A stretch of 44,580 nucleotides of DNA, taken from contig NZ_FNOJ01000020.1 of the NCBI RefSeq assembly GCF_900107035.1, forward strand, positions 1 through 44,580, given 5' to 3'. Source of the DNA: Alicyclobacillus hesperidum. Lineage in GTDB: Bacteria; Bacillota; Bacilli; Alicyclobacillales; Alicyclobacillaceae. The notes beneath the pieces are model-generated. The model was not told where the DNA came from and ran no database searches. It saw nothing but the letters and a program-made list of their open reading frames with translations. The translations under genes and the position numbers were made by a program. Below, one piece after another: positions 1 through 44,580 of this stretch (its first letter is position 1; each line of letters opens with the position of its first letter).

Positions 1-983
1 TGCTTGCCGTCAACCTGGAACTTGCCATATCCATCGGTCTTAAGACGGGCATATCGACACACTGGGAACGATGCTGTGGGCAGGTACAGCAGCGCCCGAC
101 GGTCGTCGGAAAATAGACGCTCAATCGAGGTCCCCTTTTTGTAGTGCTCCCGCTGCCAGTCTTTCTCACAACGCTCCAGCAGCTGCTCATTAAACACGCG
201 TACGTCTACTACCGTCTGAATGGGAACGAAAAGGTTGCGCCGGAAGTAGCCGACCTTGTTCTCCACGTTCCCTTTCTCGTGGCCTGCGGCCGGATTGCAA
301 AATGTCACCTGGAACCCGTAATGCGCCTTGAAGCGCAAGAAGAATTCCGCCATTCTGACGTGTTCGCTGACGCGTCGTCCTACTCCGCTGGCGTTATCAA
401 ACACAATTCGCCGTGGAACCCCACCAATCCGGTGGAATATGTCCTTAAGCCCCTGGGCCACACATTCGGCTGTCTCACCGCCAAACAACTGCGTGTACCC
501 GGCGTTGCTGTATGGGAAGGTGACGCACAGGTACTTGTACGACCGCTTCTCGCCGTTGACATCGTAGAAGTCCGCCTCTCCGAAATCCGCCTGGGCCTCT
601 CCTGGATGCCAGACCAGTTCCTGAGTCCCTTCCTCGTACTGATCTTCGCGCAACGACTTCACGTATCGCTGCACCAGGGGGTAAGATGCGTCATAGCCCG
701 GGCATTCCTCCATGAGACGCGTATGAATGCGCTTGGCAGTGTGACGCTGTTTATACCGATTCTTGCGGTCCTCCTCAAGCCATTCCCGAATGAGCGGCTT
801 GAACGGATCCAACTTGGATGGCTTGTCCACGCTGTGCGATGGCCTCCTCTCCCCGAATGTTTCCATAGCCATGTACTTACTGACGGTCTTACGGTCAATC
901 CCCAATCGTTCCGCAATCGCCACCGGGCCGAGCCCCCTGGTTTGCAGATCCTTGATCATCTCAACTCGCTCCATCTTCAACAT
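1..983 (-). CDS. istA: IS21 family transposase IstA (5' part, C-terminus outside window)
   Basis: The minus strand is open from an ATG at 983 (MLKMERVEMIKDL) to position 1, about 327 codons with no stop, so this is the N-terminal two thirds of a protein of usually 400-520 residues. It begins with a helix-turn-helix (LGPVAIAERLGIDRKTVSKY, about residues 15-34). This leads into an rve/DDE integrase domain: the stretch EAQADFGEADFYDVNGEKR carries the first catalytic Asp, VFDNASGVGRRVSE the second, and NPAAGHEKGNVENKVGYFRR the catalytic Glu in the typical IstA context. IstA catalyses cut-and-paste or cointegrate transposition together with the ATPase IstB. The reading frame is intact as far as visible. 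An open frame on the opposite strand (144-1019) is its shadow. Confidence 0.93.
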   Translation of the reverse strand, partial: MLKMERVEMIKDLQTRGLGPVAIAERLGIDRKTVSKYMAMETFGERRPSHSVDKPSKLDPFKPLIREWLEEDRKNRYKQRHTAKRIHTRLMEECPGYDASYPLVQRYVKSLREDQYEEGTQELVWHPGEAQADFGEADFYDVNGEKRSYKYLCVTFPYSNAGYTQLFGGETAECVAQGLKDIFHRIGGVPRRIVFDNASGVGRRVSEHVRMAEFFLRFKAHYGFQVTFCNPAAGHEKGNVENKVGYFRRNLFVPIQTVVDVRVFNEQLLERCEKDWQREHYKKGTSIERLFSDDRRALLYLPTASFPVCRYARLKTDGYGKFQVDGK

Positions 984-1100
984 CTCCCCGGCCCCCTCTC
1001 GTCCCAAGTAACAGGGTAGAGAGAGGTTCTCCACAAATCCATCCCCCGACGATAATCATGGGGAATTTCACACGATTTTTCCGGGGAAGTGACGTTGACG
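1..1100 (-). mobile_element. IS21-family insertion sequence, istA-proximal end (truncated by window edge)
   Basis: The element runs leftward out of the window. It is recognised from istA and from a terminal repeat upstream of it, about 1041-1100. Read inward on the minus strand this repeat begins CGTCAACG, followed by a conserved block at about 1068-1088 (TCCCCGGAAAAATCGTGTG). The same block, with one change, occurs in inverted sense at the other edge (44267-44287). Related blocks at opposite termini are what the two ends of one IS21-type element should look like. The exact outer base and the target duplication cannot be fixed because only one end of this copy is visible. Confidence 0.85.
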
Positions 1101-1409
1101 ATTCGGGGTATTTATCAGGAGGCAATGCAAAGCCACAGCAAAAACTCCTCATAAATTGCTGGCCATGCACCAGTTAGACAGTCAAGGATTAGTTGAAAAA
1201 TCATCGAGTCTCCCCCGTTCTCTTGTTCCGCAATTGCCTTGACTGAGTGTGTGGAAAGCGTCAATGGTTCATACCCCAACGAAGCCCAATGTATACCGCT
1301 CAGTTGAGCCGCCACAGCACTGTTTATCTAAATAACAAAAGATAACTTAAACACTAATTTTTATATGTAATATTTATTAACGAATTTGTCGAGAGTTTCT
1401 GAAAATGGA
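1101..1409. other. Intergenic region between IS21 end and guanidine operon promoter
   Basis: About 310 bases with no gene that can be supported. A 66-codon minus-strand frame (1115-1315) exists but resembles no family and has no convincing ribosome binding site. It could be debris of whatever the IS entered. The 3' part (about 1322-1385) is strongly AT-rich and precedes the proposed promoter. Confidence 0.5.
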
Positions 1410-1438
1410 TTGCAATCCTGTATTAATCGTGGTATGAA
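1410..1438 (+). promoter_or_regulatory. Putative sigma-A promoter of the guanidine operon
   Basis: TTGCAA (1410-1415), a 17-base spacer and TATGAA (1433-1438). Each hexamer matches four of six consensus bases. Transcription would start near 1445, just before the riboswitch aptamer, which is the expected geometry. Inferred by position only. Confidence 0.45.
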
Positions 1439-1448
1439 TAATGACATA

Positions 1449-1556
1449 AGGTCTCTAGGGTTCCGCCAGTACAAAACAGTGACTGGGACTGGTCCAAGAG
1501 AGGCCACACCTCCGTATATGGGGGTGACACGGAGGGATAAAAGCCCGGGAGATCCA
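1449..1556 (+). promoter_or_regulatory. Guanidine-I riboswitch (ykkC/yxkD class)
   Basis: The conserved segments of the guanidine-I aptamer are all present in order: CTAGGGTTCCG (1455-1465), ACTGGTCCAAGAG (1488-1500), ACACGG (1527-1532) and GGGATAAAAGCCCGGGAGA (1534-1552). This class binds free guanidinium and switches on export or breakdown genes. Here it lies 87 bases upstream of a guanidine-degradation operon, so sequence and context support each other. The expression platform is not obvious: only a weak AGGG/CCCT hairpin with a short T-run is seen at about 1563-1582, so transcriptional or translational control is undecided. Confidence 0.93.
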
Positions 1557-1642
1557 TGGGTCTTAGGGTTTTTGTCCCTTTTGTTGTATCGCTCGGTTGT
1601 TGAGTGTGTTAAGAAACATAACGTATTGGGAGGAGGGGAATT

Positions 1643-3070
1643 GTGAATCGATCAATCTCTTCTATGGAGGATGCGCGTCTTGACCATTTGGGATACCGAC
1701 AAGAACTGAGTCGCAAGTTGCGAACCCGGGATGTTCTCGGACTGGCGATTGCCAATGTGTCGCCGACCATGGCTGTACTGTTGCTGACTTCTGGGGTTTT
1801 CTCCATTGGTGGTACATTCGCCATTGGTGCCGATGCCATACTGGCGATTGTCGTCGTATTGATCTCAATGTGTCTTGGTGAACTAGGATCTCTATTTCCT
1901 GTTGCAGGGGGGATGTACTCGCTCATTCGCTTTGTTCTTCCTGAACCACTGGCGTTTATTGCCCTCTTCAACTATCTCATTCAGGGTGTCATTTTACCCG
2001 CCAGCATTGCTCTAGGCATTGGACAATTTGTTGAAAATCTCTTCCCGAGGATTCAAGTATCAGATGCATATATCGCCATAATTGCCGTGGCGATTGCTGT
2101 TGCGATCGCGTTAGTCCGTGTCGAAATGGGCGCCTTCGTGACCATGGCCATGGTCGCGGTGGAATTGCTGGTTCTTGGTACAGTGACCATCGCTGCCTTA
2201 CTGCACCCACATCAGGCTTTGTTCCAAGTAACTTTCCATCCGATTGCTTTAGTCGGGCAGCATTTGGTTCCCGTGACGATAGGCATGATGGCTGCCAGCT
2301 TGGCTCCGGCATTCAATATCATCAACGGCTACGATGCCACACTTGGATTTTCGGAAGAGTTGATGGGTGGTCCGCGCACACTTGCCAGAACGGTCAGAAT
2401 TGCGGCAATGACTGCTGCCATCGCTATTGTTGTTCCGCTCACGTCGGCGGTGATTTCAACGCCCGATCTCGTGGTATTCTTTCGTTCGCCTAGCCCCGTA
2501 ATTGAATCGGTGCAGGCTTCTCTCGGTTCGAATTTCCGGATTGTTCTGGACATTGGTGTGTGCATAGCACTCTTTAATTCCATGCTTGTGTATTTCATGT
2601 ACTTTGGGCGCGTGTTTTACACAACCGGAAGAGACCAACTCTGGTGGGCAAGCGCCAATCGTGTTGTTAGTCACATTAACCGCTTTCGTTCTCCTGGCTG
2701 GTGCGTGGTGTTTCTCGCACTGCCAACTGCTGCGCTTTTATTCCTCAGTCAGTTAAATTGGCTGATCATTTTCTCAGGTACTGTCACGACCGTCGTGTAT
2801 TTCTTCATCGGTCTTGCTGCCATTTGGAGTCGCCGTAAGTTTGCCAACGAAGCACCTCCTTATCGAATGCCCATGTGGCCTCTGGCCCCTGGAATTGTGG
2901 TGTTGTTCACAGCGTTCGCAATCGCTACGCAAGAGATCCAGTATCTAGTAGGTGAACTTGTACTTGCCGGTATGGCGATCGTGTTCTTTACAGCTTCTAG
3001 GTGGTGGTGGCGAAAAGAACCTCGGGAGCTCGCGCAATCTTCCGTAGAGAAACAACGACTTGAAGGCTAA
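1643..3070 (+). CDS. APC superfamily permease, probable guanidine/urea-type nitrogen compound importer
   Basis: The 475-residue protein has about 12 hydrophobic segments. Its N-terminus (RTRDVLGLAIANVSPTMAVL, about residues 27-46) has the TM1 pattern of amino acid-polyamine-organocation transporters, followed by the conserved GELGSLFPVAGGMYSLIRF (about 75-93). It should sit in the cytoplasmic membrane and move a small, probably cationic or amide-type substrate. The GTG start at 1643 is set by GGAGGAGGG a few bases upstream. It is the first gene behind the guanidine-I riboswitch and 23 bases ahead of the DUF1989 pair, which argues for guanidine uptake. The family alone does not reveal the substrate, and other guanidine loci often carry ABC importers or SMR exporters instead. 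Confidence 0.85.
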   Translation: MNRSISSMEDARLDHLGYRQELSRKLRTRDVLGLAIANVSPTMAVLLLTSGVFSIGGTFAIGADAILAIVVVLISMCLGELGSLFPVAGGMYSLIRFVLPEPLAFIALFNYLIQGVILPASIALGIGQFVENLFPRIQVSDAYIAIIAVAIAVAIALVRVEMGAFVTMAMVAVELLVLGTVTIAALLHPHQALFQVTFHPIALVGQHLVPVTIGMMAASLAPAFNIINGYDATLGFSEELMGGPRTLARTVRIAAMTAAIAIVVPLTSAVISTPDLVVFFRSPSPVIESVQASLGSNFRIVLDIGVCIALFNSMLVYFMYFGRVFYTTGRDQLWWASANRVVSHINRFRSPGWCVVFLALPTAALLFLSQLNWLIIFSGTVTTVVYFFIGLAAIWSRRKFANEAPPYRMPMWPLAPGIVVLFTAFAIATQEIQYLVGELVLAGMAIVFFTASRWWWRKEPRELAQSSVEKQRLEG

Positions 3071-3093
3071 TCACGAAAGGAGACTGGACTCGC

Positions 3094-3813
3094 ATGATAT
3101 GTGACCTGCCTTTATCCACAACTTTAACGAAAGGTGGAAAATGGTCGGCGAGGGTTTCGAAGGGGAAAGTTTTGCGATTAACGGCGTTGGAACCTGGTGC
3201 AAATGTTGCCCTTTGGTTGTATCGGGCTGATCACCCAGCCGAGCGACTCAACATACCGGATACGTTGAAAGCACAGCACACGGCGCGCTTGACGCGACAC
3301 CACGTACTAATGAGCGACGAGGGACGCGCGTTGGCGACGATTACGGAAGACTCGCTGGGTTGGCATGATCCTCTCGGAGGCATTACAACGAGAGAACAAA
3401 TTGATATGCAGTATGGCACAACTTGTTTTCAAGTACATCGAAACGAATGGTTCAAGTCGGGATACGAGAATGCTCTGATTGAATTCATGCGCAATGGTCT
3501 TGACGCGAGAGACTTGGTTCCACCCGTGAATGTTTTTAGCAAGGTGTGGTGTGACGACGCTGGTGGAATGCACTTTGATGTCGAGCACTGTGTGCAAGGC
3601 GCACAGTTCGCGATTCGCACAGAAATGGACGTCATCGTTATCCTTTCCAACACGCCGCATCCACTCGATCCGCGCACGAAATATCCGTCGGTGCCTGTAC
3701 GGCTTGATGTCGAAGCAAGTGCCTCGCTCGGTATGTTTGACTCTAGCATCGTGTGTCCAGAGTCTATGCGAGCGCTCGAAAATACGTTGTCACTTGCAGC
3801 TTTATATCGATAA
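3094..3813 (+). CDS. Carboxyguanidine deiminase subunit, UAAP1-type DUF1989 protein
   Basis: The 239-residue DUF1989 protein carries the marks of urea carboxylase-associated protein 1: KVLRLTALEPGANVALWLYRADHPAERLN (shown in part, about residues 26-54), DTLKAQHTARLTRHHVL, then ITEDSLGWHDPLGG (about 89-102). In the characterised Pseudomonas system two such proteins together deiminate carboxyguanidine to allophanate, linking guanidine carboxylase to allophanate hydrolase. They were earlier annotated only as urea-amidolyase-associated proteins. The ATG at 3094 follows GAAAGGAGACTGG at a good distance. The partner subunit starts 20 bases after the stop. The assignment to the guanidine rather than the urea route rests on the riboswitch and the intact gene order. 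Confidence 0.88.
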   Translation: MICDLPLSTTLTKGGKWSARVSKGKVLRLTALEPGANVALWLYRADHPAERLNIPDTLKAQHTARLTRHHVLMSDEGRALATITEDSLGWHDPLGGITTREQIDMQYGTTCFQVHRNEWFKSGYENALIEFMRNGLDARDLVPPVNVFSKVWCDDAGGMHFDVEHCVQGAQFAIRTEMDVIVILSNTPHPLDPRTKYPSVPVRLDVEASASLGMFDSSIVCPESMRALENTLSLAALYR

Positions 3814-3832
3814 ATGGAGAGGGGTTCCAGTG

Positions 3833-4480
3833 ATGTCATTGATGTTGGTTGAGAGTGGACGTGATTTGTCCAGTGCAGAATACCGCCACATCCTACCATC
3901 CGGGGAAGGGCTCATGCTTACGCTTGAAGCTGGTGCTGTTCTTCGCATTGTCGACCTCGAGGGCAATCAAGCTGTAGATACGCTGTTTTATGATGCGCAT
4001 TGTCCGTTTGATCATTACAGTGTAACGCAGACTGTTATACGCCAAAGAAACATCTATCTGACAACCGGATCGGTTCTCTATACGGAGTCAGGCAGACCTC
4101 TTGCACGGATCGTTGCCGACACCTGTGGACGTCACGATACGTTGGGTGGAGCCTGCTCCGCACAAAGCAATACCGTTCGTTATGGCCATGACAAGGTGCA
4201 TATGCACAATTGCCGTGACACATTCATGCTTCAGATTGCCCAGTTCGATGCTCGGTTATCTAAAAGGGACTTGGCTCCGAATGTGAACTTCTTTATGAAC
4301 GTTCCAGTAACCCCCCAGGGAGGTTTGGAGTTCGCGGACGGTATCTCTGCAGCGCAGCGCTACGTCGAGATTGAAGGCATTCGGCGCATGCTTGTGCTTC
4401 TAAGTAATTGTCCTCAGTTGAATAACCCGTGTAATGCGTATCATCCCACACCTGTGGAAATTGCAGTTTGGCAAACCTGA
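3833..4480 (+). CDS. Carboxyguanidine deiminase subunit, UAAP2-type DUF1989 protein
   Basis: The 215-residue protein is the second DUF1989 partner. It has the UAAP2 signatures LRIVDLEGNQAVDTLFY (about residues 38-54), RQRNIYLTTGSVLYTESGRP, IVADTCGRHDTLGGACSAQS (about 88-107), NVNFFMNVPVTP and LVLLSNCPQLNNPCNAYHPTP near the C-terminus. The conserved Cys and His in CGRHDTLGGAC suggest a metal-dependent amidine hydrolase site (inference). The ATG at 3833 was chosen because GGAGAGGGG lies 8 bases upstream and the recognisable domain begins right after it. The frame stays open upstream to 3530, but that part overlaps the previous gene. Both subunits are expected to form one heteromeric enzyme in the cytoplasm. 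Confidence 0.88.
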   Translation: MSLMLVESGRDLSSAEYRHILPSGEGLMLTLEAGAVLRIVDLEGNQAVDTLFYDAHCPFDHYSVTQTVIRQRNIYLTTGSVLYTESGRPLARIVADTCGRHDTLGGACSAQSNTVRYGHDKVHMHNCRDTFMLQIAQFDARLSKRDLAPNVNFFMNVPVTPQGGLEFADGISAAQRYVEIEGIRRMLVLLSNCPQLNNPCNAYHPTPVEIAVWQT

Positions 4481-4547
4481 AGTTGTAATACGCGAGTCTG
4501 AACATGTCACCATTTTGTTGTTAGCATACAGAAAGGAGCGATCAATT

Positions 4548-7500
4548 TTGTTTCAGAAAGTTCTGATAGCTAATCGCGGCGCTATTGCTGTTCGCATTGC
4601 TCGAACCCTGCGGCGCATGGGGATTCAGTCGGTCGCTGTTTATACGACGGCCGACGAGAGCAGCTTGCACGTTGATTTCGCTGATGAAGCCGTTTGGATT
4701 GGCGAGGGCGCAGTACAAGAATCGTATGTTGATATGGAAAAAATCATTGCTGCGGCGCGTCAAACCGGAGCTGATGCCATACATCCGGGATATGGATTTT
4801 TAAGTGAGAATGCTTGCTTCGCGCGCGCGTGTGAGCAGGCGGGTATTCGCTTTATCGGTCCAGACCCAGAGCAGATTGAACGGTTTGGCTACAAACATGT
4901 CGCGCGAAACATTGCGCTTCAAGCAGGCGTGCCTCTGTTGCCCGGTACGGATCTCATTGCAAGTGCGGAGGAAGCTGTTGATGCGGCACAAGCCATCGGC
5001 TTCCCGGTGATGTTGAAAAGTACGGCGGGGGGAGGTGGAATCGGTATGCGGGTCTGTGCCAACGAGACTGAATTGCGCGAGGCGTTTTCCGCGGTGCAAC
5101 GCTTGTCCGCGCAGCACTTTCGCTACGAGGGTGTCTTTATGGAGAAATACATCCCTCAAGCCCGTCACATTGAGGTACAGTTGTTTGGAAATCGGTCAGG
5201 AGAGATCGTAACCATCGGTGAACGCGACTGCACATTGCAGCGGCGCAATCAAAAAGTGCTTGAAGAATGCCCTGCAGCTTGTCTTCGTCCGGAGGTTCGC
5301 GAAGCCCTGCACCAAGCTGCGAAGAATCTGGCTTCCATGGTTGGGTATAGAAGTGCTGGGACGGTCGAGTTCCTCTATGATCCCGAGTCGGAATCATTCT
5401 ATTTCCTCGAAGTGAACACGCGTCTTCAGGTCGAACACGGAGTTACGGAAGAAGTCTATGGTATTGATTTGGTGGAATGGATGGTGCGCGAAGCTTGTGA
5501 TGAACTATTTGGTCTCGCTGAACAGATATCGGCGCCGTCTGGGCACAGTATTCAGGTCCGTCTGTATGCGGAAGATCCAGGAGACGGATTTCGCCCGAGT
5601 GCCGGTCGAATCGATCATGTGGTTTGGCCGGAAGCAACACGCATCGAAACATGGGTGGAAGCAGGTACCATCGTAAGTTCGTTTTACGATCCGCTACTTG
5701 CAAAACTGATTGTACATTCTGAAAACCGTGAGATGGCGTGCGATCGATTGATAGCGGCAGTGAAGCACACACGTATTTATGGAATTTCGCACAATCTGCG
5801 CTATCTCGAGTCACTTGTTACGTCTCAGTCATTTCAAAGTAACCATGTGTATACCAAGTGGCTTGCTGAATTTCAGCCACCGGAAAGCACACTATTTGTG
5901 ATTGATGGAGGACTTCATACGACGCTTCAGGATTGGCCGGGGCGCCTGGGACATTGGGATGTTGGTGTTCCACCGAGTGGCCCCATGGATGAATTGTCGT
6001 TTCGAATTGGCAATCTGCTTCTTGGGAATGACGAAGGCGCGTGCGGACTTGAATTCACCATGCGTGGAGGGGTGTATCAATTTCGCGACGATACCTGGTT
6101 TTGTCTCACCGGAGCCGATATGAGTGCCGAATTGAATGGTCAACTGGTGGAGCGATATCGGCCTTTGTTGGCGAGGGCTGGTCAAGTTTTGCGGCTTTCT
6201 GATGCCAGAACCGGCATGCGTGCCTACCTGCTTGTGGGTGGAGGATTCGATGTTCCGAAAACCCTTGGGAGCGGATCGACATTTGCCCTTGGCGGGTTCG
6301 GGGGTCATGGCGGAAGAGCACTATTAAGTGGCGATGTCCTCGCGATCAACAGGGGCAATGGGTCGGCTATGGACAATATTTCGGATGCCTTCACAAAAGC
6401 ACCGGAATTTACCCATGACTGGGTAATAGGCGTCATTCCGGGACCGCACGCGACTTCAGAGTTTTTACCAGCATCTTATTTGGAGCAGTTAACGCACACA
6501 TCGTGGCAGGTGCATTTTAACAGTTCGCGTACAGGGGTACGACTGATGGGGCCTGCCCCGAAATGGGTTCGCGACGATGGCGGTGAAGCAGGTTTGCATC
6601 CTTCCAATATTCACGATAACCCGTATGCCATCGGTGCGCTCAATTTGACCGGAGATCTGCCCATCTTGTTGGGGCAAGATGGCCCTAGTCTGGGCGGTTT
6701 CGTGTGCCCAGTCACCACGGCAGCTTGTGAACGCTGGAAGATCGGCCAACTTCGTCCTGGCGATACCGTGAGGTTTAAAATCATCAGTTTAGAACAGGCA
6801 CGAGCTTTGGATGTCAAACAGCGTGCGCTGCTCAATGATCGCCAGACAATGCATGCAAGCTATATCATGCCTTTGCCGGAGATGCCGTTTGCAAACTATG
6901 AGGAAGCAGCAACGTCGTCAATTCTCAAACACGAGCATATCGATCACGCTTTTCCTATCACAGTACGCACTGCCGGTGACGAATATATTTTGGTCGAGAT
7001 TGGTGCTCTCGAACTGGATTTGCGCTACCGCTTTCAGGTCCATTTGTTAATGGATGCTATCCGTTCATCCGGGCGCATTCCGTACATCGATCTGACGCCC
7101 GGTGTGCGGTCACTTCAAATCCATCTCGATAGATCACAAATGACTGTCGAAGAGGCTTGTCGCATCGTTCTAGAAATTGACCGTCAACTCCCTGACTTAT
7201 CCACTGTTCGTGTACCTTCACGCATTGTGCGCATGCCATTATCGTTTGACGATCCGTCCGTGCAACAGGCTGTGGACCGCTATCAGCAAAACGTGCGCGA
7301 GGATGCTCCATGGTGCCCGAGTAATATCGAATTTATTCGACGCATTAATGGATTGGAGTCTATCAAGAACGTGTGGGATATCGTGTTCTCGGCCAAATAC
7401 CTTGTATTAGGGCTTGGCGACGTATATCTGGGTGCGCCGGCAGCGACGCCTATTGATCCCCGGCATCGACTCGTGACGACCAAATATAATCCGGCACGTA

Positions 7501-8171
7501 CGTGGACGCCTGAAAACGCGGTTGGCATTGGCGGATCCTATATGTGTATCTACGGTATGGAGAGTCCGGGAGGCTATCAGCTCTTCGGACGCACCGTGCA
7601 AATTTGGAATACATTTCGCACCACGCGGAGCTTTGCACCAGGAAAACCATGGTTGTTGCGCTTTTTTGACCAAGTGGAGTTTTATCCTGTATCTGCTCAG
7701 GAGTTGGCAAACATGCGCAAGGAATTCTTGCGCGGTAAGTTCGAACTGGAAATCGTGGAAACGACATTTGATTTGGGCGCATATCTTGCCTTTCTGGACG
7801 AGATTCACGAAGATGCGACCGTCTTTAAACAGCGCCAGCAAGTTGCGTTTAATGCAGAGCGTGAGCGTTGGCGCCAACTCGGTTTGGCAGAATACGTTTC
7901 AGAGTCACATGTGGAAGTTACGGATGGATTGGGCGAGGACGATGGGGTGACAGTGGTTCGATCGAACTTGCCCGGAAGTGTGTGGAAAGTGCATGTGCGA
8001 CCAGGGCAGCAGGTACAGCCTGGGGATACCTTGGTGGTCATTGAAAGTATGAAGATGGAATTCCCCATTACAGCCACCTGCCAGGGAATTATCAAGACCG
8101 TGCATGTTCGACCTGGACAGGAATTGCCAGCTGGCGGTGCAATTGTTGGTGTTGAGGAGGTGCCGGCATGA
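4548..8171 (+). CDS. Guanidine carboxylase (urea carboxylase-like, biotin-dependent)
   Basis: The 1207-residue multidomain enzyme carboxylates guanidine (or urea) with ATP and bicarbonate. Biotin carboxylase occupies about residues 1-445, with the ATP-grasp glycine loop STAGGGGIGMRV near 158-169 and EVNTRLQVEH near 288-297. An AHS2/KipA-like carboxyltransferase half follows (VIDGGLHTTLQDWPGRLGH, from about 451), then the AHS1/KipI-like half (about 800-1000). A C-terminal biotinyl domain has ESMKMEF with biotinyl-Lys 1169. Length and order match the urea carboxylase family. The TTG start at 4548 has GAAAGGAG upstream and gives the usual FQKVLIANRG N-terminus. An in-frame ATG at 4434 would overlap the preceding gene. 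Guanidine is preferred as substrate because of the riboswitch and the deiminase pair, but residue-level specificity was not tested. Confidence 0.93.
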   Translation: MFQKVLIANRGAIAVRIARTLRRMGIQSVAVYTTADESSLHVDFADEAVWIGEGAVQESYVDMEKIIAAARQTGADAIHPGYGFLSENACFARACEQAGIRFIGPDPEQIERFGYKHVARNIALQAGVPLLPGTDLIASAEEAVDAAQAIGFPVMLKSTAGGGGIGMRVCANETELREAFSAVQRLSAQHFRYEGVFMEKYIPQARHIEVQLFGNRSGEIVTIGERDCTLQRRNQKVLEECPAACLRPEVREALHQAAKNLASMVGYRSAGTVEFLYDPESESFYFLEVNTRLQVEHGVTEEVYGIDLVEWMVREACDELFGLAEQISAPSGHSIQVRLYAEDPGDGFRPSAGRIDHVVWPEATRIETWVEAGTIVSSFYDPLLAKLIVHSENREMACDRLIAAVKHTRIYGISHNLRYLESLVTSQSFQSNHVYTKWLAEFQPPESTLFVIDGGLHTTLQDWPGRLGHWDVGVPPSGPMDELSFRIGNLLLGNDEGACGLEFTMRGGVYQFRDDTWFCLTGADMSAELNGQLVERYRPLLARAGQVLRLSDARTGMRAYLLVGGGFDVPKTLGSGSTFALGGFGGHGGRALLSGDVLAINRGNGSAMDNISDAFTKAPEFTHDWVIGVIPGPHATSEFLPASYLEQLTHTSWQVHFNSSRTGVRLMGPAPKWVRDDGGEAGLHPSNIHDNPYAIGALNLTGDLPILLGQDGPSLGGFVCPVTTAACERWKIGQLRPGDTVRFKIISLEQARALDVKQRALLNDRQTMHASYIMPLPEMPFANYEEAATSSILKHEHIDHAFPITVRTAGDEYILVEIGALELDLRYRFQVHLLMDAIRSSGRIPYIDLTPGVRSLQIHLDRSQMTVEEACRIVLEIDRQLPDLSTVRVPSRIVRMPLSFDDPSVQQAVDRYQQNVREDAPWCPSNIEFIRRINGLESIKNVWDIVFSAKYLVLGLGDVYLGAPAATPIDPRHRLVTTKYNPARTWTPENAVGIGGSYMCIYGMESPGGYQLFGRTVQIWNTFRTTRSFAPGKPWLLRFFDQVEFYPVSAQELANMRKEFLRGKFELEIVETTFDLGAYLAFLDEIHEDATVFKQRQQVAFNAERERWRQLGLAEYVSESHVEVTDGLGEDDGVTVVRSNLPGSVWKVHVRPGQQVQPGDTLVVIESMKMEFPITATCQGIIKTVHVRPGQELPAGGAIVGVEEVPA

Positions 8172-9916
8172 ATGCTTGGACAATTCCAAATTTGCTACGG
8201 ATGTACCGCAGCGGGAGACTCAGCCCACGCGAGGTGTGTAAGGAAATTGTTGAAGAAAGTCAGCGCCTACGCGATTGGAACATTTGGATCCAGCTTCCGA
8301 GTATGACGACGATTGAACCGTATCTTGAGCAATTAAATCGAGATGAGATGAATTCGAAACCTTTATGGGGTGTGCCGTTTGCGGTTAAGGACAATATTGA
8401 TATTGCAGACATGCCAACGACTGCTGCCTGTCCCAACTTTGCCTATACGGCGGAACAGCATGCACGGGTGGTTGCACTTCTCGTGGAAAATGGAGCTATA
8501 CCTATTGGGAAGACAAATCTTGACCAATTTGCAACCGGATTGGTTGGCATAAGAAGTCCGTATGGTGAAACTCATAATGCGTGGCAGTCGGCTCTTATCA
8601 GCGGCGGATCGTCCAGCGGCTCGGCTGTAGCGGTCGGGATGGGACTCGTGCCCTTTGCGCTGGGAACCGATACAGCAGGGTCAGGCCGGGTGCCTGCAGC
8701 ACTGAACGGCGTCGTCGGTTACAAGCCACCTATTGGAGCTTGGTCCACGTCAGGGGTGGTTCCAGCATGCAAATCTTTGGACTGTGTCAGTGTGTTCACA
8801 CGATCGCTATATGACGCTCAGTTGATTGACCGTTTACTGTGTGAACAACCTTTGGGTTTCACGCAGGTTCGACCCACAGTAGTTTTGGTGCCTCGTGAAC
8901 CTTTGGATTGGTTTGGCCCGTACGCTTCCGCCTTTCAACAAGCCTGGGAACGAACCGTTGACGCGGTTGCTGCACAGGGTTTCGTCGTTCGCGAGATCGA
9001 TCTCGCCCCGTTTGATGAGGCCACGAATATGCCGTATGACGGACCTTGGATAGCCGAACGTTGGGCGAGCATTGGTAATTTTGTCACACGTCATCCCGAT
9101 GGCATCTGGCCGGTGACAAAGGAGATTCTAAGCTCCGGTCAGAAAGCACTGGCGAGTGAGGTGTTTCGTGCCATTCATCGTCTGGAAGAATTGCGTCGTT
9201 GGGTTCGTGACGTCGTAAACGAGAGCGCCATCTTGATGATGCCTACGGTTGGAGGAACGTATTCTCGCGATGTGGTGCGGGAAGATCCCATCGCAAAAAA
9301 TCGCGAATTGGGTCGGTATACGCATCATTGCAACTTGCTCGATCTCGCTGCCATTGCGGTACCAGCCGGTCAGGTAGAAGATGGGATTCCTTTTGGCGTG
9401 ACGCTGTTTGTTCCTGGTGAACGCGCCGAAGTATTGGTCCAAACAGCATCATCCATGTTGTCCATCAATATGAACGACGATTGTTGCTACGGCCGTGAGG
9501 ATAAGGTTGCCGTGGCTGTGTGTGGTCAACACATGCGTGGTTTGGCACTGAACTATCAATTGGAGGATTTACAAGCCAAATATTGCGGAAGCGTATATAC
9601 TGCTCCCCGCTATCGGTTGTATGCGCTAAATACGGAACCTGTACGCCCTGGATTAGTCAGGCAGGAAACGGATGGAGTACCTATCGAGATGGAACTTTGG
9701 GAAATGAGTGTCGCAGGTCTAGGTGCGTTAACGGCCAGCGTTCGATATCCACTTGCTATGGGAAGTATTGAACTGGCTGATGGACGCTTGGTGACAGGGT
9801 TCACTTGCGTTTCAGGCCAGATACCGGATGCCATCGACATCAGTTATTGCGGAGGTTTTCGCCGTTGGTTGGAGTTAAAAGGGAATACGTCCGCGAAGGA
9901 CAATATCGAGGTCTAA
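8168..9916 (+). CDS. atzF: Allophanate hydrolase
   Basis: The 582-residue enzyme converts allophanate to two ammonia and two CO2, the last step of the guanidine/urea carboxylase route. The amidase-signature catalytic triad is visible: Lys74 (FAVKDNI), cis-Ser148 (ISGGSSSGSA) and nucleophile Ser172 (GTDTAGSGRVPAAL). The spacing agrees with the family. The C-terminal part (about residues 450-580, from VAVCGQHMRGLALN to the end) is the small allophanate-hydrolase C-domain found in AtzF and absent from generic amidases. The ATG at 8168 overlaps the carboxylase stop by 4 bases (ATGA), which implies translational coupling. It is the last gene of the operon, and no clear terminator follows before the minus-strand tRNA-Ser. 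Confidence 0.95.
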   Translation: MNAWTIPNLLRMYRSGRLSPREVCKEIVEESQRLRDWNIWIQLPSMTTIEPYLEQLNRDEMNSKPLWGVPFAVKDNIDIADMPTTAACPNFAYTAEQHARVVALLVENGAIPIGKTNLDQFATGLVGIRSPYGETHNAWQSALISGGSSSGSAVAVGMGLVPFALGTDTAGSGRVPAALNGVVGYKPPIGAWSTSGVVPACKSLDCVSVFTRSLYDAQLIDRLLCEQPLGFTQVRPTVVLVPREPLDWFGPYASAFQQAWERTVDAVAAQGFVVREIDLAPFDEATNMPYDGPWIAERWASIGNFVTRHPDGIWPVTKEILSSGQKALASEVFRAIHRLEELRRWVRDVVNESAILMMPTVGGTYSRDVVREDPIAKNRELGRYTHHCNLLDLAAIAVPAGQVEDGIPFGVTLFVPGERAEVLVQTASSMLSINMNDDCCYGREDKVAVAVCGQHMRGLALNYQLEDLQAKYCGSVYTAPRYRLYALNTEPVRPGLVRQETDGVPIEMELWEMSVAGLGALTASVRYPLAMGSIELADGRLVTGFTCVSGQIPDAIDISYCGGFRRWLELKGNTSAKDNIEV

Positions 9917-10056
9917 GAGACCCATGATGTTGGCATGTTTTCTTTGATCTCGGGCGTAGCAAGCTGGCGGTAGAAGAATGATAGTAGTATTTGCCGATGG
10001 ACAGAAAATCGGGTTACGAGGGAAGTCCTCGGAACCCGCTTCACACTTAGAATTTT

Positions 10057-10146
<90 letters not shown>

Positions 10147-10190
10147 AGGTGAAACAAGATGGGGTTGCAGACAACCCCATCCCAACTCTC

Positions 10191-10265
10191 TGGAGCGGAA
10201 GACGGGATTCGAACCCGCGACCCTCGCCTTGGCAAGGCGATGCTCTACCCCTGAGCCACTTCCGC
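10191..10265 (-). tRNA. tRNA-Gly (GCC)
   Basis: A complete cloverleaf on the minus strand with encoded CCA and discriminator U. The acceptor GCGGAAG pairs with CTTCCGC, and the anticodon is GCC within CTTGCCAAG. It is followed 44 bases later by tRNA-Ser, probably in one transcript. Confidence 0.97.
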
Positions 10266-10342
10266 ATGTCATGAACAACAAACTGCACTAATTAAATTAC
10301 AAGGTCCTTCGACGTTTGTCAAGAAATTTTTTTGCGAACGTG

Positions 10343-10373
10343 TTTATAGAAAAATGTAACCCATGTGTATAAA
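10343..10373 (+). promoter_or_regulatory. Putative promoter of the tandem-hairpin leader and alcohol dehydrogenase
   Basis: An extended -10 element TGTGTATAAA (hexamer TATAAA 10368-10373) has a weak -35 TTTATA (10343-10348). It would start transcription near 10380, about 20 bases before the first hairpin repeat. By-eye prediction. Confidence 0.4.
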
Positions 10374-10401
10374 GGCACGAGCAACGGTCCATCATATAAG
10401 C

Positions 10402-10536
10402 ACAGGAGGTTGATGTACCGCAGTAACGATCCAAGTGTTCGTTCCGTGTGGTCGTGTCAACAGCCTGACTACAGGAGGTTGATGTACCGCAGTAACGAAT
10501 CTTAAGTGTTCGTTGATGTGGTGGTGTCAACAGCCT
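10402..10536 (+). repeat. Two tandem 65/66-nt hairpin repeats in the leader of the alcohol dehydrogenase (uncharacterised RNA element candidate)
   Basis: Unit 1 is 10402-10466 and unit 2 is 10471-10536, with a period of 69. The first 28 bases are identical (ACAGGAGGTTGATGTACCGC, then AGTAACGA), and so are the last 12 (GTGTCAACAGCC). Differences lie in the middle. Each unit folds on paper into one long hairpin: AGG/CCT, a 2x2 AG/AG loop, GTTGAT/GTCAAC, TACCGCA/TGTGGTG, a 2x2 loop and AACGA(A)/(T)TCGTT, closed by a 9-base loop. The upstream promoter-like sequence and a strong terminator directly after unit 2 resemble riboswitch or attenuator architecture. An in-frame 30-codon ORF (ATG 10413 to TAA 10505) also crosses both units, so a leader peptide is an alternative. 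It matches no riboswitch class known to me. Confidence 0.7.
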
Positions 10537-10540
10537 TAGC

Positions 10541-10568
10541 AAAAGGACGGCGTTACCGCCGTCCTTTT
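10541..10568 (+). terminator. Rho-independent terminator/attenuator between tandem hairpins and adh
   Basis: A perfect 12-bp stem (AAAAGGACGGCG / CGCCGTCCTTTT) with loop TTAC. It ends in a short T-run, 4 bases after hairpin unit 2 and 58 bases before the dehydrogenase start. Its position inside the leader suggests attenuation. The base block CGTTAC (10551-10556) is complementary to GTAACG, present in both hairpin units (10423-10428, 10492-10497), which would allow an antiterminator pairing. Confidence 0.8.
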
Positions 10569-10626
10569 GTCTTATGTAGCATCATTCTATGGGTAAGCTA
10601 CGTCTGCGACGAATGGAGGGATACGC

Positions 10627-11763
10627 GTGAAAGCGGTGACGTACCAAGGCATGCGAAATGTAGAAGTAAAGGACGTTCCGGAACCTGAAATCGAACATCC
10701 CGAGGATATTATTGTAAAAATCACTTCGACGGCTATTTGTGGTTCTGATCTCCACCTCATACACAACATGATGGCCAATATGCAACCGGATTTCATCATC
10801 GGACACGAACCCATGGGTATTGTGGAGGAAGTGGGGCAACACGTAACCAAGGTAAAAAGGGGAGACCGGGTTGTAATCCCTTTTAATATCGCATGCGGAC
10901 GTTGCTACTATTGTCAGCATGGACTGGAAAGTCAGTGTGACGAATCAAATCAGAATGGCGAAGCAGGGGCCTACTTCGGGTATTCAGGAACGTTTGGTGG
11001 CTATCCTGGCGCACAGGCTGAGTATTTACGCGTGCCATTCGCAAACTTTACACCTTTTGTGGTCCCGGAATCGTGCGATCTCGAGGATGAGCAGTTGCTT
11101 TTCCTTTCCGATATTTTACCGACTGCCTATTGGGGAGTTGATAACGCCGGCGTGAAAAACGGTGACACCGTGGTTGTGCTCGGGTGTGGACCCGTCGGAT
11201 TGTTAGCCCAGAAGTTTGCCTGGATGAAAGGAGCAAACCGCGTGATCGCAGTCGATTATATTGGTTACAGGCTCGAACACGCGAAGCGAACCAATCATGT
11301 TGAGACGCTTGATTTTACACAGGAGCAGAATTTTGGCGAATATATTCGCGAAATCAGCGGCGGTGGGGCGGACGTCGTGATCGACTGTGTCGGCATGGAC
11401 GGCAAGAAGACCATTGTGGAACAGGTTGAGAGTCTCTTGAAACTGCAAGGGGGTACACTGGGCCCCATCCAAGAAGCTGCACAGGCCGTTCGTAAAGGTG
11501 GTACCGTGCAGTTGGTTGGTGTGTATGCCACGCGCTACAACCAGTTTCCGTTAGGGGACTTTTTCGCGCGAAACATTACCTTGAAAATGGGGCAGGCTCC
11601 GGTTATACACTACATGCCTGCGCTATTCGAGATGATCGTCGATGGGCGAGTTGATCCGACGGACATCATTACGCACCGCCTCCCGCTTGCGCAGGCAAAG
11701 CGCGGATACGAAGTGTTTGATACTAAGGAGGATAACTGTATCAAAGTCGTTTTAAAACCCTGA
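10627..11763 (+). CDS. Zinc-dependent alcohol dehydrogenase (formaldehyde dehydrogenase-like MDR protein)
   Basis: The 378-residue medium-chain dehydrogenase has the catalytic zinc ligands Cys38 (AICGSD) and His60-Glu61 (GHEPMG). The structural zinc loop CGRCYYCQHGLESQC has four Cys. The Rossmann motif GCGPVGLLA lies near residues 185-193. The sequence is closest in character to the glutathione-independent formaldehyde dehydrogenase-like group, so oxidation of a small alcohol or aldehyde with NAD(P) is likely, but the substrate is not visible. The GTG start at 10627 has GGAGGG upstream. It stands alone behind a tandem-hairpin leader with a terminator, which suggests conditional expression. 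The tRNA cluster follows 141 bases later. Confidence 0.9.
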   Translation: MKAVTYQGMRNVEVKDVPEPEIEHPEDIIVKITSTAICGSDLHLIHNMMANMQPDFIIGHEPMGIVEEVGQHVTKVKRGDRVVIPFNIACGRCYYCQHGLESQCDESNQNGEAGAYFGYSGTFGGYPGAQAEYLRVPFANFTPFVVPESCDLEDEQLLFLSDILPTAYWGVDNAGVKNGDTVVVLGCGPVGLLAQKFAWMKGANRVIAVDYIGYRLEHAKRTNHVETLDFTQEQNFGEYIREISGGGADVVIDCVGMDGKKTIVEQVESLLKLQGGTLGPIQEAAQAVRKGGTVQLVGVYATRYNQFPLGDFFARNITLKMGQAPVIHYMPALFEMIVDGRVDPTDIITHRLPLAQAKRGYEVFDTKEDNCIKVVLKP

Positions 11764-11904
11764 GTTTGCGCCAGACGAAGCTTTGGGACGGCACTTATGT
11801 CCGCCCATTGAATACGATCCGCCGCCATTTTCAAGTTTTTCGCGAGAAGGGCTTGCACTCTTTCGCAAATCATGATAAGTTATTCAACGTCGATTTTGTT
11901 CTGC

Positions 11905-11981
11905 GTGCCCGTAGCTCAGCCGGATAGAGCGTTTGACTACGAATCAAAAGGTCGGGAGTTCGAATCTCTCCGGGCACGCCA
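11905..11981 (+). tRNA. tRNA-Arg (ACG)
   Basis: A full cloverleaf with encoded CCA: acceptor GTGCCCG/CGGGCAC, anticodon loop CTACGAA. It is first of seven tRNAs in one direction. A possible promoter is TTGCAC (11853) with TAAGTT 17 bases downstream, which is weak. Confidence 0.97.
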
Positions 11982-11987
11982 TAAAAT

Positions 11988-12070
11988 CCCGGAGTGGCGG
12001 AATTGGCAGACGCACACGACTCAAAATCGTGCGGGAAACCGTGCCGGTTCGAGTCCGGCCTCCGGGACCA
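11988..12070 (+). tRNA. tRNA-Leu (CAA)
   Basis: A class II tRNA with encoded CCA: acceptor CCCGGAG/CTCCGGG, anticodon loop CTCAAAA (CAA), a variable arm, and T-arm GGTTCGAGTCC. Confidence 0.96.
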
Positions 12071-12103
12071 TCGATGTTACATAATCATGGTGTCACGATT
12101 TGC

Positions 12104-12179
<76 letters not shown>

Positions 12180-12182
12180 TGA

Positions 12183-12257
12183 TCCTCGATAGCTCAGCGG
12201 TAGAGCATCCGGCTGTTAACCGGAGGGTCGTAGGTTCGAATCCTACTCGGGGAGCCA
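12183..12257 (+). tRNA. tRNA-Asn (GUU)
   Basis: Acceptor TCCTCGA/TCGGGGA, anticodon GTT in CTGTTAA, encoded CCA. It begins 4 bases after tRNA-Ala. Confidence 0.97.
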
Positions 12258-12264
12258 AGGCACC

Positions 12265-12339
12265 GGCCCCATGGTCAAGTGGTTAAGACACCGCCCTTTC
12301 ACGGCGGTAACGCGGGTTCGAATCCCGCTGGGGTCACCA
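12265..12339 (+). tRNA. tRNA-Glu (UUC)
   Basis: Acceptor GGCCCCA/TGGGGTC, anticodon stem CCGCC/GGCGG around CTTTCAC (TTC), encoded CCA. The next tRNA starts at the following base. Confidence 0.97.
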
Positions 12340-12414
12340 GGGCGGTTAGCTCAGGGGGAGAGCACTCGCTTCACACGCGAGGGGTCGGCAGTTCGATCCT
12401 GCCACCGCCCACCA
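12340..12414 (+). tRNA. tRNA-Val (CAC)
   Basis: Acceptor GGGCGGT/ACCGCCC, anticodon loop TTCACAC (CAC), encoded CCA. It abuts tRNA-Glu with no spacer, so maturation of the two ends must be coupled. Confidence 0.96.
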
Positions 12415-12429
12415 GATGTCTAGATCTAT

Positions 12430-12506
12430 GGGCTCATAGCTCAGTCGGCTAGAGCGCACGACTGATAATCGTGAGGTCGGTGGTTCGAGTCCACCTGGGC
12501 CCACCA
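12430..12506 (+). tRNA. tRNA-Ile (GAU)
   Basis: Acceptor GGGCTCA/TGGGCCC, anticodon loop CTGATAA (GAT), encoded CCA. It is the last tRNA of the cluster and a terminator follows at once. Confidence 0.97.
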
Positions 12507-12513
12507 TATGGTG

Positions 12514-12547
12514 AAAAACCGCAATCGATATGGGTTGCGGCTTTTTT
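12514..12547 (+). terminator. Terminator of the seven-tRNA operon
   Basis: Stem CCGCAA (12519-12524) / TTGCGG (12535-12540) with a 10-base loop, preceded by AAAAA and followed by TTTTTT. It lies 8 bases after tRNA-Ile. Confidence 0.85.
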
Positions 12548-12867
12548 ATGCATATGATTATAATTGCCAAAACGATTATTGCCATGGATGTTATATAGAT
12601 GTGGAGGGGTCGTATGGCGACGCGAGTTGAAACGCTGTGGGCAGTTTGCCTGTATCATCTCATCGCTGAGCAACCCGTTCTATCATGAAATGCTTATGGG
12701 AATTGAGGAGGAGACCGTACACGTGGCTATACATTTTCTTTATACAATATGACTCGAGAGAAAGAGGGATACATGCGGCTCATTTTAGTGGGCTTTTATG
12801 AAATCCGATCCGCTGACCTACCACCTCGAGCGTTTCGCCACTAAGGGATGAAAGGGTCATATGTTAA
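12548..12867. other. Intergenic region with two mini-ORFs behind strong ribosome binding sites
   Basis: No recognisable gene. Two very short frames follow good Shine-Dalgarno sequences: 24 codons at 12614-12688 behind GGAGGGG, and 9 codons starting with GTG at 12723 behind GAGGAGGAG. They could be remnants of decayed genes or leader peptides. Neither resembles a known family. Confidence 0.35.
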
Positions 12868-13290
12868 CCGGCCGAGCATCACTCAGACATTGGTGACGTA
12901 TATCCACAGGAAAATGGCAATCGTTCTGATGTGGTTTGGGTATCTTTGACGGATATGCGTGGTGAAGGGTTGTTCGTAGGCTCGTCTTCAGTATTTAATT
13001 TCAACGCTCAAGTATATTCTGTGGAGCAACTTGAACAGGCGCGGCATACTTACGAACTTGAACCAGAGCCTTGCATCACTTTGCACGTCGACCTTGAGCA
13101 TTATGGACTTGGAACTGCGAACTGCGGTCCAGGTGCATTACCCCAACATCAACTTAGGACTAAAGAATTTAGATTTGCGATAACAATGCTGCCGTTTGCC
13201 AAGGACATGTTTACACCAAGTTCTTTGGCACACACTGTTCTATCGCTTCCTACAACGGACTCAATGCAGGCCAGCACGACAGGTGTTTAA
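12868..13290 (+). pseudogene. Beta-galactosidase (GH2, LacZ-type) C-terminal remnant
   Basis: The plus frame from just after a stop at 12865 to TAG/TAA at 13290 reads like the C-terminal beta-sandwich (small chain, domain 5) of LacZ. It contains VYPQENGNRSDVVWVSLTD, GEGLFVGSS, FNFNAQVYSVEQLEQARHTY, LHVDLEHYGLGTANCGPGAL and a final FRFAITMLPF. About 140 residues remain of a protein normally over 1000 residues long. The catalytic TIM barrel is missing and no ribosome binding site precedes it, so it is a decayed fragment. Neighbouring carbohydrate genes are absent here, although a xylanase lies 21 kb downstream. The identity rests on motif order alone. Confidence 0.8.
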
Positions 13291-13301
13291 AGTAATCTTC
13301 G

Positions 13302-13327
13302 GCGATCGCTGGATAACCAGCGATCGC
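13302..13327. repeat. Perfect 11-bp inverted repeat built on GCGATCGC
   Basis: GCGATCGCTGG and its exact complement CCAGCGATCGC enclose ATAA. No T-run follows it directly, but a regular terminator does 20 bases later. It could be part of a double terminator or a DNA-level palindrome. Confidence 0.7.
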
Positions 13328-13345
13328 GCGTGTCCCGCACGCACA

Positions 13346-13374
13346 AGACCCGCCTTTACGAAGCGGGTTTTTTG
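13346..13374 (+). terminator. Rho-independent terminator after the beta-galactosidase remnant
   Basis: ACCCGC (13348-13353) pairs with GCGGGT (13363-13368), has a 9-base loop and is followed by six T. It probably once ended the degraded lac-type gene. Confidence 0.8.
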
Positions 13375-13408
13375 TTGTTACCATCCCATATCCCAAACAA
13401 TTACCCGC

Positions 13409-13437
13409 TTGACGGAATGAACGCCTCGGGGTACGGT
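13409..13437 (+). promoter_or_regulatory. Weak candidate promoter upstream of trpG
   Basis: TTGACG (13409-13414), a 17-base spacer and TACGGT (13432-13437). The -35 is good and the -10 poor. Downstream, GGGCAGAC/GTCTGCTC forms a small hairpin (about 13467-13485) just before the ribosome binding site. Confidence 0.3.
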
Positions 13438-13504
13438 AACGTTATCGGGATGAGCCGAGTTGAGTGGGCAGACGTTGTCTGCTCGGATGAGAGGAGTCGA
13501 GTAC

Positions 13505-14071
13505 ATGCTGTTGATGATCGACAACTTCGATTCATTCACTTACAATTTAGTGCAATATTGCACTGAATTAGGTGCTGATGTAGTTGTTCGCCGCAATGAT
13601 GTGCCTTTGGACGAGTTGAAAGCCCTTCAGCCCTCTGCCGTCATTGTATCCCCCGGTCCATGCTCACCAAACGAAGCCGGTGTCTCCGTGCAGGCCATAC
13701 AGCACTTTGCTGGGCGTATTCCACTACTGGGTGTCTGCCTGGGCCATCAGTCACTCGCGGTTGCTTTTGGCGGAAAAGTTGTACGCGCCAGTGCGCCGAT
13801 GCATGGGAAAACCTCAATGATTGCCCATTCCGGAACGGATCCATTGTTCTTCGACGTTCCTTCTCCATTTCGTGCAACGCGTTACCATTCGCTAGTCGTC
13901 GATCGCGCTACCTTGCCTTCCAGCTTTTCTGTCACGGCTGAAGTTGATGATGTGATCATGGCTATGCGCCATATACCCACGGGTGCTGTCGGTGTGCAGT
14001 TTCACCCCGAGAGCATTTTGACAGACGAGGGAAGGCTGATGATTGCAAATTTCTTGCGGGAAGTTGCATGA
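13505..14071 (+). CDS. trpG: Anthranilate/aminodeoxychorismate synthase glutamine amidotransferase subunit
   Basis: The 188-residue class I glutamine amidotransferase gives ammonia from glutamine to the synthase subunit encoded next. The triad is visible: Cys78 (GVCLGHQ), His167 and Glu169 (FHPES). MIDNFDSFTYNL and HGKTS are typical of TrpG/PabA. The ATG at 13505 follows GAGAGGAG. The frame is open from 13460, but the extra residues precede the conserved start and contain the ribosome binding site. In many Bacillota one subunit serves both tryptophan and folate synthesis, so the pathway is not settled. It is 38 bases from trpE and co-directional. Confidence 0.9.
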   Translation: MLLMIDNFDSFTYNLVQYCTELGADVVVRRNDVPLDELKALQPSAVIVSPGPCSPNEAGVSVQAIQHFAGRIPLLGVCLGHQSLAVAFGGKVVRASAPMHGKTSMIAHSGTDPLFFDVPSPFRATRYHSLVVDRATLPSSFSVTAEVDDVIMAMRHIPTGAVGVQFHPESILTDEGRLMIANFLREVA

Positions 14072-14109
14072 GATGAATCATTGCGAGATCGAGCAAAGGA
14101 GCGATTGGT

Positions 14110-15660
14110 GTGAAGTACGTGGAGTATTCGCCATCTGAGGCGGTGGATCCGTTTTACCTATACATGCGATTCCGTGAGCAATTGGGCAGTGGCCAGGCTT
14201 TTTTGCTGGAAGCCGGACGCGAAGATATGGAACGAGCTTATCAGATGAGTCTTGTCGGCGTTTGTCCAATCGTCGAAGCTCAGGTGAGGGATCACGTCGT
14301 TTCGGTGTTTGCCGTACCGGAATTGGCAGCGGATTTGTTTTCGAATATCAGGTGCCACGGGGAAGTGGTTCCGCAAGCTCCTGTCTCGTGGGCGAGCGAG
14401 ATCGTGGGCGATGTTTTGCATATCAAAGTAGCGGATCCGTTCGCTGTATTGGAACAGATGCGTCAGCTATTGCGCAACTTGTGCACAGCCGGCGGGGAAC
14501 AACCGTTTAGTGCGGGCTTTTTGGGATACGTGGGGTATGATGCCATTCGTTATCTTGAGCGACTGCCACAGACGACCGAGGATGACCGTGAATTGCCGGA
14601 AATCCGCCTGCAATGGCATGCTGGGATCGTTCAGTTTGTCGATGGTAGTTTGCGTTTTTATCGGCAGGATGATGCAGAGCGGTTACGGAATCACAGTGGC
14701 ATCAAGCGGGCTCTTGACCGTGTGCAAGCCGAGTTGGAAGACGTTGTATCGCGTCGTCTTGGTGCCCCGAAGAGTCTTACCGAGTTGGCATTGCAGTCGA
14801 AGCACGTGTCGAAAGTTACCTACGATATCCCGGAGGAATGGTTCTGTAAGAACGTGCGAACGGCGAAGGACTATATTCGGGCTGGCGACATCTTTCAGGT
14901 CGTACTTTCCACACGGATTCGTATCGAGGGTGGGTTGCATCCATTTGTCGCCTATAATCGTTTGCGACGGCTCAATCCCTCACCGTACATGTTTGTGGCG
15001 GAATATGCTGGCATGATGCTTTATGGCGCAAGTCCGGAAGTGCAATTCCGGTGTATTGGGGGCTTGGCCGAGATGAAGCCCATCGCGGGTACAACCCGGG
15101 GGCGCGGCCAATCCGCTGATGAGGATGCGCGCTTGGTTGCCGAGCTGAAAGCTGATGCAAAAGAGAGTGCTGAACATGTTATGTTGGTTGACCTTTGTCG
15201 AAACGATTTGGGGCGGATCGCGAAGAGTGGGACGGTTCGTGTACCCGACTTCATGGTGGTCGAGCGTTACTCGCACCTTTATCACCTGGTGTCGCGCGTG
15301 GAGGCCGAACTACGCGATGATATAAGTGTATTTCACGCCCTGTTAACCACGTATCCCAACGGCACGTTGTCTGGCGCACCAAAGATTCGCGCTATGGAGA
15401 TTATTGACGAACTTGAACCTGTGCGCCGAGGGCCGTACGGCGGCTTTGTCGGTATGGTTGATGCATGGGCTAATGCCAACACGGCCATCGTTATCCGTTC
15501 TGTGGTCGTAGTCGGGGAAGTGCAGTACGTGCAGGCTGGGGCAGGGATTGTCCTCGACTCAGTGCCGGAGCGCGAGTGGCAGGAATGTCACCACAAAGCT
15601 GGCGCCATCCTCGACGTACTCACGGGAGATTACGAGCCGGAGACGCTGATTGCGAAATGA
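14110..15660 (+). CDS. trpE: Anthranilate synthase component I (chorismate-binding)
   Basis: The 516-residue protein converts chorismate to anthranilate with ammonia from TrpG. The C-terminal chorismate-binding domain has PIAGT (324-328), then HVMLVDLCRNDLGRI, YSHLYHLVSRVE and NGTLSGAPKIRAMEIIDELE. Alanine in PIAGT favours anthranilate synthase over aminodeoxychorismate synthase, whose E. coli enzyme has PIKGT with a nucleophilic Lys. The N-terminal feedback motif usually written LLES reads LLEA here (32-35), so tryptophan inhibition may be weaker. The GTG at 14110 has AAAGGAGC upstream. No other trp gene is adjacent, which leaves a role in folate or secondary metabolism open. Confidence 0.88.
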   Translation: MKYVEYSPSEAVDPFYLYMRFREQLGSGQAFLLEAGREDMERAYQMSLVGVCPIVEAQVRDHVVSVFAVPELAADLFSNIRCHGEVVPQAPVSWASEIVGDVLHIKVADPFAVLEQMRQLLRNLCTAGGEQPFSAGFLGYVGYDAIRYLERLPQTTEDDRELPEIRLQWHAGIVQFVDGSLRFYRQDDAERLRNHSGIKRALDRVQAELEDVVSRRLGAPKSLTELALQSKHVSKVTYDIPEEWFCKNVRTAKDYIRAGDIFQVVLSTRIRIEGGLHPFVAYNRLRRLNPSPYMFVAEYAGMMLYGASPEVQFRCIGGLAEMKPIAGTTRGRGQSADEDARLVAELKADAKESAEHVMLVDLCRNDLGRIAKSGTVRVPDFMVVERYSHLYHLVSRVEAELRDDISVFHALLTTYPNGTLSGAPKIRAMEIIDELEPVRRGPYGGFVGMVDAWANANTAIVIRSVVVVGEVQYVQAGAGIVLDSVPEREWQECHHKAGAILDVLTGDYEPETLIAK

Positions 15661-15707
15661 TACTTGCACCTTTGGACGGCCTTATGATAATATATAGGTC
15701 GTCGCTT

Positions 15708-15783
15708 GCGTCCGTAGCTTAGTGGATAGAGCGCTGGCCTCCGGAGCCAGAGGTCGGGGGTTCGAATCCCTCCGGACGCGCCA
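15708..15783 (+). tRNA. tRNA-Arg (CCG)
   Basis: Acceptor GCGTCCG/CGGACGC, anticodon stem CTGGC/GCCAG around CTCCGGA (CCG), encoded CCA. It stands alone 48 bases after trpE. Confidence 0.97.
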
Positions 15784-15812
15784 TACTTGATTCAGGAAAA
15801 CCCTGACTGAGC

Positions 15813-15848
15813 AGAGGGCTTCTCGGCATTGTCGAGAGGCTCTTTGTT
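15813..15848 (+). terminator. Terminator after tRNA-Arg(CCG)
   Basis: AGAGGGCTTCTCG pairs, with a bulge, with CGAGAGGCTCT around GCATTGT. TTTGTTTT follows. Confidence 0.65.
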
Positions 15849-15950
15849 TTATCACATGGTTCCAAATAACACACGAGATTGGAACACATATCACAGATGT
15901 TGGTGCTCGGCTGCGCGATTCTGTACAATTTGCTTGGGAGGTCGGGATGC

Positions 15951-16526
15951 ATGAGTGTCAATATGGCCGGCTACATTGGGAAGGGTCTGTCGCCGCAAGA
16001 TTTCATTACCGGTATGACCCGCAACCAGGATGCATTTACGAGTTGGTATCATCAGTTTACGTGGCCATCGGTGGAAAGTAGACAGTTTTTTGGCGGTTTG
16101 TCTGAGACAGCGACCGGTTTACATTGCATCATCATAGGCGCGGATTGGTGCGGTGATGTTGTTCGGAACGTGCCAGTAGTCCTTCGCCTCATGGAGGAGG
16201 CCGCCATTCCGGTTGAAATTCTAGTGTTGGAGGAACATCTCGAACTCGTTGACACTCATTTTTTGACGATGGGCGGGCGTTCTATTCCGATTGTGCTATT
16301 TGTGCGGGAAAACGGCGAGATCGTAGGAAAGTGGGGGCCGCGACCCAGCTATATACAAGAAGTCATGGTGGATTTCAAAAACAAACATCCGGATCGATCG
16401 GCGCCAGATTATCAGGACAGCCTTACACGTGCACGAAGCGAGATGATGCGACGGTATGGTGAGGGAACTGAGTATCAATCGCTGATTGTCTCCGAGGTGC
16501 AGGCGTTACTCAACCGTATAAAGTAA
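15951..16526 (+). CDS. Thioredoxin-fold family protein with a single active-site cysteine
   Basis: The 191-residue cytoplasmic protein (no signal peptide) has a thioredoxin-like core. GLHCIIIGADWCGDVVRNVPVV (in part, about residues 57-77) gives a beta strand ending in WCGDV. The cis-Pro region reads GGRSIPIVLFVRENGEIVGKWGPRP (about 104-128). In typical members of this Thioredoxin_9-like group the motif is WCGDC or WCxxC. Here the second Cys is Val, so a monothiol or non-redox role is likely. The ATG at 15951 is preceded by GGGAGG. The frame runs upstream to 15879 without a ribosome binding site. No functional partner is adjacent. Confidence 0.75.
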   Translation: MSVNMAGYIGKGLSPQDFITGMTRNQDAFTSWYHQFTWPSVESRQFFGGLSETATGLHCIIIGADWCGDVVRNVPVVLRLMEEAAIPVEILVLEEHLELVDTHFLTMGGRSIPIVLFVRENGEIVGKWGPRPSYIQEVMVDFKNKHPDRSAPDYQDSLTRARSEMMRRYGEGTEYQSLIVSEVQALLNRIK

Positions 16527-16700
16527 ATAAGTCCGGCTTGTTATCCGGGTTGGCAACTATGATATACTTTCTTTCGATTGGCAACCTAAGGATGACGGGG
16601 CATTTAGCTATCTAACATGGCTTGCTAAGAGGATCATAAAGCTTGGTAGACCGTGCCTGGTTTATCCGTTCATGCGCTTTGTCTTGCTTAAAAGCTGTTT

Positions 16701-16850
16701 ATGTATGTGCGGAACCTGGTTGCACTTGCTACCGGAGAGAATCTTTTGCTGACGCAACCGGAACATGATCTGCGTGTATTGCAGGGCATGATAAAGGATG
16801 CGTCGTACAGGTGTGCCAACCCACAGTTTGGTCTCGATATTAAGGCGTGA
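16701..16850 (+). CDS. Hypothetical small ORF, possibly a gene fragment
   Basis: 49 codons from ATG 16701 to TGA 16848-16850. The protein is compositionally normal and reads like a real polypeptide (for example VLQGMIKDASYRCANPQFGL), unlike most shadow frames. No good ribosome binding site precedes it and the frame is closed just upstream, so it may be the end of a decayed gene. Family not recognised. The rest of 16527-16890 shows no gene. TATACT at about 16562 could be a -10 element. Confidence 0.3.
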   Translation: MYVRNLVALATGENLLLTQPEHDLRVLQGMIKDASYRCANPQFGLDIKA

Positions 16851-16890
16851 AGGCAGAAATTTAGGTTTGAGCTAAAAAGGAGTTTTGAGA

Positions 16891-18330
16891 ATGGCGAAAA
16901 CACCGATCACAGTCGCGTATGGAGATGGTATTGGTCCTGAGATCATGAGTGCGACGCTGCGCGTGTTGGAGGCAGCTGGCGCGGAGTTGGATATAGAAAC
17001 AGTCGAGATCGGAGAAAAAGTGTACAAGCGTGGTGTGGACACGGGGATGGATCCCGGTGCTTGGGATAGCCTTCGCCGCACGAGGGTATTTCTGAAGGCC
17101 CCCATCACGACGCCGCAAGGTGGCGGGTACAAAAGCCTGAACGTCACCATGCGAAAGGCTTTGAACCTGTACGCGAATGTCCGACCGACGATTGCGTACA
17201 GTCCGTTTGTTGAAACTAAGCATCCAACGATGGACTTAGTGATCATTCGCGAAAACGAAGAAGACTTATATGCGGGCATTGAGCATCGCCAAACGAACCA
17301 GGTTTATCAGTGCCTCAAGTTGATTACGCAACCAGGTTCGGAGCGTGTCATCCGCTATGCATTTGATTACGCGCGCGCAAATGGCCGCAAAAAGGTCACG
17401 TGCTTCGTCAAGGATAACATTATGAAGCTGACAGACGGGCTGTTTCACAAGGTGTTTGACCAAATTGCGGCCGAATACCCGGACTTGCAGCATGAAACGC
17501 TGATTGTCGACATTGGCGCAGCTCGCCTTGCCAACACTCCAGAGCGGTTTGATGTCGTCGTCATGCCCAACCTGTATGGCGATATTTTGTCTGATGTGAC
17601 GGCCGAAATTTCAGGATCGGTTGGCTTGGCACCGTCTGCAAACATCGGCGACGGTTTTGCCATGTTTGAAGCCATCCACGGCTCTGCGCCCGACATTGCT
17701 GGCCAGAACGTCGCGAACCCATCTGGGCTGTTACTGGCGTCCGTGATGATGTTGGTTCACATTGGTCAGGCTTCAGTGGCCGAGCGCGTACACCAGGCCT
17801 GGTTGCGAACGATAGAGGACGGCGTGCATACCCGTGATATCTTCCGAGAAGGCGTCAGCAGCCAGCAGGTTGGCACAACGGAGTTTGCTGACGCTGTCAT
17901 CGCGCGGCTTGGCCAACAGCCAAAGGTATTAAAGCCAGTTTCTTACCGCGAAGATGCGGCCATTGCCCATCGTGCGTGGCATCCAGCACCTAAGGCGAAC
18001 AAGCAATTGGTTGGTGTCGATGTCTTTTTGGACTGGCAACCAGGCAGCCCGAACGATCTCGGCGAGCAACTAAGCGCCGTCCACGTGGGCGATCTCCGGC
18101 TTGAAGTGATGACCAACCGTGGTATCAAAGTGTGGCCAAATGGCCTTCCTGAGACATTTTGTACAGATCACTGGCGGTGTCGGTTCCGCAAGCACGATGG
18201 GGCAAGCGTCGAACGGAGCGAAGTCGTCGAGTTGCAAAGGCGGATCGTCGAAGCGGGATTTGATGTGATTAAGACGGAGAATCTGTACACCTTTGATGGA
18301 GTACCTGGGTTTTCCGCCGTGCACGGCTGA
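16891..18330 (+). CDS. icd: NADP-dependent isocitrate dehydrogenase, Thermus-type with C-terminal extension
   Basis: The 479-residue enzyme oxidatively decarboxylates isocitrate to 2-oxoglutarate in the TCA cycle, supplying the carbon skeleton for glutamate. The N-terminal ITVAYGDGIGPEI, KSLNVTMRKALNLYANVRP (isocitrate-binding Ser-x-Asn-x-x-x-Arg region) and NLYGDILSD with GSAPDIAGQNVANP are family motifs. The catalytic part ends near residue 335. A further domain of about 140 residues (from about 340) matches the extra C-terminal region of Thermus thermophilus ICDH and differs from the roughly 420-residue Bacillus enzyme. ATG 16891 has AAAGGAG 8 bases upstream; an in-frame TTG at 16885 is too close. 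Convergent with the next gene across a shared terminator. Confidence 0.9.
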   Translation: MAKTPITVAYGDGIGPEIMSATLRVLEAAGAELDIETVEIGEKVYKRGVDTGMDPGAWDSLRRTRVFLKAPITTPQGGGYKSLNVTMRKALNLYANVRPTIAYSPFVETKHPTMDLVIIRENEEDLYAGIEHRQTNQVYQCLKLITQPGSERVIRYAFDYARANGRKKVTCFVKDNIMKLTDGLFHKVFDQIAAEYPDLQHETLIVDIGAARLANTPERFDVVVMPNLYGDILSDVTAEISGSVGLAPSANIGDGFAMFEAIHGSAPDIAGQNVANPSGLLLASVMMLVHIGQASVAERVHQAWLRTIEDGVHTRDIFREGVSSQQVGTTEFADAVIARLGQQPKVLKPVSYREDAAIAHRAWHPAPKANKQLVGVDVFLDWQPGSPNDLGEQLSAVHVGDLRLEVMTNRGIKVWPNGLPETFCTDHWRCRFRKHDGASVERSEVVELQRRIVEAGFDVIKTENLYTFDGVPGFSAVHG

Positions 18331-18357
18331 TACGGATCTGAGTGCGTAGAGTAAGCC

Positions 18358-18399
18358 AAAAAGGCTGTCCCCGAAGTCGCGCTTTGGGACAGCCTTTTT
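18358..18399. terminator. Bidirectional terminator between icd and the YeeE/YedE gene
   Basis: AAAAAGGCTGTCCC pairs perfectly with GGGACAGCCTTTTT (14 bp) around a 14-base loop. A-run and T-run flank it, so it can end both convergent transcripts. Confidence 0.92.
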
Positions 18400-18408
18400 G
18401 TATGATGA

Positions 18409-19656
18409 TTATTCCTTGCTTAAACCGATGTAAGGTCGGATGACGATCCCGACAGCACTGCCGATGAGAGCCCCGAGGAACCACTCCCAGCCATGTAAGC
18501 TAAATGATGCGATACCAGAGAAAAAGGCACCAATGTTGCAGCCAAACGCGATGCGTGCACCATAGCCCATGCATACGCCGCCGATCAAAACACCAATCGC
18601 CATCTTAAGTGGAATTGCATGAAAGTAGCGACGCGGAAACTTGCCAGCAAGACCAGCTGCTAAGAGCGAGCCGATCACGATGCCAACGTCCATCACGGTC
18701 GTGACGTCGTGTGACAACGGAGCGTTGAGCGCGGCTGCGTTCGCTGGGGTGGTCCAGTAGCCCCAGTGTGTGACTGGAATGCCAATTGGCTGTGCAAGTT
18801 TTGCACCCCACAGTGCAAAAGCAGAGGTGACACCCCATGGTTTGCCAGATAATAACAAGATGGCGACATTGCCGAAGGCTAGCAATACGCTTCCGGCGAT
18901 CCATGACCATGGTCCGCGCCATACTTTCGAGAAGGAAAAACCGCCAGCCACCTTCGTAAACGATTCAACCTGACCACGGCGTGCCTTTTCGACGAACCAC
19001 GTAACCACAAAGACAACCGCCATGAGAAGAAGGTTAAACGCAAATCCACCGACGATTCCAAACGTATGAAGGAAAGATACCGGTTGAAAGTGAGGCGTTG
19101 CCATCCACCACGTAAAATTGATGGTGCCCAACACAGATCCAATGACGAAACCTGCGATGGCCAGGATGCCGCGAAAATCACCGCCACCGGTGTGATATAG
19201 GGAGCCGGATGCGCAGCCATCGCCCAGTTGCATGCCGATGCCAAAGAGAAAAGATCCGATTAGAACCGACAGTCCAACGGGTGAAACGTAGCCTGTAATT
19301 GTGTGTCCCAGTGCATGACCTTGAATCAAAAGTGGCAGGAATAAGAGATTGGTGATAAGAAACATCACCATTTGCGCACGAAGACCTACGCCTCGACCAT
19401 GCACGAGAAATCTTCGGAAAGAACTGGTGAACCCATAGTGGGCGTGATATAGACCAAGGCCGAGCACGCCGGAAATCAAATATATGAAGGCTTGTGAGAT
19501 TGTAACAACTTGGCCGAGGTAAAGAGCTCCCGCGATAAGCAGCAGTAAACTCGCGAGAACAACACTGACCTGGATTCTTGGCGCGCCGTTGATTTCTTTC
19601 TCTGCGGCGTAGCCAAAGGCGTCTAACTGAAGAATGTTTGACTCTGTTTTCGCCAC
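18409..19656 (-). CDS. YeeE/YedE family thiosulfate/sulfur-compound transporter (TsuA-like)
   Basis: The 415-residue integral membrane protein has about 10 or more hydrophobic helices and two duplicated halves. The family cysteines are present: GMQLGDGCASGSLYHTGGG in the first half and GYGARIAFGCNIGAFFSG in the second. In characterised TsuA the equivalent Cys residues relay thiosulfate across the membrane. An unusual lead of about 30 soluble residues precedes TM1. The TTG at 19665 directly abuts AGGAGG and is too close, so the GTG at 19656, 10 bases from it, is chosen. It is a single-gene unit with its own promoter. No TusA-like or rhodanese gene is adjacent, so the exact sulfur substrate is inferred from family only. 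Confidence 0.85.
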   Translation of the reverse strand: MAKTESNILQLDAFGYAAEKEINGAPRIQVSVVLASLLLLIAGALYLGQVVTISQAFIYLISGVLGLGLYHAHYGFTSSFRRFLVHGRGVGLRAQMVMFLITNLLFLPLLIQGHALGHTITGYVSPVGLSVLIGSFLFGIGMQLGDGCASGSLYHTGGGDFRGILAIAGFVIGSVLGTINFTWWMATPHFQPVSFLHTFGIVGGFAFNLLLMAVVFVVTWFVEKARRGQVESFTKVAGGFSFSKVWRGPWSWIAGSVLLAFGNVAILLLSGKPWGVTSAFALWGAKLAQPIGIPVTHWGYWTTPANAAALNAPLSHDVTTVMDVGIVIGSLLAAGLAGKFPRRYFHAIPLKMAIGVLIGGVCMGYGARIAFGCNIGAFFSGIASFSLHGWEWFLGALIGSAVGIVIRPYIGLSKE

Positions 19657-19698
19657 ATGCGTCAACCTCCTGACTAAAAGATAAATAACAACATGGTT

Positions 19699-19726
19699 AT
19701 TATAGTGTTTTCCGATGTGATTACAA
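19699..19726 (-). promoter_or_regulatory. Promoter of the YeeE/YedE transporter gene
   Basis: On the minus strand: TTGTAA (19726-19721), a 16-base spacer and a perfect TATAAT (19704-19699), about 40 bases upstream of the start codon. The -10 region overlaps the imperfect palindrome AATAACAACATGGTTATT, which could be an operator. Confidence 0.65.
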
Positions 19727-19856
19727 TGTGATCTTCATCAAATCGTCCCCAACCTCGGACTTGTTGAAGCCGTTTGGGATTGTGTTTGGCTAAGGAACCA
19801 ATCGCTTAGGCAGCAATCATGAAGTTGCTCGTCCAGCGCTCGCCTCGACACAAAAT

Positions 19857-19893
19857 GGCCGCCGGACGATGGCGTATGTCATCGCAGGCGGCT
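19857..19893 (-). terminator. Hairpin, probable terminator of the small membrane protein gene
   Basis: GCCGCC and GGCGGC enclose GATG/CATC in one stem. Read on the minus strand it is followed by CATTTTG, a poor T-run. It lies 53 bases past the stop of the gene at 19946. Confidence 0.4.
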
Positions 19894-19945
19894 GTCCAGA
19901 AACATTTTTATGGTTTTAACTATATATGTTCATAACAAGTCAACA

Positions 19946-20176
19946 TTACAAACTGCTGCTCTCTGCGTCACCATCATGCGGACTGCTGTAACCGTCATAT
20001 GTGCCATAGCCTTCATACATGTAGCCAGTCTGCGTGATGGTGTCGTACTCTGTGTAGGCTACGGTGCCTACCGGAGCCCCTACGGCATATCCGTATGCCG
20101 GGCACAACAGGAAAAAGAGTACAAAGATAATCAAAAACACGACTGCCCATCTCGTATATCCACCGAATACACCCAT
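19946..20176 (-). CDS. Small single-pass membrane protein, Tyr/Gly-rich tail
   Basis: 76 residues. A strongly hydrophobic helix (about residues 10-30, WAVVFLIIFVLFFLLCPAYG) is followed by a soluble Tyr, Gly, Asp and Ser-rich tail. The ATG at 20176 has GGAGGAGGG 8 bases upstream, which supports real translation. Family not recognised. Small membrane proteins of this layout are common in spore-forming Bacillota, but no sporulation-specific motif was identified. It is divergent from argC. Confidence 0.6.
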   Translation of the reverse strand: MGVFGGYTRWAVVFLIIFVLFFLLCPAYGYAVGAPVGTVAYTEYDTITQTGYMYEGYGTYDGYSSPHDGDAESSSL

Positions 20177-20312
20177 CAGGAATCCCTCCTCCGAAGTTAG
20201 TGCATGAAATGTTAGGACAAATGCCCGCCGATACGGGCATCCGCACAGATATTCTGATTGGTGGGCGCCTATCCCGGCTGATTTCCAACTTCTCTTTCCA
20301 TTCTTCCTAAGC

Positions 20313-20334
20313 TATAATGAATATAAATACAGAA
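20313..20334 (+). promoter_or_regulatory. argC promoter -10 with overlapping ARG box
   Basis: TATAAT (20313-20318) is followed at once by ATGAATATAAATACAGAA (20317-20334), close to the ArgR/AhrC consensus CATGAATAAAAATKCAAK. Binding there would block the promoter, so arginine repression of argCBD is inferred. The -35 is weak. Confidence 0.7.
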
Positions 20335-20350
20335 TGGAGGATGTTTATAC

Positions 20351-21391
20351 ATGGAGCAACAGCGCGTACGCGTCGGCATCGTCGGCCCGACAGGTTACGC
20401 GGGCATGGAACTCGTCCGGTTGCTTGCGCAACATCCCTACATGGACATCACCTATCTTGCGGGTTCCGGCGCCCACACAGGCCCCATCGGCGACGCATTG
20501 CCACACTTGCGGCGACTGTCCAAACTGCCGCCTGTTTCGGCATTCTCAGCTAACGCTTGCGCGGAGTCGTGCGATCTCGCTTTCGTCGCGCTACCTTCTG
20601 GTGAATCTGGATCGATTGCCGTTGAACTTGCCCAGAGGGGCGTGCGGGCCATTGACCTGTCCGGCGATTTACGCTTGCCAGGCGACGTGTATCGAACATG
20701 GTACCAACGTGAACCGGTGGCCGATGACGTGTTGGCACGTGCTGTCTATGGTTTGCCGGAGTTGAATCGCGCAGACGTGAGCGCTGCCAGTTTGGTTGCC
20801 AACCCAGGGTGCTATGCGACGGCTGCCATATTGGCCCTGAGGCCACTTGTTGACTGGGTGAAGAGCAAACGCGTTGGCCCCGTTGTTATCGACGCCAAAT
20901 CTGGTGCCACAGGCGCGGGACGTGCGGCGAAGCAAAACCTGCAGTTAGGAGAATTGGCAAACGACTTTTACCCATACCGGGTTGGGGCGCATCAACACAC
21001 ACCCGAAATCGAGCAGGGACTCGACGGTGTCTTTCAAATTCTTTTGACAACGCAGTTGCTACCGATACCACGTGGCATCTTTGTGTCGGCATATGTCTCG
21101 CTCGATCCCGATTTAGCGGCGGATATTCATGCACGGTATGCGTCATTTTACGAGTCGGCTCCTTTTGTCGACGTCCTTCCACCCGGTCATGTGCCGCACA
21201 TCAAATCGGTCGCCGGTACGAACGATTGTCAAGTGTCTGTCGCCTGGAACGAACGTACCGGCATCTTGCAAGTCTTCTCGGCCATAGACAATCTAGGTAA
21301 GGGAGCGGCTGGCCAAGCGCTGCAAAATGCCAATCTGATGTGTGGCTTCGACGAGACGACGGGACTAACTGAGACCTCGTTGTGGACATGA
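20351..21391 (+). CDS. argC: N-acetyl-gamma-glutamyl-phosphate reductase
   Basis: The 346-residue enzyme performs the third step of arginine synthesis: NADPH-dependent reduction of N-acetylglutamyl-phosphate to the semialdehyde. The N-terminal nucleotide-binding motif is GPTGYAG (12-18). Catalytic Cys154 lies in NPGCYATA, with SGATGAGR just beyond. The ATG at 20351 follows GGAGGATG at a suitable distance. It is the first gene of argC-argB-argD, and argB begins 10 bases after its stop. The usual Bacillota order has argJ between argC and argB, and here argJ is missing. Confidence 0.95.
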   Translation: MEQQRVRVGIVGPTGYAGMELVRLLAQHPYMDITYLAGSGAHTGPIGDALPHLRRLSKLPPVSAFSANACAESCDLAFVALPSGESGSIAVELAQRGVRAIDLSGDLRLPGDVYRTWYQREPVADDVLARAVYGLPELNRADVSAASLVANPGCYATAAILALRPLVDWVKSKRVGPVVIDAKSGATGAGRAAKQNLQLGELANDFYPYRVGAHQHTPEIEQGLDGVFQILLTTQLLPIPRGIFVSAYVSLDPDLAADIHARYASFYESAPFVDVLPPGHVPHIKSVAGTNDCQVSVAWNERTGILQVFSAIDNLGKGAAGQALQNANLMCGFDETTGLTETSLWT

Positions 21392-21400
21392 GGTGATTAC

Positions 21401-22192
21401 ATGAACGTCGTTGTGAAACTGGGCGGATCGCTTGATGGACAAGGAACAGAAGCTTTAGCCGCCGCGTTGCATGGGGCGTTGGTCCGGGGATGGAATCCCA
21501 TTCTCGTTCATGGCGGAGGCCCTGCCATCACGCGGCGGCTTACGGCATACGGCATACAGTTACCTTTCATTCGCGGTCTTCGTGCGACTACGGTCGAAGC
21601 TATCGATCACGTCGTCGCCGCTTTACAGATTTGTAACAGCGAACTGGCAGATGCACTTTCGGGTGAAGGCATACCCGTCTCGCCTCTGACCGACGGGTGG
21701 ACTGTACAGGCCCGGGACATCGGTGCCGAGCGCACTGGGGACGTGGCGGGCATCGATTCGTCGCGTGTGAGAGAGGCTTGTCGGCATGGTTTTGTGCCGC
21801 TTTTAACTCCGTTCGGGCGCGATTCCGAGGGGGCGTTTTACAACCTGAACGCGGATGCGGTGGCTGCCCATGTCGCACAAACCATGAATGCCGCGCGGCT
21901 CGTGTTCCTTACTGATGTTGCCGGCGTATACCGCAACTACGAAACCGGCGAGTTGCTCATGGACACGACAGCGGCTGAGCTTGAGAATTTGTTGCTGGCG
22001 GGATCGTTTACGGCAGGCATGATTCCAAAAGTCAATGCCATGTTGTATGCCGCGCGGCAGGGCGTGGGCGAGGTATGGGTCGTCGATGGGCACGACAAAG
22101 AGAGCGTCTCGGCAGCTGTGCTCGACGACGCCGCAAATTGCCCGAGACGTACCGGTACGAGACTGCTGGCGACCGTTATCCAAAAGGAGTGA
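21401..22192 (+). CDS. argB: Acetylglutamate kinase
   Basis: The 263-residue amino acid kinase phosphorylates N-acetylglutamate with ATP, the second step of arginine synthesis. KLGGS (6-10) and ILVHGGGPAITRRL (about 34-47) form the nucleotide and substrate loops. NLNADAVAAHVAQ and LVFLTDVAGVYRN are also typical. The protein lacks the N-terminal helix of the arginine-inhibited hexameric form, so feedback control at this enzyme is less likely (inference). It begins with ATG after GAGGTG and ends 4 bases before argD, probably translationally coupled. Confidence 0.94.
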   Translation: MNVVVKLGGSLDGQGTEALAAALHGALVRGWNPILVHGGGPAITRRLTAYGIQLPFIRGLRATTVEAIDHVVAALQICNSELADALSGEGIPVSPLTDGWTVQARDIGAERTGDVAGIDSSRVREACRHGFVPLLTPFGRDSEGAFYNLNADAVAAHVAQTMNAARLVFLTDVAGVYRNYETGELLMDTTAAELENLLLAGSFTAGMIPKVNAMLYAARQGVGEVWVVDGHDKESVSAAVLDDAANCPRRTGTRLLATVIQKE

Positions 22193-22196
22193 CGAT

Positions 22197-23372
22197 ATGG
22201 AGCGGGAAGTGACGACGATGGAATTGGCAGACGACGTCCTTTTTCCGAACTATGGAAAGCGCGATCTCGCTTTTGTACGAGGCGACGGCGCATTTTTATA
22301 CGATCGCGATGGTCGGCGCTTTCTGGACTTCACAGCTGGCATTGCGGTCTGTAATCTCGGACACGCGCATCCAGGACTTGCGAGCGTGATCGCGGAGCAG
22401 GCGAAGACGCTTCTGCATACCTCCAATTTGTTTCTGATAGAGGGGCAGGTTTCGCTTGCCGAGAAGTTGGCGCGGCTCGCTTCCACAGCGACGTCGTATC
22501 GTGCGATGTTTGTCAATAGCGGAACCGAAGCGAATGAGGGTGCGCTTAAGTTGGCGCGCAGATATCAGTTCGTCTCTGGACAACCGCAGAAAACGCGTGT
22601 CATAGGTCTGCCCAACGGTTTTCACGGTCGTACGATGGGGGCCCTGTCGGTCACGGCGAATGCGAAGTATCGGGAAGGTATGACTCCTTTGGTTCCAGGA
22701 TTTGAGACTGCGACCTCGTACGAAGGCGTGATCGAAAGCATCGATGACACAGTGGCTGCGTGTATCGTCGAGGTTGTGCAGGGGGAGGCTGGAGTGCAGC
22801 CGGTCGCTATGGACTTTCTGCAGCGCCTTGCCCTGCGCCTACGGGAGGTAGGGGGGCTTCTGATCGTCGATGAAGTGCAAACGGGTGTAGGCCGAACGGG
22901 AACATTTTTTGGATACGAACAGTTCGGCATTGAACCGGACATCATCACCATGGCAAAAGGGCTTGGCAATGGCATTCCCACCGGAGCCATTCTCGCAAAG
23001 TCGGAGATCGCTTCCGCGTTCACGCCCGGTATGCATGGTTCGACATTCGGCGGCAACCCGTTTGCAATGGCCGTGGCGAATTACGTGGTCGACACGGTAT
23101 CCGATCCGGCATTTTTAGCCCACGTTCGCCGCATGGGGGCAGAGATTCAACGTATTTTGCAAAATTCTTATGACAATGTCACGGGGCTTGGCTTGATGTG
23201 GGGCTTCGACGTGCCTGATGCACAAGCATGGCGGCAAGTAGCGATCGATAGCGGCTTACTGGTGACGGTTTGCGGGCCGAAACGGATTCGGATTGTGCCA
23301 CCGCTCGTGATCGATGATGCACACCTGACGTTGTTTGAAGATGTGATTTCCAGTATCGCCAGGGTGGTTTGA
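22197..23372 (+). CDS. argD: Acetylornithine aminotransferase
   Basis: The 391-residue class III PLP aminotransferase converts N-acetylglutamate semialdehyde to N-acetylornithine with glutamate as amino donor. Motifs: VNSGTEANEGALKLAR (106-121), LLIVDEVQTGVGRTG (221-235) and the Schiff-base Lys254 in TMAKGLGNG. The ATG at 22197 follows AAAGGAG by 9 bases. The frame is open further upstream only because it overlaps argB. It is the end of the argCBD unit, and the 24-base palindrome after it probably stops transcription. Confidence 0.94.
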   Translation: MEREVTTMELADDVLFPNYGKRDLAFVRGDGAFLYDRDGRRFLDFTAGIAVCNLGHAHPGLASVIAEQAKTLLHTSNLFLIEGQVSLAEKLARLASTATSYRAMFVNSGTEANEGALKLARRYQFVSGQPQKTRVIGLPNGFHGRTMGALSVTANAKYREGMTPLVPGFETATSYEGVIESIDDTVAACIVEVVQGEAGVQPVAMDFLQRLALRLREVGGLLIVDEVQTGVGRTGTFFGYEQFGIEPDIITMAKGLGNGIPTGAILAKSEIASAFTPGMHGSTFGGNPFAMAVANYVVDTVSDPAFLAHVRRMGAEIQRILQNSYDNVTGLGLMWGFDVPDAQAWRQVAIDSGLLVTVCGPKRIRIVPPLVIDDAHLTLFEDVISSIARVV

Positions 23373-23384
23373 CACGATACAATG

Positions 23385-23408
23385 AGGCATGGCCAGCTGG
23401 CCATGCCT
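23385..23408. terminator. Perfect 24-base palindrome between convergent argD and argA
   Basis: AGGCATGGCCAGCTGGCCATGCCT reads the same on both strands. A second short hairpin, GCAC-TTTC-GTGC with TTTT, follows at 23414-23429. It lies in the 130-base gap between convergent genes, so it probably terminates both, although the classical T-run is weak. Confidence 0.55.
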
Positions 23409-23502
23409 GTATGCACTTTCGTGCTTTTCATGCATTTGTTATACTATCGTTAACTCTTTCCCTGTGTCGTCAGTTGTAGTTAAGCTTGGCAGACGCTGTC
23501 TA

Positions 23503-23991
23503 TCAGGCTTCCCGCGCCGGCCGCAGCACTTGATGGTGACTGGTATAGTAAACCATCGCCACTTCGTCGCAATGGTAGAATTTATTGCAGTAAATGCAGT
23601 CTTTCCACACTTTATGCGGCAAACTTTCTTTCCGCACGATATGGAAATCGAGCTTCTCGAAAAAGCCCGTTTGGTAAGTGAGCGACAGTACCTGTGCGAT
23701 GCCCAAATGTTCCGCTTCCTGCAATAGTGCGGTAACCATCTGGCGTCCGACGCCGCGACCGTGCGCTTCCGGTGCGACGGCGAGCGAGCGGATTTCAGCG
23801 AGATCCGTCCACAGCACATGTAAGCCTGCAACACCGATAACTTTGCCGTCTTCGACGGCGACGGTGAAACACTGCAAATGTTCACACAGTGATTTTATGG
23901 TTCTTGGCAGCATAAGGCCGATATCTGCGAACTGCTGGATGAGTTGTTGCATCTCTTCTACATCCGTCGAGGTCGCTTTCCGGATCTCCAT
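23503..23991 (-). CDS. argA: Short GNAT-type N-acetylglutamate synthase (ArgA-like)
   Basis: The 162-residue GNAT acetyltransferase has LHVLWTDLAEIRSLAVAPEAHGRGVGRQ (in part, about residues 57-84) with the acetyl-CoA loop HGRGVGRQ. Its distinctive C-terminal segment ESLPHKVWKDCIYCNKFYHCDEVAM contains three spaced Cys. This pattern is typical of the stand-alone short ArgA proteins that make N-acetylglutamate in Actinobacteria and some Bacillota. Its position in an arg cluster without argJ supports that role. The ATG at 23991 follows GAGGAGGG. A candidate ARG box lies just upstream. An alternative is a generic N-acetyltransferase, but the cluster makes this less likely. Confidence 0.82.
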   Translation of the reverse strand: MEIRKATSTDVEEMQQLIQQFADIGLMLPRTIKSLCEHLQCFTVAVEDGKVIGVAGLHVLWTDLAEIRSLAVAPEAHGRGVGRQMVTALLQEAEHLGIAQVLSLTYQTGFFEKLDFHIVRKESLPHKVWKDCIYCNKFYHCDEVAMVYYTSHHQVLRPAREA

Positions 23992-24010
23992 TTCCGGACC
24001 CTCCTCTCAC

Positions 24011-24026
24011 ATTGCATTTATTTTAT
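24011..24026 (-). promoter_or_regulatory. Candidate ARG box upstream of argA
   Basis: On the minus strand ATAAAATAAATGCAAT resembles the 3' half of the ARG consensus (AAAAATKCAAK) and contains a TATAAA-like -10. It lies about 20 bases from the argA start. Weak by itself, strengthened by similar boxes before argC and argF. Confidence 0.4.
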
Positions 24027-24156
24027 AACACGGGATAGCATGATTATTCAAGAAACCGTATAATGTTTCACAACAGTTTTTTAAAAATTCCACGACGGCG
24101 CATTGACGAACAGAAAGAGATAGTGTCAAAATATTATGCTAAAAGGAGTGGCGCAA

Positions 24157-27100
24157 GTGGATTTCGACAAATTGTCCATGGACATTCGACGCGAACATGA
24201 TGCCTGTGGCATTTTCTCGCAGATTGAGAAATCGGGACAACCTTCATACGAAACGGTTCGCAATGGACTTGACGCCCTTCGCGCCATGCGTCACCGCGCA
24301 GGTTACGTACAGGGTGAGGGGGATGGCTGCGGTCTACTGCTCGACATTCCGCGTGCGCTGTGGGCTTCGCGGCTGGAAGGTGCAGGGTTGAACCCACGTC
24401 TCGCTTACGAGGATGATTTCTTTGTCGGTCACTTTATGGTTGACGAAGCAACTGGCTCTGTAGAGGCAGTATTAGCCGAATTGGCCGCTCAGAACCTCGA
24501 AGTGCTAGTGCAAATCGAAGACGGTACAGACGAGACCGCACTGGGACCTATGGCGAAGGCTGTATGTCCGCGGTTTGTGCAGATTGCTGGGCGTTCAGGT
24601 ACGCCCGATGACGCCCGTTTGCATGATGCATTCGCGGTTATCGATGAGCTACCTGGCACACACGTCGCATCTTTGTCGCATTCGCAGGTTGTATACAAAG
24701 TTATCGGTAACGACGAAACACTGTTCAAATTCTATCAAGACTTGCAAAACCCGCTTTTTCGTTCGGTGTTTGTGCTTGCACACACGCGTTACTCGACAAA
24801 TACGACGACGTCGTTCCCGCGTGTGCAGCCATTCTCAAGCATTGGGCATAACGGTGAAATCAACACCATTTTACGCTTTTACACGGAGTCGAAGATGATC
24901 AACGTTCCCTTGCGGCCGGAGTTCAGCGACTCGCAGATGGTGGACCGGACGCTGTTGTCGCTCGTCTCGACTCGCGATTGGTCGTTGTTTGAAGCGGCGG
25001 AGCTCATCTTTCCGCCAATTGTGAATGAAATCAAACATATGTCAGACGAATTGTCGGACTTATATATGTATTTTCGGTCGCTTTGGGGGCCTTTTGCGCA
25101 AGGACCTGCCGGCGTCATCATGCGGCACGGCAATGCGGCTGTCTATAGCGTAGACGCGTTGGGACTGCGTCCTATGTGGTTGATTGAGACGGAGCGTGCA
25201 TACTTTTTCGCCTCGGAGCAAGGTATCGTCCCACAATCGACTTGGGTCGCTGAGCCCAAGCCGCTCGCACCAGGCGAGAAAGTGGGCGTCAAGTGGACGG
25301 AAACCGGAGCAAAGTTGTATTCGTACGACGAGTTACAACAGGAAGTGCTGGCGGCTGCCAAGCGGCGTTTTGACTTCCGCGGTGAGCATCGCAATCTTCA
25401 TTTTGCGGTTCCCTACGGCGTGAAGTCGGATGTGGCACATCCGAAGCGGGACGACCGTCCGCTCGACATTCGCATGTTAGCGTTCGGCTTCCGCGATGAC
25501 GACATCAAGCTCATTGAGCAAGAGTTGCAAACCGGGGCAGAACCCATTAAATCCCTCGGTTTTGACAGCCCACTGGCGGCACTGTCGGAAGAGGCGACAT
25601 TATTGTCCGACTTCCTACACGAAACGGTCGCGGTCGTCACCAACCCTGCTATCGATCGCGAACGCGAAATTGAACACTTTAGCACACGAGCCGTGCTTGG
25701 GAGACGTCCGTCGTTTGACGGCTTGTATCGGGAAGCGCCGAGAGTCGAGGTCCAGGCGCCCATTCTGCTTGAAGAGTTGCCGCAGGCCTATGGTGTCGAA
25801 TATCAAGAGATTCAAAACCTGGCACACCGGTTCGGGACGGTATGCTACGAAGACGCTTTGGCCATGTTGCACACGAGTCCGAACGGCACTGTTGAAATTT
25901 TGATTCACCGCGAAGAAGGCGAGTCTGTATCGGCTGCGCTGGCCCGTTTTGAACTCGAGGCGTTAGAGGCCGTTCAGGCAGGTGCCAATGCGATTGTGCT
26001 CGACGACCGCCTCCAGTTTAAACGCGGACAACATATTGATCCTTTCCTCGTCACGGCAGCGGTCAATCGCGCGCTGTTACGGCCGGCGGCGAAGGAAAAG
26101 GGCGAGCACTTGCGGCGGCGTTGTAGCTTAATCCTGCGCAGCGGCGGCCTGCGCAACTTACATGACATCATGGTTGCGCTTGGACTCGGTGCAGACGCGG
26201 TTGTGCCGTATCTCATGTGGGAACTCGCCGCTTCTAAGGGCGATTTGCAAGCTGTAGAAAATTTGTATAAGGCGTTGACCAAAGGTGTTGAGAAAGTGAT
26301 CTCGACGCTTGGCATCCATGAAGTACGTGGCTATGAACGGTTGTTTGGTGCCATTGGGCTGTCGGATCAAGTCAGCCAATATCTTGCCATTCCGAATTTC
26401 TGTGGGTCAGACAATGCCGGCCTGACGTTCGCGCGCATGGAAGCTTTGTCGGAACTGCGTCAAACCTGGTATGCGGCGGCGGATCGCAAGAGCGTTCGGC
26501 CAAACAAGCTGTTCCAACTGTATCCGCGCATCTGGAAATCTGCCGGGTCGGTTGCGGATGGCACGGTCCCTTACGAAGACTTTGTGGCGAAATTGGCCCA
26601 GTTTGAAGGGGATAATCCGTTGTCGATCCGCCATCTGCTAGGTTTCCGCGAGGATTTAGCACAGGTGGACGGCGAGGTCGATACGACGGTCGATGGCCAT
26701 GCGTACCCAATTGTCATCAGCTCGATGTCGTTTGGATCGCAAAATGAAACGGCCTATCGAGCATACGCCGAAGCGGCCTACCGGATGAACATCGTCTGCC
26801 TGAACGGCGAGGGCGGTGAAATTAAAGACCTGCTTGACAAGTATCCGCGCAATCGCGGGCGCCAGATTGCGTCTGGGCGCTTTGGTGTCAATGCAGATCT
26901 CTGCAACGGTGCCTATGTTTTGGAGATCAAGATTGGCCAAGGAGCAAAGCCTGGAGAAGGCGGGCACTTGCCGGGATCCAAGGTCACGGTGCAGGTTGCG
27001 AATGCACGCAATGCAACACCAGGCGTCGATCTCATTTCGCCGTCGAACAACCACGATATCTACTCGATTGAGGATTTGGCTCAGGTCATTTACGAATTGA

Positions 27101-28659
27101 AGGAGATCAACCCACATGCGAAAGTTTCGGTCAAGGTGCCGGTAGTTCCAAATATCGGTACCATCGCGGTGGGCATCGCGAAGGCGGGGGCGGATGTCAT
27201 CACGCTCTCCGGTTTCGACGGTGGCACGGGTGCCGCGAGATCGCACGCGATTCGGCACGTCGGCTTGCCGATGGAAATCGGCGTAAAGTTGGCGCATGAG
27301 GCTTTATGTGAAGCTGGATTGCGAGATGTCGTCGAAATTTGGGCAGACGGCGGCATCAAGTCAGGGCACGATGTGATGAAGGCCATTTTGCTCGGAGCTA
27401 ACCGCGTCGGTTTTGGCACGATGGCCATGGTCGCCATTGGATGTACCGCTTGTCGCGCTTGTCACAAAGACACGTGCCACGTTGGCATTGCGACGCAGAT
27501 GCACGATCTCGAAGAAGCGCACGCGAAGGGACTGAAGGCTTTTGAGCCGCGCGACTTCGATTCGGCAGTTGCGCAGTTGGTCACGTTCTTTACGGCCGTC
27601 GGCGAACACGTTGGCGAATTGACCCGCAAGCTCGGGGCAAGTCGGACGCAGGATCTCGTTGGGCGCAGTGACTTGCTCGTCCAGCTTCATCGCGACGCTC
27701 GCCTCGATACCTCCTGGTTGTTGCGCGTAAGCGAGGAGCATCTCGGAAAGGGCTGTGTCGTCAAGGCGCGTACCTTTGAAGAGGCGTATGGCGATGTGAT
27801 ACAGGATGTCGCGGCGATTGGGGCGGCGACCGGCACCGATGGTATTGTCGCGACTGTTGGTGCACAGGTAAAGGCGATTCGCGCGGTACCGCGCGCCTTG
27901 GGTACACGGGTGAGCGGAGAGAGCGTTCGGGCTGGCCAAGGCGGTGACGTCGGGCCGATTGTGCACGAAGGTGTCGCTGGCGCGGGATTTGCGGCCTACC
28001 ATACGACTGGCATGACATCCGTCGCGCTCGGTGGAGCGCAGGACGGCGTGGCCAAAACAGCCTTCGGCGGCAAAGTCGTTGTCTTAAAAGGGCTGTGTGC
28101 CGATGGTGTTTGGCGCGGCGGTTCCGTCGGAAAAGGTTTGGCATACGGGGCTGCAAGCGGACTGTTTATCGTTCAGGGCAATGCGGATGCTCGCGCGGGA
28201 ATCCGTTTGTCTGGGGCCGACATTGTGATTGGTGGCGAGCTTACGGAACCGGTACGGGACCATCACTCGCACATTGGCAACCGGGCGAACATCAAGGGTT
28301 TCGCCTTTGAATACATGACAGGTGGCCGTGCGGTGGTCCTCGGAGATCCAGGCCCATGGATCTGTTCTGGCATGACGGGGGGACGTGTGTACCTCCGGCA
28401 CGATCCGGCAATGGGACTGACCGAAACGGCTCTGCGTCGGCGGATTGCGAAGGGAGCCAAGGTTGCCTTGCGCGTGCTTGATGCCGAAGGCAAGAATGAC
28501 ATCGTTGAATTGCTTGGCGCCTATCAGTTGGAGTTGCGGCGCTACGGCCAGCAAGAAACGGCTCGCAGTTTACAGCGCTTCATTGATAATCCAGCGTTGC
28601 ACTTCTTGATGATTGAACCTGCTCATGAAATTACGGATCAGGACATCGCGACAGAATAA
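24157..28659 (+). CDS. gltB: Glutamate synthase large subunit (divergent GltB)
   Basis: The 1500-residue enzyme transfers the glutamine amide to 2-oxoglutarate, giving glutamate. Domains: class II glutamine amidotransferase (about 1-430) whose nucleophile is the Cys of HDACGIF near residue 18, exposed by propeptide cleavage; a central domain; the FMN/2-oxoglutarate synthase barrel (about 830-1200; NGEGGE, KIGQGAKPGEGGHLPG, LISPSNNHDIYSIEDL, GGTGAARSHA); an Fe-S loop CTACRACHKDTC; and the C-terminal GXGXG beta-helix. The CGIF context differs from the usual CGVGF. The GTG at 24157 is 9 bases from AAAGGAG; the ATG at 24136 lies before that site. No gltD is adjacent. It sits inside the arginine cluster, which needs glutamate as precursor. 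Confidence 0.9.
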   Translation: MDFDKLSMDIRREHDACGIFSQIEKSGQPSYETVRNGLDALRAMRHRAGYVQGEGDGCGLLLDIPRALWASRLEGAGLNPRLAYEDDFFVGHFMVDEATGSVEAVLAELAAQNLEVLVQIEDGTDETALGPMAKAVCPRFVQIAGRSGTPDDARLHDAFAVIDELPGTHVASLSHSQVVYKVIGNDETLFKFYQDLQNPLFRSVFVLAHTRYSTNTTTSFPRVQPFSSIGHNGEINTILRFYTESKMINVPLRPEFSDSQMVDRTLLSLVSTRDWSLFEAAELIFPPIVNEIKHMSDELSDLYMYFRSLWGPFAQGPAGVIMRHGNAAVYSVDALGLRPMWLIETERAYFFASEQGIVPQSTWVAEPKPLAPGEKVGVKWTETGAKLYSYDELQQEVLAAAKRRFDFRGEHRNLHFAVPYGVKSDVAHPKRDDRPLDIRMLAFGFRDDDIKLIEQELQTGAEPIKSLGFDSPLAALSEEATLLSDFLHETVAVVTNPAIDREREIEHFSTRAVLGRRPSFDGLYREAPRVEVQAPILLEELPQAYGVEYQEIQNLAHRFGTVCYEDALAMLHTSPNGTVEILIHREEGESVSAALARFELEALEAVQAGANAIVLDDRLQFKRGQHIDPFLVTAAVNRALLRPAAKEKGEHLRRRCSLILRSGGLRNLHDIMVALGLGADAVVPYLMWELAASKGDLQAVENLYKALTKGVEKVISTLGIHEVRGYERLFGAIGLSDQVSQYLAIPNFCGSDNAGLTFARMEALSELRQTWYAAADRKSVRPNKLFQLYPRIWKSAGSVADGTVPYEDFVAKLAQFEGDNPLSIRHLLGFREDLAQVDGEVDTTVDGHAYPIVISSMSFGSQNETAYRAYAEAAYRMNIVCLNGEGGEIKDLLDKYPRNRGRQIASGRFGVNADLCNGAYVLEIKIGQGAKPGEGGHLPGSKVTVQVANARNATPGVDLISPSNNHDIYSIEDLAQVIYELKEINPHAKVSVKVPVVPNIGTIAVGIAKAGADVITLSGFDGGTGAARSHAIRHVGLPMEIGVKLAHEALCEAGLRDVVEIWADGGIKSGHDVMKAILLGANRVGFGTMAMVAIGCTACRACHKDTCHVGIATQMHDLEEAHAKGLKAFEPRDFDSAVAQLVTFFTAVGEHVGELTRKLGASRTQDLVGRSDLLVQLHRDARLDTSWLLRVSEEHLGKGCVVKARTFEEAYGDVIQDVAAIGAATGTDGIVATVGAQVKAIRAVPRALGTRVSGESVRAGQGGDVGPIVHEGVAGAGFAAYHTTGMTSVALGGAQDGVAKTAFGGKVVVLKGLCADGVWRGGSVGKGLAYGAASGLFIVQGNADARAGIRLSGADIVIGGELTEPVRDHHSHIGNRANIKGFAFEYMTGGRAVVLGDPGPWICSGMTGGRVYLRHDPAMGLTETALRRRIAKGAKVALRVLDAEGKNDIVELLGAYQLELRRYGQQETARSLQRFIDNPALHFLMIEPAHEITDQDIATE

Positions 28660-28678
28660 CTTGCGCTGGTCCTTGTCC

Positions 28679-28710
28679 ATAAAAGGCCACCCGGCTGGGT
28701 GGCCTTTTAT
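28679..28710 (+). terminator. Terminator of gltB
   Basis: ATAAAAGGCCACCC pairs perfectly with GGGTGGCCTTTTAT around GGCT. It lies 20 bases after the gltB stop, so argFGH need their own promoter. Confidence 0.92.
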
Positions 28711-28744
28711 AATGAGCGAATTGTAAATCTAAGCGTACAAGCGA

Positions 28745-28778
28745 TTGATATATATACATTCGTGTGTATAATAATACA
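28745..28778 (+). promoter_or_regulatory. argF promoter with overlapping ARG box
   Basis: TTGATA (28745-28750), a 16-base spacer and TATAAT (28767-28772). The near-palindrome TGTATAATAATACA (28765-28778) covers the -10 and matches the 14-base ARG core TGNATWWWWATNCA. Another AT-rich ARG-like stretch, TGATATATATACAT, lies just upstream. Repression by ArgR with arginine is inferred. Confidence 0.75.
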
Positions 28779-28846
28779 GAGACGCAATTTCGCTAGAACA
28801 TGAGAGAGATGCGACAACGATATGGAGTGGGAAGGAGTTTTCGGCT

Positions 28847-29914
28847 GTGGCAGTGTGGGATATGAATGGCGCTGTAGGGCGCGGATCGTCTGCAGTTGTG
28901 CCCTTGGGCTCTAATTATCTGTCGGTCCGGCTGCAAAACGCATTATGGGCGTCACACCGGGTGATGGCCGGCAGAGATTTGCTCCATTTCAGCGATATTG
29001 GCGGTGAAGATCTTCGCAACTTGGTTCACCTTGCCGGACTCCTTAAAGAAGCGCAGAAAACGCATTTTACGCACACCCTGCTAGCTGGGAAGACACTCGG
29101 TATGATTTTCGATAAATCCTCGACTCGTACGCGGGTCTCGTTTGAAGTAGGTATGCTGCAACTGGGAGGGCATGCGTTGTTTTTGCCGGGAAGCCAATTG
29201 CAAACGGGGCGCGGCGAGCCGATTTCGGACACGGCGCAGGTCATGTCGCGCTATGTTGACGGCGTCATGATTCGTACTTATCGGCAAGCGGATGTCGAGG
29301 AATTTGCGGACTGTGCGACTGTGCCGGTCATCAATGGGCTCACGGACGAATTTCATCCGTGTCAGTTGCTGGCTGATGCGCTCACGATTCTGGAACATAA
29401 GGGGCGCCTTGAAGGAGTCACGGTCGCCTACGTCGGCGATGGCAACAACTTGGCAAACTCTTGGTTGCAACTCGCTCCAAAGCTCGGCATGAATATTCGC
29501 GTAGCGACGCCAGCGGGGTACGGGCCGTTGCAGGCGGTTGTTGAAGAAGCCAAGTTCCACGCGGTACAAAGCGGCACACAAGTATTGGTCACCACCGACC
29601 CAGAGCGGGCAGTTGCCGACGCAGATGTCATCTACACTGATACCTGGGTGTCGATGGGCGATGAGGCAGAAGCTGAAGAACGTTTAGAGCGGTTTGCAGG
29701 TTATCAAGTCAATGCAGATTTGTGTGCCTGTGCCAAAGCGGATTATGTCTTTATGCACTGCTTACCTGCCCATCGCGGAGAAGAAGTAGCACCGGAGATA
29801 ATTGACGGCTCTCATTCCATCATTTTTGACCAGGCAGAAAACAGATTACATGCGCAAAAAGCCGTGCTAGCCGCGACCATGGCGGATGCAGGCGCGTTCG
29901 GGGAGGACTTGTAA
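28847..29914 (+). CDS. argF: Ornithine carbamoyltransferase with N-terminal extension
   Basis: The 355-residue enzyme makes citrulline from ornithine and carbamoyl phosphate. The carbamoyl-phosphate loop SSTRTR (91-96), the segment [23 protein letters not shown] and ornithine-binding MHCLPAHRG are all conserved. Typical members have about 310 residues. Here some 40 extra residues precede the conserved MAGRDLLHF start. They are kept because GGAAGGAG lies 8 bases before the GTG at 28847 and no good site precedes the internal ATG. The extension looks unstructured. The stop TAA overlaps the argG ATG by one base, so argF-argG-argH form one coupled operon. Confidence 0.92.
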
Positions 29915-31179
29915 TGGCTGAAACACTCGTACTTGCATATTCCGGTGGTCTCGATACATCCGTATCCATTCCATGGATTCGCGATCACTATGGTTATGAT
30001 GTCATCGCCATGTGCGTCGATGTTGGCGAGGGCAAAGATTTAGACGCGACACAGGCGAAAGCCATCCAAGTAGGAGCAGTGAAGTCGTATCGCATTGACG
30101 CCAAAGAGCGATTTGCAAAGGAATTTATCGCGCCAGCCTTAAAGGCGAATGCCCTTTACGAAGGCAAATATCCACTTGCATCTGCGTTATCACGCCCTCT
30201 CATCGCACAACTGCTGGTCGAGGTGGCGGCGCGCGAAGGAGCGGTTGCCGTCGCGCATGGTTGTACGGGAAAGGGCAACGACCAGGTCCGCTTCGAAGTA
30301 TCTATCAACGCCCTCAACCCGCAATTAAAGGTCGTGGCGCCTGTGCGGGAATGGGGATTCACGCGGGACGACGAAATTCGTTACGCGGCACAGCACAATG
30401 TGCCGATTCCCGTCAATCTCGACAATCCCTTTAGCATTGATGCCAATCTGTGGGGTCGCGCGATTGAGTGTGGCGTCCTCGAAGATCCATGGCAGGCTGC
30501 GCCAGAGGGTGCGTTTGAGTGGACAGTCGCACCCGAGCAAGCACCGAATGAACCCGAGGAAATTGTGATTTCGTTTGCCGAAGGTGTGCCAATCGCGCTT
30601 AACGGTCAGCAGCTGCCGCTTGCCGAACTCATCCAGCAACTCAATCAAATCTGTGGAAAGCACGGCGTTGGCCGGATCGATCACGTGGAAAATCGATTGG
30701 TTGGCATCAAATCGCGTGAGGTTTACGAGTCTCCTGCGGGGCGCGTTCTCATCATGGCTCACCAAGAGCTGGAGCATCTAACCCTCACACGCGAGGTATT
30801 GCAGTATAAGATGGGGCTGGAACTTGAGTACAGCAAGCTCATCTATAACGGCCTTTGGTTCTCGCCACTCAAACAGGCTTTCGATGCCTTTATCGACGCG
30901 ACGCAAAAGCATGTGACAGGGGACGTGCGCGTCAAATTGTATAAGGGTCAGGCTCAGGCGACGGGAAGACAGTCTCCATATTCACTCTATCGGCACGATC
31001 TCGCCACTTATGAAACTGGGGACAAATTTGACCACATGGCCGCTGTCGGTTTCATTTCGCTGTTCGGCCTGCCGACATCGGTGTACGCAGCGCTGCATCA
31101 GGCGGATGGCCCGTCCGTCGAGCTTGTCGATAGCTCCGTCTCGGTCCTCAGTAAAGATGAGGTGGAGACGACGGCATGA
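29914..31179 (+). CDS. argG: Argininosuccinate synthase
   Basis: The 421-residue enzyme condenses citrulline and aspartate with ATP to argininosuccinate. It has the PP-loop [15 protein letters not shown] (7-21), then [17 protein letters not shown] (about 109-125) and [22 protein letters not shown] near 270. Length is slightly above the usual 400, with a longer C-terminus. It overlaps argF by 1 base and argH by 4 bases (ATGA). Aspartate used here competes with lysC encoded downstream. Confidence 0.95.
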
Positions 31180-32552
31180 AGTTGTGGGGCGGTCGCTTCA
31201 GCGAAGATACCAATCAACTGGTTCTGCAATATACATCGTCTATCGGGTTTGATGTCAGGCTATTGCCATACGACATCCGGGGATCTATCGCTCACGCGCG
31301 CATGCTGGCCACCTCCGGCATCATCACGCCGGAGGAGAGTCGGAGTATCATAGACGGTCTGGAAGGCATTTTGCGGGATTACGAGGCGGGACAGATCGAG
31401 TTCCGCCTCGACGATGAGGACGTGCATATGAACGTCGAGCGCATCCTCACTGAGCGCATCGGCCAAGTGGCAGGCAAGCTCCACACGGCGCGTAGCCGTA
31501 ACGATCAGGTTGCGCTGGACATGCATTTGTGGGCCCGTGATGCGGTCAAGGCGTTGATTGACGGCGTGCGCAAGTTACAGCAGGCGCTTGTGGAGGCTGC
31601 GGAAGCGCATCTCGATGTCATCGTGCCAGGTTTCACGCATTTGCAACGTGCGCAACCCATCTTGTTGGCACATCATTTCCTGGCGTACGTATGGATGCTG
31701 CTGCGCGACGAACGCCGCTTGCGTGGGGTTCTCGACGAGATCGATCAAATGCCACTTGGAGCAGCTGCACTCGCCGGAACGACATTTCCCATTTCGCGAG
31801 AGGCGGTCGCAGAGGAACTTGGCTTCTCCCGACTTTATGAAAACTCTCTGGACGCCGTATCCGATCGCGATTATTTACTCGGGCTCCTGTTTGCCTGTGC
31901 GACCATGATGACGCATCTGTCTCGCTTGTGCGAGGAACTCGTATTGTGGTCAAGCGAAGAGTTTGGTTGGATTGAGTTATCTGACGCCTACGCGACCGGT
32001 TCGAGCATTATGCCGCAAAAGAAAAACCCGGATGTTCCGGAATTGGTGCGTGGTAAAACGGGGCGCGTGTACGGGCACCTTATTGCGCTGTTCACGGTTC
32101 TGAAAGGCTTGCCCCTGGCATATAATAAGGATTTGCAAGAGGACAAAGAGGGCGTCTTTGACGCGGTTGACACGGTGCTCCCCGCATTGGAGTTGTTAGC
32201 CGGCTCGATTCAGACGATGCGGATCAAGCGAGATCGACTCGCTCGCGCGTTCGTCTCTGATTTTTCTAACGCGACCGATCTCGCCGACTACTTAGTGCGT
32301 CTCGGTTTGCCATTCCGCGAAGCGCATGCCGTGGTCGGTCAACTCGTGAGCGACGCCATTGGCAAGGGTACGAATTTGGCTGGGTTGGCACTTACGGACA
32401 TGCAGGCGCGCTGTCCCCTGATCCAGGAAGATGTGTATGATGTGTTGCCAGAACGCGCCGTGATCGAGGCGAGAGCATCGCGCGGAGGCACGGCTCCTTC
32501 AGCGGTACGACTACAGTTGGCACTGATTAAAGAGCAGTGTGGCTTGTCTTGA
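31176..32552 (+). CDS. argH: Argininosuccinate lyase
   Basis: The 458-residue fumarase/aspartase superfamily enzyme splits argininosuccinate into arginine and fumarate, the last step of the pathway. The N-terminus [15 protein letters not shown], the segment [13 protein letters not shown] (about 107-119) and the signature [16 protein letters not shown] (about 275-290), with the catalytic Ser loop, are all intact. It starts within the argG stop (ATGA). A large hairpin follows the stop. With argC, B, D, A, F and G in this window only the deacetylation step (argE or argJ) is not seen. Confidence 0.95.
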
Positions 32553-32559
32553 TGGGAGA

Positions 32560-32605
32560 ATCGGCGACGGATCGAAAGGTTCCATCTTTCGACACGTTCG
32601 CCGAT
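32560..32605 (+). terminator. Large hairpin between argH and lysC
   Basis: ATCGGCGA/TCGCCGAT closes an inner stem TCGAAAG/CTTTCGA. The tail CTTTCAC is a poor T-run. It probably ends the argFGH transcript or stabilises its 3' end. Confidence 0.55.
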
Positions 32606-32607
32606 CT

Positions 32608-32636
32608 TTCACGTATGCACAGCTGTGCGGTATGAT
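32608..32636 (+). promoter_or_regulatory. Putative lysC promoter
   Basis: TTCACG (32608-32613), a 17-base spacer and TATGAT (32631-32636). The -10 matches five of six bases. The spacer holds the palindrome TGCACAGCTGTGC. No lysine riboswitch is present in the short leader. Confidence 0.55.
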
Positions 32637-32678
32637 AGATAAAATCGTTGTGTAGCTTGAAATAGGGAGTGGAGAAAC

Positions 32679-33917
32679 GTGCTGGTCGTACAGAAATATG
32701 GCGGCACATCGGTCGGGTCCACGGAACGGATTCGCGCCGTTGCGGATAGAATTGCGTCTACCGCGAGCGCGGGACATGCTGTGGTCGTCGTGGTGTCGGC
32801 GATGGGGCACAGCACCGATGCATTGGTCGACTTGGCGGCCGAGTTGGCCGACAGCCCAGATCTGCGTGAAATGGATCAATTGCTTGCCACAGGCGAGCAA
32901 GTGTCGGCAGCTTTGGTCGCCATGCGATTGTTGACGATGGGCATTCAGGCCAAGTCGCTCACAGGATGGCAAGCAGGGATTACGACGGAACCGGTACATG
33001 GCAACGCGCGTGTCTCGCAGATCGATACAAGGGCCTTGCAAAACTTGATTGCGAACGGAATTGTGCCCATTGTGACTGGATTTCAGGGAATCGCCGACGG
33101 TGAGGTGACGACGCTTGGCCGCGGTGGATCGGATACGTCGGCAGTGGCCTTAGCTGCGGCCCTCGGTGCGGACGTTTGTGAGATTTATACGGATGTCGAT
33201 GGCGTTTACACGACGGACCCGCGCGTCGTACCCAATGCGAAGAAGTTGGATGACATTTCATATGATGAAATGCTAGAGTTGGCCAACCTCGGTGCCCAGG
33301 TTTTGCATCCACGCGCGGTAGAAAACGCCAAACATTTTGCGGTGCAGTTGGTCGTGCGCTCTAGTTTCACGGAAGGGGACGGAACGAACGTCGTGGCGAT
33401 GACAGAGAATCGGATGGAAGGCCGGCGCGTAGTGACCGGCATTGCGTTTGAACGGCATGTTGCAAGGTTGGCAGTTGTTGGGGTGCCGCTTGAGGAGCAC
33501 GCATTGGCGGCGATTTTCTCGTCTTTGGCGGAAAATGGCGTGAATGTCGACGTGATCGTCCAGAGCGTCGTCGACGAAGTTGCGGTTGATGTGTCTTTTA
33601 CGGTGAATGAGTCCGATCTTGGTCGCGCCGTAGAAGTTGTTTCGTCATTGCAGCCAAGCTTGCGGTTTCGCAAAATTGAACGAGAGGCCCCGCTTGCCAA
33701 AGTGTCCATCGTCGGTGCGGGCATGATTAGCAATCCGGGCGTGGCCGCGCAGATGTTTGTTGCGCTTCGCGACGCACAGGTGCCGATTCACATGGTGAGC
33801 ACATCGGAGATCAAGGTTTCGTGTGTCATCCCTGCAGATTTAGTCGAAAAGGCAGTACAGGCGTTGCACAAGACCTTTGTCGAAGCAGATATGGTGACGC
33901 CGTTGACCAATCTATAA
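32679..33917 (+). CDS. lysC: Aspartokinase
   Basis: The 412-residue enzyme phosphorylates aspartate, the first step toward lysine, threonine, methionine and diaminopimelate. The kinase domain has VQKYGGTSVGS (4-14), TGFQGIADGEVTTLGRGGSDTSAVALA and YTDVDGVYTTDPR. Two ACT domains follow from about residue 265 (VGVPLEEHALAAIFSSLAENGVNVD and VGAGMISNPGVAAQMFVALRDAQV), the allosteric lysine/threonine sites. GTG 32679 is preceded by GGGAGTGGAG. Separate promoter and terminator make it a monocistronic unit. As in the Bacillus LysC class, an internal start may also produce the small regulatory subunit, which cannot be shown here. Confidence 0.94.
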   Translation: MLVVQKYGGTSVGSTERIRAVADRIASTASAGHAVVVVVSAMGHSTDALVDLAAELADSPDLREMDQLLATGEQVSAALVAMRLLTMGIQAKSLTGWQAGITTEPVHGNARVSQIDTRALQNLIANGIVPIVTGFQGIADGEVTTLGRGGSDTSAVALAAALGADVCEIYTDVDGVYTTDPRVVPNAKKLDDISYDEMLELANLGAQVLHPRAVENAKHFAVQLVVRSSFTEGDGTNVVAMTENRMEGRRVVTGIAFERHVARLAVVGVPLEEHALAAIFSSLAENGVNVDVIVQSVVDEVAVDVSFTVNESDLGRAVEVVSSLQPSLRFRKIEREAPLAKVSIVGAGMISNPGVAAQMFVALRDAQVPIHMVSTSEIKVSCVIPADLVEKAVQALHKTFVEADMVTPLTNL

Positions 33918-33944
33918 CGCAAAACCAAAAGCGGTTTCGCAACC

Positions 33945-33990
33945 ACATCAGCCATCTTTGGAACTTGTCGGGGATGGCTGATGTTTTTTT
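33945..33990 (+). terminator. lysC terminator
   Basis: ACATCAGCCATC pairs perfectly with GATGGCTGATGT around a 16-base loop and is followed by seven T. Confidence 0.93.
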
Positions 33991-34218
33991 CATGAGCGCT
34001 TGTGTTGACTCGATATCATCCGGGTGGAGAGGGTTATCGCTCGTGCTGTGGGATGGTCAAATGACCGAGCGAATGGAGCCTGTTCGTTCAGTTCAATAAA
34101 CAATTGATTAAGACTATTTTTTTACGATTGGTCATATAGAGTCGACGTGCTTGAATACTTATCATAGACATAACATAAGTTGGTCCGACGAACAAATACA
34201 TGTGCAGCTTGTTTGGAA

Positions 34219-34232
34219 AGTAAACGATTACA
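34219..34232. promoter_or_regulatory. cre-like / LacI-family operator upstream of xylanase
   Basis: AGTAAACGATTACA fits the catabolite-responsive element form TGTAAACGTTTACA with two differences and is nearly palindromic. It lies about 70 bases before the xylanase start, where CcpA or a pentose LacI-type repressor would act. The rest of 33991-34300 shows no gene. Confidence 0.6.
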
Positions 34233-34300
34233 AGGTTGCCAAGGGGAATGGAACGAAACCGCGTACCTGAATCGAGAGCAGGAATTGGGGGAATGGTTCC

Positions 34301-35536
34301 ATGCAGCAAGTAAATGATCGCCTTGCACATCGTATAGGAAAGTGTGTCATTCGACTCGTCGATGGATCTGGGGTTGCTGTCGCGGATCAAGAGGTGCGGA
34401 TTCGGCAGATCAATCACAGTTTTTTGTTTGGTGCCGGGATATTTGATGTTGTTCCTTTTGTCAATCAAAGCGTTCCGCAAGAGAAGCTTACGTTTTTAGA
34501 AGAGGAAATCAGTAGATTTTTAGAGGTATTCAATTTTGCCACGCTACCGTTTTATTGGGGACGCTTTGAGCCGGAACAAGGTAAGCCGCAGACAGAGGCG
34601 TTAAGCCGGGCAGCCGAATGGCTACAGCAAAAAGGCGTGATCGTCAAAGGACATCCTCTTTGTTGGCATACGGTTACGGCACCATGGCTTTTGGACATGA
34701 GTAACGAACAAATCTTGCGTGCCCAACTCTCCAGAATTGAGAGAGAGGTTTCAAATTTCGAAGGCGTCATCGACATGTGGGACGTGATCAATGAAGTTGT
34801 GATTATGCCGATCTTTGATAAGTATGACAATGGGATCACCCGGATTTGTAAGGAACTTGGACGCATTGAACTGATTAAACAGGTCTTTGCAGTGGCCAAG
34901 GCGGCTAATCCCGGCGCCACATTACTATTAAATGATTTTAATACGACGACGAATTACGAGATTTTGATTGATGGGTGCCTCCATGCAGGGGTTCCGATTG
35001 ACGCGATTGGAATCCAGTCACATCAACACCAAGGTTATTGGGGGCGAGAGAAGGTCGAAGAAGTTTTGGAGCGGTTTTCTCACTTCGGGGTTCCTATTCA
35101 TTTCACAGAGAACACGTTGACATCCGGCCATTTGATGCCGCCTGAAATTGAAGATCTGAATGATTATCAGATTGCGGAATGGCCGTCGACACCCGAGTAC
35201 GAGGAACGTCAGGCGCGAGAAGTTGAAGAAATGTATACGATTTTATTTGAACATCCGCAAGTGCAAGCCATTACGTCTTGGTCGTTTAGTGACCACGGGG
35301 CTTGGCTAGGAGCGCCAGCAGGATTGATCCGAAAGGACAATGGTCCAAAACCGTCCTATGACGTGCTTAAGCGCTTGATTACAAAGGACTGGCACACAGA
35401 ATGCGTGATGAAGACGGACGGAAATGGAGTGGCGCTTGTCGAAGGGTTTCTCGGAGACTATGAACTCGTTTGTCAAGACAAGGTGTCCCGCTTCCGTTTG
35501 ACAGGCAATGATGGTCAGCTCGACTTGGTTATGTAA
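34301..35536 (+). CDS. GH10 endo-1,4-beta-xylanase, cytoplasmic
   Basis: The 411-residue glycoside hydrolase family 10 protein cuts the xylan backbone or xylo-oligosaccharides. Acid/base Glu165 lies in DMWDVINEV and nucleophile Glu270 in PIHFTENT. KGHPLCWHT (116-124), NDFN and AIGIQSHQH are typical substrate-cleft segments. No signal peptide is present, so it should act inside the cell on imported oligosaccharides, as in some Geobacillus and Alicyclobacillus strains. The last 60 residues after VLKRLI form a small extra beta-rich tail. ATG 34301 has a G-rich but not ideal site upstream. The following gene encodes a solute-binding protein that could feed it. Confidence 0.9.
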   Translation: MQQVNDRLAHRIGKCVIRLVDGSGVAVADQEVRIRQINHSFLFGAGIFDVVPFVNQSVPQEKLTFLEEEISRFLEVFNFATLPFYWGRFEPEQGKPQTEALSRAAEWLQQKGVIVKGHPLCWHTVTAPWLLDMSNEQILRAQLSRIEREVSNFEGVIDMWDVINEVVIMPIFDKYDNGITRICKELGRIELIKQVFAVAKAANPGATLLLNDFNTTTNYEILIDGCLHAGVPIDAIGIQSHQHQGYWGREKVEEVLERFSHFGVPIHFTENTLTSGHLMPPEIEDLNDYQIAEWPSTPEYEERQAREVEEMYTILFEHPQVQAITSWSFSDHGAWLGAPAGLIRKDNGPKPSYDVLKRLITKDWHTECVMKTDGNGVALVEGFLGDYELVCQDKVSRFRLTGNDGQLDLVM

Positions 35537-35800
35537 ATCGCATGTCGTCGCCTATTGGGGAAACAGCATAGGTTTTGCAAGCCGACTTGACTATCTATCT
35601 TGCATTTAAGGGAAAGCGTATACATGGGACTTGGTTCATGGGATGCGCTTTGAGGAGGTGAGCCACATCAAGCTGTTGAGCGGTCGCTTTCTTGTACCGC
35701 TGAACGCTTCCTGTCATAAAGTTCCCGCTTCTCGCTCATCGTTGGATAGCCGCGAGAGACGGAGCGCTTCATCGGTTTCAATGATTTGGGAGGGATTGTG
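35537..35800. other. Intergenic region between xylanase and solute-binding protein genes
   Basis: 264 bases without a supported gene. A good AGGAGGTGAG at about 35653 has no ATG, GTG or TTG at the right distance apart from the GTG inside it, and the frame closes quickly. It could be a relic. Confidence 0.4.
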
Positions 35801-37471
35801 ATGACGCTTACCTGGAAGAAAGGTGTTTCTGCAATTCTTACACTTGGGTGTATCGGCGCACTTGCTGGTTGTTCGTCACAACAGACGGCAGCAGCTTCGG
35901 TGGCACCGGTGAAGGCTGCATCGACAACCGTGAGCCAAGGGCAACCATTGACGATTGTACCAACTCCATCGGGAACGTTTGCGGACAATTTTAATCCGTT
36001 TGCGGTCACCAGTGACTATGGTACCTTTGGATTCATCTATGAAACGCTGTTCTACTATGATACCCAGACCGGGAAGATGTGGAGTGTACTGGGGGATTCC
36101 TACAAATGGAGCAACGGAAATAAGACCCTAACCGTCTCGCTCAACCCGAAGGCCAAATGGACAGATGGACAGGCATTTACGTCACAGGATGTAGTTTTCA
36201 CCTTTGACTTATTGAAGAAGTACTCTTCTGCAGACACCAACGGCGTGTGGACGCAGCTTGCAAGTGTTGCTGCGAAGGGTAGAGATACCGTGGTCTTCAC
36301 ATTTAAACACCCTAATATTCCGTTTGGTCTCGAATATGTCTTAGGGACGTACATTGTGCCGGAACACATTTGGTCCAAGATTACCGATCCGACGAAAGTA
36401 ACGGTCACGAAGCCGATTGGCACGGGTCCCTACGTTCTCGATACATTTTCTCCACAAGACTACAAGCTGAAGGCGAACGCCAATTACTACCGAGGTAAAC
36501 CACCAGTTCCTGAGCTCAATTTCCCATCTTTCAACTCTAATGAAAGTGCGAACCTGGCTATGATTCAAGGCCAAATCGATTGGACCGCCGTGTTCATGCC
36601 CGGTATCCAGCAGGCCTACGCCGCAAAAAGTCCGAACAACCATTACTGGTTCCCGCTTGGCGTCACCCTCAATTTGTCAGTTGATTTGAAAAACCCCCTT
36701 TTGAGCCAGACCGTCGTTCGGCAAGCCATGAGTATGGCTATCAATCGTAATGTTCTTGCAACCAAAGGCGAATATGGCTATGACAAGCCGGCGGAGCCTG
36801 ATGCCGTTCCCTATAACATGAGCTCTTGGCAAGATCCAAACTTGCCGGCACAGGACAAATCGTTTACGTATAATCCCGCTGGAGCTGTCGCCTTGTTGAA
36901 GAAGGCTGGCTATAAGAAGAACGCTCAAGGCATTTTTGTATCTCCGAGTGGGAAACCGCTCAGCTTTACCCTTATTGTTGTATCCGGGTGGTCCGACGAA
37001 GACACGGACGCTGCGCTCATCGCAAACCAGTTAAAGCAGGTCGGTATCCAGGTCAACGTGCACGAGGTCACGGACAGTGCCTACCAAACGCAACTTTCGT
37101 CCCATCAATTCCAATTGGCCATCAATGCAGCTTATGGTGGTCCAAATCCATATTATGTGTACCAGGAAAATTATGATCCGCATGGAGACGCCGATTGGAT
37201 GCAGTTTGACAACCCGGGCGTAAATCAGGCTTTGGAAGATTTCGCTCAGACGACCAACACGGATCGTCAGAAACAGGACATCTATAAGGTGGAGAAAATC
37301 GTCGCCGAACAATTGCCGACCATTCCACTGATGTATGGCGCAACATGGTATGAATACAACACAAGTAAGTACACGAATTGGCCATCAGCCAGTAACGCGT
37401 ATATCTCTCCATCAATCTGGAATTATGAGGGTGCTGCGATCACGGTCATGCACCTGCACCCAGTACATTGA
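35801..37471 (+). CDS. ABC transporter solute-binding lipoprotein, family 5 (oligopeptide/oligosaccharide type)
   Basis: The 556-residue extracytoplasmic binding protein has a lipoprotein signal (MTLTWKKGVSAILTLGCIGALAGCSSQ in part) with lipobox LAGC, giving acylated Cys at about residue 24. The SBP_bac_5 pattern is clear: NFNPFAVTSDYGTFGFIYETLF, the segment KTLTVSLNPKAKWTDGQAFTSQDVVFTFDLL and GTGPYVLD. The family binds peptides, nickel, or in several thermophiles cello- and xylo-oligosaccharides. The neighbouring cytoplasmic xylanase makes xylo-oligosaccharide a reasonable guess. No permease or ATPase gene is adjacent, so it depends on components encoded elsewhere. ATG 35801 follows GGGAGGGATTGTG; a GTG one codon earlier is possible. 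Confidence 0.88.
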   Translation: MTLTWKKGVSAILTLGCIGALAGCSSQQTAAASVAPVKAASTTVSQGQPLTIVPTPSGTFADNFNPFAVTSDYGTFGFIYETLFYYDTQTGKMWSVLGDSYKWSNGNKTLTVSLNPKAKWTDGQAFTSQDVVFTFDLLKKYSSADTNGVWTQLASVAAKGRDTVVFTFKHPNIPFGLEYVLGTYIVPEHIWSKITDPTKVTVTKPIGTGPYVLDTFSPQDYKLKANANYYRGKPPVPELNFPSFNSNESANLAMIQGQIDWTAVFMPGIQQAYAAKSPNNHYWFPLGVTLNLSVDLKNPLLSQTVVRQAMSMAINRNVLATKGEYGYDKPAEPDAVPYNMSSWQDPNLPAQDKSFTYNPAGAVALLKKAGYKKNAQGIFVSPSGKPLSFTLIVVSGWSDEDTDAALIANQLKQVGIQVNVHEVTDSAYQTQLSSHQFQLAINAAYGGPNPYYVYQENYDPHGDADWMQFDNPGVNQALEDFAQTTNTDRQKQDIYKVEKIVAEQLPTIPLMYGATWYEYNTSKYTNWPSASNAYISPSIWNYEGAAITVMHLHPVH

Positions 37472-37485
37472 GCCATTTATGGTAT

Positions 37486-37514
37486 AAGCAGGCCCAAGAC
37501 GCGGCCTGCTTTTT
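37486..37514 (+). terminator. Terminator after the solute-binding protein gene
   Basis: AAGCAGGCC pairs with GGCCTGCTT around CAAGACGC, followed by TTT. Confidence 0.9.
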
Positions 37515-37630
37515 CATCCAGCGTGCCCATGTTGGATCCGATCGGTCCACAGTAGTCTGTATTGTGCGAAAGTGAGCGCATGTGTTATTCTTGTTTCATC
37601 GTTGTATTGAGAGTACAGATAGACACGGAC

Positions 37631-37702
37631 GTCGCATGACTGGCGGATTGTGGGACTGACCACAGGGGAGTGCGATGTATACAGTTGCCGGCCGCCTGGG
37701 CA
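37631..37702 (+). promoter_or_regulatory. ZTP riboswitch (pfl motif) upstream of serA
   Basis: Conserved parts appear in order: P1 GTCGCA (37631-37636) with TGCGAT (37671-37676); the invariant ACTGGCGG (37639-37646); P2 TGTGG/CCACA around GACTGA; GGGGAG (37665-37670); and CCGCCTGGGCA (37692-37702). GGCGG pairs with CCGCC as the class pseudoknot. The aptamer senses ZTP/ZMP, which accumulates when 10-formyl-tetrahydrofolate is short. The aptamer end CGGCCGCCTG (37689-37698) can also pair with CAGCGGCCG (37730-37738), around a hairpin at about 37702-37727. This offers a mutually exclusive fold before the serA ribosome binding site. Confidence 0.92.
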
Positions 37703-37773
37703 CTTTTGACGCGTTCTGCGTAAAAGTCTCAGCGGCCGTTGCTGTACATGCCGGAGTGGTAAGGAGAATTCGA

Positions 37774-39363
37774 ATGACGACGAAAATTCTTGTAACAGAT
37801 GACATTTCAAGCGCTGGTATTGATGTGTTGTCGACCTTGCCTGATGCCACTGTCGATGTCCAGACGGGACTTTCTCCATCTGAGTTGCTCGTTGCGATTG
37901 CAGACGCGGACGCACTCGTCGTCCGTTCGCAGACGACTGTCACAGAGCAGGTGATTGCTGCTGCGAAGCGGCTGAAGGTAATTGGCAGAGCTGGTGTCGG
38001 TGTCGACAATATCGATCTCGAGGCTGCCACGCGCCGCGGCATTCTCGTCATCAATGCGCCGGACGGCAACACAATTGCCGCCGCCGAACACACCTTCGCC
38101 ATGATGATCAGCCTTGCACGGCACATTCCGGCGGCCAACCGGGACTTGCTCGCGGGCAACTGGAATCGCAAGAAGTGGGTTGGCGTTGAACTTCGCGGAA
38201 AGACTCTCGCCATTCTTGGAATGGGTCGCATTGGCACGGAAGTGGCAAAGCGCGCGAAGGTCTTTGGTATGACGGTGCTAGGATACGATCCGTTTTTGAC
38301 AGAAGATCGGGCACAGAGCCTCGGGGTACAAAAATCAGATCTCGATTCCGCCATTCGAGCAGCCGATTTTATCACAGTCCACACACCGCTAACAAAAGAG
38401 ACGCACCACATGATCGACGCAGGGAAGATCGCGATGATGAAAGAAGGGGTGCGGATTATCAACTGTGCCCGGGGCGGCATCATCGATGAGCGTGCTTTAG
38501 CGGATGCTTTGCGGCTCGGTAAGGTAGCAGGTGCGGCCATCGACGTGTTTGAGAGTGAACCGCTCGCTTTAGATCATCCGTTGCGTCAATGTGAGAATGT
38601 CATCCTAACGCCACATCTTGGCGCCTCGACCGTTGAGGCACAGGAAAACGTAGCTATTCAAGTGGCGGAGGAAATTGTCCAGGTTCTTCGCGATGACACT
38701 TTCGAACATGCGGTCAATCTTCCGAGTCTAAGCCCGCGCCAGAAAGAGCGCTTGGCGCCATATTTGGCCCTTGCGGAGCAACTCGGATTGTTTGCCGCGC
38801 AGCTTGCACAAGGAGCGCCATCGCAGATGACAGTCACTTACGCAGGCGATGCGGCTGATCCAGATGGGGGATATTTGACGCGCACGGTACTTAAGGGCTT
38901 TTTCGGATTCCAATACAGCGGTGAAGTGAACTACGTCAACGCTTTGCGCTACGCTGAGGATGCCGGCTTGCGCGTGCAGGAAGTACGTGAGTCGCGTGGG
39001 CGTGTGTATACGAATGAGATCTCCATTTCATTTGCCACCGACGCAGGTAGCCACCGTGTCTCGGGCACCCTGTACAGCGAATCTGGGCCGCGCATTGTCG
39101 AGCTTGACGGCTATCCCATCGACATGCCAATTGAGGGTATCTTGGTCTACACGCGGCATGAAGATAAGCCTGGTATGATCGGGCGCATTGGGACTTTGCT
39201 CGGCGATGCACAAATCAATATTGCCGGTATGCAGGTGGGGCGCCGAGAAACAGGCGGTGAGGCGGTTATGTTGCTCACGGTGGACAAGAGCGTGCCAAAC
39301 AACGTGATCGACGAAATTGCTTCCCATGATGGAATCCGCATGGTGCGTGCGATTGAACTGTAA
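37774..39363 (+). CDS. serA: D-3-phosphoglycerate dehydrogenase, long form with ACT domain
   Basis: The 529-residue enzyme oxidises 3-phosphoglycerate to phosphohydroxypyruvate with NAD, committing carbon to serine. The N-terminal catalytic domain (about 1-315) has GRAGVGVDNID (71-81), the NAD motif GMGRIG (149-154), NCARGGIIDERAL, and HLGAST with the catalytic His. An intervening ASB-like domain and a C-terminal ACT domain (about 455-529, LVYTRHEDKPGMIGRIGTLL) follow, as in the serine-inhibited long form. ATG 37774 lies 7 bases after AAGGAG. An in-frame ATG at 37678 lies inside the riboswitch aptamer and is rejected. It is 66 bases before serC. Confidence 0.94.
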   Translation: MTTKILVTDDISSAGIDVLSTLPDATVDVQTGLSPSELLVAIADADALVVRSQTTVTEQVIAAAKRLKVIGRAGVGVDNIDLEAATRRGILVINAPDGNTIAAAEHTFAMMISLARHIPAANRDLLAGNWNRKKWVGVELRGKTLAILGMGRIGTEVAKRAKVFGMTVLGYDPFLTEDRAQSLGVQKSDLDSAIRAADFITVHTPLTKETHHMIDAGKIAMMKEGVRIINCARGGIIDERALADALRLGKVAGAAIDVFESEPLALDHPLRQCENVILTPHLGASTVEAQENVAIQVAEEIVQVLRDDTFEHAVNLPSLSPRQKERLAPYLALAEQLGLFAAQLAQGAPSQMTVTYAGDAADPDGGYLTRTVLKGFFGFQYSGEVNYVNALRYAEDAGLRVQEVRESRGRVYTNEISISFATDAGSHRVSGTLYSESGPRIVELDGYPIDMPIEGILVYTRHEDKPGMIGRIGTLLGDAQINIAGMQVGRRETGGEAVMLLTVDKSVPNNVIDEIASHDGIRMVRAIEL

Positions 39364-39429
39364 GTCCAATGGCGGTCGATAGACCGGTCGTATCGTGTGG
39401 TAAGAACGACAGATAGAGGAGTGGAGTTC

Positions 39430-40509
39430 GTGAAACGAGCGGACAACTTTAACGCAGGGCCAGCGGCCTTACCGTTGCCGGTACTCGAGCGCATTCAAGA
39501 TGAGCTCCCCAATTACGGTGGAACGGGCATGAGCGTCATGGAATTCAGCCATCGTAGTGCGGAGTATGAAGCAATTCACAACGATGCCCAAACACGTCTG
39601 CGCCGACTTCTTGGCATCCCTGATGGCTATCAGGTGTTGTTTTTACAAGGCGGCGCGAGCTTGCAATTCGCAATGTTGCCGATGAATTTCCTAAAACCGG
39701 GTGAGAAGGCACTATACGTGTTGACTGGATCGTGGTCGCAGAAGGCGGCAGATGAAGCCGGTCGCTACGGCGAGTTGCTGATTGACGATTGGGCCAAACA
39801 GGGGGGGTATCGGGACATTCCTGCCTCCATCGCAGGAGATGACCCGTCCTTGCGGTATGTTCATATTACGTCGAACAATACCATTTACGGGACGCAGTGG
39901 CGAGCGTTGCCGAAGACGACGGCGCCTCTTGTTGCGGACATGTCGAGTGACATCTTGTCGCGGCCTGTCCAGGTTGAAGATTTTGCGCTGATTTACGCAG
40001 GTGCTCAGAAAAACATCGGACCGTCCGGCGTTACCGTCGTGATCGTTCGTGATGATTTTCTAGAAACAGCAAACAGCGATGTTCCGACCGTTCTGAAATA
40101 CAGCACTCATGCGCAAGCGAATTCGCTTTATAACACGCCGCCGACCTTCGCGATTTACGTCATGGCGTGCGTTTTGCAGTGGGTGGAAGAGACCGGTGGG
40201 TTGGCCGGTATCGTCGAACGCAACCAGAAAAAGGCGGCTGCTGTGTATGACGTGATCGATACACATCCAAATCTGTACCTCGGACATGCGGAAAAGCGCG
40301 CTCGTTCTGAAATGAACGTCACGTTCCGTCTCCCAAGCGACGAGTTGACGAAGTCGTTCTTGGCGGAAGCTACAGAGCGCGGTTTTGTAGGCGTCAAGGG
40401 TTACCGCACCGTGGGCGGTGTGCGCGTCTCGCTCTACAATGCGGTACCTGTTGAAGCCGCTCTGCGGTTCGCTGAGTTTATGCAAGATTTTGCGCGCCGC
40501 AATGGCTGA
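39430..40509 (+). CDS. serC: Phosphoserine aminotransferase
   Basis: The 359-residue class V PLP aminotransferase makes phosphoserine from phosphohydroxypyruvate and glutamate. NFNAGPAALPLPVL (7-20), EFSHRSAEY (38-46), FLQGGASLQFAMLPMN and the PLP Lys194 in YAGAQKNIGPSG are characteristic. The GTG at 39430 fits GAGGAGTGG a few bases upstream and the family N-terminus; the GTG at 39397 would add 11 unrelated residues. The HAD hydrolase gene starts 12 bases after the stop, which suggests one serA-serC-HAD operon under the ZTP riboswitch. Confidence 0.94.
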   Translation: MKRADNFNAGPAALPLPVLERIQDELPNYGGTGMSVMEFSHRSAEYEAIHNDAQTRLRRLLGIPDGYQVLFLQGGASLQFAMLPMNFLKPGEKALYVLTGSWSQKAADEAGRYGELLIDDWAKQGGYRDIPASIAGDDPSLRYVHITSNNTIYGTQWRALPKTTAPLVADMSSDILSRPVQVEDFALIYAGAQKNIGPSGVTVVIVRDDFLETANSDVPTVLKYSTHAQANSLYNTPPTFAIYVMACVLQWVEETGGLAGIVERNQKKAAAVYDVIDTHPNLYLGHAEKRARSEMNVTFRLPSDELTKSFLAEATERGFVGVKGYRTVGGVRVSLYNAVPVEAALRFAEFMQDFARRNG

Positions 40510-40521
40510 TGGAGGTTTTGG

Positions 40522-41628
40522 ATGTATACGACGGTTTTGTTCGATATCGATGGCGTCATGTTAAGCGAGGAACGGTATTTTGATGCTTCTGCACTCACGG
40601 TGCACGAATTGTTGACCAGTCCATCATTCCTTGGCTTGCGTTCGATCTCGCCGGCGTTTTCTCAGGCGCCGGATGACAGCGTGATCGGCCAGATTCGCAA
40701 GGATGTCTTTCAGCGCGATCAGGTACTCGAGCGCCTCAAAAACGTTGGTGTGAACGCAAACTGGGACATGGTTTATTTTGTCTTCGTCGCTGAATTGGAC
40801 GCACTCCTGCGACAGAGTGTCAATGATCGCGAGTTTGGCATGCGCATAGCGAGCGCGTTGACTGGCGGATGGACTGTCGAAGCGTTGCAGGCAATCGGCG
40901 ACGCTGCACGGGCAAATGGAATTGAGCATATGGTCCGTTGGGACGCATATGACACTTTGTATGCTGGGTGCCACTCGCGGGCTGAGCTCATGGATGCGGC
41001 GGCCAAAGCTCTTTCCCAGCACTGTTCCAGTGGCGACCCGCACGACCTCTGGAACATCGGACAAGCCACTTTTCAGGAGTGGTACTTGGGGGATGGCTAC
41101 ACGGGCAAAACGACAGGTAAACAAGGTTTTCTCACGAGCGAGTACGCCATCGTCCCCCCGGACGCATTTTCGGAATTGCTTGCTGAATTGAAGCAGAAGG
41201 GTGTCGCGATGGGCGTTGCCACAGGACGGCCGCGTATCGAAACTCATGTACCACTCACACACTTCGGGTGGCTGCAGCATTTCGATGTCGCGCACGTTAC
41301 CACCGCTTCTGATGTCGTTGAAGCGGAGGAGCAATGTCCTTCGGCGCGGCCACTGTCGAAACCTCATCCATTCTCTTATCTGCGTTCGTTGACGGGCGAT
41401 CACGATGTGGAAAGCTTGCTGGCTTGCGAATTGCCTTTATTCGATATTAAAGACAAGGTACTCATTGTAGGCGATTCGATTGCGGATGGACTTGCCGCAC
41501 AACGCCTTGGTGCTTCGTTTGCAGCGGTCTTGACAGGGCTTGAAGGAGAAGGGGCACGTCCGAAGTTTGAGCGGCTGGGTGCGGATTATATCTTCCAAAA
41601 CGTGTTGGGTATTAAGTCGTTGTTTTAA
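40522..41628 (+). CDS. HAD-family hydrolase, candidate phosphoserine phosphatase
   Basis: The 368-residue haloacid dehalogenase-like phosphatase has motif I LFDIDGVM (nucleophile Asp8, Asp10), motif II GVATGRP, motif III Lys in SKPHPFSYL and motif IV IVGDSIADGLAAQ, all in order. A large cap of roughly 180 residues lies between motifs I and II, longer than in classical SerB (about 210 residues in total). It follows serC by 12 bases after GGAGG. No serB is present, so removal of phosphate from phosphoserine is the simplest hypothesis. Family membership is certain from motifs, and the substrate is inferred from neighbours only. Confidence 0.85.
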   Translation: MYTTVLFDIDGVMLSEERYFDASALTVHELLTSPSFLGLRSISPAFSQAPDDSVIGQIRKDVFQRDQVLERLKNVGVNANWDMVYFVFVAELDALLRQSVNDREFGMRIASALTGGWTVEALQAIGDAARANGIEHMVRWDAYDTLYAGCHSRAELMDAAAKALSQHCSSGDPHDLWNIGQATFQEWYLGDGYTGKTTGKQGFLTSEYAIVPPDAFSELLAELKQKGVAMGVATGRPRIETHVPLTHFGWLQHFDVAHVTTASDVVEAEEQCPSARPLSKPHPFSYLRSLTGDHDVESLLACELPLFDIKDKVLIVGDSIADGLAAQRLGASFAAVLTGLEGEGARPKFERLGADYIFQNVLGIKSLF

Positions 41629-41631
41629 GTC

Positions 41632-41660
41632 TTGCGAATCCTAAAGATCCGTGTTAATAT
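41632..41660 (+). promoter_or_regulatory. Promoter of tRNA-Ser/tRNA-Met/tRNA-Thr
   Basis: TTGCGA (41632-41637), a 17-base spacer and TAATAT (41655-41660). An ACTGTC/GACAGT hairpin follows (about 41665-41690), just before tRNA-Ser. Confidence 0.55.
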
Positions 41661-41693
41661 ATCAACTGTCGCGCGATACGCGAGGACAGTTGT

Positions 41694-41786
41694 GGAGAGA
41701 TGTCCGAGTTGGCCGAAGGAGCACGATTGGAAATCGTGTAGGCGGGTAAAACCGTCTCGTGGGTTCGAATCCCACTCTCTCCGCCA
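41694..41786 (+). tRNA. tRNA-Ser (GGA)
   Basis: A class II tRNA with acceptor GGAGAGA/TCTCTCC, anticodon loop TTGGAAA (GGA), a long variable arm and encoded CCA. Confidence 0.97.
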
Positions 41787-41794
41787 AAGTTTAT

Positions 41795-41824
41795 GGTTCG
41801 GCCAGTGTCTTCACTGGCCGAACC
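41795..41824. repeat. Perfect 13-bp hairpin between tRNA-Ser and tRNA-Met
   Basis: GGTTCGGCCAGTG and its exact complement enclose TCTT. No T-run follows (ACTCTG), so it is more likely a processing signal or a weak terminator than a classical one. Confidence 0.6.
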
Positions 41825-41840
41825 ACTCTGTGTAGAGGAT

Positions 41841-41917
41841 GGCGGCGTAGCTCAGTTGGTCAGAGCACACGGTTCATACCCGTGGTGTCGGGGGTTCAAA
41901 TCCCTCCGCCGCTACCA
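41841..41917 (+). tRNA. tRNA-Met (CAU)
   Basis: Acceptor GGCGGCG/CGCCGCT with a closing G-U, anticodon stem CACGG/CCGTG around TTCATAC, encoded CCA. The paired first base argues for an elongator, not an initiator. A tRNA-Ile2 precursor cannot be excluded by eye. Confidence 0.93.
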
Positions 41918-41933
41918 AACCCAAATAGATGAT

Positions 41934-42008
41934 GCCACCTTGGCTCAGGGGTAGAGCGGCTCACTCGTAATGAGCAGGTCGTCGGTTCGAATCCGACAGG
42001 TGGCTCCA
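41934..42008 (+). tRNA. tRNA-Thr (CGU)
   Basis: Acceptor GCCACCT/AGGTGGC, anticodon loop CTCGTAA (CGT), T-arm GTCGG/CCGAC, encoded CCA. Confidence 0.96.
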
Positions 42009-42286
42009 GAATAAGGATGTCGCTTTTGGGCGGTTGACCGATGGGTCAGCTGCCCATTTGCATTTTGCAGGAGAAATGAGATCAAAAATATTATGGATAA
42101 TCCATCTTTGCCTTTATGAATCTTGATTTCTCGAGGCATTCTTGGTTGGCAGGTGGCAGTCCCACGGAAGTGGCTAGTTTTCTTTCGCGCTCGATAGATG
42201 TTTCAGACGGTATGCTTGTGCGGCAGCGCACACTTTGATTTGGGCGAAACGAATATACTACGTCTGAACAGGAGGCGTAAACGACG
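42009..42286. other. Intergenic region between tRNA-Thr and OsmC-like gene
   Basis: 278 bases with no supported gene. GGGCGGTTGACCGATGG-type inverted sequence with GGGTCAGCTGCCC at 42028-42057 may terminate the tRNA transcript weakly. TATACT at 42254-42259 could be the -10 of the next gene. Confidence 0.35.
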
Positions 42287-42724
42287 ATGGCAGACTTACA
42301 ATTTTCTACACATTTAAAATGGCGTGGTACGGGAAGAGACGGTGAAGGAGTAGTAACCCTGGCCGAAGATGGTGTTGTCTATTCTGCCCCGGCATCAATG
42401 GGGGGAAAGGGCGTTGGAACAAGCCCAGAGGAGCTCCTCATCGCAGCCGTTGCAAGCTGCTATAGTGGAACGCTGTTTCGTCTGTTGAAAAAGGCTGGCC
42501 TACCAGTCGAACAGCTAGAAATTACGGCCAAAGGGGAAGTAACCGATTATCCCACGCAGGCCAAGTTTTCGCGATTGCGTGTCTCGCCTGTGATTCTTGG
42601 TGCGGATCGGTCTAGATTCGAAGAGTACGCACGCGTCGCGACGCAAGCACGAGATCATTGCTTCATTGGAAAGGCGATTGCGGGGAATGTTTCGTACGAC
42701 GTCGGGAAAGTGGATGTCAAGTAA
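42287..42724 (+). CDS. OsmC/Ohr family peroxiredoxin-like protein
   Basis: The 145-residue protein has the OsmC fold. Members reduce organic hydroperoxides with a pair of Cys. The first is visible in LLIAAVASCYSGTLF (about residue 58) and the second in ATQARDHCFIGKAI (about 125), at the spacing expected in the family. SPEELLIAAVASC is the usual signature. The ATG at 42287 is preceded by CAGGAGGCG. It is a single cytoplasmic gene, probably part of the oxidative stress defence, without a visible OhrR gene or operator. Confidence 0.88.
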   Translation: MADLQFSTHLKWRGTGRDGEGVVTLAEDGVVYSAPASMGGKGVGTSPEELLIAAVASCYSGTLFRLLKKAGLPVEQLEITAKGEVTDYPTQAKFSRLRVSPVILGADRSRFEEYARVATQARDHCFIGKAIAGNVSYDVGKVDVK

Positions 42725-42847
42725 AGGCTTCCCGTGGACTTTCGGAGGTCAGTGGTTGTAGCGATGCTTTTACCGTGTTTTTTCGACTGCGATTCATAGA
42801 CAGGTGGTAGGGCGTTGCTGAATCGAGTAAGGAAGAGGAGATATAGC

Positions 42848-43093
42848 TTGAAAGTTCGGGAGCATTTTCTACTCGGCACAGAGCACGCGACAGTCTCTGT
42901 GACCGCAAAAGCGGATTGCAATCGACAAACGCTGTTTCACCGCGCAATCGAAATGATTTTGGCTAGATATCAAGAAGAGTTTGGTTTGGCAGCCCATCGC
43001 GTTTTGGTAGAGTCACTTCAATCCTCAGCGCGCCAGGAGATCAACTGGAGACTTCGTCCGGAAGATTCATGCTGGAACCGTATGAACGAGTGA
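42848..43093 (+). CDS. Hypothetical protein, 81 residues
   Basis: TTG 42848 lies 7 bases after GAAGAGGAG and gives a soluble alpha/beta protein with no membrane segment or Cys motif (begins MKVREHFLLGTEHATVSVTA). It looks translated but belongs to no family I recognise. An ATG is absent; the frame is open from 42815 without a ribosome binding site there. A minus-strand frame over the same bases is less protein-like. Confidence 0.45.
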   Translation: MKVREHFLLGTEHATVSVTAKADCNRQTLFHRAIEMILARYQEEFGLAAHRVLVESLQSSARQEINWRLRPEDSCWNRMNE

Positions 43094-43422
43094 GGGTGAA
43101 GTACCCGTGCTAGGGGTGTCCGAACGGAAGGTGTTCACATCGAAGATTGGCGAGATGATGGGGGAAGCCATGATCTCGCCAACGCTTATTCAGCCATTTG
43201 TGGTAGATTAATCAGTGTGAATGTTCAGATATGAATCGCATGAATCACAAGTCCCGACTCACAAAACGCTGGTAAAGTTCGGACTTTCGTTCCAACCCAG
43301 CATTCCTAACCGGGAAACTCTTGAACTGCAGACTGAATTACAAAGTTATACATTCAATTGTGTGGCAAATGCAACGCTTCCGAAAAGGCGTCACGAAGGT
43401 TAAATAAGGGCGCCGAAACGCT
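43094..43422. other. Intergenic region with a 10-bp inverted repeat
   Basis: TTGGCGAGAT (43147-43156) and ATCTCGCCAA (43173-43182) form a perfect 10-bp stem around 16 bases, with no T-run. It may end the upstream transcript. A 60-codon plus frame at 43221-43403 has no ribosome binding site and is not supported. Confidence 0.5.
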
Positions 43423-43710
43423 CTATTCAATGCGATAATCGACACCATCCTCATCGTTCAGGTAGTCGACGTATAAATCTCGTCCGTCAAAATACCAAGC
43501 ATCGTCGTCGCGCACAAAATATAATCTGCCGTTATGCTGCTCAATTGCCACGACGTTCTCTGGCCGTTCAACTGACAAGCCGAGGGAGAAGCCAGGTTGA
43601 ATGGTTGAATGTCCACCATATCGAACTTTAAAGCGTACTCCGTCTCCTTCCTTGACGTTCAATACAGATTCCATCCATTTCGCCGCTTGCGGATCGATCA
43701 CGATTTTCAT
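43423..43710 (-). CDS. HesB/YneR-like small protein
   Basis: The 95-residue protein resembles the YneR branch of the HesB/IscA fold: MKIVIDPQAAKWMESVL at the start, GDGVRFKVRYGG in the core and a Trp/Tyr/Asp-rich C-terminus. The cysteines that bind iron-sulfur clusters in true IscA are absent, so cluster assembly is doubtful and the function is unknown. The ATG at 43710 lies 8 bases after GGGAGG. Upstream in-frame starts at 43716 and 43740 are too close to or before that site. It is a single gene. Confidence 0.7.
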   Translation of the reverse strand: MKIVIDPQAAKWMESVLNVKEGDGVRFKVRYGGHSTIQPGFSLGLSVERPENVVAIEQHNGRLYFVRDDDAWYFDGRDLYVDYLNDEDGVDYRIE

Positions 43711-43950
43711 CCACATCGCCTCCCTTAAAACTTCTTTCATTATAGGTGATCTTGTCCGACTTTACGTGAATAGTTCGGACTTGTGGTTTTAGGTTACGCA
43801 AACTAGTTCATTCGGCTGTGTTCCGCGGAAAAATGATTAGTCTTTGTGGGCATGTCTGAATGATATGTTTGTGTCTGCTGGTTTTGCGCGGACATCCTGA
43901 AAATAAGGGCGTGAAGGGAACCTAAACAAGCGCCTTAGGGGGCGAGAAGC

Positions 43951-44254
43951 ATGGTGAAACTGTTGCGTGAAAACGTGTTTGTCAGAGGGATTCTCACTGC
44001 CCTACGAATTTGGATTGGTGTTGAATGGATCCATGCATCGCTTACGAAAATTGGCTCTTCAGTCTGGACGGGGAGTCAGGCTGGAATTGCGGTGGAAGGA
44101 TTTCTTAGGAGTGCCGTTGCTCAAAGTACTGGGACACATCCGAACGTTCAAGCGTGGTACGCCTCATTTATCAAGCAGTTTGCTTTGCCGCATGCAAGGT
44201 TGTTTTCATACGCTGTAAGTTTTGGGGAACTGTTAGTTGGCATCGCCTGTATTT
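43951..44254 (+). pseudogene. DoxX-family membrane protein, truncated by IS21 insertion
   Basis: The frame begins at ATG 43951 after AGGGGGCGAG. It reads like the N-terminal two thirds of a DoxX/DoxD protein: an amphipathic start, LRIWIGVEWIHASLTKIG (about 18-35) as TM1, then FALPHARLFSYAVSFGELLVGIACI (about 73-97), where the conserved GELLVGIALI helix begins. The gene is interrupted after about residue 101 by the IS21 terminal sequence. The open frame continues to 44430 only through IS DNA. Such proteins often have around 140 residues and four helices, so this copy has lost its C-terminal helices and is probably inactive. Confidence 0.8.
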
Positions 44255-44580
44255 TGTCAAGCAAAAATCCCCGAAAAAATCGTGTGTTTTTCCCCATCCA
44301 TGCGACGGGGATTTTTAACGCTGTTTCATCAACGCATGCTTCATGCGATAGCTTTCTCCCTCGAACACCAGTAGGTGTCCATGGTGCGCCAGGCGGTCAA
44401 TCATGGCTGCGGCCATCTGGTCATCTGTGAATACGGAACCCCACTTTGAAAATTCGAGGTTCGTTGTAATCACTAGGCTACGGCTTTCGTAACTGTCCGC
44501 AACCACGCGGAACAGCAACTGCGATCCCTCACGATCCACCGGTACGTAGCCCCATTCGTCCAGGATCAACAAGTCAGCAC
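44255..44580 (-). mobile_element. IS21-family insertion sequence, istB-proximal end (truncated by window edge)
   Basis: The terminus starts TGTCAAGC at 44255. The block TCCCCGAAAAAATCGTGTG (44268-44286) is repeated in inverted sense at the left edge of the window. The istB stop lies 60 bases inside. It runs out of the window to the right and has the same orientation as the left copy. Confidence 0.85.
44315..44580 (-). CDS. istB: IS21 helper ATPase IstB, C-terminal part
   Basis: The visible part is the last 88 or so residues of a protein of about 250. The frame is open to the window edge and begins ADLLILDEWGYVPVD, the AAA+ Walker B region of IstB, followed by LVITTNLEFSKWGSVFTDD (sensor 1) and AAAMIDRLAHHGHLLVFEGESYRM, the usual IstB C-terminus. 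IstB loads onto target DNA and activates the IstA transposase. The stop is at 44315-44317. No frameshift is seen. Confidence 0.93.
   Translation of the reverse strand, partial: ADLLILDEWGYVPVDREGSQLLFRVVADSYESRSLVITTNLEFSKWGSVFTDDQMAAAMIDRLAHHGHLLVFEGESYRMKHALMKQR

Follow-up and report, generated by a model that had tools for sequence, protein, structure and literature searches.

To our knowledge, few forespore small RNAs are known. CsfG (RF00516, also ylbH RNA), a forespore small RNA of Bacillus, is free-standing; it has hairpins and a terminator, and its promoter is of the forespore sigmaF/sigmaG type. Another class, guanidine-II and other tandem riboswitches, places a tandem pair of hairpins ahead of a terminator. 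The excerpted text of PMC9147052 (2022) gives the mRNA target of CsfG as not identified, and that of PMC12456014 (2025) has CsfG regulating mRNAs. The former excerpt also describes Bvs196 of Bacillus velezensis, a 294-nt independent forespore sRNA under the control of both sigmaF and sigmaG.

The DNA analyzed here, which we call the window, is a stretch of 44,580 nucleotides from Alicyclobacillus hesperidum (contig NZ_FNOJ01000020.1). It carries two similar hairpins followed by a terminator and a zinc alcohol dehydrogenase gene, an arrangement that a preliminary description read as a candidate cis-regulatory RNA on the plan of a tandem riboswitch. We conclude that the hairpins belong to a new, apparently undescribed RNA family, a putative forespore small RNA that is duplicated in the window species. 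The element is probably a small RNA gene that stands on its own and is expressed in the forespore, the transcript being predicted from sequence. Transcription from a sigmaF/sigmaG-type promoter (10367-10396) would begin at the base of hairpin 1 and would end at the hairpin at 10540-10569. The predicted RNA would be about 100 nt in most copies (one hairpin plus the terminator) and about 165 nt in the window because the hairpin is duplicated there. It would thus resemble CsfG in being free-standing, in its hairpins and terminator and in its promoter type. With the Bacillus RNA Bvs196 it would share the status of an independent forespore sRNA, a likeness drawn by description only; Bvs196 differs in its length of 294 nt.

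The two hairpins lie on the forward strand at 10402-10466 (unit 1, 65 nt) and 10471-10536 (unit 2, 66 nt). They are 69 nt apart, have the same opening 28 bases, as the preliminary description had noted, and are 95% identical over 20 nt in their 3' arms. The refined covariance model (R2, below) matched unit 1 at 10401..10468 (63.4 bits, E 8.6e-14) and unit 2 at 10470..10538 (75.7 bits, E 2.9e-17). When folded alone, unit 1 gave -25.6 kcal/mol (z -2.9) on the forward strand and -19.4 on the reverse strand, and unit 2 gave -29.9 kcal/mol (z -5.4) and -19.0, respectively. Unit 2 was said to contain an extra A in its 5' arm matched by an extra T in its 3' arm. The A is indeed extra, but the T is not, because both units have GTGTTCGTT on their 3' side. 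The terminator hairpin placed after unit 2 is also present (10540..10569, forward strand, -22.3 kcal/mol) with a stem of 13 bp rather than the 12 reported. This stem is nearly symmetric, and a simple terminator scan scored it on the reverse strand only; the forward strand was retained because of the promoter, the better forward fold and the T-rich tails found in other copies. When positions 10380-10640 were folded as a whole, the minimum free energy structure was a single long hairpin in which unit 1 paired with unit 2, followed by the undisturbed terminator hairpin, and its stability exceeded that of 200 of 200 shuffles. Because the joint fold pairs the units with one another, the two-hairpin form is merely one possible structure of the tandem.

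Homologues were sought in 15 Alicyclobacillus genomes, these being the 2.86-Mb draft containing the window (its contig C24) and 14 relatives, among them A. tengchongensis (G103), A. sacchari (G147), A. suci (G200), A. fastidiosus (G301), A. mali (G030), A. acidiphilus (G299), A. sendaiensis (G006) and A. fructus (G078). A first covariance model (R1) had 7 seed rows taken from the 18 copies then known, and its refined version (R2) had 20 rows. Before counting, three of the 23 model matches were set aside: two palindromic echoes on the opposite strand and, from A. tengchongensis, a second copy that is only partial. The element, a hairpin of ~65 nt plus a terminator and usually a single unit, was found in all 15 genomes as 20 full copies (one or two per genome) and the one partial copy. 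In the other 14 genomes all 18 full copies consist of one unit, each followed by a hairpin. Overall, 19 of the 20 full copies are followed by such a hairpin (-13.8 to -29.7 kcal/mol), the exception being window unit 1, after which comes unit 2. Hence, among the 15 genomes the intact tandem is confined to that of the window. In A. tengchongensis the partial second copy (locus L002, 1503-2256) is accompanied by another tRNA-Gly and a partial tRNA-Ser, and reflects either duplication in tandem or an artefact of assembly.

The tandem hairpins, the terminator and the adjacent metabolic gene of the window are the features that suggested a cooperative riboswitch controlling the dehydrogenase, a plan shared with guanidine-II and its like. 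However, the other 14 genomes lack an intact tandem, the RNA is the conserved leader of no gene and it matches no Rfam family. The zinc alcohol dehydrogenase gene (10627..11763, forward strand, Pfam PF08240 and PF00107) is a lineage-specific downstream neighbor that lies outside the RNA gene. Relatives of it (E <= 1e-40) were found in 9 of the 15 genomes and were missing from six, and in six of the nine the gene is far from the RNA or on a different contig. The two adjoin only in the window and in A. tengchongensis, with a third case, A. sacchari, being inferred, so the conserved linkage to dehydrogenases that was anticipated is not seen. In A. acidiphilus the RNA sits in the same tRNA locus as in the window, between tRNA-Ser/Gly and a tRNA-Arg/Leu/Ala/Asn/Glu/Val/Ile block, with no dehydrogenase inside. 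The antiterminator that had been proposed fares no better: CGTTAC of the terminator and GTAACG of the units are complementary in the window, but other copies do not preserve the letters of the loop, and the terminator forms undisturbed when the region is folded. Moreover, the promoter directly before the element is of a different kind (an alternative sigma type, in 19 of 19 upstream regions). Given these findings we consider control of the dehydrogenase by a riboswitch extremely improbable; a lineage-specific tandem copy next to a gene can mimic a riboswitch. The fallback offered by the preliminary description, an independent sRNA, is in contrast supported by the promoter, the terminator and the varied contexts of the element.

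These contexts number at least six among the 15 genomes. By eye, the neighbors elsewhere include genes resembling nitronate monooxygenase and 6-phosphogluconate dehydrogenase on either side of the RNA, a short-chain dehydrogenase and a sugar transporter, and MarR- and FUSC-like genes; one context is near RNase P RNA. The RNA has its own terminator, and the gene downstream of it is not conserved. The several genomic positions, the window tandem and the partial second copy of A. tengchongensis would also suit a mobile or REP-like hairpin repeat having no function of its own. We think this very unlikely, since every one of the 15 genomes has just one or two full copies, each copy has a promoter and a terminator (the tandem units sharing theirs) and one strand of the hairpin is under strong sequence constraint.

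This constraint was seen upon alignment of the 19 distinct copies. As the alignment was fitted to the structure, the pairing and covariation figures are flattered: 93.4% of the cells pair, compared with at most 45.6% in slid versions of the alignment, and seven of the 21 pairs have changes on both sides, compared with a mean of 2.3 in shuffles (none of 500 as high). Slid alignments had no more than five pairs changed on both sides, a value reached by the +3 slide. Helix 2 (GUUGAU/GUCAAC) is near-constant, and helices 3 and 4 covary. Eight of the homologous RNAs folded with their terminators gave z scores of -5.1 to -7.7. The covariance search and covariation check called for by the preliminary description thus returned homologues throughout the genus and covarying helices, in keeping with its view of an undescribed structured RNA of no known class.

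The 5' strand of the hairpin contains a Shine-Dalgarno-like sequence, GGAGGUUGAUGU, which is the same in 18 of the 19 distinct copies, its unpaired bases included; the preceding A differs in three of the 19. In unit 1 the near-invariant strand, GGAGGTTGATGT, occupies 10405..10416 of the forward strand (alignment columns 5-16). Within this strand (GG-AG-GUUGAU-GU) all 19 rows agree at columns 5-8 and 11-16, and 18 of them agree at columns 9-10. This full agreement extends to columns 7, 8, 15 and 16, which are unpaired, but the loops opposite them (columns 81-84 and 91-93) vary, and the 3' strand is preserved chiefly where it is paired. This asymmetry suggests selection on the 5' strand itself, with the 3' strand retained as its cover. 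A short messenger in which AGGAGGUUGAUG would be a ribosome-binding site, followed by an AUG start and a small peptide, was also considered, as an AUG is found at the same position in 20 of 20 copies. However, the gap between AGGAGG and AUG is just 3 nt, the reading frames from this AUG are not conserved and stop anywhere from codon 7 to past the terminator, and the sequence variation tracks base pairing. We therefore regard a messenger as quite unlikely.

Assignment of the putative small RNA to the forespore comes from its promoter. The -35 element GTATA (10367..10371) and the -10 element CATCATA (10390..10396), both on the forward strand, match 11 of 11 positions of GHATR-N18-CATNHTA, which we take to be the sigmaG pattern, and 10 of 12 positions of GYATA-N14/15-GGNNANAHTR, which we take to be the sigmaF consensus. 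Transcription is predicted to start at about 10402-10404, the foot of hairpin 1. All 19 upstream regions, which are those of every copy except window unit 2 (a unit having no promoter of its own), have a like element 2-5 nt ahead of the modelled core. Scored against the presumed sigmaF consensus, 13 of these regions gave 12 of 12, three gave 11 and three gave 10. Scores of at least 10, at least 11 and 12 were obtained for 19, 16 and 13 of the 19 regions and for 381, 28 and 3 of 38,000 shuffles, the position limit of 0-8 nt having been set after an initial scan of 0-60 nt. The 19 regions are kin by descent, yet they lie in at least six contexts. In a random-genome null 20 of 40,000 samples scored 12 of 12, a count to which the RNA's own promoters contribute, as they are among the sampled loci. 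As controls, the csfG candidates of 12 genus genomes scored 10-12 on the sigmaF pattern and four SASP genes scored 12, 10, 10 and 9 (a fifth locus, L102, was left out), and 135 of 4,000 random 110-nt stretches reached 10. A promoter scan of 10270-10700 gave no sigma-70-like site. In the portion of PMC5942855 at hand, a spacing of 15 nt is the commoner and 14 nt is given for PsigG. An excerpt of PMC3789822 on C. difficile associates sigmaF with a conserved G upstream of the -10 element and sigmaG with an A downstream.

Given a forespore RNA with a conserved 5' strand, the RNA would act in trans during spore development via GGAGGUUGAUGU. This strand would be the first part out of the polymerase and the 3' strand would cover it afterwards, and the likeliest mode of action would be base pairing with a C/U-rich partner. 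AGGAGGU(U)GAU is the complement of what we take to be the 16S rRNA 3' tail plus one inserted or bulged base; the 16S end was not located in the draft genome and the presumed tail was used for pairing. Our leading guess is that the RNA acts as a decoy, either of ribosomes or of CU-rich RNAs, because the strand complements this tail with one base bulged. Of 12 genomes, 11 gave -14.1 kcal/mol for pairing with the presumed tail and one gave -14.0. As opening of the folded strand costs 12.5-18 kcal/mol and the gain is about -14, binding would need pairing during transcription or help. In the divergent copy of genome G300 the sequence, AGGAG(C)GUGAU, is again this complement but has its insertion at another place, and the computed pairing energy is unchanged at -13.4 kcal/mol. 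This equality is only suggestive, as the energy was also kept by 92 of 702 double substitutions, and by three of nine at the G300 positions.

A fully specified form of the guess is that of a developmental ribosome decoy, in which a forespore-made Shine-Dalgarno mimic would capture the 30S subunit while being transcribed and help to silence or store spore translation. The mimic would consist of the 10-nt complement of the presumed 16S tail with one inserted base, and most copies have no start codon at a working distance. We hold this form to be unlikely. If it were true, the RNA would do for the ribosome what 6S RNA, a decoy of RNA polymerase, does for that enzyme; 6S RNA is an analogy only, a decoy made at growth stop, the supposed partner here being the ribosome.

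A serious rival for this last step alone is that the stem of the same forespore RNA binds a protein rather than an RNA and serves as a decoy, a scaffold or part of a stable spore RNP. The conserved bases lie within a stable stem with internal loops, no conserved single-stranded seed was seen in the folds and alignment, and the cost of opening the stem given above also argues for a protein partner. The 5' strand, however, is kept even where it is unpaired and the 3' strand chiefly where it is paired, a pattern that better fits a single-strand function. A protein partner thus seems possible, if somewhat doubtful.

CsfG itself was considered as the RNA partner. Interactions were computed with one RNA copy per genome for the 12 of 15 genomes having a csfG match. 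No pairing with csfG was found in 10 of the 12, and the two weak matches were equalled by 2 and 8 of 20 shuffles. The 5' end of csfG can carry ACAUCAAC, the complement of GUUGAUGU, but pairing through it was rejected since only three of the 12 csfG loci have it.

The new RNA is not CsfG. The csfG candidate of the window genome is a separate gene of other sequence at another locus (G000:C31:17787-17902, L050), where it lies beside an rsmD-like frame, and RF00516 had no match in the window. This candidate is CU-rich, in contrast to the AG-rich conserved part of the new RNA. The RF00516 candidates of the 12 genomes score 24-42 bits, under the Rfam cut-off of 50, and so an Alicyclobacillus csfG would escape annotation at that threshold. 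At the gathering level the only Rfam families in the window are tRNAs and the guanidine-I and ZTP riboswitches, all away from the hairpins. No Rfam 15 family reached threshold over the hairpins and terminator in the window or its relatives. Only chance-level matches were seen, such as STnc390 (23.4 of 50 bits), BSnc120 (24.1 of 114) and STnc50 (24.3 of 55). Such an RNA is also absent from the titles and abstract openings among the matches listed for Alicyclobacillus small RNA, sporulation and noncoding RNA, a survey that covers the subscription literature thinly. Alicyclobacillus species spoil acid juices, as stated in an excerpt of PMC8430261. A genus-wide and easily recognized candidate forespore RNA with one near-invariant strand would open a second and independent route to RNA-level control in the developing Alicyclobacillus spore.

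Among the genomes searched, convincing members of the family were confined to the genus. The R2 search gave no convincing element in 44 other genomes of the order. None was found in the 384 others of a 398-genome class sample, in which 13 candidates per genome were scored and distant relatives could escape; one match in this search, in genome G222, had an E value of 0.004. A search of 26 other family genomes at higher sensitivity also gave none that was convincing, eight having weak matches at E <= 1. Other weak candidates were inspected and rejected as relatives: the G168 match overlaps a 502-residue reading frame resembling a decarboxylase, L104 and L110 have a similar motif without the hairpin body or terminator, and L067, L105-L109 and L111 lack the motif. 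Long blastn matches (E <= 1) were confined to the genus; the others were short, the best having an E value of 0.001, and came from genomes outside the family. A pattern scan of one genome from each of 84,980 species returned 10 stretches in Alicyclobacillus and three elsewhere (L077, L081 and L085), the latter being discarded since by eye they have no terminator.

The dehydrogenase of the window would be a downstream newcomer. In the four genomes examined (G299, G298, G300 and G301) the gene sits after a coat-protein-like gene, and Coat_F (PF07875) was confirmed upstream of it in the two that were tested, G299 and G300 (the two loci concerned being L115 and L117). In the window lineage the dehydrogenase stands alone behind the RNA without a Coat_F gene. 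The four stretches of coat gene and dehydrogenase showed no strong pattern of a forespore promoter. The gene order of these four genomes is similar to yraG-yraF-adhB of B. subtilis. According to excerpts, adhB (PMC5857382) and YraF (PMC7352945) are forespore-specific. The coat-gene neighborhood together with this specificity suggests that the window may hold a spore dehydrogenase gene that came to lie downstream of a forespore promoter, which it may use via read-through past the strong terminator.

In A. sacchari the contig carrying the RNA ends, by eye, in sequence resembling the start of a group II intron, with no Rfam match there. The contig carrying the dehydrogenase opens with a group II intron end matched by RF00029 (48.6 bits), and tRNA-Arg lies downstream. 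Owing to the intron ends on both contigs and the downstream tRNA-Arg, we infer that these are the same locus split by an intron. The intron (L003 1-100 and L112 1487-1557) apparently lies right behind the RNA terminator, breaking the assembly. A similar-looking sequence, again without an Rfam match, follows the terminator in A. fastidiosus (L047). The riboswitches of the window are a guanidine-I riboswitch at 1444-1553 (91.2 bits) and a ZTP riboswitch at 37626-37708 (66.8 bits). At three loci (L006, L032 and L057) the RNA gene is preceded, at a distance of about 1 kb, by a ZTP riboswitch on the opposite strand.
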